Assembly (NCBI RefSeq): GCF_001577365.1
Contig: NZ_CP014513.1
Span: forward strand, 248,001 to 312,000
From: Frondihabitans sp. PAMC 28766
GTDB taxonomy: Bacteria; Actinomycetota; Actinomycetes; Actinomycetales; Microbacteriaceae
DNA length: 64,000 nucleotides
Direction of reading: 5' to 3'
A program made the position numbers and the translations under genes. The notes beneath the pieces are model-generated. The model was not told the DNA's origin. It was given only the letters and a program-made list of their open reading frames with translations, and did no database searches. Below are positions 1 to 64,000 of this stretch, in pieces. Each line of letters starts with the position of its first letter. Positions within the stretch are counted from its first letter, which is position 1.

Positions 1-260
1 CCCTGGCGTGGAACGTGCTGCGGAGCGCCCTGCCGAACGGCCGCCGTGCCACGTTCTACAACATCTGGAGCCTCTCGAAGGCGCGGCCCGCGGTCTTCCG
101 CCGCCGCCTGGCGCAGGATCTGACGGCCCTCGTCGACCTCGTCCGTCGCGGCGACCTGGTGCCCGACATCGCCGCCGAGCTGCCGCTGGCCGACGTGGTG
201 GAGGCCCTCACCCTCGCCGAGTCGCGAACGACGTCCGGCAAGGTGATCCTGCTGCCGTAG
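1..260 (+). CDS. C-terminal end of an MDR-family (zinc-type alcohol dehydrogenase-like / quinone oxidoreductase) protein, partial
   Basis: The reading frame is already open at the left edge and stops at 258-260, so only about the last 86 residues are present. The end ADVVEALTLAESRTTSGKVILLP is the usual C-terminus of medium-chain dehydrogenase/reductases, where the last helix (A-x-x-ALE) is followed by G-K-V-[IV]-L. An internal ATG at 15 is not a credible start because the homology-like segment continues upstream of it. The nucleotide- and substrate-binding parts lie outside the window, so substrate cannot be inferred. The gene converges on the next gene with a 7-nt gap. Confidence 0.7.
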   Translation, partial: LAWNVLRSALPNGRRATFYNIWSLSKARPAVFRRRLAQDLTALVDLVRRGDLVPDIAAELPLADVVEALTLAESRTTSGKVILLP

Positions 261-267
261 CCCCCCG

Positions 268-924
268 CTACTTCGACGGGGGCGAGACCCACACGTTGGG
301 CGCCAGACGCTGCGACCCGGCGGGAGCCCTGACGCACGAGCGCCCGCCGCCGTCGTTCACGAGGGCGAACGTGCCGCCCGAGCCGCTGTCGCCCGCCTCG
401 ATGCTCACTCCCCCGGCGGCAGACGCCCCGCCGCAGCCGGAAGTCAGGCCACCCGATGCCGGCTCGTCGAGCAGCAGGCACACGGCGACGTCGGCGACGA
501 TCGGGGTGTCGGTCGCGCCGGCGGCCCGGAACGTGCCGGCGGGCAGCACGTCGGTCGACAGCCGCTGGCGGCGCAGGATCGCGAGGTCGTCGTACGGAAA
601 GGCCGTCGGCGTGATCGGCCCCGCGATGGGAGACGGCGTCGAGCTGCCGATCAGAGACGCCAACGTGCCGCCGCCCGTCGACCCCGCCGCGTCGGGCGCG
701 CGGAGGTACGGCCCCGCCACGATGAATGCGGCGGCGGCGACGACTGCCGCGACTCCCGCGGCTGCGGCGACCAGGCCGGCCACGCGCAGGCGGTGCCGCG
801 AGGCTGTGACCGAGGGCCCAGGATCCTGCGCGCCGGTCTCGACGGCGGCGTCACGGCGCTGCTCGCCCGGCTCGCCGCCCGGCCGATAGCGTGCGTAGGC
901 ATCGGTGTCGTGCCCCCTGGTCAT
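268..924 (-). CDS. hypothetical membrane-anchored protein with one transmembrane helix
   Basis: This 218-residue protein has a hydrophilic, Arg-rich N-terminus of about 47 residues. One hydrophobic helix (about residues 48-72, rich in Ala and Val) follows, then an extracytoplasmic domain of about 145 residues. The outer part is Gly/Ser/Thr/Pro-rich and has three Cys residues that could form a disulfide. No catalytic motif or known domain was recognised. The inside-out topology is inferred from the Arg-rich N-terminus. Its function is unknown. Confidence 0.55.
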   Translation of the reverse strand: MTRGHDTDAYARYRPGGEPGEQRRDAAVETGAQDPGPSVTASRHRLRVAGLVAAAAGVAAVVAAAAFIVAGPYLRAPDAAGSTGGGTLASLIGSSTPSPIAGPITPTAFPYDDLAILRRQRLSTDVLPAGTFRAAGATDTPIVADVAVCLLLDEPASGGLTSGCGGASAAGGVSIEAGDSGSGGTFALVNDGGGRSCVRAPAGSQRLAPNVWVSPPSK

Positions 925-999
925 GCCCAGCCACTAGGGCCCGCCAGGCTTCCTCCGCCCCAGGCAGAAGTGCCCGGCCTGTGACGTCCGGGCGACGGT

Positions 1000-2463
1000 C
1001 TACTGCACCGCTGCGGTCAACCGGCAGACGTTGTCGAGGATGCGCGCGAGCAGCGGGCGGTCGAGCCACTCGGCAAGACTGAGCTCGCGGGACTTCGAGC
1101 GGTAGTCGTCTTCGATGGCCCGCAGGCGGTCGACGAAGCGACGACCGCGGATCATGACCGAGACCTCGAAGTCGAGGCTGAACGAACGCATGTCCATGTT
1201 CGACGAGCCGACGACGGCGACGTCCGAGTCGACGGTGAAGTGCTTCGCGTGCAGAACGATCGGCTTCTCGTACAGGAAGATGCGGACACCCGCCCGCAGC
1301 AGGGTCTCGTAGTACGACCGCTGCGCGTGGTACACCATGAACTGGTCGCCGATCTCGCACGCGAACAGCTGTACCTCGACACCGCGCTGTGCGGCCGTGG
1401 TGATCGCATAGAGCATCGAGTCGTCGGGCACGAAGTAGGGGCTGACGATGATCAGCTTCTCTTGCGCGCCGTAGACCAGCGCGTTGAAGAGCCGCAAGTT
1501 GTTCTCGCCCTCGAACCCGGGGCCCGACGGCACGATCTGGCAGTCGAGGGTGTCGGGATCCTGCACGTCGTGAATGGGGTCGGCCTCGCGCTGCAGCAGC
1601 TCGTCGGTTTCGGCGTACCAGTCGGTGATGAAGATCGCGTTGACACCGGCCACGACCGGGCCCTCGAGGCGCAGCATGAGGTCTTTCCACCGAAGGTGAC
1701 GACGCTTGTTGCCGTTCTTGTTGTAGTCGGGGTCGACGAGGTTCTGCGACCCCATGAAGCCGACGGTGCCGTCGATCACGACGACCTTGCGGTGGTTGCG
1801 GAGGTCGGGGCGGCGACGCAGGATCGTGCGCGCGTTGACCGGCAGCATCGCCCGGTACGGGATGCCCGTCTTCTTCAACCACGCAACCGTCTTCTTGCCC
1901 GCCGGGTTGCGCATGGTCGTCCAGTCGTCGTACAGCACCCGCACGGTGACCCCGCGCTTGTGGGCGTCGTCGAGGGCCTGGCAGAACTCGATCGTGGCCT
2001 TGTCGTAGGCGAAGAGGTAGAACTCGACGTGGATGTAACGCTGCGCCTTCTTGAGAGCGGCCGTCATCGCGCGCATCGTGTCGGCGAAGTCGTCGTAGAG
2101 CTGGGCGTCGTTGCCGCCCACCAGGGGCATGGCTCCCAGCTTGCGGTTGAGGTCGACGACCGAGCCGAACCAGCGCGGCCAGCTGTCCTCTTTGGTGACG
2201 AGGTCGAGGCCCGAGGTGGTGTCGAGGATGAACCCGTTGATCTGGCTCTGCTTCTCGCGCCGCCCCTTCGGCAGCAGCGTCGAGCCGAAGAGGTTCAGCG
2301 CCATCGTGCCCGGGATCGGCGCCGCGAAGATGGCCAGCAGCCACGCGAGCGCGGTGGTCGGCCGGCGCTTGCGGGGCACGGTGATCACAGCCCCGATGCG
2401 GATGAACACGTTGACGACCGTGACGATGGCGGCGAAGGTGGCGCCTATGCGCTTCCAGTTCAT
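1000..2463 (-). CDS. cls: cardiolipin synthase / phospholipase D-family phosphatidyltransferase
   Basis: This 487-residue membrane enzyme condenses phosphatidyl groups to make cardiolipin. Two hydrophobic segments near the N-terminus (about residues 8-28 and 38-60) match the PLDc_N membrane anchor of bacterial Cls. Two phospholipase D HKD motifs follow: HRKVVVID around residue 225 and HAKHFTVD around residue 400, each with the trailing G-S-x-N (GSQN, GSSN). Length and the pair of HKD motifs fit bacterial ClsA-type enzymes. It lies 184 nt downstream of the ABC-F gene on the same strand, but an inverted repeat between them suggests separate transcription. Identity as Cls rather than another PLD transferase is inferred from architecture. 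Confidence 0.85.
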   Translation of the reverse strand: MNWKRIGATFAAIVTVVNVFIRIGAVITVPRKRRPTTALAWLLAIFAAPIPGTMALNLFGSTLLPKGRREKQSQINGFILDTTSGLDLVTKEDSWPRWFGSVVDLNRKLGAMPLVGGNDAQLYDDFADTMRAMTAALKKAQRYIHVEFYLFAYDKATIEFCQALDDAHKRGVTVRVLYDDWTTMRNPAGKKTVAWLKKTGIPYRAMLPVNARTILRRRPDLRNHRKVVVIDGTVGFMGSQNLVDPDYNKNGNKRRHLRWKDLMLRLEGPVVAGVNAIFITDWYAETDELLQREADPIHDVQDPDTLDCQIVPSGPGFEGENNLRLFNALVYGAQEKLIIVSPYFVPDDSMLYAITTAAQRGVEVQLFACEIGDQFMVYHAQRSYYETLLRAGVRIFLYEKPIVLHAKHFTVDSDVAVVGSSNMDMRSFSLDFEVSVMIRGRRFVDRLRAIEDDYRSKSRELSLAEWLDRPLLARILDNVCRLTAAVQ

Positions 2464-2530
2464 TCTCTGAGGCTATCGGGAGCGGGCGACACGTGGTGCC
2501 TGGTTGCGCCTCCCGCCGCGCTGCGGCCAG

Positions 2531-2594
2531 TCGAACCACGCGATCCCGTCCGCACCGCTGGATCCTTTGGCGCGACTGCGATCCCGTGGTTCGA
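2531..2594. repeat. inverted repeat between ABC-F and cls genes
   Basis: Arms TCGAACCACG (2531-2540) and CGTGGTTCGA (2585-2594) are perfect reverse complements with a 44-nt spacer. A CGATCCCG word flanks both arms in direct orientation. It sits between two minus-strand genes and could end ABC-F transcription or bind a regulator. There is no T-run. Confidence 0.4.
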
Positions 2595-2647
2595 ACGTCC
2601 TGTCGGCGGGCCGGGCCCGTGCATCGGGCGAACGGCAGCGGGAGCGG

Positions 2648-4315
2648 CTAGAGCTCGCGCACGCGCCCGGCCGCGACCTCCCAGCGCCGGTCGACCCGCA
2701 CCGCATCGAGCATGCGGCGGTCGTGTGTCACGAGCAGCAGGGTGCCGTCGTAGGCGTCGAGCGCCTGCTCGAGCTGCTCGATGGCCGCGAGGTCGAGGTG
2801 GTTCGTCGGCTCGTCGAGCACCAGCACGTTGACGCCGCGGGCCTGCAGCAGCGCGAGGGCCGCTCGGGTGCGCTCGCCCGGCGAGAGCTCGTCGACGGGG
2901 CGCGAGACGTGGTCGGCCTTCAGCCCGAACTTCGCGAGCAGGGTGCGCACCTCGGCAGGGGTGAGAGCGGGCACCAGCGCCTCGAAGGCGGCGGCCAGGG
3001 CGACGCGGCCGGTGAAGGCGCCTCGGGCCTGATCGATCTCGCCGACGGCGACGCTCGCCCCGAGCGACGAGGTGCCGGTCTCGGGATCCTGCCGCCCCAG
3101 CAGGGCTCTGAGCAGCGTCGACTTGCCGGCGCCGTTCGGCCCCGTGATGCCGATGCGGTCGCCACCCGAGACCTGCAGCGACACGGGCCCGAGCGTGAAC
3201 GCACCCTGCGTGAACGTGGCGTCCGACAGGGTCGCGACGACGGCCGACGAGCGCGGCGCCGAGCCGATCGTGAATTCGAGCTGCCACTCTTTGCGCGGCT
3301 CGTCGACCTCGTCGAGCCGGGCGATGCGCGACTCCATCTGCCGCACCTTCTGCGCCTGCTTCTCGCTCGACTCGGCCGAGGCCTTCCGCCGGATCTTGTC
3401 GTTGTCAGGGCTCTTCCGAAGGGCATTCCGCACGCCCTGGCTCGACCACTCCCGCTGCGTGCGGGCACGCCCGACGAGATCGGCCTTCGTCGATGCGAAC
3501 TGCTCGTAGGCGTCGCGCGCATGCTGCCGGGCGATCTCGCGCTCGTCGAGGTACGAGTCGTAGCCGCCGCCGAAGACGCGGTGCGACGACTGGGCCAGAT
3601 CCAGCTCGAGGATGCGGGTGGCCGAGCGGGCAAGGAACTCGCGGTCGTGGCTCACCAGCACGACACCTCCGCGGAGGCCGTTCACGAACTGCTCGAGGCG
3701 GTCGAGCCCGTCGAGGTCGAGGTCGTTGGTGGGCTCGTCGAGCAGGACGACGTCGAAGCGCGAGAGGAGGAGGGCCGCGAGGCCGACGCGAGCGGCCTGG
3801 CCTCCTGACAGCGACGTCATGAGCGCGTCGGGCCCGACGCCGGTCGCGTCGCCTGCGCCCACCACGAGACCGAGATCGGCCAGCACCTGCGGGAGCCTGT
3901 CGTCGAGGTCGGCCGCGCCGGAGGCGAGCCAGCGCTCGAGAGCGGCGGAGTAGACGTCGGCCGCGTCGGACGGGGCCGAAGGATCGCCGAGGGCCGCGGC
4001 CGCCGCGTCCATCTCGAGCCCTGCGGTCGTGCAGCCGGTGCGCCGCCCGATGTACCCCGTGACGGTCTCGCCTGCCACACGCTCGTGCTCCTGCGGCAGC
4101 CAGCCGATGAACGCGTCGGGCGGCGAGAGCGACACGGTGCCGGCCAGAGGCGCGTCGATGCCGGCCAGGATGCGCAGCAGGGTCGACTTACCGGCTCCGT
4201 TCACCCCGACCACCCCGACGACGTCGCCCGGGGCCACGGTGAGGTCGAGCCCCTCGAAGAGCGTCCGCGCGGCGTGGCCACCCGCGATCCCCTTGGCTAC
4301 CAGCGTCCCAGTCAT
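2648..4315 (-). CDS. ABC-F family ATP-binding protein (tandem ATPase, no transmembrane domain)
   Basis: This 555-residue soluble protein has two ATPase cassettes. Cassette 1 has Walker A GVNGAGKST near residue 37, signature LSGGQAARVGLA near 190 and Walker B VVLLDEPTNDLDL near 214. Cassette 2 has GPNGAGKST near 383, signature LSPGERTRAALA near 482 and VLVLDEPTNHLDL near 505. A basic linker of about 90 residues between them matches the P-site tRNA interaction motif region. ABC-F proteins act on the ribosome, and some give resistance to ribosome-binding antibiotics. Whether this one is a resistance or a housekeeping type cannot be told here. The second signature has Pro instead of Gly (LSPGE), which is tolerated in the family. 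Confidence 0.85.
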   Translation of the reverse strand: MTGTLVAKGIAGGHAARTLFEGLDLTVAPGDVVGVVGVNGAGKSTLLRILAGIDAPLAGTVSLSPPDAFIGWLPQEHERVAGETVTGYIGRRTGCTTAGLEMDAAAAALGDPSAPSDAADVYSAALERWLASGAADLDDRLPQVLADLGLVVGAGDATGVGPDALMTSLSGGQAARVGLAALLLSRFDVVLLDEPTNDLDLDGLDRLEQFVNGLRGGVVLVSHDREFLARSATRILELDLAQSSHRVFGGGYDSYLDEREIARQHARDAYEQFASTKADLVGRARTQREWSSQGVRNALRKSPDNDKIRRKASAESSEKQAQKVRQMESRIARLDEVDEPRKEWQLEFTIGSAPRSSAVVATLSDATFTQGAFTLGPVSLQVSGGDRIGITGPNGAGKSTLLRALLGRQDPETGTSSLGASVAVGEIDQARGAFTGRVALAAAFEALVPALTPAEVRTLLAKFGLKADHVSRPVDELSPGERTRAALALLQARGVNVLVLDEPTNHLDLAAIEQLEQALDAYDGTLLLVTHDRRMLDAVRVDRRWEVAAGRVREL

Positions 4316-4407
4316 ACGACCATCGTCGCATCCTGAGGTTGCCGGGCCGTCCGACCGCCCGACGCGACGACCTCATCCGAGACGTCCGAGAGCCGATCCT
4401 GCCCGAG

Positions 4408-5058
4408 CTAGCGCCGGACGTGCAACGGGATGCCCGCGGCCACGTCGCGCGCGTCGGCCTCAGGGTCGCGGCCGACGCCGAGGATCGGCTCGATCACGCT
4501 GTCGATGACCCGGGCGACGAAGGCCTCGTCGAGGGGCAGTTCGCGCTCGGCTGCGTGCTCCGTCGCGAGCGAGTGGACGGCGCGCGTGACGAAAGCGGCG
4601 TCGTAGCGCAGCGCCGGGGCCTCGCCGCGAGTGACGGCGCGGCGCACGACGACGGTCAGCGACCGCGTGCGCTCGGCGTGGGTGGCGGCGTCGAACGCAC
4701 GCCAGATGTCGGGATCGCGGGAGATCGCGGCGATCACATGCCGGAACTCCGACGGCGGGTAGCCCATCGGGCTGACCCACATTCGCACGAGCTCTTCGAG
4801 GTCGGTGCGGAGAGCGCCGGTGTTCGGGATGGCGTTGTCGACGTCGAACGCGGCGACGGCGTCTCGCACGAGCGACCGCTTGTCGTCCCATCGCCGGAAG
4901 ATGGTGGCCTTCGAGGCCCCGGCCCGTTCGGCGACCCGGTTCATCGTGAGGGCGTCGATGCCGATCTCGGCGATCAGCTCTTGGGTGACGCGCAGGAGGC
5001 GCCCTTCCACGAGGGGGTCACGCGGCCGACCGACTCTGCGCGCTCCCGTGGTTTCCAC
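4408..5058 (-). CDS. TetR/AcrR-family transcriptional regulator
   Basis: This 216-residue repressor starts at a GTG. The N-terminal helix-turn-helix is clear: LLRVTQELIAEIGIDALTM, then RVAERAGASKATIFRRW (about residues 21-60). The C-terminal ligand domain is all helical and not assignable to a ligand. The start is supported by a -10 element TAGGCT at 5065-5070, six bases before GTG 5058, implying a leaderless transcript. Neighbouring genes give no clear target; the APC permease lies upstream on the same strand. Confidence 0.8.
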   Translation of the reverse strand: METTGARRVGRPRDPLVEGRLLRVTQELIAEIGIDALTMNRVAERAGASKATIFRRWDDKRSLVRDAVAAFDVDNAIPNTGALRTDLEELVRMWVSPMGYPPSEFRHVIAAISRDPDIWRAFDAATHAERTRSLTVVVRRAVTRGEAPALRYDAAFVTRAVHSLATEHAAERELPLDEAFVARVIDSVIEPILGVGRDPEADARDVAAGIPLHVRR

Positions 5059-5064
5059 GTAATC

Positions 5065-5070
5065 AGCCTA
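5065..5070 (-). promoter_or_regulatory. -10 element of a leaderless TetR transcript
   Basis: TAGGCT reads toward the TetR gene with GATTAC between it and the GTG start, placing the +1 at the first base of the start codon. The same arrangement occurs before several other genes in this window. Confidence 0.5.
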
Positions 5071-5146
5071 GACCGCAGGGTTCGGCGGCTCGGGCGAGAG
5101 GGCGTGCCCGGCCCCGACATGGAGACGACGTGAAGCAGAAGCAGAC

Positions 5147-5196
5147 GGAAGCCCCCGCCGGAACGTGTGGTGAAATCACGCTGCGGAGGGGGCTCC
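5147..5196 (-). terminator. hairpin downstream of the permease gene
   Basis: AGCCCCC (5150-5156) pairs with GGGGGCT (5188-5194), with further GC pairing inside. It lies just after the permease stop codon in the direction of its transcription. The T-run is poor, as is common in actinobacteria. Confidence 0.45.
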
Positions 5197-5213
5197 AATC
5201 GAAGGTGCCCTTC

Positions 5214-6889
5214 TCAGCCGACAGAGGGGATGGCGGTTTCCACGTCCTCGGCGATGGCCTGGGTCTCTTCGGCTGCCGCCTCGATCTGCTCGGTCGTCTG
5301 CGACGTGTTGACGGCCCAGTAGTAGATGATGAGGCTCCAGATCGCTGTGACGAGGATGTCCCAGCCGAAGGGGATCAGCTGCGGGCCGTGAGGCGCACCG
5401 GACGCGGTCTCGTTGAAGTCGCTGAGATAGACGATCACGCCCATTCCGATGAGGTACGGGAAGAGCCAGTAGGCGGCTTTCCAGTTGAAGTGCACCGGGG
5501 TCGAGTTGAGCCGGAACACGCGGTTCAACACGATGATGATGTAGCCCAGGACGATTGCGAGACCGAGCTTCCACACGACCGTCCATCCCGACCAGAGGAT
5601 GATCTCGTCGGCGACGATGAAAGCCAGCGGCGACAGGATGACCGCGGCGGGCATCCTGTAGGGGCGCTCGAGGTTCGGGAGGCGCTTCCGGAACGCACCG
5701 AGAGCCAGCGGAGCACCGGCGTACATCAGAACCGACGCACTGGTGATGAGACCGACGAGCTGCTGCCACGAGGGGAATGGCAAGAAGCAGATGCAGCCGA
5801 AGACCCACGCGATGATGAGCCCGAACCAGGGGGCGCCGTTCTTGGTGGTGGCTTCGAAGATGCGAGGGAAGTAGCCGTTCTTCGACAGACCGTAGGACAC
5901 GCGAGAGGTGGCGGTGAAGTAGATCAGACCGGTTCCGGCCGGGCTGATCACGGCGTCGACGTACAGGACGACGGCGAGCCAGCCGAGCCCGATCGACGTG
6001 GCGATCAGCGCGAAGGGCCCCGTAGCGAACTGCGTGGCAGTGGCGGACCAGGTGTGCATGATGTCGTGCTTGGGAATGGCCGCGATGAACACGATCTGAA
6101 GGGCGAGGTAGATGACGAGCCCGATGAGCACCGAGCCGATGACGGCGCGAGGGATGTCGCGCTTCGGGTTCACCGACTCTCCGGCCAACTGGTCGGCCTG
6201 CTCGAAGCCCAGGAGGGCGAACACGATGCCCGCGTTCGGGATCGCCGAGATGATTCCCTTGAGACCGGTCGGCGCGAAGCCGTTCGCCGCGGTGAAGTTC
6301 GAGCCGTGGAAGTTGAAGATCGCGAGAATGAAGATCGTCAGGACCGGGATGCCGATCTTCCACCAGGTCGCAGCCGAGTTCGTGTTGGCCAGGGCCCGCA
6401 CGCTGAGGAAGTTGATCCCACGAACACGAGCATGATGATGACCGATGCGATGATGCCGGGCGGAGTGAGCACCTGTGTCTTCGGATTCAGCCAGTCCTTG
6501 GCAAACGGCACGTAGTCGGAGCCGTAGTTGATCATTGCGCTCACCTCGATCGGTGAGACCGTGACTGCTTGCAGCCACGAGAACCAGCCGAACGACGCCC
6601 CAGCCACTCCGCCGAACGCCAGGTGGGGGAACCGCGCTGTTCCGCCGGAGATCGGGTACATGCCGCCGAGCTCGGCGTGGACGAGAGCCAGGATGAGGAT
6701 GGCGACAGCGCCAATGACCCACGAGATGATTGCAGCCGGCCCCGCGAGGTTGAGACCCTTCTCGGCTCCGAAGAGCCAGCCGGAGCCGATGATCGACCCG
6801 GCGGAGGCCCACATGAGGCCGATGAATCCGATCTGGCGCTTGAGCCCGGTATTGGGGAGCACGCTCGTCGGCGTTTTAAGCGTTGACAT
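5214..6889 (-). pseudogene. APC-superfamily amino-acid permease, disrupted by one single-base deletion
   Basis: The first ~155 codons (from 6889) and the remaining ~400 codons are in different frames that join exactly at 6417-6419. There the coding strand reads GTGGGATC where GTGGGGATC would restore the protein (VFVG|INFLSV). The conceptual product is about 558 residues with roughly 12 membrane helices. It opens with GFIGLMWASAGSIIGSGWLF, the APC helix-1 signature (G-S-x-I-G-S-G). It would be a proton-coupled amino-acid importer. Start choice: GAGGAAAG lies 9 nt before ATG 6889, whereas an upstream in-frame ATG (6931) has no such site. The lesion is one missing G in a G run, so a sequencing undercall is as likely as real inactivation. 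Confidence 0.75.
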
Positions 6890-6920
6890 AAGTGATGACT
6901 TTCCTCGTGTCATTGGTACG

Positions 6921-6966
6921 TTCACGGGCAACGTGCACGCGGCGCAAGATTCGCGTTGCCCGTGAA
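6921..6966. repeat. 13-bp inverted repeat in the permease leader
   Basis: TTCACGGGCAACG (6921-6933) and CGTTGCCCGTGAA (6954-6966) are perfect reverse complements with a 20-nt spacer. The element sits between the probable promoter region and the ribosome binding site of the permease gene. It could be an operator or an attenuator hairpin. No riboswitch class was recognised. Confidence 0.5.
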
Positions 6967-7081
6967 ACTACTACCCCGAAGGGGGCGTACCAACCCCGAA
7001 ACAAGATCTTCACAAGGTGGTCTCGCATCTTTTACGCGGCTGATCACCATCTTCGTCGCCTGAGACGTCCAGGAAATCGTG

Positions 7082-10000
7082 CTAATAACGCCGCCGACGC
7101 CGGAAGATCAGGATTCCGAGACCCGCCACGACCAGGGCCGCGGCGACTCCGACGAGCCAGCCCGGGTTCGACCCCGTGAAGGCGAGCACGCCGGAAAGCG
7201 CAGACCCCGACCCGGTTCCGCTCGGCCCGCCGTTCGGGCCGATACCGATCCCGTTGCCGCTGCCATTGCCTCCCGTGGGCGGGTTGCCCGAGCCGGGCGG
7301 CGTGGAGCCGGGCGGGGTGGAGCCGGGCGGCGTGGAGCCGGGCGGCGTCGATCCCGGCGGCAGCAGCGTCACGTCGACGGCCGAGCACGCCGAGGTCGCG
7401 CCGCTCGAGCAGGGGTCGATCACCTCCGTCCTGGCGAACGGCGTGACACCCGACGGCGGATCGATGGTCGCGTGGTTGACGGGGCCGCCCGCCGCGGCGT
7501 ACGTCACCGTGATCGTGACGACGGTCTTGTCACCGGGCGGAAGGGTGTCGATCGGCCAGGTGACCACGCTGTCGGCCAGCGTGCCGCCCTTGTCGGCCGA
7601 CACGAAGGTGGCGCCCGCGGGCAGCTCGTCCGACACCGAGAAGGCGGTCGCCGTCAAACCACCGGTGTTGGCCACCGTGATGTCGTAGGTGACGTCGTGC
7701 CCGACCTGTACGGCACGGGTCTCGGCGGTCTTCTCGAGGCTCAGCTGACCGAACTCGTACGTGTTGGTGATCGTGACCACCTGGCCCGCCGGCACATCAC
7801 CGGCCGTGCCCGAGTGGATCACCTGCGCGGTGCTCGGCGAGATGTCGCGACTCGCCTCCCCGTACGAGCCGACCGGACCGTTCTCGGTCGTGACGCAGGC
7901 GGCACCCAGCGGGATTTCCTCGACCGTCGCCGTGTACGAGTCCGCTTCGTCGAGCGTGACGGCCGAGTTCGCTCCCAGGTCGACGGGCGCCCCGGCGACC
8001 GTGCAGACGACGTTCGCCTGGAAGGACGTCGGCGCCTCGGCGGCGGCCGGGCCGGTCACGTTCTTGGTGATCTGGAGGGGGCCGCCGGCCAGCGTGACGC
8101 CGACCTTCGCCGGGGCGCGAGGCACGACTGCGACGCCGCTCGTCGAGGCCGCCACCGCGCCGAACTGGTTCCAGGCGATGTCGGACGTGACCGGCGCGGT
8201 CACCGGCGCGAGGCTGGCATCCTGCGCCGTCACCGGGCTGTCGACGGTGCGGAAGAGCGCCGTGACGGTGTCGCCCGGCGCCAGCTGCGCGGGCGTCGAG
8301 GTGGTGAAGTCGAGGATCACGCGGATGCCGGTGATCGCCGAGGCGTCGCCCGTGTAGCTGTCGAGGTCGACCCAGGTCGAGCTGGAGCAGGTCGGGTCGC
8401 TCGTCCAGGTCGACGTCGTGCCGGTGCCGACGCAGACGTTCGCCGAGGTCGTCACCTGCTTCGTGATCGTCGTGCCAGCGGGCTGGCCCGTCACGTCGAC
8501 GCCGTTCGCCAGATCGAAGGTCGGCCGGTAGGTCGATCCCCGCGAGGCGCCGGTCGACAGCAGGCGGTCGCCCGTGACGGGCAGCGGGTCGACGAGGGTC
8601 AGCGACTTGTAGGCGACGGTGCCGCTGTTGGCGGTCGCGAGCTTCCATTCGTCGGTGCCGCCGACCACGGTGTTCGCTGCGCACGGCGAGCGGTAGAAGC
8701 CCTGGGCGTCGGTCGTGCAGACCGTCCCGGGGTTCGCCGGGTTGGTGGCGCCCGAGACGATCGGGTCGACGACGTCGCCCTTCACGCCCTTCTGGGCGAA
8801 CAGCGCCGGGCCGGGCTGCGGTGACACGTAGTTGGTCGTGCCGCAGTCGGTGTCGGCGACGCCGGCGACCGTGCCCTGGCCGTTGCCCGAGGTGTTCGTG
8901 CAGGCGGCGAGGGTCTGGTCGGTCTGCACGACCATCTGGTTGGTGGCGCGCTGCCCGCTCAACAGACCCGGCTGCAGGATCAGCCCGAGGGTCACCGTGA
9001 ACGTCTCACCGGGCTGCAGAGTCTGGGCGCCCGTCGGCCAGCTGAACGTCAGGGCGTTGCTGCCCGAGTCGAAGGCCGTCGTGACCGAGGTCGGCGACAG
9101 GGTGCCGCCGGCCGAGTCGGTGTACGTCGGCGTGACGCCGTCCCATTGCAGTGAGGTCGGCAGGGTGTCGACCAGGTCGCGGATCGTCAAGAGCCCCGTG
9201 CCCGAGTTCGTGAACGTCAGGGTCCATGGGATCGAGTCGCCCGCCGAAACCGTGTGCACGTCGCCCTGCGGGTCTTTCGCCACGTCGAGCGCGAAGATGC
9301 CCGGGTCGAGCAGGATACTCGCGCTGGCGTCGTTCGTGACGTCGGGGTAGAGGTCGGAGTCGGTGTAGCGGTGCGACGCCGTCTGGATCGTGTCGTCGAC
9401 CGTGCTGGGGTACGGCACGGCGTTCGTCGTGCCGCGCAGGTCGGTGAGCACGCTGACGTGCAGCACGGCCTGGGCCGACCACGGCGCGGGCACGGCACTG
9501 TTCGAGAGCAGGCCATGATCGGCGCGGTCGAAGACGAATCGGATGCCGGTGACGGTCGACAGGGTCACCGAGGGCAGCACCGCCGTCGGGCCGAAGGTGC
9601 CCTGCTGCCACGTCGTCGAGCCATTGACCTGCACGTCGACCCGCACCTCGTCGGATCCTGCCGGCAGCGTCACGTCGGAGGGTGCCAGCGAGGTCAGCCG
9701 GAAGGAGCCCCAGAAGGCGGTGTCGGTGTCGGTGATCGTGACCTGGCTCGTCGGCACGGAGGCCAGCGGCCCCTGGCTCGCGCCGAGCGTGACGGCGACG
9801 GGGGTTCCCGCGGCCTTGGCCTGCAGGATCGACGTCGGCGAGAACGACTTCGACGCGGTCACGTCGAGCCGACCCTGGGTCAGTGCGACCGGGGCGTCGT
9901 CGGAGTCGCTCGGCGTGCTCTGCGCGCCCGACGGGTACAGCACCGGGTCGTACGACTGGGCGAAGGTGTGGTTGTCGACCGAGAACGGCGTGACGAAGGT

Positions 10001-13000
10001 GCTCGAGTCGCTGCGGAGCGTGGCGCGCACCTGGGTGTGCAGCACCAGCGTCGCGGGCGACTGGGTGATGGTGCCACCCGTCGTGCCCGGGTCGGTGCCC
10101 TGGTAGAGCACGCTCACACCGACGACGTCGGTCAGCGCCGAGGCCTGCAGCGCGTCGGCGTCGGTGACGCTGAGCTGCGTCGTCGTCAGGGTGCCGTCGT
10201 CGGCCCGGTGCCAGAGCGTCACGGTCGAGGCCGCCGGGTCGATCCGGGCGGGGGTGAGGCCCGAGAAGTCGAGGCCGGTGATCGTGAAGCGCTCGAACGG
10301 GTTCGTCGAGGCGTTGTAGGCGGCTCCGTCGTAGGGGTTGTCGTTCCAGCCCGAGGCGGGCGTGAGACAGGATGCCGTCGACTGCGGGTCGCAGGTCATC
10401 GGGTCGGTCACGCGCAGGTACGACGCGTTGCTCGCCGACTGGTTCTGTGCTGTCACCGTGAAGTCGTTGGTCGGGTAGCCGGATGCCGGCACGTCGCCCG
10501 GCTGAGGCACGACGATCGTCGACTTCTGGCTGGTCTTCGTGACGCCGACGAGCGGCGGCCGGTCGATCAAGCCGATGTTGTCGCTGGCGAGGCGCGGGCC
10601 GACGGCCGTGCCGTTCTCCACGCCTGCGACGCCGTCGGTGTTGATGATCGTCGATGGGTCGGGGTCGTTGTAGCCCTGGGTCGCCGTGACCCACGGGCTC
10701 GTGCCGATCTGGTCGCGCACGGTGTTGCGCAGCTGCCAGACGAGGCCGAAGTAGCGCGGGCTGTTCGCACCCGAGGTCGCGATGCCCGAGCCCACCGGAG
10801 GGGTCAGCGGGTCGGTGCTCGACGCGCGCGCGGCGTCGTTCGGCGTGACCGTGATGCGCACGCCGGTCGTGGCGGCCGACTGTGCGCCGCTCAGCGTGTA
10901 TCCCGTGAAGCCGGTGCCCGACATCCAGGATCCCGACGGGGCGGCGACGGTCGTCCACGCACCGTCCTCGTAGAGCTGGATCGTCGACACCCGATCCCAC
11001 TTCAGCAGCGGGTCGGCACTGAAGGTCACCGGGGCGATCTTCATCAGGTCGAAGGCCTGGAAGACGGTCTGCGACGGGTCGCCCTCGTTCGCGGCCGAGT
11101 CGGTCACGGTCAGCGACGAGTAGCCGGTGCTGCTGACGCCCCAGCCGAGCTTCGTACCGGCCTGCTCGCCCGACTGCGAGTCGAGGGTCGTGACATCCTG
11201 CGTGAACGAGGTGTTCGTCCAGTTCTTGGACGCGAGCAGGCTGCCGGCGCCGGTGAACGACTGGATCGCCGCGTTCGCGTCGGCCCGCACGGTGCGGCTC
11301 GTGATCGGCTGCCCACCGGCGACCTGACCGGCCCCCTGCGCCACGCCTTCGTTCTGGTAGCTGGTGGCCGGGTCGTTCGCGATCGACGTGGGCCCGGTGC
11401 CGTCGCGCAGATCGGAGCGCGCCTGGTAGACGGTGTTCGGGCTCACGCTGAGACCCTGCGCAAAGCCCGCGGGGTTCGAGAAGGTGTAGCGGAGGCCGGT
11501 GATAGAGCCGACGAGGCCCGCAGGGATGTCACCGCGGTAGACCTGCGTCGCGGTCGTGGCGTCGGACGTGGCGAGGGTCTGCCAGGTCGTGCCGTCGGTG
11601 GTGTACTCGATGAGCAGCGTCGACCCCTGCGGCACCTGGGTCGGTGCGATCGCGGTGGGGTCGAAGGCGTTCCAGAAGTCGTTCGCCCCGCCGCGGGCCT
11701 GGTCGGTCACGACGATGGTCGTCGGGCGGACGAACGACGAGCCTGACGCCGTCGTCGTGGGCAGCTGCGCGACGACCGTGCCGCCGGGCGCCACCGCCGA
11801 CTGCGGCGAGATGCTCTTGGCGATGCCGAGCGAGATCGTCGGGTAGAAGACCGCGAGCGGCGCCGTCGCCGTCGCGGTGGCTGGGCCGGCCGGGCTCTGG
11901 CCGGTGACGTTCACGGTGTTGGTCGTGTTGACCGAGCCCTGGGCCTGGGTGACCAGGTCCACGCTCGGCGCGATCAGGTATTTGGCGGTCGCCGTCGCAT
12001 TGACCGCGATCGAGCCGGTGTAGTCGAGCGAGAAGCCCGAGATGTAGGTGCCGGCGGGCGGCGTGGGGGTGCTCGGGGTCGTGTTGCTGGCGAAGGCGAC
12101 TGTGGAGGTGCTGCCGTCGCTGAAGTGCCAGGTCACCGAGGCGCCGGTCGCACCGGTCGGGTACGCGATCGGGGCGCTGAAGCCGCCGAACGCTATCTGG
12201 GCGGTGAAGTAGCTGGTGTCGGCCACGCTCAAGCTGGTGAGCGGCCCGTTCGACGTGTTGGTGGCGCCGATCGTCGCCGTGGCGGTGGTGCCGGCGGGGA
12301 TCTGCGCGGGGGCGATCGACTTCGACGCCTTCACACCGGTCTTGAGGGCGGTGATGGCGTAAGGCGCGCTGGCCGTGACGGTCGCAGGATCATGGCCGGC
12401 CACGGTCACGGTGCCCGTCGCCTGGTTCGTGACGGTCGCACCCGACACCTGGCTGGCGGTCGTCTGCCGGTTGGTTGCTCGCTGGGCGACGGTGATCGGC
12501 ACGCTTGCGGCCGCGCCGGCCGGGGTGATCGCGGCGCCGGTCGCCCCGGCGAACGTGAAGCGGAGGCCCGCGACGGCCGATGCGTCGACTCCGGTCGGCA
12601 GAGCGATGGCGTTCGGCGCGTTCGGCTGACCCGGCACCCACTGGTAGGTGCCGCCCTGGAGCACGTAGGCGTCGACCTGGACGGTGGTCGCGCCGTCGGG
12701 CAGGGTGACCGGGCCGAAGCCGGTGAAGTCGACCAGCGCGAACGGGTTGTCGGCACCGAGAGCGGTCTGGCCCGCGGTGGCGGACGTCGGATCCTGCACC
12801 GCCAGCGAATCGGCGGGCACGTTCGACGTGTTGCGCGGGCTCAGCGTGATGGTCGATGCCGTGCCGGGGGCGAACTGCTGCGACGCCGGCGCCCAGGTCT
12901 TGCCGAGCCCGGCAGACACACTCACCGGGATGTTCACGGTGACGTTCGCGGAGTCCCGGGCGCTGCTCGCCGTGGTCGAGGTGGCACTGGCCGTGTTGGT

Positions 13001-13510
13001 GACGGCGACGCCGTTCGAGGCCCAGGTGGCCGGCAGGTTGTCGGGCACCTTGAGGGTGATGGAGGTCGTGTAGGTGTCGCCGGCCGAGATGCCCACCCCG
13101 CCGCCGTCGAGCGCCTCCTTGAAGGCGACGCTGAGCGTGCAGCCGGCGGTGACGGTGGTGGTGCAGCCGGCGTAGGTCGGTGTGCTCGGGCGGTTGGTCG
13201 GCGAGACCGACGTCGACAGGATCGTGAAGCCGGCGAACTGGGCCGGCAACGTGTCGATCATGACCGAGTTCGCGCAGTCGTTGTCGTCGCAGCCGACGGC
13301 GATCTGGTAAGTGAACTCGTCACCGGGGGCAAGGGCCGCGCTGTTCTGTTGGTCGACCGTCTTGTTGACCGTGAGGGCCCCCTGGTCGGCTGCGAACGCC
13401 GGCACCGCGAGAGCCGTCCCGCTCACGACCACGGCCACGACTGCCCCGGCCAGCACGGCCAGCAGACCGCGGCGACGGTTGTCTCGTTTTCTCGGAGACA
13501 GAAAGCTCAT
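7082..13510 (-). CDS. giant cell-wall-anchored surface protein (DUF11/DUF5979-type repeats, LAxTG sorting signal)
   Basis: This 2142-residue secreted protein has a signal peptide ending near AVPAFA-AD (residue 41). Many beta-sandwich repeats follow in which T/P/D-rich strands recur, with phrases such as LxxTKT, SVTDTDTAFWGSF and TVTLG. Near residues 1800-1910 is a DUF5979-like unit (ITKNVTGPAA... ending in VTITNTYE). A classic DUF11 unit follows (DVTYDITVANTGG... LPAGATF). A PPGST repeat and then LAFTG, a hydrophobic helix and RRRRRY end the chain. LAxTG is the class E sortase motif of high-GC Gram-positives. The role is probably surface adhesion or structure. No sortase gene is in the window. 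No strong ribosome binding site precedes the ATG. Confidence 0.8.
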   Translation of the reverse strand: MSFLSPRKRDNRRRGLLAVLAGAVVAVVVSGTALAVPAFAADQGALTVNKTVDQQNSAALAPGDEFTYQIAVGCDDNDCANSVMIDTLPAQFAGFTILSTSVSPTNRPSTPTYAGCTTTVTAGCTLSVAFKEALDGGGVGISAGDTYTTSITLKVPDNLPATWASNGVAVTNTASATSTTASSARDSANVTVNIPVSVSAGLGKTWAPASQQFAPGTASTITLSPRNTSNVPADSLAVQDPTSATAGQTALGADNPFALVDFTGFGPVTLPDGATTVQVDAYVLQGGTYQWVPGQPNAPNAIALPTGVDASAVAGLRFTFAGATGAAITPAGAAASVPITVAQRATNRQTTASQVSGATVTNQATGTVTVAGHDPATVTASAPYAITALKTGVKASKSIAPAQIPAGTTATATIGATNTSNGPLTSLSVADTSYFTAQIAFGGFSAPIAYPTGATGASVTWHFSDGSTSTVAFASNTTPSTPTPPAGTYISGFSLDYTGSIAVNATATAKYLIAPSVDLVTQAQGSVNTTNTVNVTGQSPAGPATATATAPLAVFYPTISLGIAKSISPQSAVAPGGTVVAQLPTTTASGSSFVRPTTIVVTDQARGGANDFWNAFDPTAIAPTQVPQGSTLLIEYTTDGTTWQTLATSDATTATQVYRGDIPAGLVGSITGLRYTFSNPAGFAQGLSVSPNTVYQARSDLRDGTGPTSIANDPATSYQNEGVAQGAGQVAGGQPITSRTVRADANAAIQSFTGAGSLLASKNWTNTSFTQDVTTLDSQSGEQAGTKLGWGVSSTGYSSLTVTDSAANEGDPSQTVFQAFDLMKIAPVTFSADPLLKWDRVSTIQLYEDGAWTTVAAPSGSWMSGTGFTGYTLSGAQSAATTGVRITVTPNDAARASSTDPLTPPVGSGIATSGANSPRYFGLVWQLRNTVRDQIGTSPWVTATQGYNDPDPSTIINTDGVAGVENGTAVGPRLASDNIGLIDRPPLVGVTKTSQKSTIVVPQPGDVPASGYPTNDFTVTAQNQSASNASYLRVTDPMTCDPQSTASCLTPASGWNDNPYDGAAYNASTNPFERFTITGLDFSGLTPARIDPAASTVTLWHRADDGTLTTTQLSVTDADALQASALTDVVGVSVLYQGTDPGTTGGTITQSPATLVLHTQVRATLRSDSSTFVTPFSVDNHTFAQSYDPVLYPSGAQSTPSDSDDAPVALTQGRLDVTASKSFSPTSILQAKAAGTPVAVTLGASQGPLASVPTSQVTITDTDTAFWGSFRLTSLAPSDVTLPAGSDEVRVDVQVNGSTTWQQGTFGPTAVLPSVTLSTVTGIRFVFDRADHGLLSNSAVPAPWSAQAVLHVSVLTDLRGTTNAVPYPSTVDDTIQTASHRYTDSDLYPDVTNDASASILLDPGIFALDVAKDPQGDVHTVSAGDSIPWTLTFTNSGTGLLTIRDLVDTLPTSLQWDGVTPTYTDSAGGTLSPTSVTTAFDSGSNALTFSWPTGAQTLQPGETFTVTLGLILQPGLLSGQRATNQMVVQTDQTLAACTNTSGNGQGTVAGVADTDCGTTNYVSPQPGPALFAQKGVKGDVVDPIVSGATNPANPGTVCTTDAQGFYRSPCAANTVVGGTDEWKLATANSGTVAYKSLTLVDPLPVTGDRLLSTGASRGSTYRPTFDLANGVDVTGQPAGTTITKQVTTSANVCVGTGTTSTWTSDPTCSSSTWVDLDSYTGDASAITGIRVILDFTTSTPAQLAPGDTVTALFRTVDSPVTAQDASLAPVTAPVTSDIAWNQFGAVAASTSGVAVVPRAPAKVGVTLAGGPLQITKNVTGPAAAEAPTSFQANVVCTVAGAPVDLGANSAVTLDEADSYTATVEEIPLGAACVTTENGPVGSYGEASRDISPSTAQVIHSGTAGDVPAGQVVTITNTYEFGQLSLEKTAETRAVQVGHDVTYDITVANTGGLTATAFSVSDELPAGATFVSADKGGTLADSVVTWPIDTLPPGDKTVVTITVTYAAAGGPVNHATIDPPSGVTPFARTEVIDPCSSGATSACSAVDVTLLPPGSTPPGSTPPGSTPPGSTPPGSGNPPTGGNGSGNGIGIGPNGGPSGTGSGSALSGVLAFTGSNPGWLVGVAAALVVAGLGILIFRRRRRY
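7290..7360. repeat. 15-bp tandem repeat encoding PPGST in the surface protein stalk
   Basis: Four near-identical 15-nt units beginning GAGCCGGGCGG lie head to tail at 7290-7349, followed by a partial fifth. On the coding strand they give PPGST repeats just before the LAFTG sorting signal, where a wall-spanning flexible linker is expected. Copy number is likely variable between strains. Confidence 0.8.
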
Positions 13511-13635
13511 TTGGCAGACCCCAACTCAGCAATCGAAACGGGCCCCCGGTGTAACCCAATGTAGGCACATTCTGCGAATCAGGAAAGAGTTTTCGTGCGA
13601 CAGGAGTGTCACGAGTGATTTGTCGCGACGCGCCG

Positions 13636-13941
13636 CTAGAAGTCGACGGTCTCGAAGGTCTCGCGCCCGCGCGACTCCAGCAGGTCGGCGACGACCTCCT
13701 GGCCGAAGTGCCGGAAGGCGTCGCCCTTCACGTGCGCGTCGAAGGCGGCCTCGTCGTCGTAGACCTCGAAGATATGGAAGACAAGGGGCGCCGCGCGATC
13801 CCGGTACGCCTGGTAGACGCGATTGCCCGCCTCGGCCTCGGCCGCCTTCACGATCTGCCCGAGGGCCGCCTCGACGGCCTCTTCACTGCCGGGCTTGCTT
13901 ATCCAGGTGGCGTTCACGACGTATCCCATGTCTCCATTCAA
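13636..13941 (-). CDS. antibiotic biosynthesis monooxygenase (ABM) fold protein, putative quinol monooxygenase
   Basis: This small 101-residue protein has the ferredoxin-like ABM/dimeric alpha-beta barrel pattern. It opens with a strand (MGYVVNATWISKPG), then a helix (EEAVEAALGQIVKAAEAEAGNRVYQAY), a strand (APLVFHIFEVYDDEAAFDAH) and the terminal FETVDF. Relatives act on quinols or as stress-related dimers, but the substrate here is unknown. The first ATG is at 13941; MGYVVN four codons later is an equally plausible start. It borders the low-GC island. Confidence 0.7.
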   Translation of the reverse strand: MNGDMGYVVNATWISKPGSEEAVEAALGQIVKAAEAEAGNRVYQAYRDRAAPLVFHIFEVYDDEAAFDAHVKGDAFRHFGQEVVADLLESRGRETFETVDF

Positions 13942-14691
13942 TTACCCGTGGCCGGCACCGCCCTTTGGCCGTCGCAGAATTCTGACTGTCAGCGACTGAC
14001 GTGACCCTCAGACCGTCTTGCCGGCCGACGAATTTCGGAGGAGTTCTTGCTGTTACGGGTCGCCTTGTCGGTTCTTCCCGATGTCGATCGAGCCCTCACG
14101 GACACACGGATATCCAGCCCGACGACCGCTTTGGTGATGTTCTTCCCGGGGGTGGAAGTTGAAACCGGCAACCTTCCGACTGTGCGCAGACAGGCAACTC
14201 ACGCAATTCAGAGCTAGGCCGCCGTCTTCAAGGACGCGAATAGGGTTTCGATCCAGACCATGCCTGGCCGCGCGGACGCCGACTTTGATCATCATCGCGC
14301 GCGGGCGACCGGCCCGCTGGGCTGATCCGCATTCTTACTAGGCCCCGATGCGCGGTCCGTCGAAACGGTGTTCGACGAAGTGGTCATCAACGAGACGGCG
14401 ACAGTGACGCTGCCCCAGCCGTTGAAATCGCCTCTCCGCCCATTCATCCGGAGACACAGCCGCCCCTGCAGAAAATCCAACCGGTGACGGGCACAATCAT
14501 TCACTTTCGGTTAGACATATTACACGCGGCATTTGTCTTTTCTCTCGTTTGATTCTACGCTCGGGGTGAGCCCGCAATGAGGCACCTGGCCCTGCCGCGG
14601 ACCGCGGTTTCGGTCTGAACGGGGTCCGCTTACTCATAGATCTACGGGAGCAAATTCTGGTGCGTCCATCGGAGGGAAGGAGGTGACATTC
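13942..14691. other. 750-nt lower-GC region with no confident gene
   Basis: This stretch has visibly lower GC and poorer codon bias than its flanks. A plus-strand open stretch from 14005 to a TAG near 14214 reads like coding sequence (it includes VALSVLPDVDRALTDTRI), but it lacks a start codon and was not recognised. It may be a gene remnant, possibly of a mobile element. A 7-bp inverted repeat GCGGACC/GGTCCGC (14597-14603, 14623-14629) precedes the lasso precursor and might regulate it. The region marks the left border of a probable horizontally acquired segment. Confidence 0.4.
14677..14686 (+). promoter_or_regulatory. near-perfect Shine-Dalgarno of the lasso precursor gene
   Basis: AAGGAGGTGA, almost fully complementary to the 16S 3' end, lies 5 nt before ATG 14692. 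It fixes the start of the 35-codon gene and predicts strong translation. Confidence 0.8.
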
Positions 14692-14799
14692 ATGGCTGAA
14701 TACGAGACACCGACCATCATGCAAATCGGCAAGTTCAACGAGCTGACCACCTGGTACGGCTGGGCAAGCAATGACGGCGAAGGCGAAGCGATCATCTGA
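14692..14799 (+). CDS. lasso peptide precursor
   Basis: This 35-residue precursor was found by eye. The leader contains YETPTIMQIGKFNELT, which matches the actinobacterial lasso leader rule Y-x2-P-x-[LI]-x3-G-x-F with Thr at position -2. That is the site read by the RRE protein (B1) and required by the B2 protease. The inferred core is WYGWASNDGEGEAII, with Trp1 as ring nucleophile and Asp8 as ring acid. Trp1 is rare but known from fusilassin. The core is unusually acidic and has two Trp and one Tyr, possible acceptors for the neighbouring aromatic prenyltransferase. No intact lasso cyclase, RRE or protease gene is next to it, so maturation would need proteins from elsewhere. The core boundary is an inference. 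Confidence 0.85.
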   Translation: MAEYETPTIMQIGKFNELTTWYGWASNDGEGEAII

Positions 14800-14826
14800 T
14801 CGGTTTCCTCTAGCGACAGGGCATTT

Positions 14827-15033
14827 ATGACTTCTTCATGGTTTATTGCGATTGCTGCTGAAGCGGCGAATGGGGACGCGTTCCTTCCGGAGCGGCATCG
14901 GGCCGCTGATGTCATTCGTTTCGAGTCGGGCAGCCCCTGGTTGCTGAGCAGTGCCGCAGCTGAAGATCTCGTGCACGCCGAGGACGGCCCCAGGCGGCTG
15001 GTGGTCATGGGTGAGTTCTCCATTGACTCCCGT
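14827..15033 (+). pseudogene. N-terminal fragment of a lasso cyclase (asparagine-synthetase-like)
   Basis: It begins at ATG 14827, 27 nt after the precursor. It encodes about 65 residues resembling the start of actinobacterial lasso cyclases, including VIRFESGSPWLLSS (family pattern IRHxSGRPWL) and PRRLVVMGEF. A full cyclase is about 600 residues, so the ATP-pyrophosphatase domain and most of the glutaminase-like domain are missing. After about 15020 the family-like sequence stops and prenyltransferase-like sequence appears in another frame. The open frame runs on to 15243 without meaning. It looks like the left side of an internal deletion in a lasso cluster. Family assignment is from pattern recognition on a short stretch. 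Confidence 0.55.
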
Positions 15034-15773
15034 CGCAAGGGGCCAAGAAGGTTGCGGGCCTGTTCGCACCAAGAAAAGACGGGTTTCAGTTCGGGCTCTG
15101 TTTGGGCGCCGCCGTGGATGCACGGGGCGCAGTCAAGGTCAAGGCCTACTTCGACGGATTCAGCGACGGGCTGGCTGGAAATCTCGAGCTGGTCAAGTCC
15201 TTCGCTGGCCAACTCGGCTATGCAGCCAGTTCGGACTGGATAGACGATCACGTTCGCAATCTTCGAGCTCCGATCCTGTCCTTAGATGCGACGGCGGAGA
15301 CCGAGGCTCGCGTCAAGATCTACACGATCTTTACAGATAGGAGCATCGCGGATTTGGAGAGGCAGTGCGAATCCCTGCCCGGATACGCGGCTGGAGACGC
15401 CACCCGTCTGCTTCAGGGAACTACTAGCAAGTGGGATGTGGTCTTGGACGCGCCTGGAACGCGTCCGCTGATGTGCTGGAGCTTCACGAGTCGCAACCAG
15501 AGTGCCCCTAGTGATCTGACGCTCTACTTACCCTTCAACAGGTACCAGCCGAGCGCATCAGGGGCCGTCCGGAGCCTTGCTGCGATTGGAGCGCCCGCGG
15601 CTCTAATCAATGTCTGTCGTCTTGCCGTGAGTCGAGGAGGAACAGACGCGGACACCAATCCGTTTCATTGGCTGGCGCTCAAGTTCGGTTCGGCGAGGGG
15701 CTCAATGACGCTTTACGTGGCGGCCTCGCAGCTTGACAGGATCGTGAGAACCGCGCCGAGGCCGGGCCCGTGA
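15027..15773 (+). pseudogene. DMATS-type aromatic prenyltransferase, 5'-truncated or frameshifted
   Basis: In the third frame, after a TGA at 15024, an open frame of about 248 codons reads as an ABBA-fold indole/aromatic prenyltransferase. Typical beta-strand words are VKVKAYFDGF, EARVKIYTIFTD, SDLTLYLPFNRYQ and GSMTLYVAAS. Families of this type are about 300-400 residues and move dimethylallyl or longer groups onto Trp, Tyr or other aromatics. No ATG is present; a TTG at 15102 is the first possible start inside the open frame. Alternatively, a one-base deletion near 15042 (GGGGCC) would join it to the upstream frame as RRKGP|KKVAGLF, giving a protein of about 315 residues. Its stop overlaps the ctaA-like start by 4 nt, so the two are translationally coupled. 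Confidence 0.55.
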
Positions 15774-16675
15774 CCACGCCGCTGGGATGGCTGGCATCAC
15801 GATTGACGGTCGGACGCCGCACCCTCCGGATCGCGTCGCTCAGCTCACTCGTCGTTGCGATTCTGATCGTGGTCGGGGGCGGCATCGTTCGGGTCACAGG
15901 GTCGGGGCTCGGCTGTCCCGACTGGCCGGAGTGCACCGATGGGTCGTTGGGGCCCACATCGGCGATGGGCTGGCACGCCGCCGTCGAATTCGCCAATCGC
16001 CTTCTGACCGGCCTGCTCTGTGTCGCCGTTGCTGCCGTGATCCTGGCGGCACGGTTCCAGGCCGAGCCTGCTCCGACTGTGACTCGATGGGCCTGGGCTC
16101 AGTTTTGGATCGTCGTGCTGAACGCCGTTGTCGGCGGGGTCACCGTGCTGGCCCGACTGAGCCCTTACATGGTCGCCGCGCATTTTCTGGCGGCCATGCT
16201 CCTACTCACCGCCGCGACCGTTTCCTGGGACAGAGCCAGGCGATTGCCGAATAAAGAACGCGTCCCTGTTTCGCTGCACGTGAGGCGCCTCGGTTCGGCT
16301 CTCCTCCTCGCCACGGGAGCACTCGTCATCCTCGGGACGGCCGTCACCGGAGCAGGGCCGCACGCCGGCGACAATTCGCATGTCGCCCGAATGCCCTTCC
16401 CGTGGATTGCAGCGGCGCTCGTTCACGCAGGTGTTGCTGCCCTGGCGTTTGCGATGGGAATCGCCCTGTGGCGAGCCGCAACGCGGGTGAGGTCTGCGAC
16501 AGTCGTTCTCACACTGCGGGCCTACTTCGCCGTGTTCCTCGCTCAGGGCCTCGTCGGCATCGTGCAGTCCTTGATCGGCCTTCCCGAAGCTCTCGTCGCC
16601 GTTCACCTGATGGGTGCGTCACTTGTATGGGTGGGCGCGGTTCGCGTGGCACTCGCGACCCGCGCCGTCGGCTGA
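15770..16675 (+). CDS. ctaA: heme A synthase (CtaA/Cox15 family)
   Basis: This 301-residue integral membrane protein has about eight hydrophobic helices. It converts heme O to heme A by hydroxylating the C8 methyl group. Family marks include GSGLGCPDWPECTDGS (the first-loop Cys pair), VAAHFLAAMLL and LVAVHLMGASLVW (heme-ligand His), and EFANRLL in the place where Bacillus enzymes have a His. GTG 15770 overlaps the prenyltransferase stop (GTGA). That coupling, and its place in a low-GC RiPP remnant rather than beside ctaB, make it odd. It could be the normal gene that received an insertion upstream, or a second copy acting in tailoring or self-protection. Both are inferences. Confidence 0.85.
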   Translation: MTTPLGWLASRLTVGRRTLRIASLSSLVVAILIVVGGGIVRVTGSGLGCPDWPECTDGSLGPTSAMGWHAAVEFANRLLTGLLCVAVAAVILAARFQAEPAPTVTRWAWAQFWIVVLNAVVGGVTVLARLSPYMVAAHFLAAMLLLTAATVSWDRARRLPNKERVPVSLHVRRLGSALLLATGALVILGTAVTGAGPHAGDNSHVARMPFPWIAAALVHAGVAALAFAMGIALWRAATRVRSATVVLTLRAYFAVFLAQGLVGIVQSLIGLPEALVAVHLMGASLVWVGAVRVALATRAVG

Positions 16676-16701
16676 AAATCGGGCAGCAGCCAGCGCGGCG
16701 G

Positions 16702-17340
16702 CTAGTCGTTCTCGACCTCGAAGTCCCAGGCGGCCACGATCTTCGCGGCCTTGGCCGCCGCGGGGCTCGCCGAGTCGGCGGGTGCCCAGCGCAGCAGGCC
16801 CTCGCCGACCTTCATGCTCGTGCGCAGCTCGAACGTCGCCTTCTGCCCGGGGCCGACCGACGTCGGCAACGCCGGCGTGTGCGGCACCGCCGCCAGGTGG
16901 TAGACGAATCCGGCCTGGTCGAACGTCGTGAACTCCGACAGCCGGATCGGCACCGCGCGCGTCGCGTGCGACAGAGTCAGAGTCCACGTGCAGGTCGTGT
17001 AGTCCGCCTGGTAGGGCAGCCCCTCGCCGGGCACCACGGGGCCGGTCACGCTCATCACGACCGAGCCCCCGCCCGGCAGCTTGACCTTGACGCTGTCGCC
17101 TTCCGAGGTGAGCGCCGGCTTCTTCACACTGCCGGTGAGCATCGCGTCCGTGTCGAGCGACGACTTCGGCAGGTAGGAGGGCATGCCGCCGTAGGTGCTC
17201 TCTGCGTGCGGCTGAGCCTGGGTGCACCCGCTGAGCGCCAGCGGAACTGTCAGCGCGAGGGCACCGACGACGGCCCAGAGGCCGGCTCGAGAAGCGAGCC
17301 GGCCCTGGGATCCTGCGGTCGTGCGTGTGAAGAACGTCAC
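16702..17340 (-). CDS. lipoprotein of unknown function
   Basis: This 212-residue protein has a type II signal peptide ending in the lipobox LALSGC (about residues 25-30), so it should be lipidated and held on the outer membrane face. The rest is beta-rich, with one further Cys in YTTCTWTLTL, and was not matched to a known family. The start is GTG 17340, which overlaps the stop of the upstream phosphoesterase gene by 4 nt (GTGA), so the two are translationally coupled and probably work together at the surface. Confidence 0.7.
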   Translation of the reverse strand: MTFFTRTTAGSQGRLASRAGLWAVVGALALTVPLALSGCTQAQPHAESTYGGMPSYLPKSSLDTDAMLTGSVKKPALTSEGDSVKVKLPGGGSVVMSVTGPVVPGEGLPYQADYTTCTWTLTLSHATRAVPIRLSEFTTFDQAGFVYHLAAVPHTPALPTSVGPGQKATFELRTSMKVGEGLLRWAPADSASPAAAKAAKIVAAWDFEVEND

Positions 17341-19481
17341 CAGTGCTTGTTCCCCGTGTTGTTGAAGACGTCGGGGCCGAAGGGCGCGAGGCCCTTCTGA
17401 GACGCGAAGCCGAGGTGGCCGAGGCCGTCGACACCACCCGAAACCGTCGAGCCGGGAAGCGGCTTGACGTCGCGGCCCTTGTCGACCTGGAAGATGTCCT
17501 CCATGGTGCGCAGCCAGCTGTAGTGGTTGTAGTACGTCGTCGAGACCGTGCCGGGCTTGATCAGCGGGCTGATCAGCACGCTGCCGGTGTCGCCGCCGCC
17601 GGGGGTGGCGTCGGTGGCGTCGTACAGCGGGTCGGCCGTCTGGCCGGCGGTGAGGTAGCCGGGGGCTCCCTCGGCGCTCAACGTGATCTTCGAGACGCTG
17701 CCGGTCGGGGTGACCGGGTTGCCCGAGGCGTCGACGAGCTGGAACGAGCCGTTGACGACCGGGCTGGCGTTCGTCGCCGCTGGGTTCGGGCCGGTGTCGC
17801 TGACGGTTCCGACGAAGGTGTTCGCCGGGATGGGGCTCGTGCCGCCGGGGCCGGTGGTGTCGGCGGTGTCGGTCACCATGCGGCCGGTGTCGTCGGCCAG
17901 GATCGAGTCGTCGAGCACGAAGCTCGTCGCGGTCGAGGCCAGGGCGGTGTCGTTGCGAGCGCCGGGCGTGGTGCCCGAGCCGCCCTCGACGATGCCCGGC
18001 ACGCAGTTGGCGGGCACGTTCGGCGAGGTCGACGTGCAGGCCGGCGGCCGGTCGATGAACGAGTTGTTGCCGGGGCCCGGGTAGAGCTGGTCGCCCTTCG
18101 AGTCGGTGCCGAGCGTCGAGTTCGGGCCGGTCGGCTCGATGGCGACGTTCTTGCCGTAGAGGTTCTCGCCGGCGGCGTCGCTGACGAGGCCCGTGGCGGC
18201 GTCGGGCTGGTCGGCCTGGGTCGGGCCGTAGGCGTTGGCGTTGTTGAAGCCGCCGCCGTAGGTGAAGGGCGGGTTGGCCTCGTCGAACGTGACGTCGATC
18301 AGGCCACCGTCTTTGAACGCGGCCGACTTCTCGATCATCGGGATGTAGTACTTGAGGAACAGGTCGGAGGCGTAGAGGCCGCCGGTGTAGTTGACCGGGG
18401 TGGTCGACTCGGGCGCAGGGGTGCCGTTCTGGTAGACGGGCTGGCCCGACTTGGTGAAGGAGCCCGAGAGGTTGTTGCCCTTGCAGACCGCGTCGTGGGC
18501 GTCCGAGCAGTTGTTCGGCGTGATCCAGCTGAACGCCGGGGTGGTCGACTCGTGCTGCAGGTCTTTGTAGAGGCCGTTCTTCGACGAGTCGAGGTTGGCG
18601 ATGTGGTTGGCGTCGCAGTCGGTGCCGCCCTGGGCGGGCTTCGTCAGCGCCGGTGTGGCCGTGCCGTTGGCGTCGACCGCACCGGTGATACTGGCGAACC
18701 ACGGGAAGGGGAAGTGCTTCGCGACGTACTGGTCGTTGGTCTGCGCGCCGGTGAAGCTGGTCACGCCGGTCGGCAGCGGGTGGGCTGCGGTCGCGCTGAG
18801 GTACGTCGGGTTGGTGGTCGGGTTGTTCGCTGCGCTCCCGGGGGCACCGCAGACGCCGTCTTCGCGGCCGGTCTGGTCGCCGAGATCCTGCGCGTAGCCC
18901 TTCCAGGTCTTGCCGGCCGCGTCGAGCTGGTTGAAGAGGGTGGGGCTGTCGGTCGGGTAGGTGCAGCCGTTGAGGCCGTTGGCCGCGTTCGCCTTGCTCG
19001 GCTGCGAGGCGTTGGCGAGCGAGGCGACCTGGCCCTGGTTCACACCGTGGGTGACGATGCTCTTGTTGCTGCCGAAGTTGGTGTTGGCGACCGAGCAGTC
19101 CTCTTGGGTGTCCTCCTGGGGCGCCTGCCCCGAGACCATCGACATGTAGTTGTCCATCGACGAGTGGCCGGTGCCGAAGTAGTTCTTGAGCAGCACGCCC
19201 TGGCTCGGCAGCGTCTTCCAGAGGTAGCTGTTCTGGTTGAGCCCGGTGAAGGTGGCGTCGTACGACTTGTTCTCGAGGATGATCAGCCACACGTGCTTGA
19301 TCTGACCGGCTTTGAGCCCGGTGGTCGTGATCGTCGTGCCCTGCTGAGAGCCGCCGTGGTCAGGAGACGCGGTCGCCTGCGCGGCCGTCCCCGCCCCGAT
19401 CGCGGCTGCGGCGAGGATCCCCGTCGCTGCGGCGAGCGCGATGCCGCGCCGCCGTGCCTTCTTCGTACCCATGATTCGCAT
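17337..19481 (-). CDS. secreted phosphoesterase (phospholipase C / acid phosphatase-like, PF04185 family)
   Basis: This 714-residue exported protein has a signal peptide (RRRGIALAAATGILAAAAIGAG... cleaved near ATASP). The mature part opens with IKHVWLIILENKSYDATF, the metal-binding E-N-[KR]-S/F start of the phosphoesterase family. YFGTGHSSMDNYMSMVSGQAP follows, then DVTFDEANPPF near the middle, another metal-site segment. Relatives cleave phosphodiester or phosphomonoester bonds outside the cell and help scavenge phosphate. Substrate is undetermined. Start: ATG 19481, with MGTKK three codons later as alternative. Its stop is coupled to a lipoprotein gene. Confidence 0.75.
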   Translation of the reverse strand: MRIMGTKKARRRGIALAAATGILAAAAIGAGTAAQATASPDHGGSQQGTTITTTGLKAGQIKHVWLIILENKSYDATFTGLNQNSYLWKTLPSQGVLLKNYFGTGHSSMDNYMSMVSGQAPQEDTQEDCSVANTNFGSNKSIVTHGVNQGQVASLANASQPSKANAANGLNGCTYPTDSPTLFNQLDAAGKTWKGYAQDLGDQTGREDGVCGAPGSAANNPTTNPTYLSATAAHPLPTGVTSFTGAQTNDQYVAKHFPFPWFASITGAVDANGTATPALTKPAQGGTDCDANHIANLDSSKNGLYKDLQHESTTPAFSWITPNNCSDAHDAVCKGNNLSGSFTKSGQPVYQNGTPAPESTTPVNYTGGLYASDLFLKYYIPMIEKSAAFKDGGLIDVTFDEANPPFTYGGGFNNANAYGPTQADQPDAATGLVSDAAGENLYGKNVAIEPTGPNSTLGTDSKGDQLYPGPGNNSFIDRPPACTSTSPNVPANCVPGIVEGGSGTTPGARNDTALASTATSFVLDDSILADDTGRMVTDTADTTGPGGTSPIPANTFVGTVSDTGPNPAATNASPVVNGSFQLVDASGNPVTPTGSVSKITLSAEGAPGYLTAGQTADPLYDATDATPGGGDTGSVLISPLIKPGTVSTTYYNHYSWLRTMEDIFQVDKGRDVKPLPGSTVSGGVDGLGHLGFASQKGLAPFGPDVFNNTGNKHW

Positions 19482-19633
19482 AAGAGTGGTTTATCAATCC
19501 GCCCTACCCGAATGGGGGCCGAGAAGTGAACACGAGGTGAATCTGCACGGCCCGCACTTCTCCCCCCTGCGGACACCTTGCCTCGACCTGTCGGACGACG
19601 CGGCGGCAGGATCCTGATCGGTACCGTCACCAC

Positions 19634-20518
19634 ATGACCTCCCGTCTCACCCGGCGCACCCTCCTCTTCGGCGGTGGGGCCGTCGCCCTGATCGGCGCCA
19701 CCGGCTTCGCCGTCGACGAGGGCGCCCTGCCCGGCCGCTCGACCCTCTACCGCAGGCTCGGGCTGGACGGCGCCGCGGGCGTCGTGCCGCACACCGCGAC
19801 CGGCCCTCTCGTGAGCGGCACCTTCGTGTCGCAGAAGCGCCTCGAGAAGACGGTGGGCTGGTCGATCGCGTACCCGCCGGGGCACACCGTCGGCGACCGG
19901 CTGCCGGTCGTGGTCACGCTGCACGGCTTCGGAGGGTCGCACGCGTCGGCGTTCGACTCGCGCTTCCGGCTCGACCGCTTTTTGGCGGCGGCAGTGAGGA
20001 GCGGCGCGGCGCCGTTCGCCATCGCCTCCATCGACGGCGGCAACACCTACTGGCATCGCCGGACGAGCGGTGAGGACGCCGGGGCGATGGTGACGGACGA
20101 GTTCGTGCCGCTGCTCGCCTCGAAGGGGCTCGACACCCGGCGGATCGGGCTGCACGGCTGGTCGATGGGGGCCTACGGCGCGCTGCTGCTAGCCGGGCAG
20201 ATGGGGGCTGGTCGCGTCGCGGCGGTCGCCTCCGAGAGCGTTGCCATCTGGCACACCGCCGACCGGGCCACCGCGTCAGCATTCGACAGCCCCGCCGACT
20301 TCGCCACGCACACGCTCTACGGGCGGCAGCACCTCCTCGACGGCATCGCGGTGCGGGTCGACTGCGGCACCGGCGACGGGTTCTTCCCGAACGACCGCGA
20401 CTACGTCGCCGGCTTCACCGCGCGGCCGGCCGGCGGCTTCGAGCCGGGCGCCCACGACTCGGCCTACTGGCGGCGGATGGCCCCGGCGCAGCTCGCCTTC
20501 CTCGCGGCGCACCTCTAG
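19634..20518 (+). CDS. secreted alpha/beta-hydrolase (esterase D-like)
   Basis: This 294-residue protein has a twin-arginine-like N-terminus (TRRTLLFGGGAVALIGATG), suggesting Tat export. The hydrolase core is plain: TLHGFGGSH forms the oxyanion region, GLHGWSMGAYGALLLAG holds the nucleophile Ser in G-W-S-M-G, and GFEPGAHDSAYWRRM gives the catalytic His. The acid residue is likely in the RVDCGTGDGFF segment. The architecture resembles S-formylglutathione hydrolase/mycolyl-esterase-like enzymes. The natural ester is unknown. TACCGT six bases before the ATG may be a -10 of a leaderless transcript. Confidence 0.75.
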   Translation: MTSRLTRRTLLFGGGAVALIGATGFAVDEGALPGRSTLYRRLGLDGAAGVVPHTATGPLVSGTFVSQKRLEKTVGWSIAYPPGHTVGDRLPVVVTLHGFGGSHASAFDSRFRLDRFLAAAVRSGAAPFAIASIDGGNTYWHRRTSGEDAGAMVTDEFVPLLASKGLDTRRIGLHGWSMGAYGALLLAGQMGAGRVAAVASESVAIWHTADRATASAFDSPADFATHTLYGRQHLLDGIAVRVDCGTGDGFFPNDRDYVAGFTARPAGGFEPGAHDSAYWRRMAPAQLAFLAAHL

Positions 20519-20528
20519 CCCGTCGGCA

Positions 20529-20586
20529 CTTACCTTTTCGGCAGGACCTCACCGCCCCGGGGGTCAGATCACGCCGAAAAGGTAAG
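20529..20586. terminator. bidirectional terminator-like hairpin between convergent genes
   Basis: CTTACCTTTTCGGC (20529-20542) and GCCGAAAAGGTAAG (20573-20586) are perfect 14-bp arms with a 30-nt loop. The element lies between the esterase gene and the convergent NmrA-like gene and has A/T runs on both outer sides of the stem. Confidence 0.6.
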
Positions 20587-20615
20587 GGCGGGGTCGGGGT
20601 CGGGTCGAGGTCGGG

Positions 20616-21509
20616 TCAGGCGAGGGCGGAGCGCAGGTAGTCGGCGAGCGATGTCGGCTGGGCGGCGGCGTAGCGGTCGTTCTCGACCGTCTCGAACGGC
20701 GGCGTCTCGATCATCGACAGGTTGTACCACTGGCCCATCACGGCCCACGGGCTCGCCGCGGCCGTGATGGCCGCACGCAGGTCGGCCGCGTCGCCGCGGT
20801 GGAGGCGCTCGAGCGTGCGCCCGGTGATCTCCTCAACCTCGGCGATGATCGCGCCGAACGAGGTGCGCGACCCCGAGATGGCGTGCACCCCCGGCCGTGC
20901 GTCGAGATCCACGGCGAGCGCCGCCGTGAACCGCGCGACGTCGTCGACGAGCGTCACGTCGAACTCGTCGTCGCCCGAGCCGTAGTAGCTGCCGGTGCCG
21001 TGGCCGAGATCGACGACGCCCGCGGTGTTCGGGTCGATCATCATGTCCATGAACGCGCCGTTCAGCACGTGCAGCACCTCGAGGTCGAGCGCCTCGATCG
21101 CGGTGTCGGCCTCGCGCCGCAGGGCGAACATCGGGGCGGCCTCCGGGGCGTGCCAGAGATCGAGCGCGAAGTCGGAGGGGATGAAGCGTCGCACTCCTGC
21201 GGCCTCTGCGGCCTGCGCGAGGGCGACCTGGCCGTCGACGATGACGTCGCGACCGCCCTGGAGGCACGAGATCACGACGTCGACGCCGGCGGTGGCCGCA
21301 GCCAGGGCCTCAGGATCCTGCAGGCTCGCTTCCGCGATAGCGGCACCGCCGTCGGTGAGCCCACCGAGTTGCTCGGTCTTCGTCTGGTCGGTGAAGACGC
21401 TGGGTCGCACGAGCAGGCGGAGCGCGACATCCTCGTCGCGAGAGAGGAGCGTCGCGATGCGCGAGCCGAGATTGCCGGTCGCGCCGGCGAGTAGAACGGT
21501 CTGAGTCAT
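20616..21509 (-). CDS. NmrA-like / isoflavone-reductase-type NAD(P)-binding protein
   Basis: This 297-residue atypical short-chain reductase begins with the Rossmann glycine motif LLAGATGNLGSRIA (G-A-T-G-x-L-G). It goes on with VDVVISCLQGG and RRFIPSDFALDLW, which are typical of the NmrA/aromatic alcohol reductase group. The classic SDR Tyr-x3-Lys is not obvious, as usual in this group. Such proteins reduce phenylpropanoid-like compounds or act as redox sensors. The substrate cannot be assigned. The gene stands alone, converging with the esterase gene. Confidence 0.75.
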   Translation of the reverse strand: MTQTVLLAGATGNLGSRIATLLSRDEDVALRLLVRPSVFTDQTKTEQLGGLTDGGAAIAEASLQDPEALAAATAGVDVVISCLQGGRDVIVDGQVALAQAAEAAGVRRFIPSDFALDLWHAPEAAPMFALRREADTAIEALDLEVLHVLNGAFMDMMIDPNTAGVVDLGHGTGSYYGSGDDEFDVTLVDDVARFTAALAVDLDARPGVHAISGSRTSFGAIIAEVEEITGRTLERLHRGDAADLRAAITAAASPWAVMGQWYNLSMIETPPFETVENDRYAAAQPTSLADYLRSALA

Positions 21510-21552
21510 GCTCAGGACGCTACCCGAGCCGCCTGGACCCTTGGCCGGGCGG

Positions 21553-24500
21553 CTACCGCGGCAGCTTCACTGCCAGATTCAGCACGCGTGTGCGCTGCAG
21601 GGCACCGAAGTTGTCGTCGGAGATCAGGCTCACGCCGACGGTGCCGTGCGGCCCGGCCCCGGTGATCGCCATGCCCTCGTAGTTGTCGAGCAGCGGGTTC
21701 GTCTGCGACTCGAGCGCCGTCGCGCCGAGGGTCGGCCCGGCGGCCAGGTCTGCCACGAGCGTCTTCGAGAGGATCGACGAGGCGGGCGCGGTCGACAGAT
21801 TCGCGATCGACGCGACGTTCGCGGCCCGCGACAGCCCGCTGACCGTATACAGGTCGACGGCGTTGCCCGAGTCGGCGGCATAGGAGGCCTCTTCGACGAT
21901 CAGCCGGTCGTCGGAGACCAGTGCGACCTCGGGGATGCGCTGCCCGGGGTCGGTGCGGTAGCCGACCTGCTTGGCGAGCGTCCACGATCCGGAACGCCCC
22001 TCGGTGTAGACGAGGAGGCGGTGGCTCGTCGCCTCACCGGAGGCCGAGACGTCGCCCGAGAGCGCCCCCTCCATCGCCGCGACGATCGTGCGCCCCGAAG
22101 GCGAGATCGACAGCCCCTCGAGCGTCGCGTTCGAGGTCGCCTCACCCGGCTCCGCCGGGCCCGAGAGCCCAGCGCCCGACAGTTCGGTGCCGGTGACCGC
22201 GAAGCGACCGGGAACGGCCAGCTGCGCCTTCTCGACGCCGTCACGGCCGAACACGCGGATCGACGGCTCGGTCTCGCTGCTCACCAAGTAGTCGCCGTCG
22301 GGCAGCACGGCGAGGCCTTCGTTGTCAGCGGTGAGACCGGTGTACGGCACGCCGTGCTGGTTCTTCAGCACGAGCGGCTGGCGGCTCACCGACGGTGATG
22401 CGACGTTGCGCCCGATGAACCAGATACGCGAGGGGTCGTCGGCGTGGTTGTCGACGGCCGAGACCCACGAGCCTGCTCGCTTGTCGTAGGCGAGCGACGA
22501 GAGGCCACCGACCTGGGTGCCCTTGTAGACCAGCTTGTCGAGCGCGTCGCTGTAGCCGAGCGCCGTCGCCGACGGCGGCACGGCCGTCGAAGCGGGCTTG
22601 GTGTGCCCGAAGATCTGCACCTCCTGGGGGTCGTGGTCGCTCGTCTGGTTCGCGAACTCCGAGTTGATGTGCAGCACCTGGTAGACGGGGGTGCCGACGC
22701 CCTTCGTCACGAGGATGTGGTCGAGCACCTCGCTGACGCCGTCGTAGTCGTAGGTGTACTGCTGGTCGGCGGGCAGCGTGGTGATCAGGTCGGTCAGGAT
22801 CGGCGGGGTGGTCGCCTCACCATGAAGAGGCTTGCCCGTGAGGGTGGCCAGGGCCGGGCTGAACTGGTAGTCGTTCAGGTCGCCGGCGACGACCACGGCG
22901 GCGTTCTTGTCGGCCTTCAGGATCTGCGCGGTGAAGTCGTGCACGAGCGTCGCCTGCGCCTGGCGCTGAGCGGCCGACGACTGCGCCGGGTATTGGAACC
23001 GGCCGTCCTGGCTCTGGTCGCCGAGCTTCGCGTCGAAGTGGTTGCCGATCACGAAGACCTTCTTGCCACGAAACGTGAACTCCCCTACCAGAGGCTTGCG
23101 GCTCGACGCCCACGCCGTGTTCGTCGGGTCGATGCGACCGGGCGAGAGCGTGAGGTCGGGCGAGCCGTGCGACTTCGTCACCGCGGTGGCCGTGGTCGAC
23201 CGGTCGACCCCCGCCGAGCCGCGGTCGTCGAACGTGACGCGCTTCGCGTTGAAGAGGAAGACCACTCGGATGTTGCCGCCGGGCTGGCCGCCGTCCTGGT
23301 CGTTCACCGGGTCGATCTCGCGCGACGAGTAGGTCGGGCCCCCGGCTGCCGTGATGGCGGCTTCGAGCTTCGAGATGGTCTGGCCGGCCGTGACCGTGCC
23401 GTCGTCGGTGGCACCGTCGTCGTCCTGCACCTCTTCGACCGCGATGATGTCGGGCGAGGCGAGGTTCGTGACGACGCCCTTGCCGAGCGCCGCGAATTTC
23501 GACGCAGGATCAGACGGGGCCAGGTTTTCGACGTTGTAGGTCGCGACCGACAGCTGATCGCCTGTGCCCTTCGTGGCCACGCTCGGCTGCAGACCCCCGC
23601 TCTTCACGGCCCCGAGCGCCGTCGCGGCGAGCGTGTAGCCGCCGTACTGCGAGTAGTCGACGGGGCCGACGGTGGCACCGGCGAAGACGTCGCCGACGCT
23701 GACGTCGGGGTCGGTGCCGTCAGTGGGCACGACCTCAAGGCGGCCGGACGGCGTCGCGTTCTCGGCGGTCAGCAGGGTGCCACCGCGGTAGTCGGCGAGC
23801 TGGTCGGGCTTGGTGGTGACGTACTGCTCGCCGTAGGCGTCGCTCGGCCCGACGACGCGGGCGTTGTCGACCTCGACGCGCATGCCCTCGATCGACTCGT
23901 AGTAGTCGAGAGCCGAGCGGGTCGGCGTGATGGGCGTCGATTCGATGTTGCCGCCCGAGAGGTCGGGCGCATAGGTGGCGGGGACGGTGGTCGGGCCGAG
24001 CACGATCGGGGCGGGCAGCGTGTTGCCGGAGGAGACGACGAACGCCGTCGCATCCTCGAGCTCGGTCACCGAGAGGTTCGACGTGGTGGCGGTGGTGTCG
24101 CCCGACGCGAGCGCGTAGTAGTCCTTGACCGTGGCGGTGACCAGCACCGAGTCGCCGACCTTCACCGTCGGCGTCGTCGAGCTGTAGACGAAGACGGCCT
24201 CGCTGGTGGCGGGGTTCTGGTCGGCGTCGGGGTCCTGGATCCAGTAGCCCTTGCTCGCGCCCGCGGTGCGGAGGCCCGTGACGATGCCGGGCACGTTCTC
24301 GACCTTCTGGCCGTTCAGCGGCGACACCCAGGTGGTGCCCTGGATGTCGTGGATGCGCACGGTGCCGGGTGTCGGTGCCGGGCCCGTCGGCGGCGTGGTG
24401 ACGGTGCCGGTGTTGGCCGCAGCCGGCGTCGGCGTGCCGCTCGAGAAGTCGGTGGCGTTGTCGTCGGTGTCGGCGGTGGTGACACGCTGCACCGAGTTCG

Positions 24501-25032
24501 TGTTGCTGGCGCCGGTCGCGGGGCCGGTCTCGGCGAGGGCCGCGGCGCCGAAGCCGACCAGGTCGACGCTGGCGGTCTCGCAGTCGGCGCTGGTCGCGCA
24601 GGTCAGGGCCGTCGTGCCGTCGACGAGGGCGACCGTGCCGTCGGTGGCGCTCATCGCGATCGTGCCGGTCGCATCAGGTGTCGGCAGCGGAGTCGTGCCG
24701 CTGGCGCCCTTGGCCTCGGCGACGAGGTAGAAGCCGCCCGGGGCGATCGAGCCCGTGAGCGGCGTGGCCTGCCAGGTGCCGGTGGCCGACTTCGAGTGGT
24801 ACTGCACCGAGTAGCCGGCGAGATCGACGGCGGCCGTGCCGCGGTTGGCGATCTCGACGAAGTCGTTCGTGTAGGTGCTGCCGCTGTTGCCGCCGCCGCC
24901 GTAGACCTCGTTCACGACGAGATCGGCCGAGGGAGCCGCGGTCGCCATTGCCGGCACGAGAAGCCCCCCGGCGAGCGCGGCGAGGCCGACGGCGGACGCG
25001 ATGGACAGACGTGCTGCGTGTGATCGACGCAT
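21553..25032 (-). CDS. large secreted nuclease/phosphatase with lamin-tail domain and C-terminal esterase-like phytase domain
   Basis: This 1159-residue exported protein has three parts. A signal peptide (residues ~1-35) is followed by a lamin-tail domain (DLVVNEVYGGGG, then YTNDFVEIANRG). The middle resembles an ExeM-like DNA-binding OB region plus an endonuclease/exonuclease/phosphatase domain: LSVATYNVENL, IIAVEEVQDDDG, VVVAGDLNDYQFSP and QTSDHDPQEVQIF give the metal and His residues. The last ~330 residues fit an esterase-like phytase beta-propeller (NEGLAVLPDGDYLVSSETEP, ISPSGRTIVAAMEG). It likely releases phosphate or nucleotides from extracellular DNA or phosphate esters. Start: ATG 25032 has GGGGAGA six bases upstream; an earlier ATG (25086) lacks one. 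Confidence 0.8.
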   Translation of the reverse strand: MRRSHAARLSIASAVGLAALAGGLLVPAMATAAPSADLVVNEVYGGGGNSGSTYTNDFVEIANRGTAAVDLAGYSVQYHSKSATGTWQATPLTGSIAPGGFYLVAEAKGASGTTPLPTPDATGTIAMSATDGTVALVDGTTALTCATSADCETASVDLVGFGAAALAETGPATGASNTNSVQRVTTADTDDNATDFSSGTPTPAAANTGTVTTPPTGPAPTPGTVRIHDIQGTTWVSPLNGQKVENVPGIVTGLRTAGASKGYWIQDPDADQNPATSEAVFVYSSTTPTVKVGDSVLVTATVKDYYALASGDTTATTSNLSVTELEDATAFVVSSGNTLPAPIVLGPTTVPATYAPDLSGGNIESTPITPTRSALDYYESIEGMRVEVDNARVVGPSDAYGEQYVTTKPDQLADYRGGTLLTAENATPSGRLEVVPTDGTDPDVSVGDVFAGATVGPVDYSQYGGYTLAATALGAVKSGGLQPSVATKGTGDQLSVATYNVENLAPSDPASKFAALGKGVVTNLASPDIIAVEEVQDDDGATDDGTVTAGQTISKLEAAITAAGGPTYSSREIDPVNDQDGGQPGGNIRVVFLFNAKRVTFDDRGSAGVDRSTTATAVTKSHGSPDLTLSPGRIDPTNTAWASSRKPLVGEFTFRGKKVFVIGNHFDAKLGDQSQDGRFQYPAQSSAAQRQAQATLVHDFTAQILKADKNAAVVVAGDLNDYQFSPALATLTGKPLHGEATTPPILTDLITTLPADQQYTYDYDGVSEVLDHILVTKGVGTPVYQVLHINSEFANQTSDHDPQEVQIFGHTKPASTAVPPSATALGYSDALDKLVYKGTQVGGLSSLAYDKRAGSWVSAVDNHADDPSRIWFIGRNVASPSVSRQPLVLKNQHGVPYTGLTADNEGLAVLPDGDYLVSSETEPSIRVFGRDGVEKAQLAVPGRFAVTGTELSGAGLSGPAEPGEATSNATLEGLSISPSGRTIVAAMEGALSGDVSASGEATSHRLLVYTEGRSGSWTLAKQVGYRTDPGQRIPEVALVSDDRLIVEEASYAADSGNAVDLYTVSGLSRAANVASIANLSTAPASSILSKTLVADLAAGPTLGATALESQTNPLLDNYEGMAITGAGPHGTVGVSLISDDNFGALQRTRVLNLAVKLPR

Positions 25033-25193
25033 TCGATTTCTCCCCTGAGATCGGAACAGTGCCATCAAACCCCCACCCGACGACATCGACGTGAAGAGCG
25101 TGTGAATCGTGGGCGACGCGACGTGGACGAGCGCGGAGCCCTAATCTCGTACCAGGGCGCTGCCAGCACAGCCCCACGATCACCGGAGGCCCC

Positions 25194-25745
25194 ATGTCCG
25201 TTCCCACCCCGCTCAGCCGGGCGACCCTGCTCTTCCACCGGGGCTGGGTGATCGGCGTCGCCGTCATCGCCATCGTGCTCGGGCTGATCGGGCTGATCTT
25301 CCCCGGCGCGACGCTCGTGCTGGTCGCGATCGTCTTCGGCATCGCGCTCGTGGCCGTCGGCATCCGGCGCATCGTGCACTCGTACACGGCGAGCGACCTG
25401 ACGCGGGGCATGCGGTGGTTCGCCGGGATCCTGGGGGCGCTCGTTCTGATCGCCGGAATCCTCTGCCTCGTCGACCCGTTCCGATCGCTGTCGATCCTGG
25501 GCCTTCTGATCGGCATCGCCTGGGTTTTCGAGGGGGCGAGCAGCGTGATCGGCGGGGCCATCGGCTACGTCGGCGGCCCGCGGTCGCTGACCATCGTCGC
25601 GGGGGTGGTCGCCCTGATCGCCGGGATCATCATGATCCTGCTGCCCCTGGTCGCGCTGTCGGCCTTCCTCACGGTCGGCTCGATCATCCTGATCGTCATC
25701 GGGGTCACGATGCTTCTCCTGCTGCCTCGCAGGGCGGCCATGTAG
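25194..25745 (+). CDS. HdeD/DUF308-family membrane protein
   Basis: This 183-residue protein is almost entirely six hydrophobic helices with a regular three-plus-three pattern (for example GVAVIAIVLGLIGLIFPG and LVLIAGILCLVDPF), as in the HdeD family linked to acid stress in enteric bacteria. Function in actinobacteria is not established. CGGAGG lies 5 nt upstream of the ATG. TAATCT at 25141-25146 may be the -10. Confidence 0.75.
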   Translation: MSVPTPLSRATLLFHRGWVIGVAVIAIVLGLIGLIFPGATLVLVAIVFGIALVAVGIRRIVHSYTASDLTRGMRWFAGILGALVLIAGILCLVDPFRSLSILGLLIGIAWVFEGASSVIGGAIGYVGGPRSLTIVAGVVALIAGIIMILLPLVALSAFLTVGSIILIVIGVTMLLLLPRRAAM

Positions 25746-25766
25746 CGAGGGCCTAGGCTTCGCCTC

Positions 25767-26711
25767 ATGTTCCATGGCGGCATCCCCAGCCCACCGGTCA
25801 GCTATTTCGACGTCGGCCCCCTGCGCATCCACTTCTATGCGCTGTGCATCGTCGTCGGCATCGGCATCGCCTGCTGGGTGACCAACGGCCGCCTCGTGCG
25901 CCGCGGTTTCGAATCCGGCGGGATCATCGACGTGGCGATCTTCGCCGTGCCGATCGGCATCGTCGGCGGGCGTTTCTATCACGTGTTCACGCACCCGCAC
26001 GACTACTTCTACGCGGGCGCGAACCTCTGGAACGTCTTCGCGATCTGGGAGGGCGGCCTGGCGATCTTCGGCTCCATCCTGTTCGGCACCCTCGGCGCCT
26101 ACATCGGCTGCCGGCGGGCGAAGATCAGCTTCGGGGCGTTCGCCGACGCCGTGATCCCCGGCCTCCTGCTCGCGCAGGCGTTCGGCCGCCTCGGCAACTA
26201 CTTCAACCAGGAGCTCTACGGCGGCCCGACCAAACTGCCGTGGGGCCTCCAGATCGCGCCCGACAACGCCGCCTACCCGGTCGGTGTCCCGGCGGGCACC
26301 CTCTTCCAGCCGCTGTTCCTCTACGAGCTGCTGTGGAACACGCTCGGCGCGATCCTGATCCTCACCGTCGGCCGCCGGCTGAACCTCAAGCGCGGCCAGA
26401 CAGCGGGCTTCTACTTCCTCTGGTACGGCGCCATGCGCGCCTTCCTCGAATACCTGCGGCTCGATCCGACCGAATTCTATCTCTTCGGGCTCAAGATCAA
26501 CGAGGACGTCGCCATCGCCGCCGCGATCTTCGGGCTGATCCTGATCATCGTCTCCGGCCGCCTCGGCCACCCGAATCTGCCACCCCTCAGCGAGCTGCCC
26601 GGGCTCGACGGCGTGAAGGTCGAAGAGGGCGGCGAGGTCGTGTCGGTCGGCAACGAGACGCTCACCCGCGGCGGCGCCGTCGAGAAAGAGACCCCACCCT
26701 CAACTCCGTGA
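25767..26711 (+). CDS. lgt: prolipoprotein diacylglyceryl transferase
   Basis: This 314-residue polytopic enzyme moves diacylglyceryl from phosphatidylglycerol to the lipobox Cys of prelipoproteins. The family signature GRLGNYFNQELYG (around residue 148) carries the essential Arg/Asn. IPVGIVGGRFYHVF-like (about 70-85) and the C-terminal FYFLWYGAMRAFLEYLR also match. The length and seven-helix pattern are normal, plus a hydrophilic tail of ~45 residues common in actinobacteria. TAGGCT at 25754-25759 stands 7 nt before the ATG, so the message is probably leaderless. Its 3' end overlaps the convergent antiporter gene by 12 nt. Confidence 0.93.
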   Translation: MFHGGIPSPPVSYFDVGPLRIHFYALCIVVGIGIACWVTNGRLVRRGFESGGIIDVAIFAVPIGIVGGRFYHVFTHPHDYFYAGANLWNVFAIWEGGLAIFGSILFGTLGAYIGCRRAKISFGAFADAVIPGLLLAQAFGRLGNYFNQELYGGPTKLPWGLQIAPDNAAYPVGVPAGTLFQPLFLYELLWNTLGAILILTVGRRLNLKRGQTAGFYFLWYGAMRAFLEYLRLDPTEFYLFGLKINEDVAIAAAIFGLILIIVSGRLGHPNLPPLSELPGLDGVKVEEGGEVVSVGNETLTRGGAVEKETPPSTP

Positions 26712-27833
26712 CGCGCCGCGTTGCACCACGCCGGACGCAATCGCGACGACGGCGATGGTGAGAAGCGCGCCCAGCACGATCGCCGCATCCTCTCCCGGCT
26801 GCAGCACGTGCTGCTGCAGCCCGAGGGTGACGGCTGCGACCGGCACCCCGAGCTGACCCGCAGCCACGGCGCCGAGTGCCCACGGCAGGCCCGCGAGCCG
26901 CGACACCAGGTGCGCGATGAGCGCGCTGGCCGCGAGAGCCACGCCGAGCAGGATCATCGCGGGGTGCTGCCCCAGACCCCGCACGTCGAGCGACGCCCCG
27001 AGCCAGACGAAGAAGAGGGGGCCGAAGAACCCCTCGGTGATTCCGAACAGCTGCCGCGCGAGCCGACGCGGTTCGCCGATGGCCCCGACCACCAGACCGA
27101 GCGCGAACCCCGCCAGCATGATCGACACGTGGGTGAACTCGGCGAGCGCCGCGAGCGCGAGCAGCAGGAGGATGTTGATGCGCAGCTCGAGCGCGAACTG
27201 CCGCTTCTCTGAGAACCGGTGCAGCCGGTGCCGCAGGCCGGAGCGATCCGCCCGACGCAGCACGAAGTAGAGGAGCACGCTGAGCGCCGCGATGATGAGC
27301 GCGCCGAGCGCCGCGACGGCCGCGCGGGCGGGATCGATCACGAGCGGGAGGGCCACGATCGACACCGTGTCGGCGATCGCGACCTGCACCGTGAGCTGTG
27401 CGAGCTTCGGCACCGAGCCCGCCGGCCATGACGCTGCGATCGGCAGGATCAGGGCGGCCGACGACGACGCCGCCAGCACGACGTAGAGCGCCGCATGGCC
27501 CGTGCCGAAGACAGCGGCCACCAGCACGGCGAGCACGGTGGCCGCCGCCCCGACGAGAGCCGCGCCGGCGATGCCGCGGAGGAGCACACCGCGGAGGCCG
27601 TCCCGCAGCGGCACGTGAGACCCCGCGACGAACATGGTCAGGCCGAAGCCGATGCCGGCGAGCAGCGCGAACGTGGCGTCACCGCTGTCGACGAGCCCGA
27701 ACCCGGTGCGCCCGATCAGCATGCCGCCGAACAGCTCACCGACGACGACGGGGATGCGCCACGCCCCGCGAGCCGCCAGCAGCGGGCCGAAGAGGCCGAC
27801 CAGCACGATGAGCCCGAGGGCGGCGAACGTCAC
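26700..27833 (-). CDS. cation:proton antiporter (CPA2/KefB-like)
   Basis: This 377-residue membrane protein has about 12 helices. Recognisable parts are RIPVVVGELFGGMLIGRTGF (helix 1-2), a central run of helices with LRINILLLLALAALAEFTHVS and GEPRRLARQLFGITEGFFGPLFFVWLGASLDVRG, which is the typical C-terminal antiporter module. It lacks the KTN/RCK domain of full-length Kef proteins. It would exchange Na+ or K+ for H+; the ion is unknown. The 3' end overlaps lgt on the other strand. Confidence 0.8.
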   Translation of the reverse strand: MTFAALGLIVLVGLFGPLLAARGAWRIPVVVGELFGGMLIGRTGFGLVDSGDATFALLAGIGFGLTMFVAGSHVPLRDGLRGVLLRGIAGAALVGAAATVLAVLVAAVFGTGHAALYVVLAASSSAALILPIAASWPAGSVPKLAQLTVQVAIADTVSIVALPLVIDPARAAVAALGALIIAALSVLLYFVLRRADRSGLRHRLHRFSEKRQFALELRINILLLLALAALAEFTHVSIMLAGFALGLVVGAIGEPRRLARQLFGITEGFFGPLFFVWLGASLDVRGLGQHPAMILLGVALAASALIAHLVSRLAGLPWALGAVAAGQLGVPVAAVTLGLQQHVLQPGEDAAIVLGALLTIAVVAIASGVVQRGASRS

Positions 27834-28058
27834 GCGGTACCACCCTTCGAGACGCCGGGAGTGCGTTCAGGCTAAGCCCGACCCCGACGGTTTGCACGCA
27901 GAAGTCCGCGCTTCAGCGGACAGACGCGCGCGCGCGAACGAGCTAGATTCGTGGTGTCGGGCACGGATGTCGGGTCCGTGCGACCGACCGGCGGCGTGGT
28001 GGGGCGTATTCGGGTTACTCTCCCACCACGCTGCATCCCCTCGGGCTTGCTCAGGCGG

Positions 28059-28439
28059 CTACTCGGCCTCGACGCCGTCGACCTCGGCCTGCAGCCGCTT
28101 GAGCTTGGCCTGCTTCTCGTAGAACTCGATCTCGCGATCGAGGTCGGCCAGCTCCTCCTCGGTGGTCTTCACGCGGTTCGACGCCGGGTGAACCAGCGTG
28201 TCCGCCCCGCCGCCGGCGCCGTAGCCCACCGGGTCGCGAGTGCTGCGCACCTGCCTCGGCGCCCGGTACTCCCGCCCGATCACGAACCAGAGCACGCATC
28301 CCACCACGGGGATGAAGATGATGAGCAGCGCCCAGACGACCTTCGGCATGTGCTGGATCTCGTGATCCTGGCGCGGAATCAGATCGACCAGCGCCACGAT
28401 GATCAGGATGACCGGGATGGCCTCGAGCAGCAGATACAT
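28059..28439 (-). CDS. small membrane protein with phospholipase-D nuclease N-terminal (PLDc_N) domain
   Basis: This 126-residue protein has two helices: residues ~3-20 (LLEAIPVILIIVALVDL) and ~33-53 (KVVWALLIIFIPVVGCVLWFVIG). They carry the PLDc_N signature and are followed by a charged coiled tail (EEELADLDREIEFYEKQAKL). There is no PLD catalytic domain; stand-alone PLDc_N proteins are common in actinobacteria and of unknown function. The start is MYLLLEAIP at 28439; longer upstream reading of the frame is out-of-frame shadow of the next gene. Confidence 0.75.
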   Translation of the reverse strand: MYLLLEAIPVILIIVALVDLIPRQDHEIQHMPKVVWALLIIFIPVVGCVLWFVIGREYRAPRQVRSTRDPVGYGAGGGADTLVHPASNRVKTTEEELADLDREIEFYEKQAKLKRLQAEVDGVEAE

Positions 28440-28673
28440 GAGCGAAATTCTATTGATCGCCTGAGAGCGCGCCATCCCCCGTCTGGGAGCACAAGCGCCC
28501 CTGGCTTTCGCCGCGCGCTGCCCGCAGCTCTCGTCGGCGGTCGGCACCTCGCCGAGGCGAGGATCGACGTGCAGTCCTGAGGTTCGGCAGCCCGGCCGCC
28601 GCGGCACCCGGACGGGGTCTGCGACAGGCGTCGGCGAGCGGGTACGGTGGTCGAGCGCGACCCGAGGAGACCA

Positions 28674-30261
28674 GTGACGCAGCCCCATCCGTTCGACTAC
28701 GGCACTCCGTCGTGGCAGCATCACCCGCACCGCAGGCGCTGGCTGATCGTCGGCCTCGCGATCGTCGCGGCCATCGCCGTCGTCGTCGCCGTCTTCGTCG
28801 TCCGCACCCTCACCGCCGACCCGGCGAACGCCCTCGAGGCGCGCTTCACGCAGAGCATCCAGTGGAACGACTGCGGCCACAGCTACTACTGCGGCCAGAT
28901 CGACGTGCCCGTCGACTGGCACGACACCGGCTCCGGCACGGCGCACCTCGCCCTGATGGAGCACCGCCCGAAGGGCAGTCCGGCCGGCACGATCCTGGTG
29001 AACCCCGGCGGGCCGGGCGGCTCGGGCGTCGACTTCGTCTCGAGCGGTGTCGAGAACGCCGTCGACGGGACCATCGCGTCGAAGTACGACGTCATCGGGT
29101 TCGACCCACCCGGCGTCGGGTATTCGAGCGCGGTGAAGTGCTACGACGCGAGCCGGCAAGACGACTATCTCTATGGCATCCTGCCCGGCGCGATCGGCAC
29201 GAAGGAGTGGATCGCCGCCGACGAGAAGCTGCAGACCCAGTTCGGCGACGCCTGCCAGGCGAAGACCGGCGCGCTGCTCGCCAACGTCGACACGACCAGC
29301 GCGGCCGCGACATGGATCTGATCCGAGCCGACCTCCACGAGACGACGCTGAACTACATCGGGTACTCGTACGGCTCGTACCTCGGCACGACGTATGCCGG
29401 GCTGTTCCCGAAGCGCGTCGGCCACTTCGTCTTCGACGGCGCCGACGACCCGTGGGCGGCAGCGGCACCCGGAGGCTCGGGCGACGGCCTCGTCGACCAG
29501 GCGGTCGGCTTCGAGGGCGACCTCAAGGCGTTCGTGACCGCGTGCGTGGCCGGGGCGACCAAGGCGACCGGCTCGGCGCCGTGCCCCTCACCGGCAGCGC
29601 CGACCAGGGCATGGCCGAGGTCACCGCCCTGCTGAACCGCGTGCAGTCCACCCCCGAAAAGAACAGCGACGGCAGGATGCTCGGCTCCGCCACGTTGGCG
29701 ACGGCGATCAGCTCGGCCCTCTACGACACCTCCGAGTGGCCCGATCTCGCCTCGGCCTTCCGCGGCGTGCAGGCCGGTGACCCCAAAGCGGCGTTCGCTC
29801 TCGCCGACGAGTACAACGACCGGTCGCCGAAGGGCAAGTACTACGACAACACGGCGGAGGCCTTCAACGCGATCACGTGCCTCGAAGACGGCGGCGACCC
29901 CGACATGGGCGACCTGCGCAAGCAGGCGATCGAGCTGAAGAAGAAGGCGCCGGTGCTCGGCGTCTACCAGGCGTACAGCGACCTCGTCTGCGACGAATGG
30001 CCGGTGCAGCCGATCGCCTTCCCGAAGCCGGTGACGGCGCCAGGCGCGGCGCCCATCGTCGTGATCGGCAACACGGGCGACCCGGCGACGCCGTACTCGG
30101 GCGCGAAGTCGCTCGCGAAGCAGCTCGACTCCGGCCACCTGCTCACTTACGTCGGCGAGGGCCACACCATCTACGACAAGGGCAACACCTGCATCGACGC
30201 CGCCGTCGACGCCTACCTCCAGCACGGCACCGTCCCCGCCGCCGGCCAGCGCTGCCACTAG
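28674..30261 (+). pseudogene. tripeptidyl-aminopeptidase-like secreted alpha/beta-hydrolase, broken by two single-base deletions
   Basis: Three frames join into one protein of about 529 residues. Part 1 (GTG 28674, with GAGGAG 4 nt upstream) has a membrane anchor or signal (residues ~20-45), CGQIDVPVDWH and NPGGPGGSG. After about 29312, where one C appears missing in GCC(C)GC, part 2 gives RDMDLIRADL and YIGYSYGSYLG with the nucleophile Ser. After about 29584, where one C is missing in a C run, part 3 runs to the end with GNTGDPATPY (acid) and GEGHTIY (His). All family landmarks survive, so both lesions may be base-calling errors. The family removes N-terminal tripeptides outside the cell. 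Confidence 0.75.
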
Positions 30262-30365
30262 AAGTCGCCCTCCGCAGCGCCGAAGGCGCGACGCCCGCGG
30301 CAGCGGGCCAGACAAGCACTGAGGCTCATGTTCGGGAGGCGGCGAAGCCGCCGACCATCCGAGAG

Positions 30366-30455
30366 CGGAGCCGGTGGGATTTGAACCCACGGTGCCCAAA
30401 AAGGGCACTCCACCTTAGCAGGGTGGTGCACTAGGCCGAACTATGCGACAGCTCC
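30366..30455 (-). tRNA. tRNA-Ser(GCU)
   Basis: The minus strand folds as a class II tRNA. Acceptor arms GGAGCTG and CGGCTCC pair with discriminator G. The anticodon arm is CCACC-CTGCTAA-GGTGG with anticodon GCT (reads AGC/AGU). The long variable arm GTGCCC-TTTTT-GGGCAC is typical of serine tRNA. The T-arm is GTGGG-TTCAAAT-CCCAC. CCA is not encoded. No integrase or attachment-site duplication was seen next to it. Confidence 0.95.
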
Positions 30456-30486
30456 TGGGGCCCGCCGAGGCGAGCACACGGCCTCC

Positions 30487-30492
30487 ACTATA
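30487..30492 (-). promoter_or_regulatory. -10 element of the tRNA-Ser promoter
   Basis: TATAGT lies 31 nt before the mature 5' end of the tRNA on the minus strand, a normal distance for a tRNA precursor leader. A clear -35 was not seen. Confidence 0.45.
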
Positions 30493-30549
30493 GCGGGTGG
30501 TGGATGTGCAACCCAGCCGCGTGGCCTCCTGCGGTCGGTGTCCGCATTA

Positions 30550-30655
30550 AGGCCCACATCTTTGCCCCCCGATCTGGGTGCAGATGTCCCCTTGTCCTCC
30601 TTTATGGGGACCCGTAGAGTCATCTCATCGGCCCGCTCCCCCCAGCGATCCCGAC
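30550..30655 (+). ncRNA. 6C RNA (actinobacterial small RNA with two C6 loops)
   Basis: The 6C motif is a conserved actinobacterial RNA defined by two stem-loops that each expose six or more cytosines. Here ACATC (30556-30560) pairs with GATGT (30583-30587) around TTTGCCCCCCGATCTGGG. A second stem, CGCT-CCCCCC-AGCG, lies at 30634-30647 with exactly six C in its loop. Between them GTCCCC and GGGGAC can also pair. A strong terminator follows at 30729. In relatives the RNA acts as a base-pairing regulator through its C-rich loops, for example B11 in mycobacteria. The strand and ends are inferred from structure only. Confidence 0.65.
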
Positions 30656-30728
30656 GGTCGGCAGCCCGAATCTGCCGGTCGCGCTGGGGCGGCGGTCCTC
30701 CCCTGGCATTGATGCCAGGCACGCAGCG

Positions 30729-30768
30729 CCCTGCGAGGCCGAACACCCCTGATCCCGGCCTCGCAGGG
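30729..30768 (+). terminator. terminator downstream of the 6C RNA
   Basis: CCCTGCGAGGCCG (30729-30741) and CGGCCTCGCAGGG (30756-30768) form a perfect 13-bp stem, followed by TTTCC. Confidence 0.65.
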
Positions 30769-30807
30769 TTTCCACTCCCGGCTTCCCCCGGCCGGTTGAG
30801 TGATTGG

Positions 30808-30850
30808 GCCGCCCCGCCAGTTGGTTACTTGCGGGGCGGCTTCATTTTCG
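30808..30850 (+). terminator. second strong terminator hairpin
   Basis: GCCGCCCCGC (30808-30817) pairs perfectly with GCGGGGCGGC (30831-30840), then TTCATTTTCG. It would back up the previous terminator for the plus-strand RNA. Confidence 0.6.
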
Positions 30851-30867
30851 TCGGGCGACACCTCGCG

Positions 30868-30913
30868 TTTCGGCCGAGGGCCCAGCGCCGCGGCGCGGGG
30901 AGGTCGGCCGAAA
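30868..30913 (-). terminator. hairpin downstream of the LCP gene
   Basis: TTTCGGCCGA (30868-30877) and TCGGCCGAAA (30904-30913) are perfect arms just past the LCP stop codon, in its direction of transcription. Confidence 0.5.
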
Positions 30914-30930
30914 TCGGGGGTCTCGACGGC

Positions 30931-32208
30931 CTAGAACTTGTAGGCGACCGAGCAGGTCTGCTCGGCGGCGCTCTGGCCGGTGAGGCCGGAGATCTCGGTG
31001 GCCGGCGCCGACGACGAGGCTGCAGGATGCGACGCCCCGCCGGTCGCGGCCCCGCCCGAGCTGCTGCCGCTGGCCCCGGCCGCCGCACCCGACTCCGACC
31101 CGACGCCGGTGCTGCCGGCCGGCACGGTGAACGGCTGGTCGGCCTTGATCGCGCCGAAGAGCTTCGACGCGGTCACCAGGTCGGGCTGCACCTTCTCGCT
31201 GTAGACGCCCGTGCCCCCGGTCGTGCCGGGGTACTGCACGAAATTCACGTTCTGGAGGTTCAGGCTCTTGAGTGCCGAACCCATCTGGATGAGGGTGCCG
31301 GTGTTGTTCAGGCTGTTCGACAAAGTCATGTTGCTCGCGGCCGCGTGGGCGAGCCCGTAGAGCTTCGTCGGGCTGCCGAGGGTGCCGCCGCTCTTGATGG
31401 TGCGGAGCATCGACGAGAGGTAGACCTGTTGGCTCGAGATTCGGCCGAGGTCGCTGCCATCCCCCACGCCGTGCCGCGAGCGGAGGAACGCGAGGGCGTC
31501 GGATCCTGACAGCGTCGTGGTGCCGGCGGGAAGGTCGAGCCCGGTGTAACGGTCGTGGACCGGCTTGTCGACGCACACCGGCACCCCGCCGATGGCGTTC
31601 GACATCTCGATGACTCCGTTGAACGAGATCTGGCCGGCGAAGGGGACGTCGACGCCGGTGAGCTGCTTGACGGTCTGCACGACGCAGTTGAGGCCACCGT
31701 CGCCGGAGGCCGAGTTGATCGGCTGCGCACTCCTCGCGGAGGTCGAGCCGCTGCCGTCGGCCGTCGGGCACGACGGGATCGGAACCACCAGGTCGCGGGG
31801 GATGCTGACGGCGGTCGCGTTGGTGTGGTCGGCGGAGACGTGCAGCAGGATGTTGACGTCGTTGAGCGTCGCATCCCGCACCCCGTAGGTGTTGCCCTGC
31901 TTCGGGTCGTTGTCGGTGCCGACGATCAGGATGTTGAAGCCGCCCTTGTAGGCGCTGATGCCCTGGCCCTTCGCGACCGGTTCGGTCTTCTCGCCCTGGA
32001 GCGCGACGCCGGGGCCGAGGTCGCTCTGCACCCGGTGCAGGGCGATGGCGCCGACTGAGACAGTGCTGACGACGCCGACCGCCGCGACGAGGGCGACCCC
32101 CCTCGCGAGGGCTCCGCACGGGTGCTGCCTCGGCAGTCGGCCGTGGCGGGCCACGCCTGTGGTGCGGCTGCGGAGAGAGCGTCGAGTCGGCTCGGGGGCG
32201 TCGTTCAC
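30931..32208 (-). CDS. LytR-CpsA-Psr (LCP) family cell-wall glycopolymer ligase
   Basis: This ~425-residue protein has a short cytoplasmic N-terminus, one membrane helix (GVALVAAVGVVSTVSVGAIAL) and an extracytoplasmic LCP domain. Motifs include NILIVGTDND, DVNILLHVSADHTNATAVSIPRDLVV (the phosphate-binding Arg) and AFLRSRHGVGDGSDLGRISSQQ (Arg/Asp pocket). LCP enzymes attach teichoic-type or arabinogalactan polymers to peptidoglycan. A Ser/Gly/Ala-rich tail ends in a short segment with a Cys. GTG 32208 is chosen because AAAGGA lies 5 nt upstream; earlier in-frame ATG codons lack a site. Confidence 0.85.
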   Translation of the reverse strand: MNDAPEPTRRSLRSRTTGVARHGRLPRQHPCGALARGVALVAAVGVVSTVSVGAIALHRVQSDLGPGVALQGEKTEPVAKGQGISAYKGGFNILIVGTDNDPKQGNTYGVRDATLNDVNILLHVSADHTNATAVSIPRDLVVPIPSCPTADGSGSTSARSAQPINSASGDGGLNCVVQTVKQLTGVDVPFAGQISFNGVIEMSNAIGGVPVCVDKPVHDRYTGLDLPAGTTTLSGSDALAFLRSRHGVGDGSDLGRISSQQVYLSSMLRTIKSGGTLGSPTKLYGLAHAAASNMTLSNSLNNTGTLIQMGSALKSLNLQNVNFVQYPGTTGGTGVYSEKVQPDLVTASKLFGAIKADQPFTVPAGSTGVGSESGAAAGASGSSSGGAATGGASHPAASSSAPATEISGLTGQSAAEQTCSVAYKF

Positions 32209-32266
32209 GGGCGTCCTTTCGTCGGGCAAGGCCATCGACACTACGGGAGGCACTTCCGAACGCGCT

Positions 32267-32343
32267 GGACGCACGGGCCTGGATGCGCGCCCCTGACGCG
32301 CACCCCTGGACGCGCGCCCCGGACGCGCACCCCTGGACGCGGG
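32267..32343. repeat. short tandem repeat, unit about 13-14 nt
   Basis: Five to six imperfect units of the form GGACGCGC(A/G)CCCCT run head to tail in the gap between the LCP gene and the FMN riboswitch. Units alternate between CGCGCGCCCC and CGCGCACCCC. No protein is encoded. Such arrays often vary in copy number. Confidence 0.65.
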
Positions 32344-32373
32344 AATGGCCCGGCTGGCACAGTGGTTGCAGCA

Positions 32374-32545
32374 AGTGCTTCAGGGACGGTGAGATTCCGT
32401 ACCGGCGGTGACAGCCCGCGAACCCCGTGCCATCACGGGGCCGAACCGGCCAGCACGATCTTCGGGTCGTTCGATTCCGGTGCCGACAGTCCGCATCACG
32501 CGGCGCCACGACAACGTGCGCGACAGTCTGGATGGAAGAAGCCTC
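32374..32545 (+). promoter_or_regulatory. FMN riboswitch (RFN element)
   Basis: The conserved RFN blocks appear in order: CTTCAGGGACGGTGAGATTC, then CCGTACCGGCGGTGACAGCC, CCGCGAA, a variable hairpin, CCGGTGCCGACAGTC and finally CAGTCTGGATGGAAGAAG. The last block ends 16 nt before the start codon of the riboflavin transporter gene and close to its AAAGGA site. That fits FMN-dependent shut-off at the level of translation start. The gene downstream is the expected target class. Confidence 0.93.
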
Positions 32546-32560
32546 CTTCAAAGGACCCCG

Positions 32561-33244
32561 ATGGACGCCATCCGATGGCTTTTCGACTCCACTTTTCAGA
32601 TCGGCGACCAGACGGTGCTCTGGCGCGAAGTGATCGGCAACCTCTTCGGCCTCGTCTCGGCCCTCGGCGGCATGCGCCGCAAGGTCTGGGCCTGGCCGAT
32701 CGGCATCGTCGGCAACGCGCTGCTCTTCACCGTCTTCCTCGGCGCCGTGTTCGACACCCCGAACCCGGTCAACCTGCTGGGCCAGGCCGGGCGGCAGATC
32801 ATGTTCATCATCGTGTCGGTCTACGGCTGGTGGGCCTGGAAGCACCGCTCGAGCGCGGGCCTCGGCGCCGTCGAGCCGAAGTGGGCCGGCGCCCGCACCC
32901 GCATCCTGCTGGCGGTCGCCCTGGTGGGCGGCACGGCGATCCTGACTCCCCTCTTCACGGCGCTCGGCTCGTACGCCCCGGTGTGGAGCGATGCGTGGAT
33001 CTTCATGGGCTCGCTGCTCGCGACCTACGGCATGGCGAAGGGCTGGGTCGAGTTCTGGCTCATCTGGGTCGCGGTCGACATCGTGGGCGTGCCGCTGCTT
33101 CTGAGCGCGGGCTACTGGGCCTCCGCGATCATGTACGTCTTCTACGGCGTGTTCACGCTCACCGGATTCTTCGTCTGGGCGCGGACCCGCAGGATGCAGG
33201 CGCTGCCGGTGATCCCGGATCCTGCGCCCGTCTCCGTCCCCTAG
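32561..33244 (+). CDS. ribM: riboflavin transporter (PnuC family, RibM/PnuX type)
   Basis: This 227-residue membrane protein has about seven helices with the PnuC-family pattern (WPIGIVGNALLF, QIMFIIVSVYGWWAWK, WVAVDIVGVPLL). PnuC proteins import nicotinamide riboside; the actinobacterial RibM/PnuX branch carries riboflavin. The FMN riboswitch directly upstream decides for riboflavin. ATG 32561 is preceded by AAAGGA. Transport would be facilitated diffusion trapped by riboflavin kinase. Confidence 0.88.
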   Translation: MDAIRWLFDSTFQIGDQTVLWREVIGNLFGLVSALGGMRRKVWAWPIGIVGNALLFTVFLGAVFDTPNPVNLLGQAGRQIMFIIVSVYGWWAWKHRSSAGLGAVEPKWAGARTRILLAVALVGGTAILTPLFTALGSYAPVWSDAWIFMGSLLATYGMAKGWVEFWLIWVAVDIVGVPLLLSAGYWASAIMYVFYGVFTLTGFFVWARTRRMQALPVIPDPAPVSVP

Positions 33245-33292
33245 CCGCTCCGCCATAATGGTCGCGACCCGCCGACGAGAGACGGACGCGCT

Positions 33293-35659
<2,367 letters not shown>

Positions 35660-35759
35660 CTCGCGCCGGTGGCCGCCTCTCGGGCGAGACGGGCAGACCG
35701 CCGGCACACGGCGAGCGCACGGCACACCGTAACCCCGCGGACACACTCCGCGGCGTAGC

Positions 35760-37157
35760 GTGGCGCTCGTGACCGCACCCACCATTTCCACCGTCGGCGA
35801 GCTCCGGGCATCGGGGCACGATTTCAAGAGCGTTCGTCAGGAGATCCGCGACAATCTGCTCGCGGCCCTGCGCGAAGGGCGCGACCCGTGGCCGGGTCTG
35901 CACGGCTTCGAGAACACCGTCATCCCCCAGCTCGAGCGCGCGCTGATCGCCGGGCACGACGTCGTACTGCTCGGCGAGCGCGGCCAGGGCAAGACCCGCC
36001 TGCTGCGCACCCTGTCGGGCCTCCTCGACGAGTGGTCGCCGGTGATCGCCGGGTCGGAGCTGGGCGAGCACCCCTACGAGCCGATCACGCACGCCAGCAT
36101 CCGCCGCGCGGCCGAGCTGGGCGACACCCTGCCCATCGAGTGGAAGAGCCGCCAGGAGCGCTACGTCGAGAAGCTCGCCACCCCCGACACCTCGGTCGCC
36201 GACCTCATCGGCGACGTCGACCCGATGAAGGTCGCCGAGGGTCGCAGCCTGGGCGACCCCGAGACCATCCACTTCGGGCTCATCCCCCGCAGCCACCGCG
36301 GCATCGTCGCCATCAACGAGCTGCCCGACCTCGCCGAGCGCATCCAGGTCGCAATGCTCAACGTGATGGAAGAGCGCGACATCCAGATCCGCGGCTACGT
36401 GCTGCGGCTGCCGCTCGACGTGCTCGTCGTCGCCAGCGCCAACCCGGAGGACTACACCAACCGCGGCCGGATCATCACGCCCCTGAAAGACAGGTTCGGC
36501 GCCGAGATCCGCACCCACTACCCGACCGAGCTCGACGACGAGGTGGCAGTGATCCGCCAGGAGGCCGAGCTCGTGGCCGAGGTGCCCGACTACCTCGTCG
36601 AGATCCTGGCGCGCTTCACGCGGGCTCTCCGCGAGTCGAGTGCCGTCGATCAGCGCTCCGGGGTGAGCGCCCGCTTCTCGATCGCGGGGGCCGAGACCAT
36701 CGCGGCCGCGGCCATCCACCGGGCCACCCGGCAGGGCGAGGACCACGCCGTCGCGCGCCCCATCGACCTCGAGACGGCGGTCGACGTGCTCGGCGGCAAG
36801 ATCGAGTTCGAGTCGGGCGAAGAGGGGCGGGAGGACGAGATCCTGGACCACCTGCTGCGGACGTCGACGGCCGAGACCGTGCGCGCGCACTTCCGCGGCA
36901 TCGACTTCGGCGTGCTCGTCGACGCCCTCGAGGGCGGCGTGATGGTGACCACCGGCGAGCAGGTCGCTGCCCGCGACTTCCTCGCGGGTCTGCCGTCCCT
37001 CGGCGAGTCCGAGCTGTACGACGAGGTGGCGTCACGCCTCGGCGCGACCAACGACGGCGAGCGCGCGGGCGCGATCGAGTTGGCCCTCGAGGGCCTCTAT
37101 CTCGCGCGCCGAGTCAGCAAGGAGAGCGGCGGGGGCGAAGCCGCGTATGGCATCTAG
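35760..37157 (+). CDS. AAA+ ATPase, magnesium-chelatase ChlI/MoxR-like
   Basis: This 465-residue soluble ATPase has Walker A LLGERGQGKTRLLRTL near residue 70 and an extended Walker B with helix-2 insert, HRGIVAINELPDLAERIQVAMLNVMEERDIQIRG. The sensor VVASANPEDYTNRGRIITPLKDRFGAEI is the ChlI/MoxR group pattern. GTG 35760 opens the frame. GTG 35769 is also possible because TAGCGT sits just upstream as a potential leaderless -10. A VWA partner follows 44 nt later, so the two likely form a chaperone-type complex that remodels an unknown client. Confidence 0.82.
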   Translation: MALVTAPTISTVGELRASGHDFKSVRQEIRDNLLAALREGRDPWPGLHGFENTVIPQLERALIAGHDVVLLGERGQGKTRLLRTLSGLLDEWSPVIAGSELGEHPYEPITHASIRRAAELGDTLPIEWKSRQERYVEKLATPDTSVADLIGDVDPMKVAEGRSLGDPETIHFGLIPRSHRGIVAINELPDLAERIQVAMLNVMEERDIQIRGYVLRLPLDVLVVASANPEDYTNRGRIITPLKDRFGAEIRTHYPTELDDEVAVIRQEAELVAEVPDYLVEILARFTRALRESSAVDQRSGVSARFSIAGAETIAAAAIHRATRQGEDHAVARPIDLETAVDVLGGKIEFESGEEGREDEILDHLLRTSTAETVRAHFRGIDFGVLVDALEGGVMVTTGEQVAARDFLAGLPSLGESELYDEVASRLGATNDGERAGAIELALEGLYLARRVSKESGGGEAAYGI

Positions 37158-37201
37158 CTCGTCGCCCTCGCATCGAGCACCAGCCGTGAAGGAGCAGCAC
37201 C

Positions 37202-39262
37202 ATGGCTAGAACCAACCGTCGCATCGGCCGCGACTCGCGCTACGCGAAGTACGCCGGCGGCCCCGACCCCCTGGCACCCCCCGTCGACCTTACGGAGGCG
37301 CTCGACACCATCGGCCAGGAGGTCATGGCGGGCTACTCTCCCGAGCACGCGATGCGCGAGTTCCTGCGCCGCGGCAGCCGCGACCAGGCCGGGCTCGACG
37401 ACCTCGCCCGCCGGGTGGCCGAGCGCCGGCGCGAGCTCGCTCAGAAGCACAACCTCGACGGCACCCTGAAAGAGATCAAAGAACTGCTCGACAAGGCCGT
37501 GCTCGCCGAGCGAGGCGAGCTCGCGCGTGATGCCCTCATGGACGACGGCGACCGGGCCCTCTCCGAGATGCAGCTCGACAGCCTGCCGCCATCGCCGGCC
37601 GCAGCGGTCAGCGAGCTCAACGACTACCAGTGGAAGAGCGCCGAGGCGAAGGCCGACTTCGAGAAGATCAAAGACCTGCTCGGGCGCGAGATGCTCGACC
37701 AGCGCTTCGCGGGGATGAAGAACGCGCTCGAGAACGCGACCGACGCCGATCGTGCGGCGGTCAACGAGATGCTTCAGGACCTCAACGGGCTGCTCGCCGA
37801 GCACCAGGCCGGGACCGACACCCAAGAGATGTTCGACGACTTCATGCAGAAGCACGGAGACCAGTTCCCCGAGAATCCGCAGAACATCGACGAGCTGCTC
37901 GACTCCCTCGCCGCCCGCGCCGCCGCGGCCCAGCGCATGCGCAACTCGATGACGCAAGAGCAGAGGGACGAGCTCGACGCCCTTGCCATGCAGGCGTTCG
38001 GCAGCCCCGAATTGATGGACTCCCTCTCGCAGCTCGACGACGCCCTGCGCTCCCTCCGCCCGGGCGAAGACTGGGGCTCGTCCGAGCAGATGGACGGCCA
38101 GCAGGGCCTCGGTCTCGGCGACGGCACCGGCGTCTTCCAAGACATCGCCGACCTCGACGAGCTCGCCGATCAGCTCGCGCAGTCGAGCCCGGCGTCGCAG
38201 CTCGACGACCTCGACCTCGACAAGCTCACGAAGCAGCTCGGCAACGAGGCCGCCGTCGACGCCCGCACCCTGCAGCAGCTCGCCAAGGCCCTCCGCGACT
38301 CCGGCGCCGTGAAGCGATCGAGCGACGGCCAGCTCAAGCTGACGCCGAAAGCCATGCGGCAGCTCGGCAAGGCGCTCCTCCGCGATGTCGCCCAGACGCT
38401 GTCGGGCCGCCAGGGCAACCGCGACACCCGGGGCGCCGGGGCGGCCGGCGACCTCTCTGGTGCCACCCGCGAGTGGGCGTTCGGCGACACCGAGCCGTGG
38501 GACGTCACCCGCACGATCACGAACGCCGTGCTCCGCACGGCCGGTGAGGGGCGTGGCACAGGATCAGGGGTGCGCATCGAGATCGGCGACGTCGAGGTGC
38601 AGGAGACGGAAGCTCGCACCCAGGCGTGCGTGGCGCTGCTCGTCGACACCTCGTTCTCGATGGCGATGGAGGACCGCTGGGTGCCGATGAAGCGCACAGC
38701 TCTCGCTCTCCACACGCTCATCACCAGCCGGTTCCGCGGCGACGACCTGCAGATGATCGCCTTCGGCCGCGCTGCCTCGGTGATGGACATCGAGGAGCTG
38801 GTGGGCCTCGAGGCGATGTGGGACAAGGGCACGAACCTGCACCATGCGCTGCTGCTCGCCAACCGCCACTTCAGGAAGCACCCGAACGCGCAGCCCGTGC
38901 TGCTCATCGTGACCGACGGCGAGCCGACCTCGCACCTCGAGCCCGACGGCGAGGTCTACTTCAGCTACCCGCCGGCGCCGATCACGGTCGCCTACGCGGT
39001 GCGTGAGCTCGACAACTCGATGCGCCTCGGGGCGCACACCACGTTCTTCCGGCTGGGAGACGACCCGGGCCTTGCGCGCTTCATCGACTCGATGGCGCGG
39101 CGGGTCGACGGCAACGTCGTCGCGCCCGAGGCCGACGACCTCGGTGCCGCCGTGGTCGGCTCGTACCTCGGCAGCCGGAGTGCTGGCGGCACGCCCGGCG
39201 CCTTCGGCCCCGGCGGCGACTTCGGCCCCGGCGGTGGCCTCTTCGGCCGAGGCTGGCTCTAG
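37202..39262 (+). CDS. VWA-domain protein, ChlD-like partner of the AAA+ ATPase
   Basis: This 686-residue protein has a long helical N-terminal region (residues ~1-440, charged, coiled-coil prone) and a C-terminal von Willebrand A domain. The MIDAS motif is DTSFSMAMED, with the second site TDGEPTSHL. A Gly/Phe-rich tail (GGDFGPGGGLFGRG) closes it. GAAGGAGCAG lies just upstream of the ATG. Pairing with the ATPase gene and the metal-site VWA domain match MoxR/ChlI-VWA modules, which help protein maturation or metal insertion. The client is unknown. It ends in front of a perfect 26-bp inverted repeat. Confidence 0.8.
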   Translation: MARTNRRIGRDSRYAKYAGGPDPLAPPVDLTEALDTIGQEVMAGYSPEHAMREFLRRGSRDQAGLDDLARRVAERRRELAQKHNLDGTLKEIKELLDKAVLAERGELARDALMDDGDRALSEMQLDSLPPSPAAAVSELNDYQWKSAEAKADFEKIKDLLGREMLDQRFAGMKNALENATDADRAAVNEMLQDLNGLLAEHQAGTDTQEMFDDFMQKHGDQFPENPQNIDELLDSLAARAAAAQRMRNSMTQEQRDELDALAMQAFGSPELMDSLSQLDDALRSLRPGEDWGSSEQMDGQQGLGLGDGTGVFQDIADLDELADQLAQSSPASQLDDLDLDKLTKQLGNEAAVDARTLQQLAKALRDSGAVKRSSDGQLKLTPKAMRQLGKALLRDVAQTLSGRQGNRDTRGAGAAGDLSGATREWAFGDTEPWDVTRTITNAVLRTAGEGRGTGSGVRIEIGDVEVQETEARTQACVALLVDTSFSMAMEDRWVPMKRTALALHTLITSRFRGDDLQMIAFGRAASVMDIEELVGLEAMWDKGTNLHHALLLANRHFRKHPNAQPVLLIVTDGEPTSHLEPDGEVYFSYPPAPITVAYAVRELDNSMRLGAHTTFFRLGDDPGLARFIDSMARRVDGNVVAPEADDLGAAVVGSYLGSRSAGGTPGAFGPGGDFGPGGGLFGRGWL

Positions 39263-39267
39263 TCACG

Positions 39268-39331
39268 CCGCTGAGTGGCACATTCCCGCGGGATTTCGCC
39301 CGGATTCCCGCGGGAATGTGCCACTCAGCGG
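39268..39331. terminator. 26-bp perfect inverted repeat, bidirectional terminator between convergent genes
   Basis: Arms 39268-39293 and 39306-39331 are exact reverse complements, with a 12-nt loop. Each arm contains GAGTGGCACATTCCCGCGGG, and the inner TTCCCGCGGGAA is itself a palindrome. It starts 5 nt after the VWA stop codon and ends 2 nt before the convergent gene's stop, so it can serve both. The stem is much longer than an ordinary terminator. Confidence 0.7.
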
Positions 39332-39333
39332 GG

Positions 39334-40173
39334 TCAGAAGAGAGGGTAGGGGGTGGCGGGGGTACGGCCGCGGGGGTGAGGGAATGCAGCGCTCTGCAGC
39401 AGGTGCTCGCAGCGGTCCGCCAGGGCGACGAGCTCGGTCACGGTGATGTAGGCCGTGAGGGTCTCGCCGAGCGCGGCGTCGAGATCCTGCCGCACCGCCT
39501 CGATGCGGGCGAGCTCGTCAGGCAGCAGCGGCTCGCCTGCCCAGCCCCAGAGCACGGTGCGCAGCTTGTGGTCTTCGTGGAAGGTGAGGCCGTGGTCGAT
39601 GCCGTGGCGGTGGCCGCCCGGCATCTCGAGGATGTGGCCGCCCTTGCGGTCGGCGTTGTTGACGACCACGTCGAACACGGCCATGCGGCGCAGCTCGGCC
39701 GAGTCTTCGTGGACGAGTGCGACCGGGCGATCGCGGTCGTCGTAGCCCTCGAAGACCAGTCGCCAGCCCTCGCCGGGCACCGCGGCTACAGGCTTGATGT
39801 CGACGGCATCCTGTGCCGGGTCGACGTCTTGCCAGAGCTGCACCATGCCGACGCCGAGCGGGCCGTCACGCAGCCAGGTGCGGGGCACGATGTCCCAGCC
39901 GAAGGCCTCCGAGACGAGGTAGGCGGCGGCCTCGCGGTGGCCGAGGTCGCCGTCGGGGAAGTCCCAGAGCGGCTGCTCGCCCATGATCGGCTTGTAGACG
40001 ACCTCGGTCTCGCCGATGCGGCCCACGAAGGTCGCGTTGGAGGCGATGGTGATGCGGTCGACGATCTCGAGGGGGCCGGCGAGCAGCTCGATCGAGGGTG
40101 CAGGATCAGCAGACGCAGACAGCGCGGGATCGGCCGGCACCTCGTCGGGCAGGTCGTCCGCCGCCATCGTCAC
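39334..40173 (-). CDS. SCO1664-family protein (PI3/4-kinase-like fold)
   Basis: This 279-residue protein belongs to a family always found with the next two genes in actinobacteria. Kinase-like landmarks are ATFVGRIGETEVVYKP (Lys), RMAVFDVVVNNADRKGGHIL (catalytic loop N-x-A/D-R) and HGIDHGLTFHED (metal Asp). It may phosphorylate a small molecule or protein; no substrate is known to me. GTG 40173 overlaps the DUF3090 stop by 4 nt, so it is translationally coupled. Confidence 0.82.
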   Translation of the reverse strand: MTMAADDLPDEVPADPALSASADPAPSIELLAGPLEIVDRITIASNATFVGRIGETEVVYKPIMGEQPLWDFPDGDLGHREAAAYLVSEAFGWDIVPRTWLRDGPLGVGMVQLWQDVDPAQDAVDIKPVAAVPGEGWRLVFEGYDDRDRPVALVHEDSAELRRMAVFDVVVNNADRKGGHILEMPGGHRHGIDHGLTFHEDHKLRTVLWGWAGEPLLPDELARIEAVRQDLDAALGETLTAYITVTELVALADRCEHLLQSAAFPHPRGRTPATPYPLF

Positions 40174-40757
40174 TCGCCGTCGGGCAGGCCGCAGATGTGC
40201 CCTTCGCCGTCGATCGGACGGCCGCAGAGCGGGCAGATCGGGCGGCCCGCGCCGACGATCTCGAGAGTGCGCGCGGCGAAGGCCCGAGCGGTGCCGACCG
40301 GGATGCGCACCTGCAGCATCTCGGCGGGCTCGGGCGTCTCGGTCTCGGCCGCGTCGGAAGCGAACGGGTCGTCGGAGTCGAACGGGTCGTCACCGCCATC
40401 GCTGTCGTCGTAGGGGTACGCCTCGATGACCACCTGTGCCGTCGACGGGTCCCACCCCAGCGTCATCGCGCCGGTGCGGAACTGCGGCTCGACCGGCTGC
40501 TCGAGCGGGTCGTTGTCGACGAGCTCGAGGGGCGTGACCGAGGGGACGCTGACGGGGTTGCCCTCGGCGGTCATCAGCTCGTCGAGGATCTCCTCGATCT
40601 TCTCGGCGAGAAGGGCCGACTGCTCTTTCTCGAGGGCGACGCTGACGACGCGGCGGCCGTCGCGGGCCTGCAGGTAGAACGAACGCGACCCGGGCTGCCC
40701 GACCGTGCCGACGACCAGACGGTCGGGCCAGTCGAATCCGTGGACGATGGTTGGCAT
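40170..40757 (-). CDS. DUF3090-family protein
   Basis: This 195-residue protein is the middle member of the actinobacterial trio histidine phosphatase / DUF3090 / SCO1664 kinase-like. It has a beta-rich N-terminal half (GQPGSRSFYLQARDG) and an acidic linker (DDSDGGDDPFDSDDPF). The C-terminal zinc-binding segment CPLCGRPIDGEGHIC is the family hallmark. Biochemical role is unknown. TAGGAT six bases before the ATG suggests leaderless transcription of DUF3090 and SCO1664 as one message. Confidence 0.85.
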   Translation of the reverse strand: MPTIVHGFDWPDRLVVGTVGQPGSRSFYLQARDGRRVVSVALEKEQSALLAEKIEEILDELMTAEGNPVSVPSVTPLELVDNDPLEQPVEPQFRTGAMTLGWDPSTAQVVIEAYPYDDSDGGDDPFDSDDPFASDAAETETPEPAEMLQVRIPVGTARAFAARTLEIVGAGRPICPLCGRPIDGEGHICGLPDGE

Positions 40758-40801
40758 GACGCAATCCTAGGTCGGTCTGATGGGGCGAGGCTCAGAGAGG
40801 T

Positions 40802-41491
40802 TCAGGGGTTGCCCGCACCCCCGCCGACCGCCGCGTCGGCGGCCGGGGCCGGTGCCGCGCGCAACCATGAGAGGTCGCCCGCGACACTGTTCGTCGAGAC
40901 GACGTCGGGCCGCGTGGCTCCATAGCGGATGATCGACACCGACGCCGGGCCCACGCTGATCCGCTGGAACAGGTCGAGGTGCATGCCGAGCGCGTCGGCG
41001 AGGATCGACTTGATGATGTCGCCGTGGCTGACGGCGGCCCAGACCGCGGTCGGCCCGTGCTCTGCCTCGAACTGCGCATCAAGGCGCCGGATGGCCGAGA
41101 CCGACCGCGCCTGCATCGCCTGCATCGACTCGCCACCGGGGAAGACGGCGGCGGAGGGCTGCGACTGGACGACGCCCCAGAGCTTCTCTTTCGCCAGGTC
41201 TTTCAGTGGCTGCCCCTGCCAATCGCCGTAGTCGCACTCGGTGATCGCGCGCTCGATCGGGGTCGCAGGCGATCCCTCCTGGTGCTCCAAGATGAACTTC
41301 GAGGTCTGACGGCAGCGCTCCAGCGGGCTCGACACCACCGCGACGAGCGGTACGACCGAGAGCCGTTCGCCGGTGCGGTCGGCCTGACCTCGGCCGACCT
41401 CGTCGAGCTTCACGCCGGCGGTACGCCCCGCGAGGATGCCGGAGGCGTTGGCGGTGGTGCGACCGTGTCGCACGAGGATGACTGTGGCCAT
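40802..41491 (-). CDS. histidine phosphatase, MSMEG_4193 family
   Basis: This 229-residue enzyme begins VILVRHGRTTANASG, the R-H-G motif whose His is phosphorylated. The second His is in AAVSHGDIIKSILAD, and the Arg is in SSPLERCRQT. It is of the phosphoglycerate-mutase-like superfamily, in the branch that travels with DUF3090 and the SCO1664 kinase-like protein. Opposing kinase-like and phosphatase members suggest a shared phospho-substrate, but that is inference. TAGGCT lies 7 nt before the ATG, so it is probably leaderless. Confidence 0.85.
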   Translation of the reverse strand: MATVILVRHGRTTANASGILAGRTAGVKLDEVGRGQADRTGERLSVVPLVAVVSSPLERCRQTSKFILEHQEGSPATPIERAITECDYGDWQGQPLKDLAKEKLWGVVQSQPSAAVFPGGESMQAMQARSVSAIRRLDAQFEAEHGPTAVWAAVSHGDIIKSILADALGMHLDLFQRISVGPASVSIIRYGATRPDVVSTNSVAGDLSWLRAAPAPAADAAVGGGAGNP

Positions 41492-41572
41492 GCGACGAAG
41501 CCTAGCCAGCCCGGCTCAGGTGACCGGTCAGGATCCTGCGCCCCGACTGCGCCGCCCCACAGGCGTCACGAT

Positions 41573-43209
41573 TCAGTCGCCGCGCGCGATGAACGCGGCG
41601 ACCAGCTCGCCGATCAGCACCGCTGTCGCCGCCGGCCCGCGCGACGGCGTGGTCGGCAGGATCGACGTGTCGGCCACTCTCAGCCCAGTCGCCCCGAGCA
41701 CGCGCCCGTACTGGTCGACGACGGCCCCGGGTCGCCGGCCGGGCCGAACGAGGCGCTGCCGCAGAGGTGGATGGCGGTGCCCAGGTGGCCGAGCATCCAG
41801 ACGTCGAGCGCCGCGTCGTCGTCGAGGATCTCGTCGGTCAGCTCTGTCAAGCGCCGATAAAGATGCTCGTAGGCCTTCGACCGCAGGATCGCGACGGTGG
41901 TGCGAACCGCCTCGCGCATGCGTTCGCGGTCGTGAGCCGTGTCGAGGTAGTGGTAGTCGATGCGCGGCTGCACCTCCGGGTCTCTCGAGTCGAGCGTGAT
42001 CTGGCCGCGCGAGGTCTCCTGCTGCACGGCGACGATGAAGGTGAGGTCGTCGCGGTGCACGATCTGCTGGAAGAAGCGCCTGAGCGAGACGCCGCGCATC
42101 GCGTGGATCGACGCGCGCGGGTGCCGCAGGGCCGCGGCGATGCCCGACCCGGTGCTCTGCGACGAGCCCGTCAGCAGGTACCCGGTCGGCTTGATCATGG
42201 GCAGGATCTCGAGGTCGCCGGCCGTTTCGCCCCCGACGGAGGTCCAGTTGAGGCAGTCGGCCATCGACTGGCGGCTCGATGTGTCGACGAGGTCGCGCTT
42301 CGGCTGCCAGCCGACGTTGATCTCGGGGTGGTCGCTGAAGCCTTTGCCGACACCGGGCAGGTCGACGACCACGGGAACGCCGTGGGCCTCGAGCTCGGCC
42401 CTCGGCCCGATGCCCGAGACCAACAGGATGTGGGGCGACTTCACCCCGCCCGCCGAGAGCACGATCTCGTCGCCTTCGATCACTGACACGACGCCGCCGT
42501 GAGACACCTCGACCCCGGTCGCGCGCGTGCCGTCGAAGACCACCCGCCGCACGAGGGTGTCGCCCTGCACCGTGAGGTTCGGGCGGTCGCGCACCGGGTT
42601 GACGTAGCTGATGCCCATGTTGAGGCGGACGCCGTCGACGGCGTTCATCGGGACGGGGCCGTGGCCGGGCGCACCCTGGGCGTTCTTGTCGGGCTCTTCG
42701 ACGAAGCCGAGCTCTGCCGTGGCTGCGGCGAACGCGACCGTCGCCGGGTGGTCCTGCCCCGGCCGCGAGATGGTGACCGGGCCCGACGAGCCGTGCTCCG
42801 CGTCGTGGCCGTACTGGAGGTCGTTCTCGAGCTTCTTGTAAAACGGCAGCACGTTCTCGAAGGCCCACGCGTCGTTTCCGCCTGCCGACCACCGCTCGAA
42901 GTCGTGACGCCTCGCGCGGATGAAGTAGGCGCCGTTGATCGCGGACGACCCGCCCAGGATCCTGCCCCTCGCCACGACGTAGGGCAGGTCGGGCGTGAGG
43001 TGCCCGAGAAACGACCAGTTGTCGGGGTGGCCCGGCATGGCGCCCTGGACGGTGCCCGCGTCGAGCAGCTCGCGGGGGAAGGCTGCGGTCGTCGTCGGCA
43101 CCGGGCCGGCCTCGAGGAGGAGCACGGAGCGATCGGGGTCCTCGGAGAGCCTCGCGGCCAGGGGTGAACCGGCGGCCCCGGCGCCGACCACGATCACGTC
43201 GTATCTCAC
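41573..43209 (-). pseudogene. mftG: mycofactocin system GMC oxidoreductase MftG, with one single-base deletion near its 3' end
   Basis: GTG 43209 overlaps the mftR stop (GTGA). The protein is about 545 residues: an FAD-binding start (VIVVGAGAAGSPLAARLSED then LLLEAG), RILGGSSAINGAYFIRA, and C-terminal GHLGTAIHLCGSASFG with the active His, then LRVADTSILPTTPSRGPAATAVLIGE. Near 41730 the coding strand reads GACCCGGGGCCGTC, where one more G restores the frame (DPG|AVVDQYG). The lesion is in a G run and all motifs survive on both sides, so a base-calling error is likely. MftG reoxidises reduced mycofactocin and feeds electrons to respiration. Confidence 0.85.
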
Positions 43210-43874
43210 TCCGATGCGCCTCCCGGGGCGTGGTCGTCGCTGAGCTCCGTGAGGTCGAAGCCGGTCGAGATGAGCCGCAGCGAGACGCCGAGCAGTTCGA
43301 TCAGGTCGGCGTCGTCGTGGCGGAGCCACTGCTCGTACGCCGCGAGGGAGGCTGCGAGCATGGCCCACGCCGTCGTCTGCGGCACCAGGTCTTCGGGGTC
43401 GAGCCCGGAGCGCTCTGCGACGTAGTCGGCGATCACCTGGCGCCAGTCGGCGTAGCGGAGCGTCGAGTGGGCGACCAGGGAGGGGACGTTCAGCAGCAGG
43501 CGCATGCGCTCGCGGTGGTACGAGACCTCGTCGGCGGGAAAGCGGTTGAACTCGATGACGGCTGTGCGAAGAGCCTCGCGAATGTCGACGTCGTCGGGCA
43601 GCGCCGCGAGATAACCGCGCATCGAGGCGATCATGCCCTCGAAGTCGCCCCAGGGCAGGTCGTTCTTCGAGGCGAAGTAGCGGAAGAACGTGCGACGCCC
43701 GATCCCGGCGGCGGCGGCGATGTCGTCGACCGTCGTCTCGTCGAAGCCGTGCTCGATGAAGAGCTGGAGGCCGATGTGGCTGAGCTGCGCGTTGGACGTG
43801 GCGGGCTGCCTCCCGATCCGGGGGGCGCCGTCCGACGAACCTTCATCAACTTCCAACTTTTTCGCTCTTCCCAT
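43206..43874 (-). CDS. mftR: mycofactocin system TetR-family regulator MftR
   Basis: This ~222-residue regulator has a TetR helix-turn-helix (SHIGLQLFIEHGFDETTVDDIAAAAGIGRRTFFRYFASK, about residues 33-72). It lies divergent from mftA with mftG coupled behind it. MftR of mycobacteria represses the mft operon and responds to acyl-CoA. A palindrome overlaps the start region, implying autoregulation. Start: ATG 43874 is chosen; an in-frame GTG at 43880 lies inside the palindrome and is possible. Neither has a clear ribosome binding site. Confidence 0.85.
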   Translation of the reverse strand: MGRAKKLEVDEGSSDGAPRIGRQPATSNAQLSHIGLQLFIEHGFDETTVDDIAAAAGIGRRTFFRYFASKNDLPWGDFEGMIASMRGYLAALPDDVDIREALRTAVIEFNRFPADEVSYHRERMRLLLNVPSLVAHSTLRYADWRQVIADYVAERSGLDPEDLVPQTTAWAMLAASLAAYEQWLRHDDADLIELLGVSLRLISTGFDLTELSDDHAPGGASE

Positions 43875-43875
43875 C

Positions 43876-43888
43876 GGCACTGGGTGCC
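43876..43888. promoter_or_regulatory. putative MftR operator in the mftR-mftA intergenic region
   Basis: GGCAC-TGG-GTGCC is a perfect 5-bp dyad followed by ATTA. The same GGCAC-N3-GTGCC with ATAA after it lies upstream of mftD. Position beside both divergent starts suits a TetR-type operator. On the minus strand TACACT just outside it could be the mftR -10. Confidence 0.6.
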
Positions 43889-43954
43889 ATTAGTGTAAAT
43901 CCCATCGCGGAAAGACTCCACGGAACGCCAATGATTGTCGTAAAGGAGCATGAC

Positions 43955-44062
43955 ATGGACAACATCTCATCGCAGGTCGAAACCGATACCGCCGCCCCAC
44001 TCATCGAAGAAGACAGCCTGGTCGAGGAGATCTCGATCGACGGCATGTGCGGCGTCTACTGA
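43955..44062 (+). CDS. mftA: mycofactocin precursor peptide MftA
   Basis: This 35-residue peptide was read directly from sequence: ATG 43955 with AAAGGAG 6 nt upstream. It ends in the invariant mycofactocin C-terminus IDGMCGVY. The acidic leader (LIEEDSLVEEISIDG) is bound by MftB. MftC decarboxylates the last Tyr and crosslinks it to Val, and MftE then releases the Val-Tyr-derived core. The length is normal for the family. It lies 16 nt before mftB. Confidence 0.96.
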   Translation: MDNISSQVETDTAAPLIEEDSLVEEISIDGMCGVY

Positions 44063-44078
44063 GCCGCCGAGCATCACC

Positions 44079-44345
44079 ATGGATCTCGACCGAGCCTGGG
44101 ACATCCACCCGCAGGTCTCCGTCCGCCCCGAGCCGTTCGGCGCCCTGCTCTACCACTTCGGCACCCGAAAGCTCTCCTTCTTGAAAGACCGCACTCTGCT
44201 CGCGGTCGTTCAATCGCTCGGCGACGCCCCGTCCGCTCGTGCCGCGTGCACGGCCGCCGGGATCGCCGACTCCGATCTGGCGAGATACTCCACTGCCCTC
44301 GGCACCCTGGAGCGCTCGTCGATGGTCGTCGAAAGGACGCCATGA
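44079..44345 (+). CDS. mftB: mycofactocin RRE-type chaperone MftB
   Basis: This 88-residue protein reads MDLDRAWDIHPQVSVRPEPFGALLYHFGTRKLSFL at its start (pieces VRPEPFGALLYHF and RKLSFLKDRTLL are family-typical). It is a PqqD-like RiPP recognition element that holds MftA for MftC. Position between mftA and mftC and the 4-nt ATGA overlap with mftC support this. ATG 44079 is the first good start after mftA. The ribosome binding site is weak, so translation may depend on mftA. Confidence 0.93.
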   Translation: MDLDRAWDIHPQVSVRPEPFGALLYHFGTRKLSFLKDRTLLAVVQSLGDAPSARAACTAAGIADSDLARYSTALGTLERSSMVVERTP

Positions 44346-45679
44346 CAACGGTTCTCCCCTCCACGTCGTTCGCAGCGCCGAGCGTCACCGCACCACCGCC
44401 CGAGCCGAAGCGCCTCGTCGACCTCTTCGAGTTCGGCCTCGACGCCCCGATCTGCCTCACTTGGGAGCTCACCTACGCGTGCAACCTGTCGTGCGTGCAC
44501 TGCCTCTCCAGCTCAGGGCGACGCGATCCTCGCGAACTGACCACGGAGGAGGCCAAGGCCGTCATCGACGAGTTCCAGAAGATGCAGGTCTTCTACGTCA
44601 ACATCGGTGGCGGCGAGCCGACGGTGCGCCCGGACTTCTGGGAGCTGATCGACTACGCCACCTCACACGACGTCGGCGTGAAGTTCTCGACCAACGGCGT
44701 GAAGATCACCCCCGAGGTCGCCGCCCGCATCGCGACGAACGACTATCTCGACATCCAGATCTCGATGGACGGCGCCACCGCAGAGGTCAACGACTACGTG
44801 CGCGGCCCCGGCTCGTACGACACCGCCATCACGGCGATGAAGAACCTCTCCGACGCCGGCTTCAAGAACTTCAAGCTCTCGGTGGTCTGCACCTCGCAGA
44901 ACATCGGGCAGCTCGACCAGTTCAAAGAGATTGCCGACACCTACGGCGCCCAACTGCGTCTCACGCGGCTCCGCCCCTCGGGCCGCGGCGCCGACGTCTG
45001 GGACGAACTGCACCCCACCAAAGACCAGCAGCGCGAGCTCTACGACTGGCTCGTGGCCCACGGCGACAACGTGCTGACCGGCGACTCGTTCTTCCACCTG
45101 TCGGCGTACGGCGAGGCGCTCCCCGGCCTCAACATGTGCGGCGCCGGTCGCGTCGTCTGCCTGATCGACCCGGTCGGCGACGTGTACGCCTGCCCGTTCA
45201 TGATCCACGACGACTTCAAGGCCGGAAACATCCGGAGCGAGGGCGGGTTCGAAGAGATCTGGAAGCACTCCGAGCTGTTCCTCCGCCTGCGCCAGCCGCA
45301 GTCCGGCGGCGCCTGCGCCTCGTGCCAGTTCTTCAGCACCTGCAAGGGCGGCTGCATGGCGGCGAAGTTCTTCACGGGCCTGCCTCTCGACGGGCCCGAC
45401 CCGGAGTGCGTGCAGGGCTTCGGCGAAGACGCGCTGCTCAAGATCAAAGACGAGAAGAACGCCCTGCCCAAGTCGGGCATCGACCACTCTCACCGCACCA
45501 CGAAGCAATCGAAGTCGGGCAAGGTCTACATCAAGCTCGGGCTGAAGGCCGACCTGTCTGCGCCACCCGTCAGCGCCTGCGCCGAGAACCCCCTGGCCGA
45601 CTTCACGCCGATCTCGATCACGAAGAAGCCGATCAGTGAGTGCGCGGAAGACCCGCTGGCCGGGTTCAGCGCGCCGTAA
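44342..45679 (+). CDS. mftC: mycofactocin radical SAM maturase MftC
   Basis: This 445-residue radical SAM/SPASM enzyme has the [4Fe-4S] motif C-x3-C-x2-C (CNLSCVHC, about residue 44) and NIGGGEPTVRPDF after it. SPASM cysteines lie in CGAGRVVC, VYACPF, CASC, CKGGC and PDPEC. It oxidatively decarboxylates the MftA C-terminal Tyr and makes the Val-Tyr C-C bond. ATG 44342 overlaps mftB by 4 nt; an earlier in-frame ATG is inside mftB. The tail contains two copies of CAE(N/D)PLA(D/G)F at residues 413 and 434, outside the SPASM domain. Confidence 0.96.
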   Translation: MTTVLPSTSFAAPSVTAPPPEPKRLVDLFEFGLDAPICLTWELTYACNLSCVHCLSSSGRRDPRELTTEEAKAVIDEFQKMQVFYVNIGGGEPTVRPDFWELIDYATSHDVGVKFSTNGVKITPEVAARIATNDYLDIQISMDGATAEVNDYVRGPGSYDTAITAMKNLSDAGFKNFKLSVVCTSQNIGQLDQFKEIADTYGAQLRLTRLRPSGRGADVWDELHPTKDQQRELYDWLVAHGDNVLTGDSFFHLSAYGEALPGLNMCGAGRVVCLIDPVGDVYACPFMIHDDFKAGNIRSEGGFEEIWKHSELFLRLRQPQSGGACASCQFFSTCKGGCMAAKFFTGLPLDGPDPECVQGFGEDALLKIKDEKNALPKSGIDHSHRTTKQSKSGKVYIKLGLKADLSAPPVSACAENPLADFTPISITKKPISECAEDPLAGFSAP

Positions 45680-45771
45680 CACCACCCCCGGCATCGCCTG
45701 CGAGGGCGCCTCCGGGCGCTCTCCTCGGCGTGCCGAGAAACACCATCAGAAAAAGAGAGAAGGTGCACGCG

Positions 45772-46584
45772 ATGGGGCGTGTAGAAGGCAAGGTCGCATT
45801 CATCACCGGGGCAGCCCGGGGCCAGGGTCGCAGCCACGCGATCCGATTGGCGCAGGAGGGTGCGGACATCATCGCGGTCGACCTGGTCGACCACATTCCG
45901 AACGTGACGTACCCGTCGGCGACCGAGGAGGATCTCGCCGAGACCGTCCGCCAGGTCGAGGCACTGGACCGCAGGATCATCGCCACGAAGGTCGACGTCC
46001 GCGACCGCGCGGCCCTCAAGAAGGCGATCGACGACGGAGCGGCCGAGCTCGGTCACCTCGACATCGTGGTCGCCAACGCCGGCATCTGCGTCATCGCCGG
46101 CTGGAAGGACACCACCGACGAGATCTTCGAGCAGACGATCGGCACGAACCTCAAGGGCGTCTGGAACACGGCGCAGCTGACCGCCCCGCACCTCATCGAG
46201 GCCGGCGGCGGATCCATGGTGCTGACGAGCTCGGCCGCCGGGCTCAAAGGCCTCCCGTTCCTCTCGGCCTACGTCATGGCCAAGCACGGCGTGGTCGGTC
46301 TCATGCGCGCCTACGCCACCGAGCTGGCGGAGTACAACATCCGCGTCAACTCGGTCCACCCGACGGGGGTCGACACTCCGATGGGCTCCGGCGACGGGTC
46401 GGAGAACTTCGGCCCGCTCCTCGAGGCCCACCCGAAGCTCGGCGGGATGCTGCAGAACCTCCTGCCGATCGAGATCACCCAACCGGTCGACATCTCGAAC
46501 GCCGTGCTGTTCCTCGCCTCCGACGAGGCGCGCTACGTCACCAGCCTCACGATGACCGTCGACGCGGGCAACACCCAGTTCTGA
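45772..46584 (+). CDS. mycofactocin-coupled SDR oxidoreductase 1
   Basis: This 270-residue SDR has cofactor motif TGAARGQGRSHA, VANAGI, and catalytic Ser (LTSSAAG) with YVMAK. The insert IPNVTYPSATEEDLAETVRQ, then VEALDRRI, is the mark of mycofactocin-coupled SDRs. These keep NAD bound and use mycofactocin as external electron acceptor, typically for alcohols. ATG 45772 has GAGAGAAGG just upstream. The 92-nt gap from mftC holds a CTCGGC-GT-GCCGAG palindrome (45724-45737) of unknown role. Confidence 0.9.
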   Translation: MGRVEGKVAFITGAARGQGRSHAIRLAQEGADIIAVDLVDHIPNVTYPSATEEDLAETVRQVEALDRRIIATKVDVRDRAALKKAIDDGAAELGHLDIVVANAGICVIAGWKDTTDEIFEQTIGTNLKGVWNTAQLTAPHLIEAGGGSMVLTSSAAGLKGLPFLSAYVMAKHGVVGLMRAYATELAEYNIRVNSVHPTGVDTPMGSGDGSENFGPLLEAHPKLGGMLQNLLPIEITQPVDISNAVLFLASDEARYVTSLTMTVDAGNTQF

Positions 46585-46615
46585 CAGAAGGCCCGGCCAC
46601 CAGCCGGGCCTTCTG
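46585..46615 (+). terminator. strong hairpin between SDR genes 1 and 2
   Basis: CAGAAGGCCCGGC (46585-46597) and GCCGGGCCTTCTG (46603-46615) pair perfectly around a 5-nt loop. There is no long T-run. It may end or attenuate transcription, or stabilise the upstream message, within the mft locus. Confidence 0.6.
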
Positions 46616-46662
46616 CGTTGCACCTCGCTCCCACCCGGAGCGATGAGAGAAAGGAGAACGCA

Positions 46663-47499
46663 ATGGGGCGTTTGGATGGAAAGGTCGCGTTCGTCACGGG
46701 CGCGGCGAGAGGACAGGGTCGCAGCCATGCGCTGCGGCTGGCCCAAGAGGGCGCCGACATCATCGCCATCGACATCACGGGCCAGATCGACTCGGTGCCG
46801 TACGCGATGTCGACGCCGCAGGATCTCGAGGAGACCGTCAAGCAGATCGAGGCACTGGATCGCCGCATCGTGGCGACCAAGGCCGACGTCCGCGACTTCG
46901 ACCAGGTCAAGGTCGCCGTCGACGACGGGGTGGCGCAGCTCGGTCGCCTCGACATCGTCGCCGCCAACGCCGGGATCTTCAGCTTCGGCACGCTCGAAGA
47001 GCTGTCCGAGACCGAGTTCCGCGACATGATCGACGTCAACCTGATCGGCGTCTGGCACGCCGTCAAGGCGGCCATCCCGCACATCCGTGCGGGCGGCAAG
47101 GGCGGGTCGATCATCCTCACCAGCTCGACCGCGGGGCTCGAGGGCATGAACAACATCGGCCACTACGCCGCCGCCAAGCACGGCGTCGTCGGCCTGATGC
47201 GCACGCTCGCTCTCGAGCTCGGGCCCGAGTTCATCCGGGTCAACAGCGTGCACCCGACCAGCGTCAACACCGACATGATCCAGAACTCGGCGACGTACGC
47301 CCTGTTCGCCCCGGATCTGCCGGAGGCCGAACGGACCAAGGAGACGCTGGGCGGCCGTTTCCAGACGATGAACGTGCTGCCCATCCCGTGGGTCGAGCCG
47401 GTCGACATCTCGAACGCGGTGCTCTGGCTCGCATCCGACGAGTCGCGCTACGTGACCGGAATCACCCTGCCCGTCGACGCCGGCGAGCAGCTCAAATAG
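46663..47499 (+). CDS. mycofactocin-coupled SDR oxidoreductase 2
   Basis: This 278-residue paralogue of its neighbours has TGAARGQGRSHA, ANAGIF, Ser (LTSSTAG) and YAAAK. The mycofactocin insert SVPYAMSTPQDLEETVKQ precedes ALDRRIVATKADVRDF. AAAGGAG precedes ATG 46663 by 6 nt. It differs from SDR 1 in a longer substrate loop (NSATYALFAPDLPEAERTKE). Substrates of the three may differ. Confidence 0.9.
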   Translation: MGRLDGKVAFVTGAARGQGRSHALRLAQEGADIIAIDITGQIDSVPYAMSTPQDLEETVKQIEALDRRIVATKADVRDFDQVKVAVDDGVAQLGRLDIVAANAGIFSFGTLEELSETEFRDMIDVNLIGVWHAVKAAIPHIRAGGKGGSIILTSSTAGLEGMNNIGHYAAAKHGVVGLMRTLALELGPEFIRVNSVHPTSVNTDMIQNSATYALFAPDLPEAERTKETLGGRFQTMNVLPIPWVEPVDISNAVLWLASDESRYVTGITLPVDAGEQLK

Positions 47500-47559
47500 T
47501 CAACCGCGGCGGGTCGCGCCGACCGGCGCGGCCCGCTGTACCTGAGAGGAACGAACGAC

Positions 47560-48387
47560 ATGGGACAACTCGACGGCAAGGTCGCCTTCATCACGGGCGC
47601 CGCCCGCGGGCAAGGGCGGAGCCACGCGATCACGCTGGCCAGAGAGGGTGCGGACATCATCGCCGTCGACGTCTGCAAGCAGGTGGAGACCGTACCGTAC
47701 CCGGGCGCGACGTCCGAAGACCTGCAGGAGACCGTGCGCCAGGTCGAAGCGCTCGACCGGCGGATCGTCGCGTCCGAGGTCGACATCCGCGACTACGCAG
47801 GGCTCAGGAACGCCGTCGACCAGGGCGTCACCGAGCTCGGCCGCCTCGACATCGTCGTCTCGCAGGCCGGCATCTCGACACCCGCGCCGACCCTCGAGAT
47901 GGACGAGGAGACCTGGCAGACGATGATCGACGTCAACCTCACCGGCCAATGGCACACCATCAAGGCGGCGGTGCCGCACATCATCGACGGCGGGCGCGGC
48001 GGCGCCGTCGTCATCACGAGTTCGCTCGCGGCGCTCATCGCCAACGCCAACACGGCGCACTACTCAGCGGCGAAAGCCGGGCTCGTCGGCTTCATGCGCG
48101 TGCTGGCCGTCGAGCTCGCGCCGCAGAGCATCCGCGTCAACACGATCCACCCGACGACGGTCAACACCGACATGATCCTCAACGAGCCGACCTACAAGCT
48201 CTTCCGGCCCGACCTCGAGAACCCGACGCGCGAGGACTTCGAGGTGGCAGCGCTGACGCTGAACAAGTTGCCGATCGCCGGGGTCGAGCCGATCGACATC
48301 TCCAACGCGGTGCTCTACCTCGTCGGCGACTCCGGGCGCTACGTGACGGGTACGACCCACGTGGTCGACGCGGGTGGCCAGCTGTGA
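47560..48387 (+). CDS. mycofactocin-coupled SDR oxidoreductase 3
   Basis: This 275-residue SDR has TGAARGQGRSHA, VSQAGIS (Gln in place of the usual Asn in the N-A-G motif), Ser in ITSSLAAL and YSAAK. The insert TVPYPGATSEDLQETVRQ, then VEALDRRI, marks it as mycofactocin-coupled. GAGAGG lies before the ATG. Its stop overlaps the MoxR start by 4 nt (GTGA), so the ATPase is translated with it. Confidence 0.9.
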   Translation: MGQLDGKVAFITGAARGQGRSHAITLAREGADIIAVDVCKQVETVPYPGATSEDLQETVRQVEALDRRIVASEVDIRDYAGLRNAVDQGVTELGRLDIVVSQAGISTPAPTLEMDEETWQTMIDVNLTGQWHTIKAAVPHIIDGGRGGAVVITSSLAALIANANTAHYSAAKAGLVGFMRVLAVELAPQSIRVNTIHPTTVNTDMILNEPTYKLFRPDLENPTREDFEVAALTLNKLPIAGVEPIDISNAVLYLVGDSGRYVTGTTHVVDAGGQL

Positions 48388-49352
48388 CCAGCGGGCAACA
48401 GGCCGACGCGCGACCGGCGCACGGCGCTGGCGGGCAGTCGACCTCGGACCGGCGCGGAGGCGCGACGCGCGGCCGGATCGCGGCGCACCTCGTCGGTCGC
48501 GAGCGCGAGCTCGAGCTGGCTCTCGCCGCGGTAGGGGCCGGTCGCGACCTGATCCTGGAGGGCCCTCCCGGCACCAGCAAGACGACGATGCTCAAGGCGA
48601 TCACCGAGGAGTGGGGCATCCCGCTCTTCTTCGTCGAGGGCAACGCCGACCTGACCGCGGCGAAACTCGTCGGCCACCACAACCCGGCGCGTGTGCTGAA
48701 AGAGGATTACAGCGCCGACACGTTCGTGCCCGGCCCGCTGGCCCTCGCCATGGAGAACGGCGGCTTCTTGTACATCGAGGAGTTCAACCGCGCCCCCGAA
48801 GACACCCTCAACACGCTTCTCACGGCGATGGCCGACCGGCAGATCGAGGTGCCCCGCGTCGGTCTCATCAGGGCCGAGCCGACCTTCCGCGTGATCGCGT
48901 CGATGAACCCGTTCGACAACGTCGGCACCACGAGACTGTCGACGAGCGTCAGCGACCGCCTCAACCGCATCGTGGTCGGTTACCAGGATGCCGAGGCCGA
49001 AGAGGGCATCGTCCGCCTGCGCTCGCATCTCGAGGGGGCTTTGGGTGACCGCATCGTCGTCGATGCCGTGGCCGTCACCCGCGCCACGCGCACCCACCCC
49101 GACGTGCGGCAGGGCTCGAGTGTCCGCGGGGCCATCGACTGCGCTCTCATCACCGACGAGCTGTCGGCCCTGCGAGACCTCACCGACCCCCTCGACGAGC
49201 GCTACCCCGAGACGTTCTTCGACGCCATGGTCGTCTCGCTGTCGGGCCGCATCCACCTCGACGAGGCCGCCGAGACGACGGCAGAGCGGGTGATCCGAGA
49301 GATCTGGGAGGACCACTTCGTGCTCGAGCCGGCCCGGGCCGAGCCCGGCTGA
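48384..49352 (+). CDS. MoxR-family AAA+ ATPase within the mycofactocin locus
   Basis: This 322-residue ATPase has Walker A LEGPPGTSKTTML (about residue 55), Walker B FLYIEEFNRAPEDTLNTLLTAMADRQIEVP and sensor VIASMNPFDNVGTTRLSTSVSDRLNRI. MoxR proteins with VWA partners assist late assembly of enzymes, classically methanol dehydrogenase. It starts at GTG 48384, coupled to SDR 3. Its stop is in the same frame as the following VWA gene, with 105 open nt between. Confidence 0.85.
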   Translation: MTSGQQADARPAHGAGGQSTSDRRGGATRGRIAAHLVGRERELELALAAVGAGRDLILEGPPGTSKTTMLKAITEEWGIPLFFVEGNADLTAAKLVGHHNPARVLKEDYSADTFVPGPLALAMENGGFLYIEEFNRAPEDTLNTLLTAMADRQIEVPRVGLIRAEPTFRVIASMNPFDNVGTTRLSTSVSDRLNRIVVGYQDAEAEEGIVRLRSHLEGALGDRIVVDAVAVTRATRTHPDVRQGSSVRGAIDCALITDELSALRDLTDPLDERYPETFFDAMVVSLSGRIHLDEAAETTAERVIREIWEDHFVLEPARAEPG

Positions 49353-49457
49353 AGAGCCGTCGAGGCCGACTCCCCCATCCAGCGGAAGACGTCGACCCCG
49401 TCTCCGAACGCCCGGCCCCTGGCCCGGAAGCCCAAACAGCTCGACCAGGATCCGACG

Positions 49458-50333
49458 GTGTTCGACGCCGTCGCCGGCCCCGGCGGTCTGGCGCTGCGCC
49501 CGCAGCCCGGCAGAGCGGGCACGGCGAAGAAGCGCCCGGAGGGGTCGGGGGCCGGCTTCACCGATGATCCTGCCGACCTCGTGCCCCTCGATGACGAGGC
49601 GGCTTCGATCGAGCCGGAGGTGCGCGAGCGCGCCCGGGCGATCGCCGCGCGGTTGTCGGTGCCGAAACCGAAGGCCGACTCGACGGCGAGGCGCGGAGGC
49701 GGCGACGTGATGAGCCTCCCGTTCGCCGACGGCAGCGACGAGATCGACCTCGACGCGACCATCGAGGTGCTCGCCGAGAAGCCGATGCCCGAAGACGAAG
49801 ACATCATCGTGCGCGAGCGTGTCCGCACCAAGCGGTCGGTCGTGCTGGCCGTCGACGTCTCGGGGTCGATGAAGGGCGAGCGGATCCGCACGGCGGCGGC
49901 GACCGTCGGCGCCCTCGCGGCCGAGCTCGAGCAGGACGCCCTCGGGGTGATCGCCTTCTGGTCGGATGCCGCCGTGCTGCTCGAGCTGGGCAGCCGAATC
50001 GAGCCGATGGCCCTGCTCGACCAGATGCTGAGGATCCCGGCGCGAGGCCTGACGAACGTCGGGTTCCCGCTGTCGATCGCGGTCAACCAGCTGGCGGGAG
50101 TGCCGCAGCGCGACGCGCGGGTGATCCTGCTCTCGGACTGCGTGCACAACGCCGGGCCCGACCCTCGGCCGATCGCAGCGCACCTGCCGCGGCTCGACGT
50201 GCTGCTCGACACGAGCGGCGAGAAGGACCTCGAGCTGGGGCGGGAGCTGGCGCGCATCGGGCGCGGCGTCTTTCGGCCGATCCGCACGTTCCACGACGTC
50301 GCCCCGGCGCTGAGTGCGCTCTTCCGAGCATGA
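49458..50333 (+). CDS. VWA-domain protein, partner of the MoxR ATPase
   Basis: At least 291 residues. The C-terminal half is a VWA domain with MIDAS motif LAVDVSGSMKGE and LLSDCVHNAG. The N-terminal half is charged and low-complexity. The start is uncertain: GTG 49458 is the first usual start codon and has no ribosome binding site, while the frame is open back to the MoxR stop (49350-49352) with protein-like sequence. The true protein may begin at a rare codon nearer 49353. It is tied to MoxR by position. Confidence 0.78.
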   Translation: MFDAVAGPGGLALRPQPGRAGTAKKRPEGSGAGFTDDPADLVPLDDEAASIEPEVRERARAIAARLSVPKPKADSTARRGGGDVMSLPFADGSDEIDLDATIEVLAEKPMPEDEDIIVRERVRTKRSVVLAVDVSGSMKGERIRTAAATVGALAAELEQDALGVIAFWSDAAVLLELGSRIEPMALLDQMLRIPARGLTNVGFPLSIAVNQLAGVPQRDARVILLSDCVHNAGPDPRPIAAHLPRLDVLLDTSGEKDLELGRELARIGRGVFRPIRTFHDVAPALSALFRA

Positions 50334-50353
50334 CACTCCCCCTTCCCCTCCAG

Positions 50354-50368
50354 TGGCACTCGGTGCCA
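50354..50368. promoter_or_regulatory. putative MftR operator upstream of mftD
   Basis: TGGCAC-TCG-GTGCCA is a perfect 6-bp dyad, and ATAATGGG follows, in which CATAAT overlaps as a possible -10. It matches the palindrome in the mftR-mftA region (GGCACT-GGTGCCA core). That suggests mftDEF has its own promoter under the same repressor. Confidence 0.6.
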
Positions 50369-50425
50369 TAATGGGATCAGCACACGGCGGTGCAGCCGCG
50401 GTGCACGAACGAGAGTGAGGGCCCG

Positions 50426-51694
50426 ATGGCCAGAAACCCATGGTTCGAGACGGTGGCAGAAGCTCAGCGCCGAGCCAAGAAGCAGCTTCCCAGTTCGGTC
50501 TACGGAGCCCTCGTGGCCGGGTCCGAGCGAGGTCTGACGATCGACGACAACATCGGGGCCTTCTCCGAGTTGGGCTTCGCGCCCCACGTCGTCGGCCACA
50601 AAGCCGAGCGCGACCTGTCGACCACCGTGCTCGGCATCCCGATCGACTTCCCCGTCATCATCTCGCCGACCGGCGTGCAGGCGGTGCACCCCGACGGCGA
50701 GGTCGCCGTCGCCCGTGCGGCCAAGTCGCGCGGCACGATCATGGGCCTGTCGTCGTTCGCGTCGAAGCCCATCGAAGACGTCGCCGCCGCCAACCCGAAC
50801 ACGTTCTTCCAGATGTACTGGACGGGCACCCGCGAGCAGATGATCCAGCGCATGGACCGCGCTCGCGCCGCCGGTGCCAAAGCGCTCATCTCGACGCTCG
50901 ACTGGTCGTTCTCGAACGGCCGTGACTGGGGCAGCCCACAGATCCCCGACAAGCTCGACCTCAAGACGATGATCAAGTTCGCGCCGAACGTGCTGCCGCA
51001 CCCGGCGTGGCTGCTGCGGTTCGCGAAAGACCGCAAACTGCCCGACCTGACCACCCCCAACCTCAAGCCCCTCGGCGGTGACGCCCCGACGTTCTTCGGC
51101 GCGTACTACGAGTGGATGCAGACGCCGCCGCCCACCTGGGAGGACGTCGCCTGGCTCAAGAAGGAGTGGGGTGGCCCGCTCGTGCTCAAGGGGGTCAGCC
51201 GCGTCGACGACGCCCGCCGCGCGATCGACGCCGGGGTCGACGCCATCTCGGTGTCGAATCACGGCGGCAACAACCTCGACACCACGCCGGCCACGATCCG
51301 CATGCTGCCCTCGGTCGTCGAGGCGATCGACGGCCAGATCGAGGTCTACCTCGACGGCGGCATCCGCCGCGGCGGCGACGTCGCGAAGGCGCTGGCGCTC
51401 GGCGCTCGGGCCGTGCTCATCGGCCGCGCGTACCTCTGGGGCCTCGCCGCCAACGGCCAGGCCGGCGTCGAGAACGTCCTCGACATCCTGAAGGGCGGCC
51501 TCGACTCGGCCGTGCTCGGCACCGGGCATGCCTCGGTGCACGAGCTGTCTCGCGACGACCTCGTGATCCCCGACGGTTTCACGCGCACGCTCGGCGGCTC
51601 GGCAGTCAACGCCGCAGCGACGAGCGGAGCCACGGCCGGCGGCCGCCCGTCGACGACGAAGACGACCCCGCGCACGAAAGACCCGATCGGGTAG
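50426..51694 (+). CDS. mftD: mycofactocin FMN-dependent dehydrogenase MftD
   Basis: This 422-residue protein is of the alpha-hydroxyacid oxidase/lactate dehydrogenase fold. FMN-site segments are PVIISPTGVQAVHPDGE, TLDWSFSNGRDWG, PLVLKGVSRVDDA, ISVSNHGGNNLD and VYLDGGIRRGGDVAKAL, with RAYLWGLAANGQAG near the end. MftD oxidatively deaminates the Val-Tyr-derived intermediate to give pre-mycofactocin. GTGAGGG precedes ATG 50426. mftE follows 10 nt later. Confidence 0.93.
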   Translation: MARNPWFETVAEAQRRAKKQLPSSVYGALVAGSERGLTIDDNIGAFSELGFAPHVVGHKAERDLSTTVLGIPIDFPVIISPTGVQAVHPDGEVAVARAAKSRGTIMGLSSFASKPIEDVAAANPNTFFQMYWTGTREQMIQRMDRARAAGAKALISTLDWSFSNGRDWGSPQIPDKLDLKTMIKFAPNVLPHPAWLLRFAKDRKLPDLTTPNLKPLGGDAPTFFGAYYEWMQTPPPTWEDVAWLKKEWGGPLVLKGVSRVDDARRAIDAGVDAISVSNHGGNNLDTTPATIRMLPSVVEAIDGQIEVYLDGGIRRGGDVAKALALGARAVLIGRAYLWGLAANGQAGVENVLDILKGGLDSAVLGTGHASVHELSRDDLVIPDGFTRTLGGSAVNAAATSGATAGGRPSTTKTTPRTKDPIG

Positions 51695-51704
51695 CGTCGC
51701 CGCT

Positions 51705-52418
51705 ATGACAGCCTCCTCCCCCGGCTGGACCGAGCTCGCGAAGGCCTCCTGGCCCGAGATCCCCGTCGATCCGGTCGTCCTGATCCCCACCGGGTCGACC
51801 GAGCAGCACGGGCCGCACCTGCCGTTCGACACCGACAGCGTCGTGGCCCGTGCGGTCGCGACCGGCGTGGCGGCCGCCCTCCCGGGGCAGGTCGTCGTCG
51901 CGCCCACGATCCCCTTCGGGGCGAGCGGCGAGCACGCCGACTTCCCCGGCACGGTGTCGATCGGGCACGAAGCGCTGCACTCGCTGCTGGTCGAGACCGT
52001 GCGATCGCTCGACCTCTGGGCGGGGCGCATCGTGTTCGTGAACGGGCACGGCGGCAACGTGGTCACCGTGCGCCGAGTCGTCGACGAGATGCAGACCGAG
52101 GGCCACTCGGTCGACTGGGCGCCCTGCGTCCTGCCGGGCGGTGATGCGCACGCGGGCCGGACCGAGACGTCGCTGATGCTGCACCTGCGGCCGAACGACG
52201 TGCGACTCGACCTCGCGGTACCGGGCGATTCGACGCCGATGCGCGAGCTGCTTCCGCGCCTGATGCGAGGCGGCGTGCGCGCGGTCTCACCCAACGGCAT
52301 CCTGGGCGACCCGACGGGGGCGTCGGCCGCGGAGGGCCGCGCCTTCCTTGCGACAATGGTCGACGGCGTGGTCGGCAGGATCAGCGCGTCGGCCGCGAGC
52401 GATGCGACGTCTCGCTGA
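51705..52418 (+). CDS. mftE: mycofactocin peptidase MftE (creatininase family)
   Basis: This 237-residue metallopeptidase has creatininase-family metal sites in PTGSTEQHGPHLPFDTDS (Glu, His, Asp), VNGHGGNVVTVRRV and GGDAHAGRTETSLML. It cuts the modified MftA to free the C-terminal Val-Tyr-derived core. Its last 17 nt overlap mftF. Confidence 0.93.
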   Translation: MTASSPGWTELAKASWPEIPVDPVVLIPTGSTEQHGPHLPFDTDSVVARAVATGVAAALPGQVVVAPTIPFGASGEHADFPGTVSIGHEALHSLLVETVRSLDLWAGRIVFVNGHGGNVVTVRRVVDEMQTEGHSVDWAPCVLPGGDAHAGRTETSLMLHLRPNDVRLDLAVPGDSTPMRELLPRLMRGGVRAVSPNGILGDPTGASAAEGRAFLATMVDGVVGRISASAASDATSR

Positions 52419-53859
52419 CGTGGGGGTGGGCCTCCCAGTGCCGCCCACCGGCCTGGACGCGACGCTGCCGATCGGCTTCACCGTGCGCCTCGGCCACGGC
52501 GTGCGCGTCGCCGACGGCGGGCAGACGCTCATCGGCGGGGCTCCCACCCGCGTGCTCTACCTCAGGCCCAAGGCTGCCCGCCTGCTCGACGACGGCACCC
52601 TGACCGTGCAGGATGCCGGGACGCGAACCCTGGTCGACCGGCTCCTCGACGCCGGGATGGCCGACCCGATCGTCTCGACGCTCACCGGCCCGCCAGCCTC
52701 CGATGTCACGTTCGTGACCCCCGTCTACAGTCGGCCGCGCGAGCTGGACCGGCTGCTGTCGAGCCTTCCTGCGGGGTCGCCCGTGATCGTGGTCGACGAC
52801 GTCTCGCCCGACCGTGCCGAGATCATGGCCGTCGCGGCACGGCACGGGGCGACGTTCTTGCCGCGCGACACGAACGGCGGCCCGGCGGCCGGCCGCAACG
52901 ACGGGCTACGGCACGCGACGACACCGTTCGTCGCCTTCGTCGACACCGACGTGGTGCTGCAGCCCGACACGATCAAGGCGATGCTCGGCCACTTCGCCGA
53001 CCCCCGTGTCGCCCTGGTGGCGCCGCGGGTGCAGGGGCTTCGTGACGACGCCGGGCTGAACTGGATCGGCCGCTACGAGCAGGCCCGCTCGTCTCTCGAC
53101 CTCGGCCCGTACCCGGCCCTCGTGCGACAGCGGTCGCCCGTCGCCTGGGTGCCGGCGACCTTTCTGATCGGTCGGGCGGCGGCTCTGGGCGACGGGTTCA
53201 GCGTCGAAATGCGGGAGGGCGAAGACGTCGACTTCGTGTGGCGGCTCGCGAACCGCGGCTGGCGCATCCGGTACGAACCCTCGGCGGGGGTGTGGCACGA
53301 GCACCGCCAGCGGGCCGTGGCGTGGCTCAGCCGGAAGGCCCTCTACGGCAGCTCGGCGACTCCGCTCGGCCGGCGGCACGGGGCCGACATCGCCCCCGCG
53401 ATCCTGGCGCCCTGGAACATCGGCGTCATCGCCGCCCTGCTCGCCCAGCGGCGGTGGTCGGTGCCCGTCGCGGTCGGCATCGCCGGGGTGACCGCATGGC
53501 GGGTGTCGCGCAAGCTCGCGCGCAGCGAGCACCCCGTGCAGCAGGCCGCCCGGCTGACGGTCTCGGGCGTCGGGTCGTCGCTCGCGCAGACGACGGCACT
53601 GCTCGTGCGGCACTGGTGGCCTCTCGCCGTCGTCGCGTCGATCTTCTCGCCGCGCATCCGGCGAGCGCTGATCGTGTCGGCCGTGGTCGATGCGGGCATC
53701 GAGTGGGTGCGGCTGACGCCCGACCTCGACCCGGTGCGCTTCGGCCTGGCGCGGCGCCTCGACGACCTTGCCTACGGGGCAGGCGTCTGGTGGTCGGCTC
53801 TGAAGGGCCGGTCGCTTCGCGGGGTGCTGCCGCACGTCTCGCGCCGCGGCGAGCACTGA
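52402..53859 (+). CDS. mftF: mycofactocin glycosyltransferase MftF
   Basis: This 485-residue protein has an N-terminal MftF-specific part (residues ~1-95) and a family 2 glycosyltransferase domain: VTFVTPVYSRPRELDRLL, VIVVDDVSPD, DTNGGPAAGRNDGL, VAFVDTDVVL (D-x-D) and REGEDVDFVWRL (catalytic Asp). C-terminal hydrophobic segments suggest membrane contact. It adds beta-1,4-linked glucose units to the cofactor. ATG 52402 lies inside mftE's end, so translation is coupled. Confidence 0.93.
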   Translation: MRRLADVGVGLPVPPTGLDATLPIGFTVRLGHGVRVADGGQTLIGGAPTRVLYLRPKAARLLDDGTLTVQDAGTRTLVDRLLDAGMADPIVSTLTGPPASDVTFVTPVYSRPRELDRLLSSLPAGSPVIVVDDVSPDRAEIMAVAARHGATFLPRDTNGGPAAGRNDGLRHATTPFVAFVDTDVVLQPDTIKAMLGHFADPRVALVAPRVQGLRDDAGLNWIGRYEQARSSLDLGPYPALVRQRSPVAWVPATFLIGRAAALGDGFSVEMREGEDVDFVWRLANRGWRIRYEPSAGVWHEHRQRAVAWLSRKALYGSSATPLGRRHGADIAPAILAPWNIGVIAALLAQRRWSVPVAVGIAGVTAWRVSRKLARSEHPVQQAARLTVSGVGSSLAQTTALLVRHWWPLAVVASIFSPRIRRALIVSAVVDAGIEWVRLTPDLDPVRFGLARRLDDLAYGAGVWWSALKGRSLRGVLPHVSRRGEH

Positions 53860-53928
53860 CCTCTCACGACGCAGGGTGCGTTTTCGGCGGTGCGACGGGC
53901 CGAGCGGGTGGTCGGGGTGGTCGACTGC

Positions 53929-54291
53929 TCAGACGAGCGCGAGGATGAGGCCGGCGGCGATGAGGATCACGGCGGTGACGACGTGGATGCTCACGGCCTG
54001 GCGGAGGCTTCCGCCGTTGGTGACGACGATGATGGCGTCGCCGATGGGGGTGATGGCGGCGGTGACGAGGGCCCAGCCGAAGACGTGCGGGCCACCGACG
54101 AGCAGGACGACGAGCGGCACGATACCGGAGGTGATGTCGCGGACGCCTTTGATGCTCGTGAGGGCGCGGATGCGGTCTTCGGTGACACCGAAGCCCGCCA
54201 GGGCGACTTTCGGCGCCAGGAGGAAGCGGGCACCGATGAAGAGGATGAAGAGGCAGCCGGCGACGGCGACGAGGAGAGCGGCGATGGTCAT
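53929..54291 (-). CDS. DUF4267-family small membrane protein
   Basis: This ~120-residue protein has four hydrophobic helices (IAALLVAVAGCLFILFIGARF, GIVPLVVLLVGG, FGWALVTAAITPIGDAIIVV, VVTAVILIAAGLILALV). It matches the DUF4267 pattern, with RALTSIKGVRDITSGI between helices 1 and 2. Function is unknown. ATG 54291 has GAAAGG upstream. Divergent TetR gene 54399 and palindromes between them suggest it is that regulator's target. Confidence 0.78.
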   Translation of the reverse strand: MTIAALLVAVAGCLFILFIGARFLLAPKVALAGFGVTEDRIRALTSIKGVRDITSGIVPLVVLLVGGPHVFGWALVTAAITPIGDAIIVVTNGGSLRQAVSIHVVTAVILIAAGLILALV

Positions 54292-54311
54292 GAGGTGGAA
54301 CCTTTCGGATT

Positions 54312-54391
54312 CGTTATCTAGCAACGTTCGCTAACGAAGCTAGCACAGAGTGGACGATCCGCCTACCGTCGTTACGTAACCCTGCTAGAAT
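54312..54391. promoter_or_regulatory. divergent promoter/operator region for DUF4267 gene and TetR gene
   Basis: Elements: CGTTA/TAACG arms around TAGCAACGTTCGCTA (54312-54336); palindrome GTTACGTAAC (54371-54380); and -10 TAGAAT (54386-54391) whose +1 would fall on ATG 54399. Repeated CGTTA words suggest a TetR operator covering both promoters. Confidence 0.5.
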
Positions 54392-54398
54392 GTTTTTC

Positions 54399-54932
54399 AT
54401 GAGCCCACGCCCCGCCCCGGACCTCGACCTCCGACGCGACCAGATCACTCGGGCGGCACGCGGCATCGCCGAGGCGGAGGGGTGGCCTGCTGTGACCATG
54501 CGCCGGCTCGCCACCGAGATCGGCGTCACCCAGCCGGTGCTGTACTCGGCGTTCGCGGCAGGTCGCCAGGCCGTCGTCGACGCGGTCGCCGTCGCCGGGT
54601 TCTCGGCGATCGCAGCCGCCCTCGAGGCCGTCGAAGCCGAGCCGCTCGCCCGAATGCGCGCCTACCTCGACTTCGCGTTCGGGCAGCCGCAGGTCTACGA
54701 GGCGATGTTCTCGATGCCGTCGGGGCTGGCGTTCGGAGGCGGCGGCGGCCCTGAGCCGCTGCTCCGCGCTTTCACCGCGATCGAGGCGGCCTTCCCAGGC
54801 AACGACGGTGTCACGGCCGAGGTCGCCTGGGCTGCCCTTCACGGCCTCGCGACTCTCCAGATCGGCGGCCGCCTTCCCCGGGCGCAAGCCGAAGCCCGTC
54901 TCCTGGACGCTCATCGGATGTTGACCCGATAG
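54399..54932 (+). CDS. TetR-family transcriptional regulator
   Basis: This ~177-residue regulator has the helix-turn-helix ITRAARGIAEAEGWPAVTM then RRLATEIGVTQPVLYSAF. The C-terminal domain resembles the WHG (TetR_C) type (YEAMFSMPSGLAF, WAALHGLATLQIGGRLP). The start MSPRPAP at 54399 is preferred: TAGAAT lies 7 nt before it, giving a leaderless message. An in-frame ATG at 54390 overlaps that -10. It probably controls the divergent DUF4267 gene and itself. Confidence 0.82.
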   Translation: MSPRPAPDLDLRRDQITRAARGIAEAEGWPAVTMRRLATEIGVTQPVLYSAFAAGRQAVVDAVAVAGFSAIAAALEAVEAEPLARMRAYLDFAFGQPQVYEAMFSMPSGLAFGGGGGPEPLLRAFTAIEAAFPGNDGVTAEVAWAALHGLATLQIGGRLPRAQAEARLLDAHRMLTR

Positions 54933-54982
54933 CCGGCCGGAGCCCGATCGACGCGTCTCTGACCGCACTCGTGCCCGTGCCG

Positions 54983-55384
54983 TCAGGCGTCGAAGGCAGC
55001 CCGGTTCTCGCGCACCTCGCCCTGGTGACCGTCGACCCAGTCGATGACCGTGCCGACGATCTCGATGAGCGTCCCACCCAGCGGGGTGAGCTCGTACTCC
55101 ACCCGCGGCGGCACCTCGGCGTAGGCGGTGCGGCTGACGAGGCCGTCGCGCTCGAGGGCGCGCAGCGTCACCGTCAGCATCCGGTGCGACAGGCCGTTGA
55201 TCTGAGCGAGGAGGGACCCGAAGCGCTGCGGGCCGGCAGCCAGCGTCGAGACGACGAGCATCGTCCACTTGTCGCCGAGGCGCGTCAGTATCTCGCGGGT
55301 GAGCGACTTCTGGTCGGCCGAGCAGACGTGCTCGGCCTGCCACTGCAGCAGCGGCCGACCCTGGATCGTCGCATCCTGCGCCAC
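54983..55384 (-). CDS. HxlR-family winged-helix regulator
   Basis: This 133-residue protein has the HxlR hallmark: early Cys (AEHVCSAD), then LTRLGDKWTMLVVSTLAAGPQRFGSL, INGLSHRMLTVTLRALERDGLVSR and VEYELTPLGGTL. HxlR proteins often sense electrophiles or oxidants through the N-terminal Cys and control a divergent reductase gene, which is the arrangement here. Paired inverted repeats fill the shared intergenic region. Confidence 0.87.
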   Translation of the reverse strand: MAQDATIQGRPLLQWQAEHVCSADQKSLTREILTRLGDKWTMLVVSTLAAGPQRFGSLLAQINGLSHRMLTVTLRALERDGLVSRTAYAEVPPRVEYELTPLGGTLIEIVGTVIDWVDGHQGEVRENRAAFDA

Positions 55385-55413
55385 TCCGCATCACGTCCTT
55401 CCGGGTGCCCCAG

Positions 55414-55472
55414 GCACTAATTAGTGCGTAACGGAAATCGGGACTATTCGCAGCGTCTGCGCGTTACGCACT
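55414..55472. promoter_or_regulatory. HxlR operator region (inverted repeats)
   Basis: AGTGCGTAACG (55423-55433) and CGTTACGCACT (55462-55472) are perfect 11-bp arms. The left one overlaps the perfect palindrome GCACTAATTAGTGC (55414-55427). They lie between the divergent HxlR and FMN-reductase genes and probably bind HxlR dimers. Confidence 0.65.
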
Positions 55473-55543
55473 GACGGTAACCGAAAACGGCGATCCGTAT
55501 TCCCGGTCGGGATGCGTCGCCCGAACCGCTCAGAAGGAGCACC

Positions 55544-56119
55544 ATGACCAAGATCGCGATCATCATCGGCAGCACCCGTCCCGGCCGCAACGGCAAGGCC
55601 GTGGCCGACTGGGCCTACGCCCGGGCCGCCGAGCGCACCGACGCCGAGTTCGAGCTCGTCGACCTGCGCGACTTCCCGCTGCCGCACTACGACGAGGAGG
55701 GCTCGCCTGCGCGCAGTACCTTCGACTCCGATCAGGCCGTGGCCTGGACTAGCAAGGTCGCCGAGTTCGACGGCTACGTCTTCGTCACGCCCGAGTACAA
55801 CCACTCGACCACCGGCGTGCTCAAGAACGCGCTCGACTACGTCTACACGGAGTGGAACAACAAGGCCGCGGCGTTCATCAGCTACGGCGGCGCCGGCGGG
55901 GCTCGCGCCGTCGAGCACCTGCGCCTCGTGGCATCCGAGCTCATGATGGCGACGGTTCGCGGGCAGGTCGCCCTGTCGCTCTTGACCGACTTCACGAACT
56001 TCACCGAGTTCACACCGGCGCCCTACCAGCTCTCCCAGCTCGACGCCGCACTTGACCAGGTCGTCGCCTGGTCGGGTGCGCTGGCGCCGCTGCGCGTGGC
56101 CCAGCCCGTCCAGGCCTGA
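55544..56119 (+). CDS. NADPH-dependent FMN reductase / flavodoxin-like oxidoreductase
   Basis: This 191-residue enzyme has the FMN phosphate loop IIIGSTRPGRNGKAVADW, the second site FVTPEYNHSTTGVLKNALDY and SYGGAGGARAVEHLR, typical of the NADPH-dependent FMN reductase (chromate/quinone reductase) family. AGAAGGAG precedes the ATG. Probably induced by oxidants or electrophiles through the divergent HxlR regulator. Physiological substrate is inferred as quinones or similar. Confidence 0.88.
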   Translation: MTKIAIIIGSTRPGRNGKAVADWAYARAAERTDAEFELVDLRDFPLPHYDEEGSPARSTFDSDQAVAWTSKVAEFDGYVFVTPEYNHSTTGVLKNALDYVYTEWNNKAAAFISYGGAGGARAVEHLRLVASELMMATVRGQVALSLLTDFTNFTEFTPAPYQLSQLDAALDQVVAWSGALAPLRVAQPVQA

Positions 56120-56157
56120 TCGGCGACTCGGCCGGAGAGCGCCATTAAGATCGACAC

Positions 56158-56772
56158 GTGGAGTCCAAACCCGCGTCCGTCTTGAAGGCCCTCCGAGCCG
56201 AGATCATCGCAGGGACGCTCGCCCGCGGCACCCGCCTCAAAGAAGACGCCATCGCCGAGCGCTTCGGGGTCTCGCGGGTGCCCGTCCGCGAAGCGCTGCG
56301 GCAGCTCGAGACCGAGGGCTTCGTCGTCGCCGAGAAGTTCAAGGGCGTCACGGTCGCCGACTCGTCGTCGGAAGCGGTCATCGAGCTCATGCAGATCCGG
56401 CGTGGGCTCGAGGTGCTGGCGGCCGAGTTGGCGGCAGGACGCCAGGGCGGAGACAGCGCCGACCTCTTGCGTGCGGTCGTCAACGAGCAGCGCTCCGACC
56501 AGGAGGTCGAGGCGCAGACACCCCGTTTCTCCTTTCACCGACTGGTCGCCACCGCATCCGGCAACGACCACCTCGAGCCCATGATCGAGCGCCTCATCCA
56601 CCAGACCGCGTGGGCGTTCGAGCGCGTGACGCAAGAAGAGGTCGCCTCGAGCGGCGGCGACCACGCGGCGGTCGCTAACGCGATCCTGCGCGGTTCGACC
56701 GTGCAGGCGGGCCTGCTGATGGATGAACACCTCCGGCGCGACGAGGCGATGTTCCGCGCCCTCGACAGCTAG
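56158..56772 (+). CDS. GntR-family (FCD domain) transcriptional regulator
   Basis: This 204-residue regulator starts at GTG. The GntR winged helix is LRAEIIAGTLARGTRLKEDAIAERFGVSRVPVREALRQLETEGFV; the FCD ligand domain has FHRLVATASGN and the metal/ligand His. TAAGAT six bases before GTG 56158 points to a leaderless message. Its own operator (GTATACGAAA repeats) follows it, in front of the transporter operon, so it likely represses that operon until its ligand appears. Confidence 0.87.
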   Translation: MESKPASVLKALRAEIIAGTLARGTRLKEDAIAERFGVSRVPVREALRQLETEGFVVAEKFKGVTVADSSSEAVIELMQIRRGLEVLAAELAAGRQGGDSADLLRAVVNEQRSDQEVEAQTPRFSFHRLVATASGNDHLEPMIERLIHQTAWAFERVTQEEVASSGGDHAAVANAILRGSTVQAGLLMDEHLRRDEAMFRALDS

Positions 56773-56775
56773 AAC

Positions 56776-56832
56776 GTATACGAAACAAAGCGTTTCCTGC
56801 TCGAAACCAGCCGGAAACACCTTTTCGTATAC
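56776..56832. promoter_or_regulatory. paired GntR operators upstream of the transporter operon
   Basis: GTATACGAAA (56776-56785) and TTTCGTATAC (56823-56832) are perfect reverse complements 37 nt apart, and each contains the palindrome GTATAC. Between them GAAAC/GTTTC words repeat. Spacing and content suit two GntR dimers, possibly looping. Confidence 0.65.
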
Positions 56833-56913
56833 AAAAGAGTGTCCCCGGATGCGATACTGATTCTGATGTCAGCGATCGCTCCTCCACACCTCTTTCCGTG
56901 CCTGGAGTTGCAA

Positions 56914-58335
56914 ATGACTGCTGTGACCCGCTCCACCGCTCCGACCCGCTCTTCGATTCCCACCGACGCCTCCCCCCGCAACGGCGTCGCCTCCGCTCTC
57001 GACTCGATCGGCTTCACCCGTGCCCAGTTCGCGGTGCTGATGCTCATCCTCGCCGGCGAGTTCTTCGACACCCTCGAGCAGAACTCGGTCGGCGCGATGG
57101 CCACCAACATCAAGACGTCGCTGAGCATCGGCGACGTCCAGCTGACCACGATCAACACGGCGACCGTCGTCGGCGGCCTCATCGGCCGCTTCGTCGCCGG
57201 CTGGCTCGCCGACCGCTACGGCCGCCGCTTCTCGCTCAGCCTCAACCTGCTCGTCTACACGCTGGGCGGCCTGCTCAGCGCGGTGGCGTTCAACTACGAC
57301 ATGCTGCTCGTCAGCCGCCTCATCGTCGGCATCGGCGTCGGCGGCGAGTTCATGATCGGCATCGCGATGCTCTCCGAGATGGTCGCGACCCGCTTCCGCG
57401 GCGGCCTGATCGCGACGATCAACGTCGGCGCCGGCGGCGTGGGCAACTTCATCTCGTACGGCTTCTTCCTGCTGCTCCTCGGCCCGCTCGCGGCCCCGCT
57501 CGGCGGCAACGACACGGTCTGGCGCTGGTCGTTCGCCCTGCTCGCGATCCCTGCCCTGTTCGTCGTCCTCTTCCGTCGGCGCCTGCCCGAGACCCCGCGC
57601 TGGCTGCTCTCGAACGGCCGCGTCGACGACGCCAACCGCTCTCTCGCGATCCTGGCCTCGAACAGCCTGAAGCCGTCGGCCGACGCGAAGTCGCCCGTCA
57701 CGCTGACCCAGGCCGACCTGCCCCCGGTCGCCCTGCACTCGTCACCCGCCGCCGTCTTCCAGCGCCTCGTGCTGCGTCGCACCATCTCGATCGGCATCGC
57801 GTCGTGGATGGCCTTCGGGTCGCAGGTCACCCTGAACTTCCTCATGCCGACCCTGCTCGTCGAGCGCGGCTACTCGGTCTCGCAGAGCCTCCTCTACACG
57901 ATGATCATGAACATCGGGTCGCTGCTCGGCTGCACCGCCGCGGCTCTGATCGCGAACCGCGTGGGCCGGAAGGCGGCCGTCACGACCGCCGGGATCCTGG
58001 GCTGCCTGACCGCGCTGGCGTTCGCCGGGTTCGGCAACGACACCGCGCTGATCCTGGTGCTCGGCGCCCTGTTCCAGTTCTTCACGATGGTGACGAACAC
58101 GACCCTCGCCGCCTGGACGGCCGAGGTCTACCCGACCGCGATCCGCGCCTCGGGAGCCTCGATCGTCAACGGCATCGGCAACATCGCCGGCGCGGTCATG
58201 CCCTTCCTCGCGATCGCTCTCTACGGCCACTTCGCCTTCGCCGGAGTCTTCAGCCTCGCCGCGGTCATGTATCTGATCCTGGTCGTCGCGTCGCGCTTCG
58301 CCCCGAGACCCGGGGCCGCTCGCTCGAAGACGTGA
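56914..58335 (+). CDS. MFS transporter (metabolite:H+ symporter type)
   Basis: This 473-residue protein has twelve helices. Loop 2-3 is GRFVAGWLADRYGRRFSL, the MFS signature, and RLPETPRWLLSNGR marks the sugar/organic acid porter group. TGGAG lies 6 nt before ATG 56914; a GTG at 56839 opens the frame but lies just after the operator and has no site. It is the first gene of the GntR-controlled operon and probably imports the compound that the downstream enzymes use. Confidence 0.85.
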   Translation: MTAVTRSTAPTRSSIPTDASPRNGVASALDSIGFTRAQFAVLMLILAGEFFDTLEQNSVGAMATNIKTSLSIGDVQLTTINTATVVGGLIGRFVAGWLADRYGRRFSLSLNLLVYTLGGLLSAVAFNYDMLLVSRLIVGIGVGGEFMIGIAMLSEMVATRFRGGLIATINVGAGGVGNFISYGFFLLLLGPLAAPLGGNDTVWRWSFALLAIPALFVVLFRRRLPETPRWLLSNGRVDDANRSLAILASNSLKPSADAKSPVTLTQADLPPVALHSSPAAVFQRLVLRRTISIGIASWMAFGSQVTLNFLMPTLLVERGYSVSQSLLYTMIMNIGSLLGCTAAALIANRVGRKAAVTTAGILGCLTALAFAGFGNDTALILVLGALFQFFTMVTNTTLAAWTAEVYPTAIRASGASIVNGIGNIAGAVMPFLAIALYGHFAFAGVFSLAAVMYLILVVASRFAPRPGAARSKT

Positions 58336-58377
58336 ACGAGAACACCCTGGCGACCAGCCGGGCCTGAACCCACCCCA

Positions 58378-58402
58378 GGCGGGCCGGAACCTCCGGCCCG
58401 CC
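58378..58402 (+). terminator. intra-operon hairpin after the MFS gene
   Basis: GGCGGGCCGG (58378-58387) and CCGGCCCGCC (58393-58402) pair perfectly with loop AACCT. Without a T-run it may be an attenuator or mRNA-stabilising element that sets different levels of transporter and enzymes. Confidence 0.5.
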
Positions 58403-58431
58403 CTCCGACCTCGAACCCTCTGGAGGAACAC

Positions 58432-59331
58432 ATGGACACCCTGAAGATCTCTGCGACCGCGAACGGCCTCAACTACCTGCCCGAGTACGTCGCCGACCAG
58501 GGCGGCCTCTTCGCCGAGCGCGGGCTCGCCGTCACCGCCGTGGCTCGCGACCCGTGGACCGGCGTGCTCGACGACATCGAGTCGCGCGAGGCCGACCTCG
58601 CCCTCGGCGGCCTCTGGGTGCCCGGAATGTACGCCGGCATGCCGCGCAAGCTCTCCGTCGTGGGCCAGCTCAACCACAAGTTCCCCATGACGATCGTCGC
58701 CCGCACCGAGACCTCGCCCGTCGGCCTCGACTGGCTGGCCGGCAAGGTCGTGCTCGCACCCGGCGCCGGCGGAAGCGCCCCGTACGAGTTCACCGCGGGC
58801 CTCATCCGCGAAGCCGGGCTCGACGTCTCGGCGACCCGCTTCGTGCGCGACCTGTCGACCGCGATGCTCATCGAGCTCTACCAGGGCGGTCTCGGCGACG
58901 CGATCATCCTCGACCTCGTCTCGGCCGAAGAGCTCGTCGCGGCGGGCGGCGGCGCGATCGTCTTCCGTCACCTCGACGCCGGCGGAATCATGCCCAACAG
59001 CGTCTACTACACGCTCACCGAGCGCGTCGACGAGCTCGGCGACCGCGTCGACCGCTTCATGGACGGCATCGCCGCAGCGATGGTGAAGATCACCTCGCAC
59101 GACGCGGATGCCGAGATCGAGGCGGTCCTCGCCGCCCGCTGGCCCGGCAAAGACCAGGCGCTCCTCCGCAAGGCCGCCGACGAGATGGCCGAGGGCGGCG
59201 TCTGGGACTCCGCCGTCATCGACCGCGACGCCTCCGACCGGTGGATGCGGATCCTCTCCGAGGGCGGCCTCGTCACGCATCTGCCGTCGCTCGAAGAGCT
59301 TCTGGGCGCCAGCAGCACGGTCACCGCCTGA
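58432..59331 (+). CDS. NMT1/THI5-like substrate-binding-fold protein without signal peptide
   Basis: This 299-residue protein has the periplasmic-binding fold of the NMT1/SsuA group (YLPEYVADQGGLFAERGLAV, DIESREADLALGG, DWLAGKVVLAPGAGGSAPYEFTAGLI). It starts directly with the first strand and has no signal peptide or lipobox, so it seems cytoplasmic. No ABC permease or ATPase is next to it. It may be an enzyme or ligand sensor rather than a transport protein. GGAGG precedes the ATG. Its stop overlaps the next start (TGATG). Confidence 0.72.
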   Translation: MDTLKISATANGLNYLPEYVADQGGLFAERGLAVTAVARDPWTGVLDDIESREADLALGGLWVPGMYAGMPRKLSVVGQLNHKFPMTIVARTETSPVGLDWLAGKVVLAPGAGGSAPYEFTAGLIREAGLDVSATRFVRDLSTAMLIELYQGGLGDAIILDLVSAEELVAAGGGAIVFRHLDAGGIMPNSVYYTLTERVDELGDRVDRFMDGIAAAMVKITSHDADAEIEAVLAARWPGKDQALLRKAADEMAEGGVWDSAVIDRDASDRWMRILSEGGLVTHLPSLEELLGASSTVTA

Positions 59332-60338
59332 TGGCCCTCGTCCTCGGCGCGTCGGAGATCGGCGCTGTCATCGGGGCCGTCGACGTCGTCGAGGCCGTGG
59401 AGTCCATCCACCGGGATCTCGGCTCGGGCGCCATGACGCAGCCGGCACCGGTCGCGCTCACCGGCTTGGACGACGCCGTGTTCCTGCCCATGGCGGTGCG
59501 CTCGGACCGGCTCGGCCTGGTTGCCGTGAAGCTCATGGGCGACATCCCCGAGAACGGCGATCGCGGCCTGCCGACGCAGCGCTCCACGATCCTGGTCTCG
59601 TCGGCGGTCACCGGACAGTGCGTGGCCGTGCTCGACGGCATGGCCATCACCCGGGCGCGGACGGCCGCGACCTCGGTGGTGGCCACCCGGCACCTCGCCC
59701 GCCCCGACAGCAGCACTCTCGGCCTGATCGGCCTGGGCAATCTCGCCATCGAGCACGCCCGCCGGTTCGCCGCGGTGCGGCCGTTCGACCGGATCGTCGT
59801 CTGGTCGCGTTCGTCCGGCACGATCGACCGCTTCTTGCAGGAGGTCGGGCGTGACCTGCCCGCCCGGTGCGTCATCGCGTCGAGCCCGCAGGAGGTCGTC
59901 GACGAGTCGGACGTGCTCTGCACGCTGACACCCTCGATCGATCCGATCGTCCACGGAGCCTGGCTGCACGAGGGCCAGCACGTCAACGCGGTCGGTGCGC
60001 GCCCCCGCGCGAGCCACCGCGAGCTCGACGGCCGAGCCATGGCCCGCGGCACCGTCTTCGTCGACAGCCGCGCGACGGCGCTCGCGAAGTCGGGCGATCT
60101 TCTGGTCGCCCTCGCCGAGGGGTCGCTCAGGCGAGAGACGCCGCTGCCCGAGCTCGGCGAGGTCATCGCCGGCACAGCACCGGGCCGCTCGAGCGACGAC
60201 GAGATCACCGTCTTCGACTCCGTCGGTCTCGGGGCGCAGGATCTCGCGGTCGCGGCTCGCGTGATCGACCTCGCCCGTGAGCTCGGCATCGGCACCGTCG
60301 CGCAGCTCTCGCCGGCGTCGAAAGCGGTGATCTCGTGA
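59331..60338 (+). CDS. ornithine cyclodeaminase / mu-crystallin family enzyme
   Basis: This 335-residue NAD(P)-binding protein has VAVKLMGDIPENGDRGLPTQRSTI (substrate site Lys), DGMAITRARTAATS (Arg), the Rossmann motif GLIGLGNLAIEHA and HVNAVGARPRASHRELD. Members cyclise ornithine, dehydrogenate N-alkyl amino acids or reduce ketimines. Partner genes for binding protein and racemase suggest catabolism of an amino-acid-like compound. It is coupled to both neighbours. Confidence 0.83.
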   Translation: MALVLGASEIGAVIGAVDVVEAVESIHRDLGSGAMTQPAPVALTGLDDAVFLPMAVRSDRLGLVAVKLMGDIPENGDRGLPTQRSTILVSSAVTGQCVAVLDGMAITRARTAATSVVATRHLARPDSSTLGLIGLGNLAIEHARRFAAVRPFDRIVVWSRSSGTIDRFLQEVGRDLPARCVIASSPQEVVDESDVLCTLTPSIDPIVHGAWLHEGQHVNAVGARPRASHRELDGRAMARGTVFVDSRATALAKSGDLLVALAEGSLRRETPLPELGEVIAGTAPGRSSDDEITVFDSVGLGAQDLAVAARVIDLARELGIGTVAQLSPASKAVIS

Positions 60339-61048
60339 TCCGGATCGCTGTCGTGAACTGCAACACGACCGAGTCCATGACCGAGACCGCGGCGGCCCGA
60401 GCGAGGCTCGCCGTCGGCCCCGACGTCGAGATCGTCGGGATCACGCCGGCGTGGGGCGTCGCGTCGGCCGAAGGCTGGTACGACAGCTTCATCAGCGCGG
60501 CCGCCGTCTTGCAGACGCTCGAGACGCTGCCAGTCGACGTCGACGGCGTGGTGATGGCCGGGTTCGGCGAACACGGGCGCGAGGGTGCCCGCGAGCTGCT
60601 CTCGATCCCCGTGGTCGACATCACCGAGGCCGCCGCCCACCTCGCCATGCCGCTCGGCCGCCGCTACGGCGTCGTCACCACCGTGCGCCGAGCCGTCGGG
60701 CAGATCGAGGACAGCCTCACCACCGCGGGTCTCATCGACCGGTGCGCTGCGATCGAAGACACCGGTCTCGGTGTGCTCGAGCTCGACGAGGACCCTTTCG
60801 CCACCGCAGAGGCATTCGTCGCCGCGGGGCAGCGCGCCATCGCCCGCGGCGCCGAAGTGATCTGCCTCGGCTGCGCCGGCATGGCCGGCCTCGAAGAGCA
60901 CGTGCGGGACCGCCTGCCGGTGCCCGTGGTGGATGGAGTTGCCGCCGCCGCCGCCCTCGTCGAGACGCTCATCCGCCAGGGCCTCTCGACCAGCAAGATC
61001 GACTCGTTCGCCACACCTCTCGCGAAGCAGCGGAGCTGGAGCGCCTGA
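60335..61048 (+). CDS. Asp/Glu/hydantoin racemase family protein lacking the first catalytic Cys
   Basis: This 237-residue protein has the family start IAVVNCNTTESMTE and the second catalytic region VICLGCAGMAGLEE with Cys. The first catalytic Cys, expected in a C-F-x-D-P-G context, is replaced in VVMAGFGEHGREGARELL. A two-base racemase would then be impaired, so the enzyme may be a one-base isomerase, lyase or decarboxylase like some relatives. GTG 60335 overlaps the upstream stop (GTGA). Confidence 0.78.
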   Translation: MIRIAVVNCNTTESMTETAAARARLAVGPDVEIVGITPAWGVASAEGWYDSFISAAAVLQTLETLPVDVDGVVMAGFGEHGREGARELLSIPVVDITEAAAHLAMPLGRRYGVVTTVRRAVGQIEDSLTTAGLIDRCAAIEDTGLGVLELDEDPFATAEAFVAAGQRAIARGAEVICLGCAGMAGLEEHVRDRLPVPVVDGVAAAAALVETLIRQGLSTSKIDSFATPLAKQRSWSA

Positions 61049-61106
61049 GCGCGGCGGAGAGTGGAGGGCCGGTCGCGACGTCCCCCTGTCGATCGCCACG
61101 GAACGG

Positions 61107-62459
61107 TCACTTGTTCTTGCCGTGACCTTTGCCCTGCCCATTCCCGTTGCCCTGAGTCGGGCTCTTACCGCTGCCGGCGGGAATGCCCACGGCGGGAGTG
61201 GACGTCGTCGGGATGCCGGTCTGCACCGTCGGAGCCGCAGTCTGCACCGTCGACGGCACCGGTTGGACCGGATTCGGTGACGACGAGACTGCAGGGGCAG
61301 AGGATGTCGAAGCCGGTCCGGTCGCCGGCGAGGAGGGCGCCGTGGGAGACGTGGAGACCTTCGCGGTCGCAGGGGAATGGTTCGACGCCACGAGCACCGT
61401 CGCCGAAACGGCGAGGACGATGATGAGCGCCGCCACACCGCCCGCAATGCGCACGCGTCTGGAGAGGCCGAGTCTCGGTTCGCCCGCACCCTGGTCGGAT
61501 GGCAGCAGGGCCGTCGGCGTCGTGGAGGCGTCCGAGGGCATGGCCTCGGCCGTCATGACCTTGGTGGGCGCGAGCCCCTCCGATTCGCCCGCGAAGCCAG
61601 GGTTGCCGAGTGTCGCGGGAAGCTCTTCCGGTGCCGCGAGACGCTGAAGGACTTCCCGCGCCGTCGGCCGGTCCTCGGGTGCGAGCGCGGTCATGGCGGT
61701 GAGAAGCGACCTCCACCGGTATCCGAACCCGGTCGGGATCTCGGGGCTCCTGTTCATGCGCGCAGCGAGCGTCTCGGTCATGGACCCCGGGAAGGGGTGT
61801 CTCCCGGTCAGTGCTTCGAGGAGGACGAGCCCGAGAGAGTAGATGTCGGAGGCCGTCGTCGCGGGTCGTTCTCGAGGCTGCTCCGGGCTCAGGTACGCGG
61901 CCGTACCGACCATCATTCCCGTGGCGGTCAGCGTGCTGGCCCGATCGGTCAGGATGGCGATGCCGAAGTCTGCCAGCTTCGCGTCGAAGGGGCGCAACGC
62001 GACGACGGACGGGCCCAAGAGCACGTTCCCGGGTTTGATGTCGCGGTGCACGATGCCGGCATCATGGATCACGACCAGCGCTTCGGCGAGCTCGGTCGCC
62101 AGGACGACGACGTCCGCCTCGGCAATCGCTCCTTCACGGAGACGCTCGCCCAGCGACGGCCCGTCGACCAGCTCCATGACGAGGAACGTCTTCTCTTGCC
62201 CGTCGACGAGGGTCGTGTCGGCGTCGAAGAGGGTCACCAGACCCCGGTGGCTCAGAGACGCCAGCATCCGGATCTCGGAACGAGCCCGATCGGCGCCGAC
62301 CGCATCCGCGTCGAGGAACGACAGGATCTTGACGGCGACCGATCGATTCAGAACGGTGTCCTCGGCCCGGTAGACCGTCGACATGCCGCCCCGCCCGAGC
62401 GGCTCACCCAACCGGTACCGGTCGGCGAGCAGAGGAGTGGGCGGAGACGAATCGGGCAC
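61107..62459 (-). CDS. membrane-bound serine/threonine protein kinase
   Basis: This 450-residue Hanks-type kinase has the Gly loop LGRGGMSTVYRAED, Lys in VAVKIL, the catalytic loop IVHRDIKPGNVLLG, DFGIA (magnesium Asp) and a Thr-rich activation loop (TDRASTLTATGMMVGTAAYLSPEQ). A helix near residues 338-358 anchors it. The outer tail is short and Ser/Thr/Pro-rich with no PASTA repeats, ending in GNGQGKGHGKNK. Ligand sensing outside is therefore unclear. It stands alone. Confidence 0.88.
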   Translation of the reverse strand: MPDSSPPTPLLADRYRLGEPLGRGGMSTVYRAEDTVLNRSVAVKILSFLDADAVGADRARSEIRMLASLSHRGLVTLFDADTTLVDGQEKTFLVMELVDGPSLGERLREGAIAEADVVVLATELAEALVVIHDAGIVHRDIKPGNVLLGPSVVALRPFDAKLADFGIAILTDRASTLTATGMMVGTAAYLSPEQPRERPATTASDIYSLGLVLLEALTGRHPFPGSMTETLAARMNRSPEIPTGFGYRWRSLLTAMTALAPEDRPTAREVLQRLAAPEELPATLGNPGFAGESEGLAPTKVMTAEAMPSDASTTPTALLPSDQGAGEPRLGLSRRVRIAGGVAALIIVLAVSATVLVASNHSPATAKVSTSPTAPSSPATGPASTSSAPAVSSSPNPVQPVPSTVQTAAPTVQTGIPTTSTPAVGIPAGSGKSPTQGNGNGQGKGHGKNK

Positions 62460-62573
62460 AGGGAAGTCTTACTCCGGTGGCGACGCTGAAGCTCTCACCC
62501 GGGAGCTCGCTCGGCGCGTCCGCTTCGACCATGTGAGCTTTCGAATATGAGCCGAGGGTGGCTTCTCGGAGGA

Positions 62574-62605
62574 AGACCCCCTTCGCCGTTCAGCGGAGGG
62601 GGTCT
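62574..62605 (-). terminator. terminator of the arsC-micropeptide transcript
   Basis: AGACCCCCTTCGC (62574-62586) and GCGGAGGGGGTCT (62593-62605) form a 13-bp stem with one mismatch. It follows the 9-codon peptide in the direction of transcription. Confidence 0.6.
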
Positions 62606-62623
62606 GGTAGTGGTTGGTGGCGC

Positions 62624-62653
62624 TTAGCAGCAGCCCTCGCAGCACTCGTCCAT
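62624..62653 (-). CDS. nine-residue cysteine-rich peptide downstream of arsC
   Basis: On the minus strand a perfect AGGAGGT (62661-62667) stands 7 nt before ATG GAC GAG TGC TGC GAG GGC TGC TGC TAA, encoding MDECCEGCC. It starts 39 nt after the arsC stop and a terminator follows 18 nt later, so it would be the last gene of the arsC message. Four Cys of nine in C-C-x2-C-C could bind As(III), Zn or Cu, like a miniature metallothionein. No family is known to me; that it is translated is inferred from the ribosome binding site and position. Confidence 0.55.
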   Translation of the reverse strand: MDECCEGCC

Positions 62654-62692
62654 GGGGTTCACCTCCTCGGTTTGTCGGCAGAAAATGTGGTC

Positions 62693-63103
62693 TCAGACGG
62701 CTTCGGGCAGGAGCCCTGCGACGAGTTTCTCGACACGCGTCTTGATCTCGTCGCGAACGAGTCGCACCTCGTCGAGGGGGCGGCCGGCAGGATCCTCGAG
62801 CTCCCAGTCCTCGTAGCGCTTCCCGGGAAAGACGGGGCAGGCGTCGCCGCAGCCCATGGTGACGACGACGTCTGAGTCGCGCACCTGCTCGGTCGTCATC
62901 AGCTGCGGCACTTCCTCGGAGATGTCGATGGCGACTTCGCGCATCGCCTCGACGGCGACCGGGTTGACAGAGGTCCCGGGTTCCGAGCCGCCGGAGCGGA
63001 CCTCGACGGCGCCCCCCGACAAGGCTCTGGTGAAACCGGCGGCCATCTGCGACCGCCCTGCGTTGTGAACGCAGACGAACAGGATGATCGGCATGTCGGT
63101 CAT
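62693..63103 (-). CDS. arsC: arsenate reductase, low-molecular-weight phosphatase type
   Basis: This 136-residue enzyme reduces arsenate to arsenite for export. The active-site loop VCVHNAGRSQMAAG (C-x5-R-S) lies at residues ~10-23. C-terminal Cys residues in TMGCGDACPVFPG match the thiol-relay type of ArsC. AGGGAG lies 7 nt before ATG 63103. Its promoter region is shared with a divergent ArsR gene and has two ArsR-like boxes. Confidence 0.9.
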   Translation of the reverse strand: MTDMPIILFVCVHNAGRSQMAAGFTRALSGGAVEVRSGGSEPGTSVNPVAVEAMREVAIDISEEVPQLMTTEQVRDSDVVVTMGCGDACPVFPGKRYEDWELEDPAGRPLDEVRLVRDEIKTRVEKLVAGLLPEAV

Positions 63104-63117
63104 GGACGGCTCCCTAC

Positions 63118-63184
63118 ATTGACGGTTGTCGATGGACCGAGTCTCACCCATTACATTGATGGCTGTCAATGCATTCGGTATGGT
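63118..63184. promoter_or_regulatory. ArsR operators and divergent ars promoters
   Basis: ATTGATGGCTGTCAAT (63155-63170) is a perfect 5-bp dyad, and ATTGACGGTTGTCGAT (63118-63133) is a near copy: two ArsR boxes. For arsR, -35 TTGATG (63156-63161) and -10 TATGGT (63179-63184) have 17-nt spacing, and +1 falls on the ATG. For arsC, TTGACA lies in the same box on the other strand. ArsR would block both. Confidence 0.72.
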
Positions 63185-63190
63185 GTGTGC

Positions 63191-63559
63191 ATGTCGACCG
63201 CGGAACTTCTCCCCCTGACCGTCCTCGGGGCATGCTGCTCTCCGTTGACCAAGCAGCCCATCGGCGCCGAGGACGCCGCGAGTCTTGCCCGCGTCCTGAA
63301 GGCAGTGGCTGAGCCGACACGGTTGCGCCTGGTGTCGATGGTCGCCTCGCACCAGGACGCGGAGGCGTGCGTCTGCGATCTGACAGAACCACTCGGCCTC
63401 TCGCAGGGCACGATCTCGCACCACTTGAAGATCCTGGTCGACGCGGGGCTTCTGACACGCGATCAGCGCGGCACCTGGGCTTATTACGCGCTAGTGCCGG
63501 GCGCGCTCGACTCACTGGCCGGGCTGCTCGCCAGCGCCCGAGGGGAAAGCGAGGCATAA
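63191..63559 (+). CDS. arsR: ArsR-family arsenic-responsive repressor
   Basis: This 122-residue winged-helix repressor has GACCSPL near the N-terminus, ACVCDLTEPLGLSQGTISHHLKIL as recognition region and LLTRDQRGTWAYYALV as wing. The Cys pairs (CC at ~15 and C-V-C at ~59) are likely As(III) ligands in the actinobacterial arrangement. ATG 63191 coincides with the predicted +1 (leaderless). It represses arsC and itself through the two boxes upstream. Confidence 0.88.
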   Translation: MSTAELLPLTVLGACCSPLTKQPIGAEDAASLARVLKAVAEPTRLRLVSMVASHQDAEACVCDLTEPLGLSQGTISHHLKILVDAGLLTRDQRGTWAYYALVPGALDSLAGLLASARGESEA

Positions 63560-63561
63560 TC

Positions 63562-63583
63562 TGCGTATGCACTTGAATACGCA
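63562..63583. promoter_or_regulatory. operator overlapping the start of the second ArsR/SmtB gene
   Basis: TGCGTAT (63562-63568) and ATACGCA (63577-63583) are perfect arms spanning the start codon at 63567. CATAAT (63555-63560) is a -10 placing +1 on that ATG. Autorepression by the encoded protein is the likely function. Confidence 0.6.
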
Positions 63584-63929
63584 ACTAAGCGGGCTCGATT
63601 CCGACTCCGAATATGTCGAGCTCGCCGTCGAGGTGTTCGCGATGCTTGCGGATGCCACCCGGGTGCGGATCATCCTCGCGTTGAAGAACGCCGAGGAGAT
63701 GTCGGTGAACCACCTGGCCGATGTCGTCGACAAGAGCGCGCCCGCGGTGTCACAGCATCTTGCGAAACTCCGACTGGCGCGGATGGTCCAGACGCGCCGC
63801 GAAGGCACGACCGTGTTCTATCGGCTGACGGACGAACACGCATCCGAGCTCGTCATCGATGCGATCAAGCAGGCCGAGCACGTCGTCGGATACGCGCAGC
63901 ACCACCAGGCCGATGAGGTCAACCGGTGA
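63567..63929 (+). CDS. ArsR/SmtB-family metal-sensing repressor
   Basis: This 120-residue protein has AVEVFAMLADATRVRIILAL, then NHLADVVDKSAPAVSQHLAKLRLARMV (helix-turn-helix) and REGTTVFYRL (wing). The C-terminal helix has DEHASELVIDAIKQAEHVVGYAQHH, where Asp/His pairs form the alpha-5 zinc site of SmtB-like sensors. With a His-rich CDF exporter translated from its overlapping stop, Zn/Co/Cd/Ni sensing is likely rather than arsenic. Confidence 0.86.
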   Translation: MHLNTQLSGLDSDSEYVELAVEVFAMLADATRVRIILALKNAEEMSVNHLADVVDKSAPAVSQHLAKLRLARMVQTRREGTTVFYRLTDEHASELVIDAIKQAEHVVGYAQHHQADEVNR

Positions 63930-64000
63930 GCGGGCACTCGCACGACCACGACCACCCGCACGATCACGATCACGATCACGGCCATCCGCACGATCACGAC
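63926..64000 (+). CDS. CDF-family cation efflux protein, N-terminus only
   Basis: GTG 63926 overlaps the SmtB-like stop (GTGA) and opens a frame that runs off the window. The 25 visible residues are almost only His, Asp, Gly and Pro (HSHDHDHPHDHDHDHGH), the metal-buffering head typical of zinc-exporting cation diffusion facilitators (CzcD/ZitB). No membrane helix is visible yet. Other His-rich metal proteins are possible. Confidence 0.7.
   Translation, partial: MSGHSHDHDHPHDHDHDHGHPHDHD

Follow-up and report, generated by a model that had tools for sequence, protein, structure and literature searches.

Does a short gene beside a prenyltransferase-like reading frame in Frondihabitans sp. PAMC 28766 specify a prenylated lasso peptide, and would the strain be able to make it? 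An initial annotation of the window, the whole stretch of 64,000 nucleotides analyzed here, had proposed an orphan lasso precursor next to a DMATS-type prenyltransferase as a new tailoring combination. We conclude with high confidence that positions 14692-16675 are a deletion-broken copy of a WYGWA-core prenylated-lasso-peptide cluster, which was probably acquired horizontally. The features of the locus are collected in Table 1.

Table 1. Features of the broken lasso cluster and its flank, in window coordinates
Feature	Position	Strand	Basis
ABM-type monooxygenase	13636-13941	-	beside the cluster
Shine-Dalgarno sequence of the precursor, AAGGAGGTGA	14677-14686	+	read directly
Lasso-peptide precursor, 35 aa, intact	14692-14799	+	NCBIfam NF033521 at cut-off; 66-69% identity to four Streptomyces precursors
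Predicted core WYGWASNDGEGEAII, W1-D8 ring expected	14752-14796	+	position after Thr at -2; W1 and D8 invariant in 5/5 precursors
5' remnant of lasso cyclase gene, about 70 codons	14827-15033	+	tblastn and alignment; same place behind the precursor as in relatives
Putative deletion junction	15031-15042	+	homology switches frame from cyclase to DMATS
3' remnant of DMATS-type prenyltransferase gene	15042-15773	+	PF11991; alignment to cluster DMATS
Cluster-type haem A synthase (CtaA/COX15) homologue, 301 aa, intact ORF	15770-16675	+	PF02628; clade with four cluster CtaAs

The precursor gene belongs to the WYGWA family

The 35-codon reading frame noted earlier is present behind a strong Shine-Dalgarno sequence. 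The leader residues that had been read as lasso-like (Y4, P7, I9, G13, F15 and threonine at -2) are all in place, and translation confirmed the core sequence. The precursor thus carries the lasso leader Y-x-x-P, G and Thr(-2) as well as an acidic residue at core position 7-9, where lasso cores as a rule have Asp or Glu. It scored exactly at the 19-bit cut-off of NCBIfam lasso_leader_L3 (NF033521). A DNA pattern combining leader and core had a single match in the window and none in 100 shuffles. Because four Streptomyces homologues aligned with the precursor at E values of 3e-13 to 9e-14 in a search of eight loci, its identity is beyond chance. This homology makes it a member of the WYGWA family. 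The alignment of the five precursors has 22 invariant columns including core residues W1, Y2, G3, W4, A5, S6 and D8, and the core consensus in the four Streptomyces precursors is WYGWAS[NA]DGEG-x-AII. The cleavage site and the W1-D8 ring are predictions from this pattern.

Complete clusters in Streptomyces

A pattern scan of a species-genome collection returned 15 stretches, four of which are lasso precursors, all in Streptomyces. The other 11 were dismissed as chance matches by their translation. All four precursors lie inside complete lasso clusters, those of S. iakyrus, S. katrae, S. phaeofaciens and Streptomyces sp. yr375, so that a search for related intact clusters with cyclase, RRE, protease and prenyltransferase was successful four times, each time in Streptomyces. 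Two of the four, the only complete clusters found, are close kin (CtaA 88% identical). The gene order on one strand is the same in 4/4: precursor, cyclase, B1 (RRE), B2 protease, PhyH-type dioxygenase and DMATS. With start codons chosen by us, the products are 624-645 aa (cyclase), 83-98 aa (B1), 145-153 aa (B2), 299-310 aa (PhyH-type) and 375-377 aa (DMATS).

The domain assignments come from the S. iakyrus genes, and homologues of every gene were found in the other three clusters by tblastn. The S. iakyrus genes exceeded the Pfam cut-offs for Asn_synthase, PqqD, Transglut_core3, PhyH, Trp_DMAT and COX15-CtaA, and the NCBIfam cut-offs for lasso_PqqD_Strm, lasso_biosyn_B2 and the lasso leader. 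Its cyclase (best model macrolact_Ik_Al, 218.7 of 300 bits) and its DMATS (43.6 of 163.85 bits) stayed below the NCBIfam cut-offs. A homologue of the window's DMATS sequence lies near the precursor in all four Streptomyces genomes (E 1e-26 to 1.5e-32). The four complete clusters thus support the pairing of a lasso precursor with a DMATS-type prenyltransferase.

DMATS enzymes are tryptophan prenyltransferases, and enzymes of the PhyH type carry out oxidations with iron and 2-oxoglutarate. Following the general logic of lasso biosynthesis, the RRE protein of the complete copies would bind the precursor, the B2 protease would cut the leader and the cyclase would join Trp1 to Asp8. Oxidation of the core, perhaps at Tyr2, would fall to the PhyH-type Fe/2-oxoglutarate enzyme, and tryptophan would receive dimethylallyl groups from the DMATS enzyme.

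Remnants of the cyclase and prenyltransferase genes

The prenyltransferase-like sequence behind the precursor does match PF11991 (Trp_DMAT; E 5e-7, 29.8 bits, cut-off 25), but the gene is partial and a cyclase start, overlooked earlier, stands between it and the precursor. The PF11991 match covers only profile positions 156-339 of 357, and TIGR03429 (DMATS) gave 27 bits, far under the model's 163.85. The similarity to DMATS sets in about 245 nt downstream of the precursor and lacks its own start. It aligns with the relatives' DMATS from about residue 120-130 to the end, leaving the last ~240 codons of a gene whose first ~120-130 codons, present in 4/4 relatives, are missing. A whole DMATS-type gene is thus absent from the locus. 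The remnant is 36% identical to the S. phaeofaciens cluster DMATS over 238 aligned positions (E 1e-39); the solved structures nearest to it by sequence are aromatic prenyltransferase 4yl7 (E 4e-8) and CymD (E 7e-4).

The cyclase remnant matched the cyclase start of 4/4 Streptomyces clusters in tblastn searches, and its shortness and the modest E values (3e-6 to 2e-3) count somewhat against a broken cluster. It also matched, at E 2e-4, the cyclase start in a comparison lasso region (L022), where the cyclase gene is flanked by an annotated lasso leader gene on one side and by genes annotated as lasso B1/B2 on the other. The two remnants in the window are read in different frames. Alignments place 3700, 3727, 3706 and 3712 nt between the corresponding cyclase and DMATS points in the 4/4 relatives. 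One deletion of about 3.7 kb would have removed most of the cyclase gene, the first part of DMATS and, between them, the genes for the RRE, the protease and the oxygenase, while the precursor and the linked CtaA paralogue stayed open. A complete cyclase of the Asn_synthase type, present in 4/4 relatives, is absent from the locus, and the RRE (B1) gene is absent too, there being no room for it between the remnants. No PhyH-type oxygenase was found among the ORFs tested in 14692-16675, although 4/4 relatives have a homologue. The four contigs of the genome gave no B2 protease match to PF13471 at E 0.001 or to NF033537 at E 0.1; the same NF033537 search recovered B2 in 4/4 Streptomyces. The description of the precursor as an orphan holds in that the cyclase is cut short and B1 and B2 are missing, but the gene came to be so by loss from a once complete cluster. 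No product is expected in this strain because the genome has no B2 match and DMATS lacks its first third.

The residues invariant among the relatives are kept in the window at 55/101 positions in the DMATS remnant, 16/30 in the cyclase remnant and 131/173 in CtaA, shares that faster evolution would also give, as the genes differ in rate among the relatives. The counts fit continued use of CtaA alongside drift in the two remnants.

These counts bear on two other readings. The first is a working minimal system, in which other loci of the genome supply the maturation enzymes and the shortened DMATS then modifies the peptide. In its favor, the precursor with its strong Shine-Dalgarno sequence and a DMATS-like ORF (219 or 223 aa, depending on the start) are both open. 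We nevertheless regard it as very improbable: no B2 protease was matched in the genome, which led us to discard a working orphan system, about 120-130 N-terminal residues that 4/4 relatives possess are missing from the DMATS, and the remnant keeps a smaller invariant share than CtaA. The second is a misassembly at the junction, with a complete cluster in the strain. The read type is unspecified and the precursor is well conserved, more so than would be expected of a long-dead cluster. A misassembly is therefore conceivable, but it is improbable, since no B2 gene lies on any of the four contigs and both remnants keep a smaller invariant share than CtaA, as if neither were needed. A deletion-broken cluster accounts best for the locus.

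A CtaA paralogue linked to the cluster

An intact CtaA gene, also overlooked in the initial annotation, directly follows the DMATS remnant and overlaps its stop by 4 nt. The product scored 83.6 bits against PF02628 (cut-off 29.9) and has the conserved Glu, His and Cys. It keeps 55/62 residues that are invariant in 14 other CtaAs, including E73, C49/C55, H69, H138, H198, H219 and H279. Only an alphaproteobacterial model matched among the NCBIfam haem A synthase models, at 25.5 of 550 bits and so far under its cut-off.

The window's genome has a second CtaA elsewhere, and six other genomes of the genus have CtaA in one place each. The housekeeping CtaA of genome G285 matches in two pieces (L050 and L051; G285:C1:2637080-2637894), perhaps through a frameshift or a sequencing error; neither the tree nor the invariant count includes it. 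The tree, built from 15 CtaAs (five cluster, four Streptomyces housekeeping and six window-genus copies), placed the five cluster copies on one side of a branch with support of 97/97. The window copy sits on a long branch (0.9) that was flagged by the tree program, and such joins can be false; pairwise identity agrees with the tree, being 52-55% to the cluster copies, 47-49% to Streptomyces housekeeping CtaAs and 34% to the housekeeping copy of its own genome.

A CtaA homologue is present in 4/4 complete clusters. In S. iakyrus, S. katrae and yr375 it precedes the precursor and shares its strand, and in S. phaeofaciens behind DMATS on the opposite strand. In the S. katrae copy (reversed locus L030, 9540-10589) the two halves are separated by a long Gly/Asp-rich insertion, which is only partly present in other cluster copies. 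When predicted ORFs of the four loci (19-20 kb regions) were compared by all-against-all tblastn at E 1e-8, CtaA was the only ORF common to all, apart from the biosynthetic genes and from shadow ORFs lying opposite DMATS, within a set from a GC3-based picker that missed some B2 and DMATS genes and may let small or unusual shared genes escape. One further ORF matched in two of the four loci at 31%, and no transporter common to the four was found among the ORFs compared.

Eight comparison lasso regions (L022, L059-L065) gave no homologue of CtaA, PhyH or DMATS at E 1e-4, with the limit that CtaA could be missed in L059, which has no cyclase match in 18 kb, in L060, which ends at a contig end behind the cyclase, and in L022, which ends with its record behind B2. 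A second CtaA gene thus belongs to the WYGWA-type cluster family, a link that is new as far as our literature search reached: no report connecting CtaA with lasso clusters was found, and papers attributed to Harris et al. 2024 and Shi et al. 2025 may hold one. A paper on cervimycin mentions both a lasso peptide and heme A synthase, but in unrelated passages.

Distribution and origin of the locus

With all five precursors as query, 6/392 Streptomyces genomes matched at 1e-4. One of the six has a WYGWA-type core, its precursor being identical to that of Streptomyces sp. yr375, and five have other lasso-like cores. The same query matched only the window's own genome among 394 genomes of its class at 1e-6; the window precursor alone did so among 299 genomes of the family, and PF11991 among 396 genomes of the order. 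The DMATS remnant found one protein in a large protein set, the window's own, and two genomes among 396 of the phylum, its own and a Streptomyces genome, G699. On the evidence of these searches the WYGWA-core cluster type looks rare.

The two G699 loci (3.4 kb each) were rejected as relatives, as neither the precursor nor the cyclase start matched them below E 0.1. Plasmid matches to the DMATS remnant were two and weak, in Streptomyces and Calothrix (E 3e-4 and 4e-3). The Streptomyces one was set aside: its neighbors are tryptophanase and polyketide genes, and none of the genes annotated in 20 kb is a lasso gene. The precursor found three Rhizobium plasmid records at E 7, and the cyclase start 12 plasmid records (best E 0.1), one of which, at E 3, is a Streptomyces plasmid lasso cluster.

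GC3 is 0.75 in the precursor, 0.65 in the cyclase remnant, 0.68 in the DMATS remnant and 0.75 in CtaA, against 0.90-0.95 in three neighbors. This low GC3, together with the distribution of the family, suggests that the cluster was acquired horizontally, perhaps from a lower-GC donor; drift after the loss is another reading of the composition. The ABM gene was found at 1e-10 in 1/7 genomes of the genus, the window's own. An empty site in the genus is thus not locatable by this gene, and the ABM flank may belong to the acquired stretch too.

About 0.7 kb of lower-GC DNA (13950-14680), which could hold the cluster promoter or older debris, precedes the precursor. None of five ORFs in 13989-14724 hit a Pfam family. 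A promoter scan found none, and the three terminator-like sites are no more than in shuffles (mean 2.4). Farther out on the minus strand, 7082-13510 encodes a repeat-rich protein of 2142 aa with DUF11 domains and a C-terminal LAFTG plus membrane anchor, which we take to be a sortase-type signal, and 17337-19481 encodes a phosphoesterase-family (PF04185) protein.

Possible role of the CtaA paralogue

Since CtaA is the only shared gene without an obvious biosynthetic place, immunity by a spare target is the role we favor. We tentatively propose that the paralogue is the immunity gene of the cluster, a suggestion that is plausible but short of probable and draws on its linkage and its own clade. 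It would act as a less sensitive spare haem A synthase, protecting against a peptide that hits haem A synthesis or the aa3 oxidase. An immunity role could explain why CtaA outlived the biosynthetic genes. Against it, the cluster CtaAs keep the residues common to housekeeping CtaA, and no residue appears to mark resistance.

The alternative that CtaA is a tailoring enzyme oxidizing the peptide seems unlikely to us. CtaA is an oxygen-using membrane enzyme, it is linked to the precursor in 4/4 complete clusters and the window, and the window copy looks catalytic because of the invariant residues it keeps. However, a homologue of PhyH-type oxygenases is already encoded in every complete cluster (domain tested on one), no result ties CtaA to peptide substrates, and the S. 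phaeofaciens copy runs opposite to the operon. With a PhyH gene in each complete cluster, CtaA is also less needed for installing a tyrosine change.

Under the immunity proposal, the presence of CtaA in each of the four complete clusters suggests where the peptide may act. It is a speculative possibility that WYGWA-type peptides act on haem A synthase or the making of aa3 oxidase and that their clusters carry a dedicated resistant CtaA. We know of no other lasso peptide with haem A synthesis as its target. If this is true, the WYGWA family gains a target, and an actinobacterium of another order than Streptomyces has lost the weapon and kept the shield. The window may then record production lost and immunity retained, and the CtaA link is a possible lead to the target of known prenylated lasso peptides.

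Comparison with known lasso systems

The claim of a new tailoring combination did not survive, as lasso prenylation has already been reported. Trp prenylation figures among the genome-mined lasso modifications listed in a 2026 review, which describes lasso prenylation as confirmed to occur after threading (PMC13352647), and a second paper refers to lasso prenylation reported in connection with collinodin in 2025 (PMC12715784). The candidate of the initial annotation is thereby settled: prenylated lasso peptides are known already, and the window copy, being broken, is a decayed copy of this known kind of cluster.

Wygwalassin, reportedly described by Harris and colleagues in 2024, is said to be a Trp-prenylated lasso peptide with dimethylallyl-Trp and didehydro-Tyr, modifications that would fit the DMATS and PhyH genes of the complete clusters. 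Like the window family, the wygwalassin type reportedly has a lasso leader, a DMATS gene in the cluster and a Trp-rich core that, to judge by the name, begins WYGWA. The window copy differs in lacking most of the cyclase, the RRE, the protease, the oxygenase and the first third of DMATS, and in its host, which belongs to another order than Streptomyces. Collinodin, by the title of a 2025 paper said to be by Shi and colleagues, carries oxidative and prenyl modifications, as the WYGWA family would; its listing in lasso papers leads us to regard it as a lasso peptide.

The core, acidic and with Trp1, had been called unusual, but fusilassin/fuscanodin is a lasso peptide with Trp at position 1, so this residue is not unusual by itself. 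The window core shares Trp1 with fusilassin/fuscanodin, for which no prenyltransferase is known to us. Housekeeping CtaA/Cox15 shares PF02628 and the conserved residues with the window CtaA; unlike it, the cluster copies form their own clade and stand beside lasso genes.
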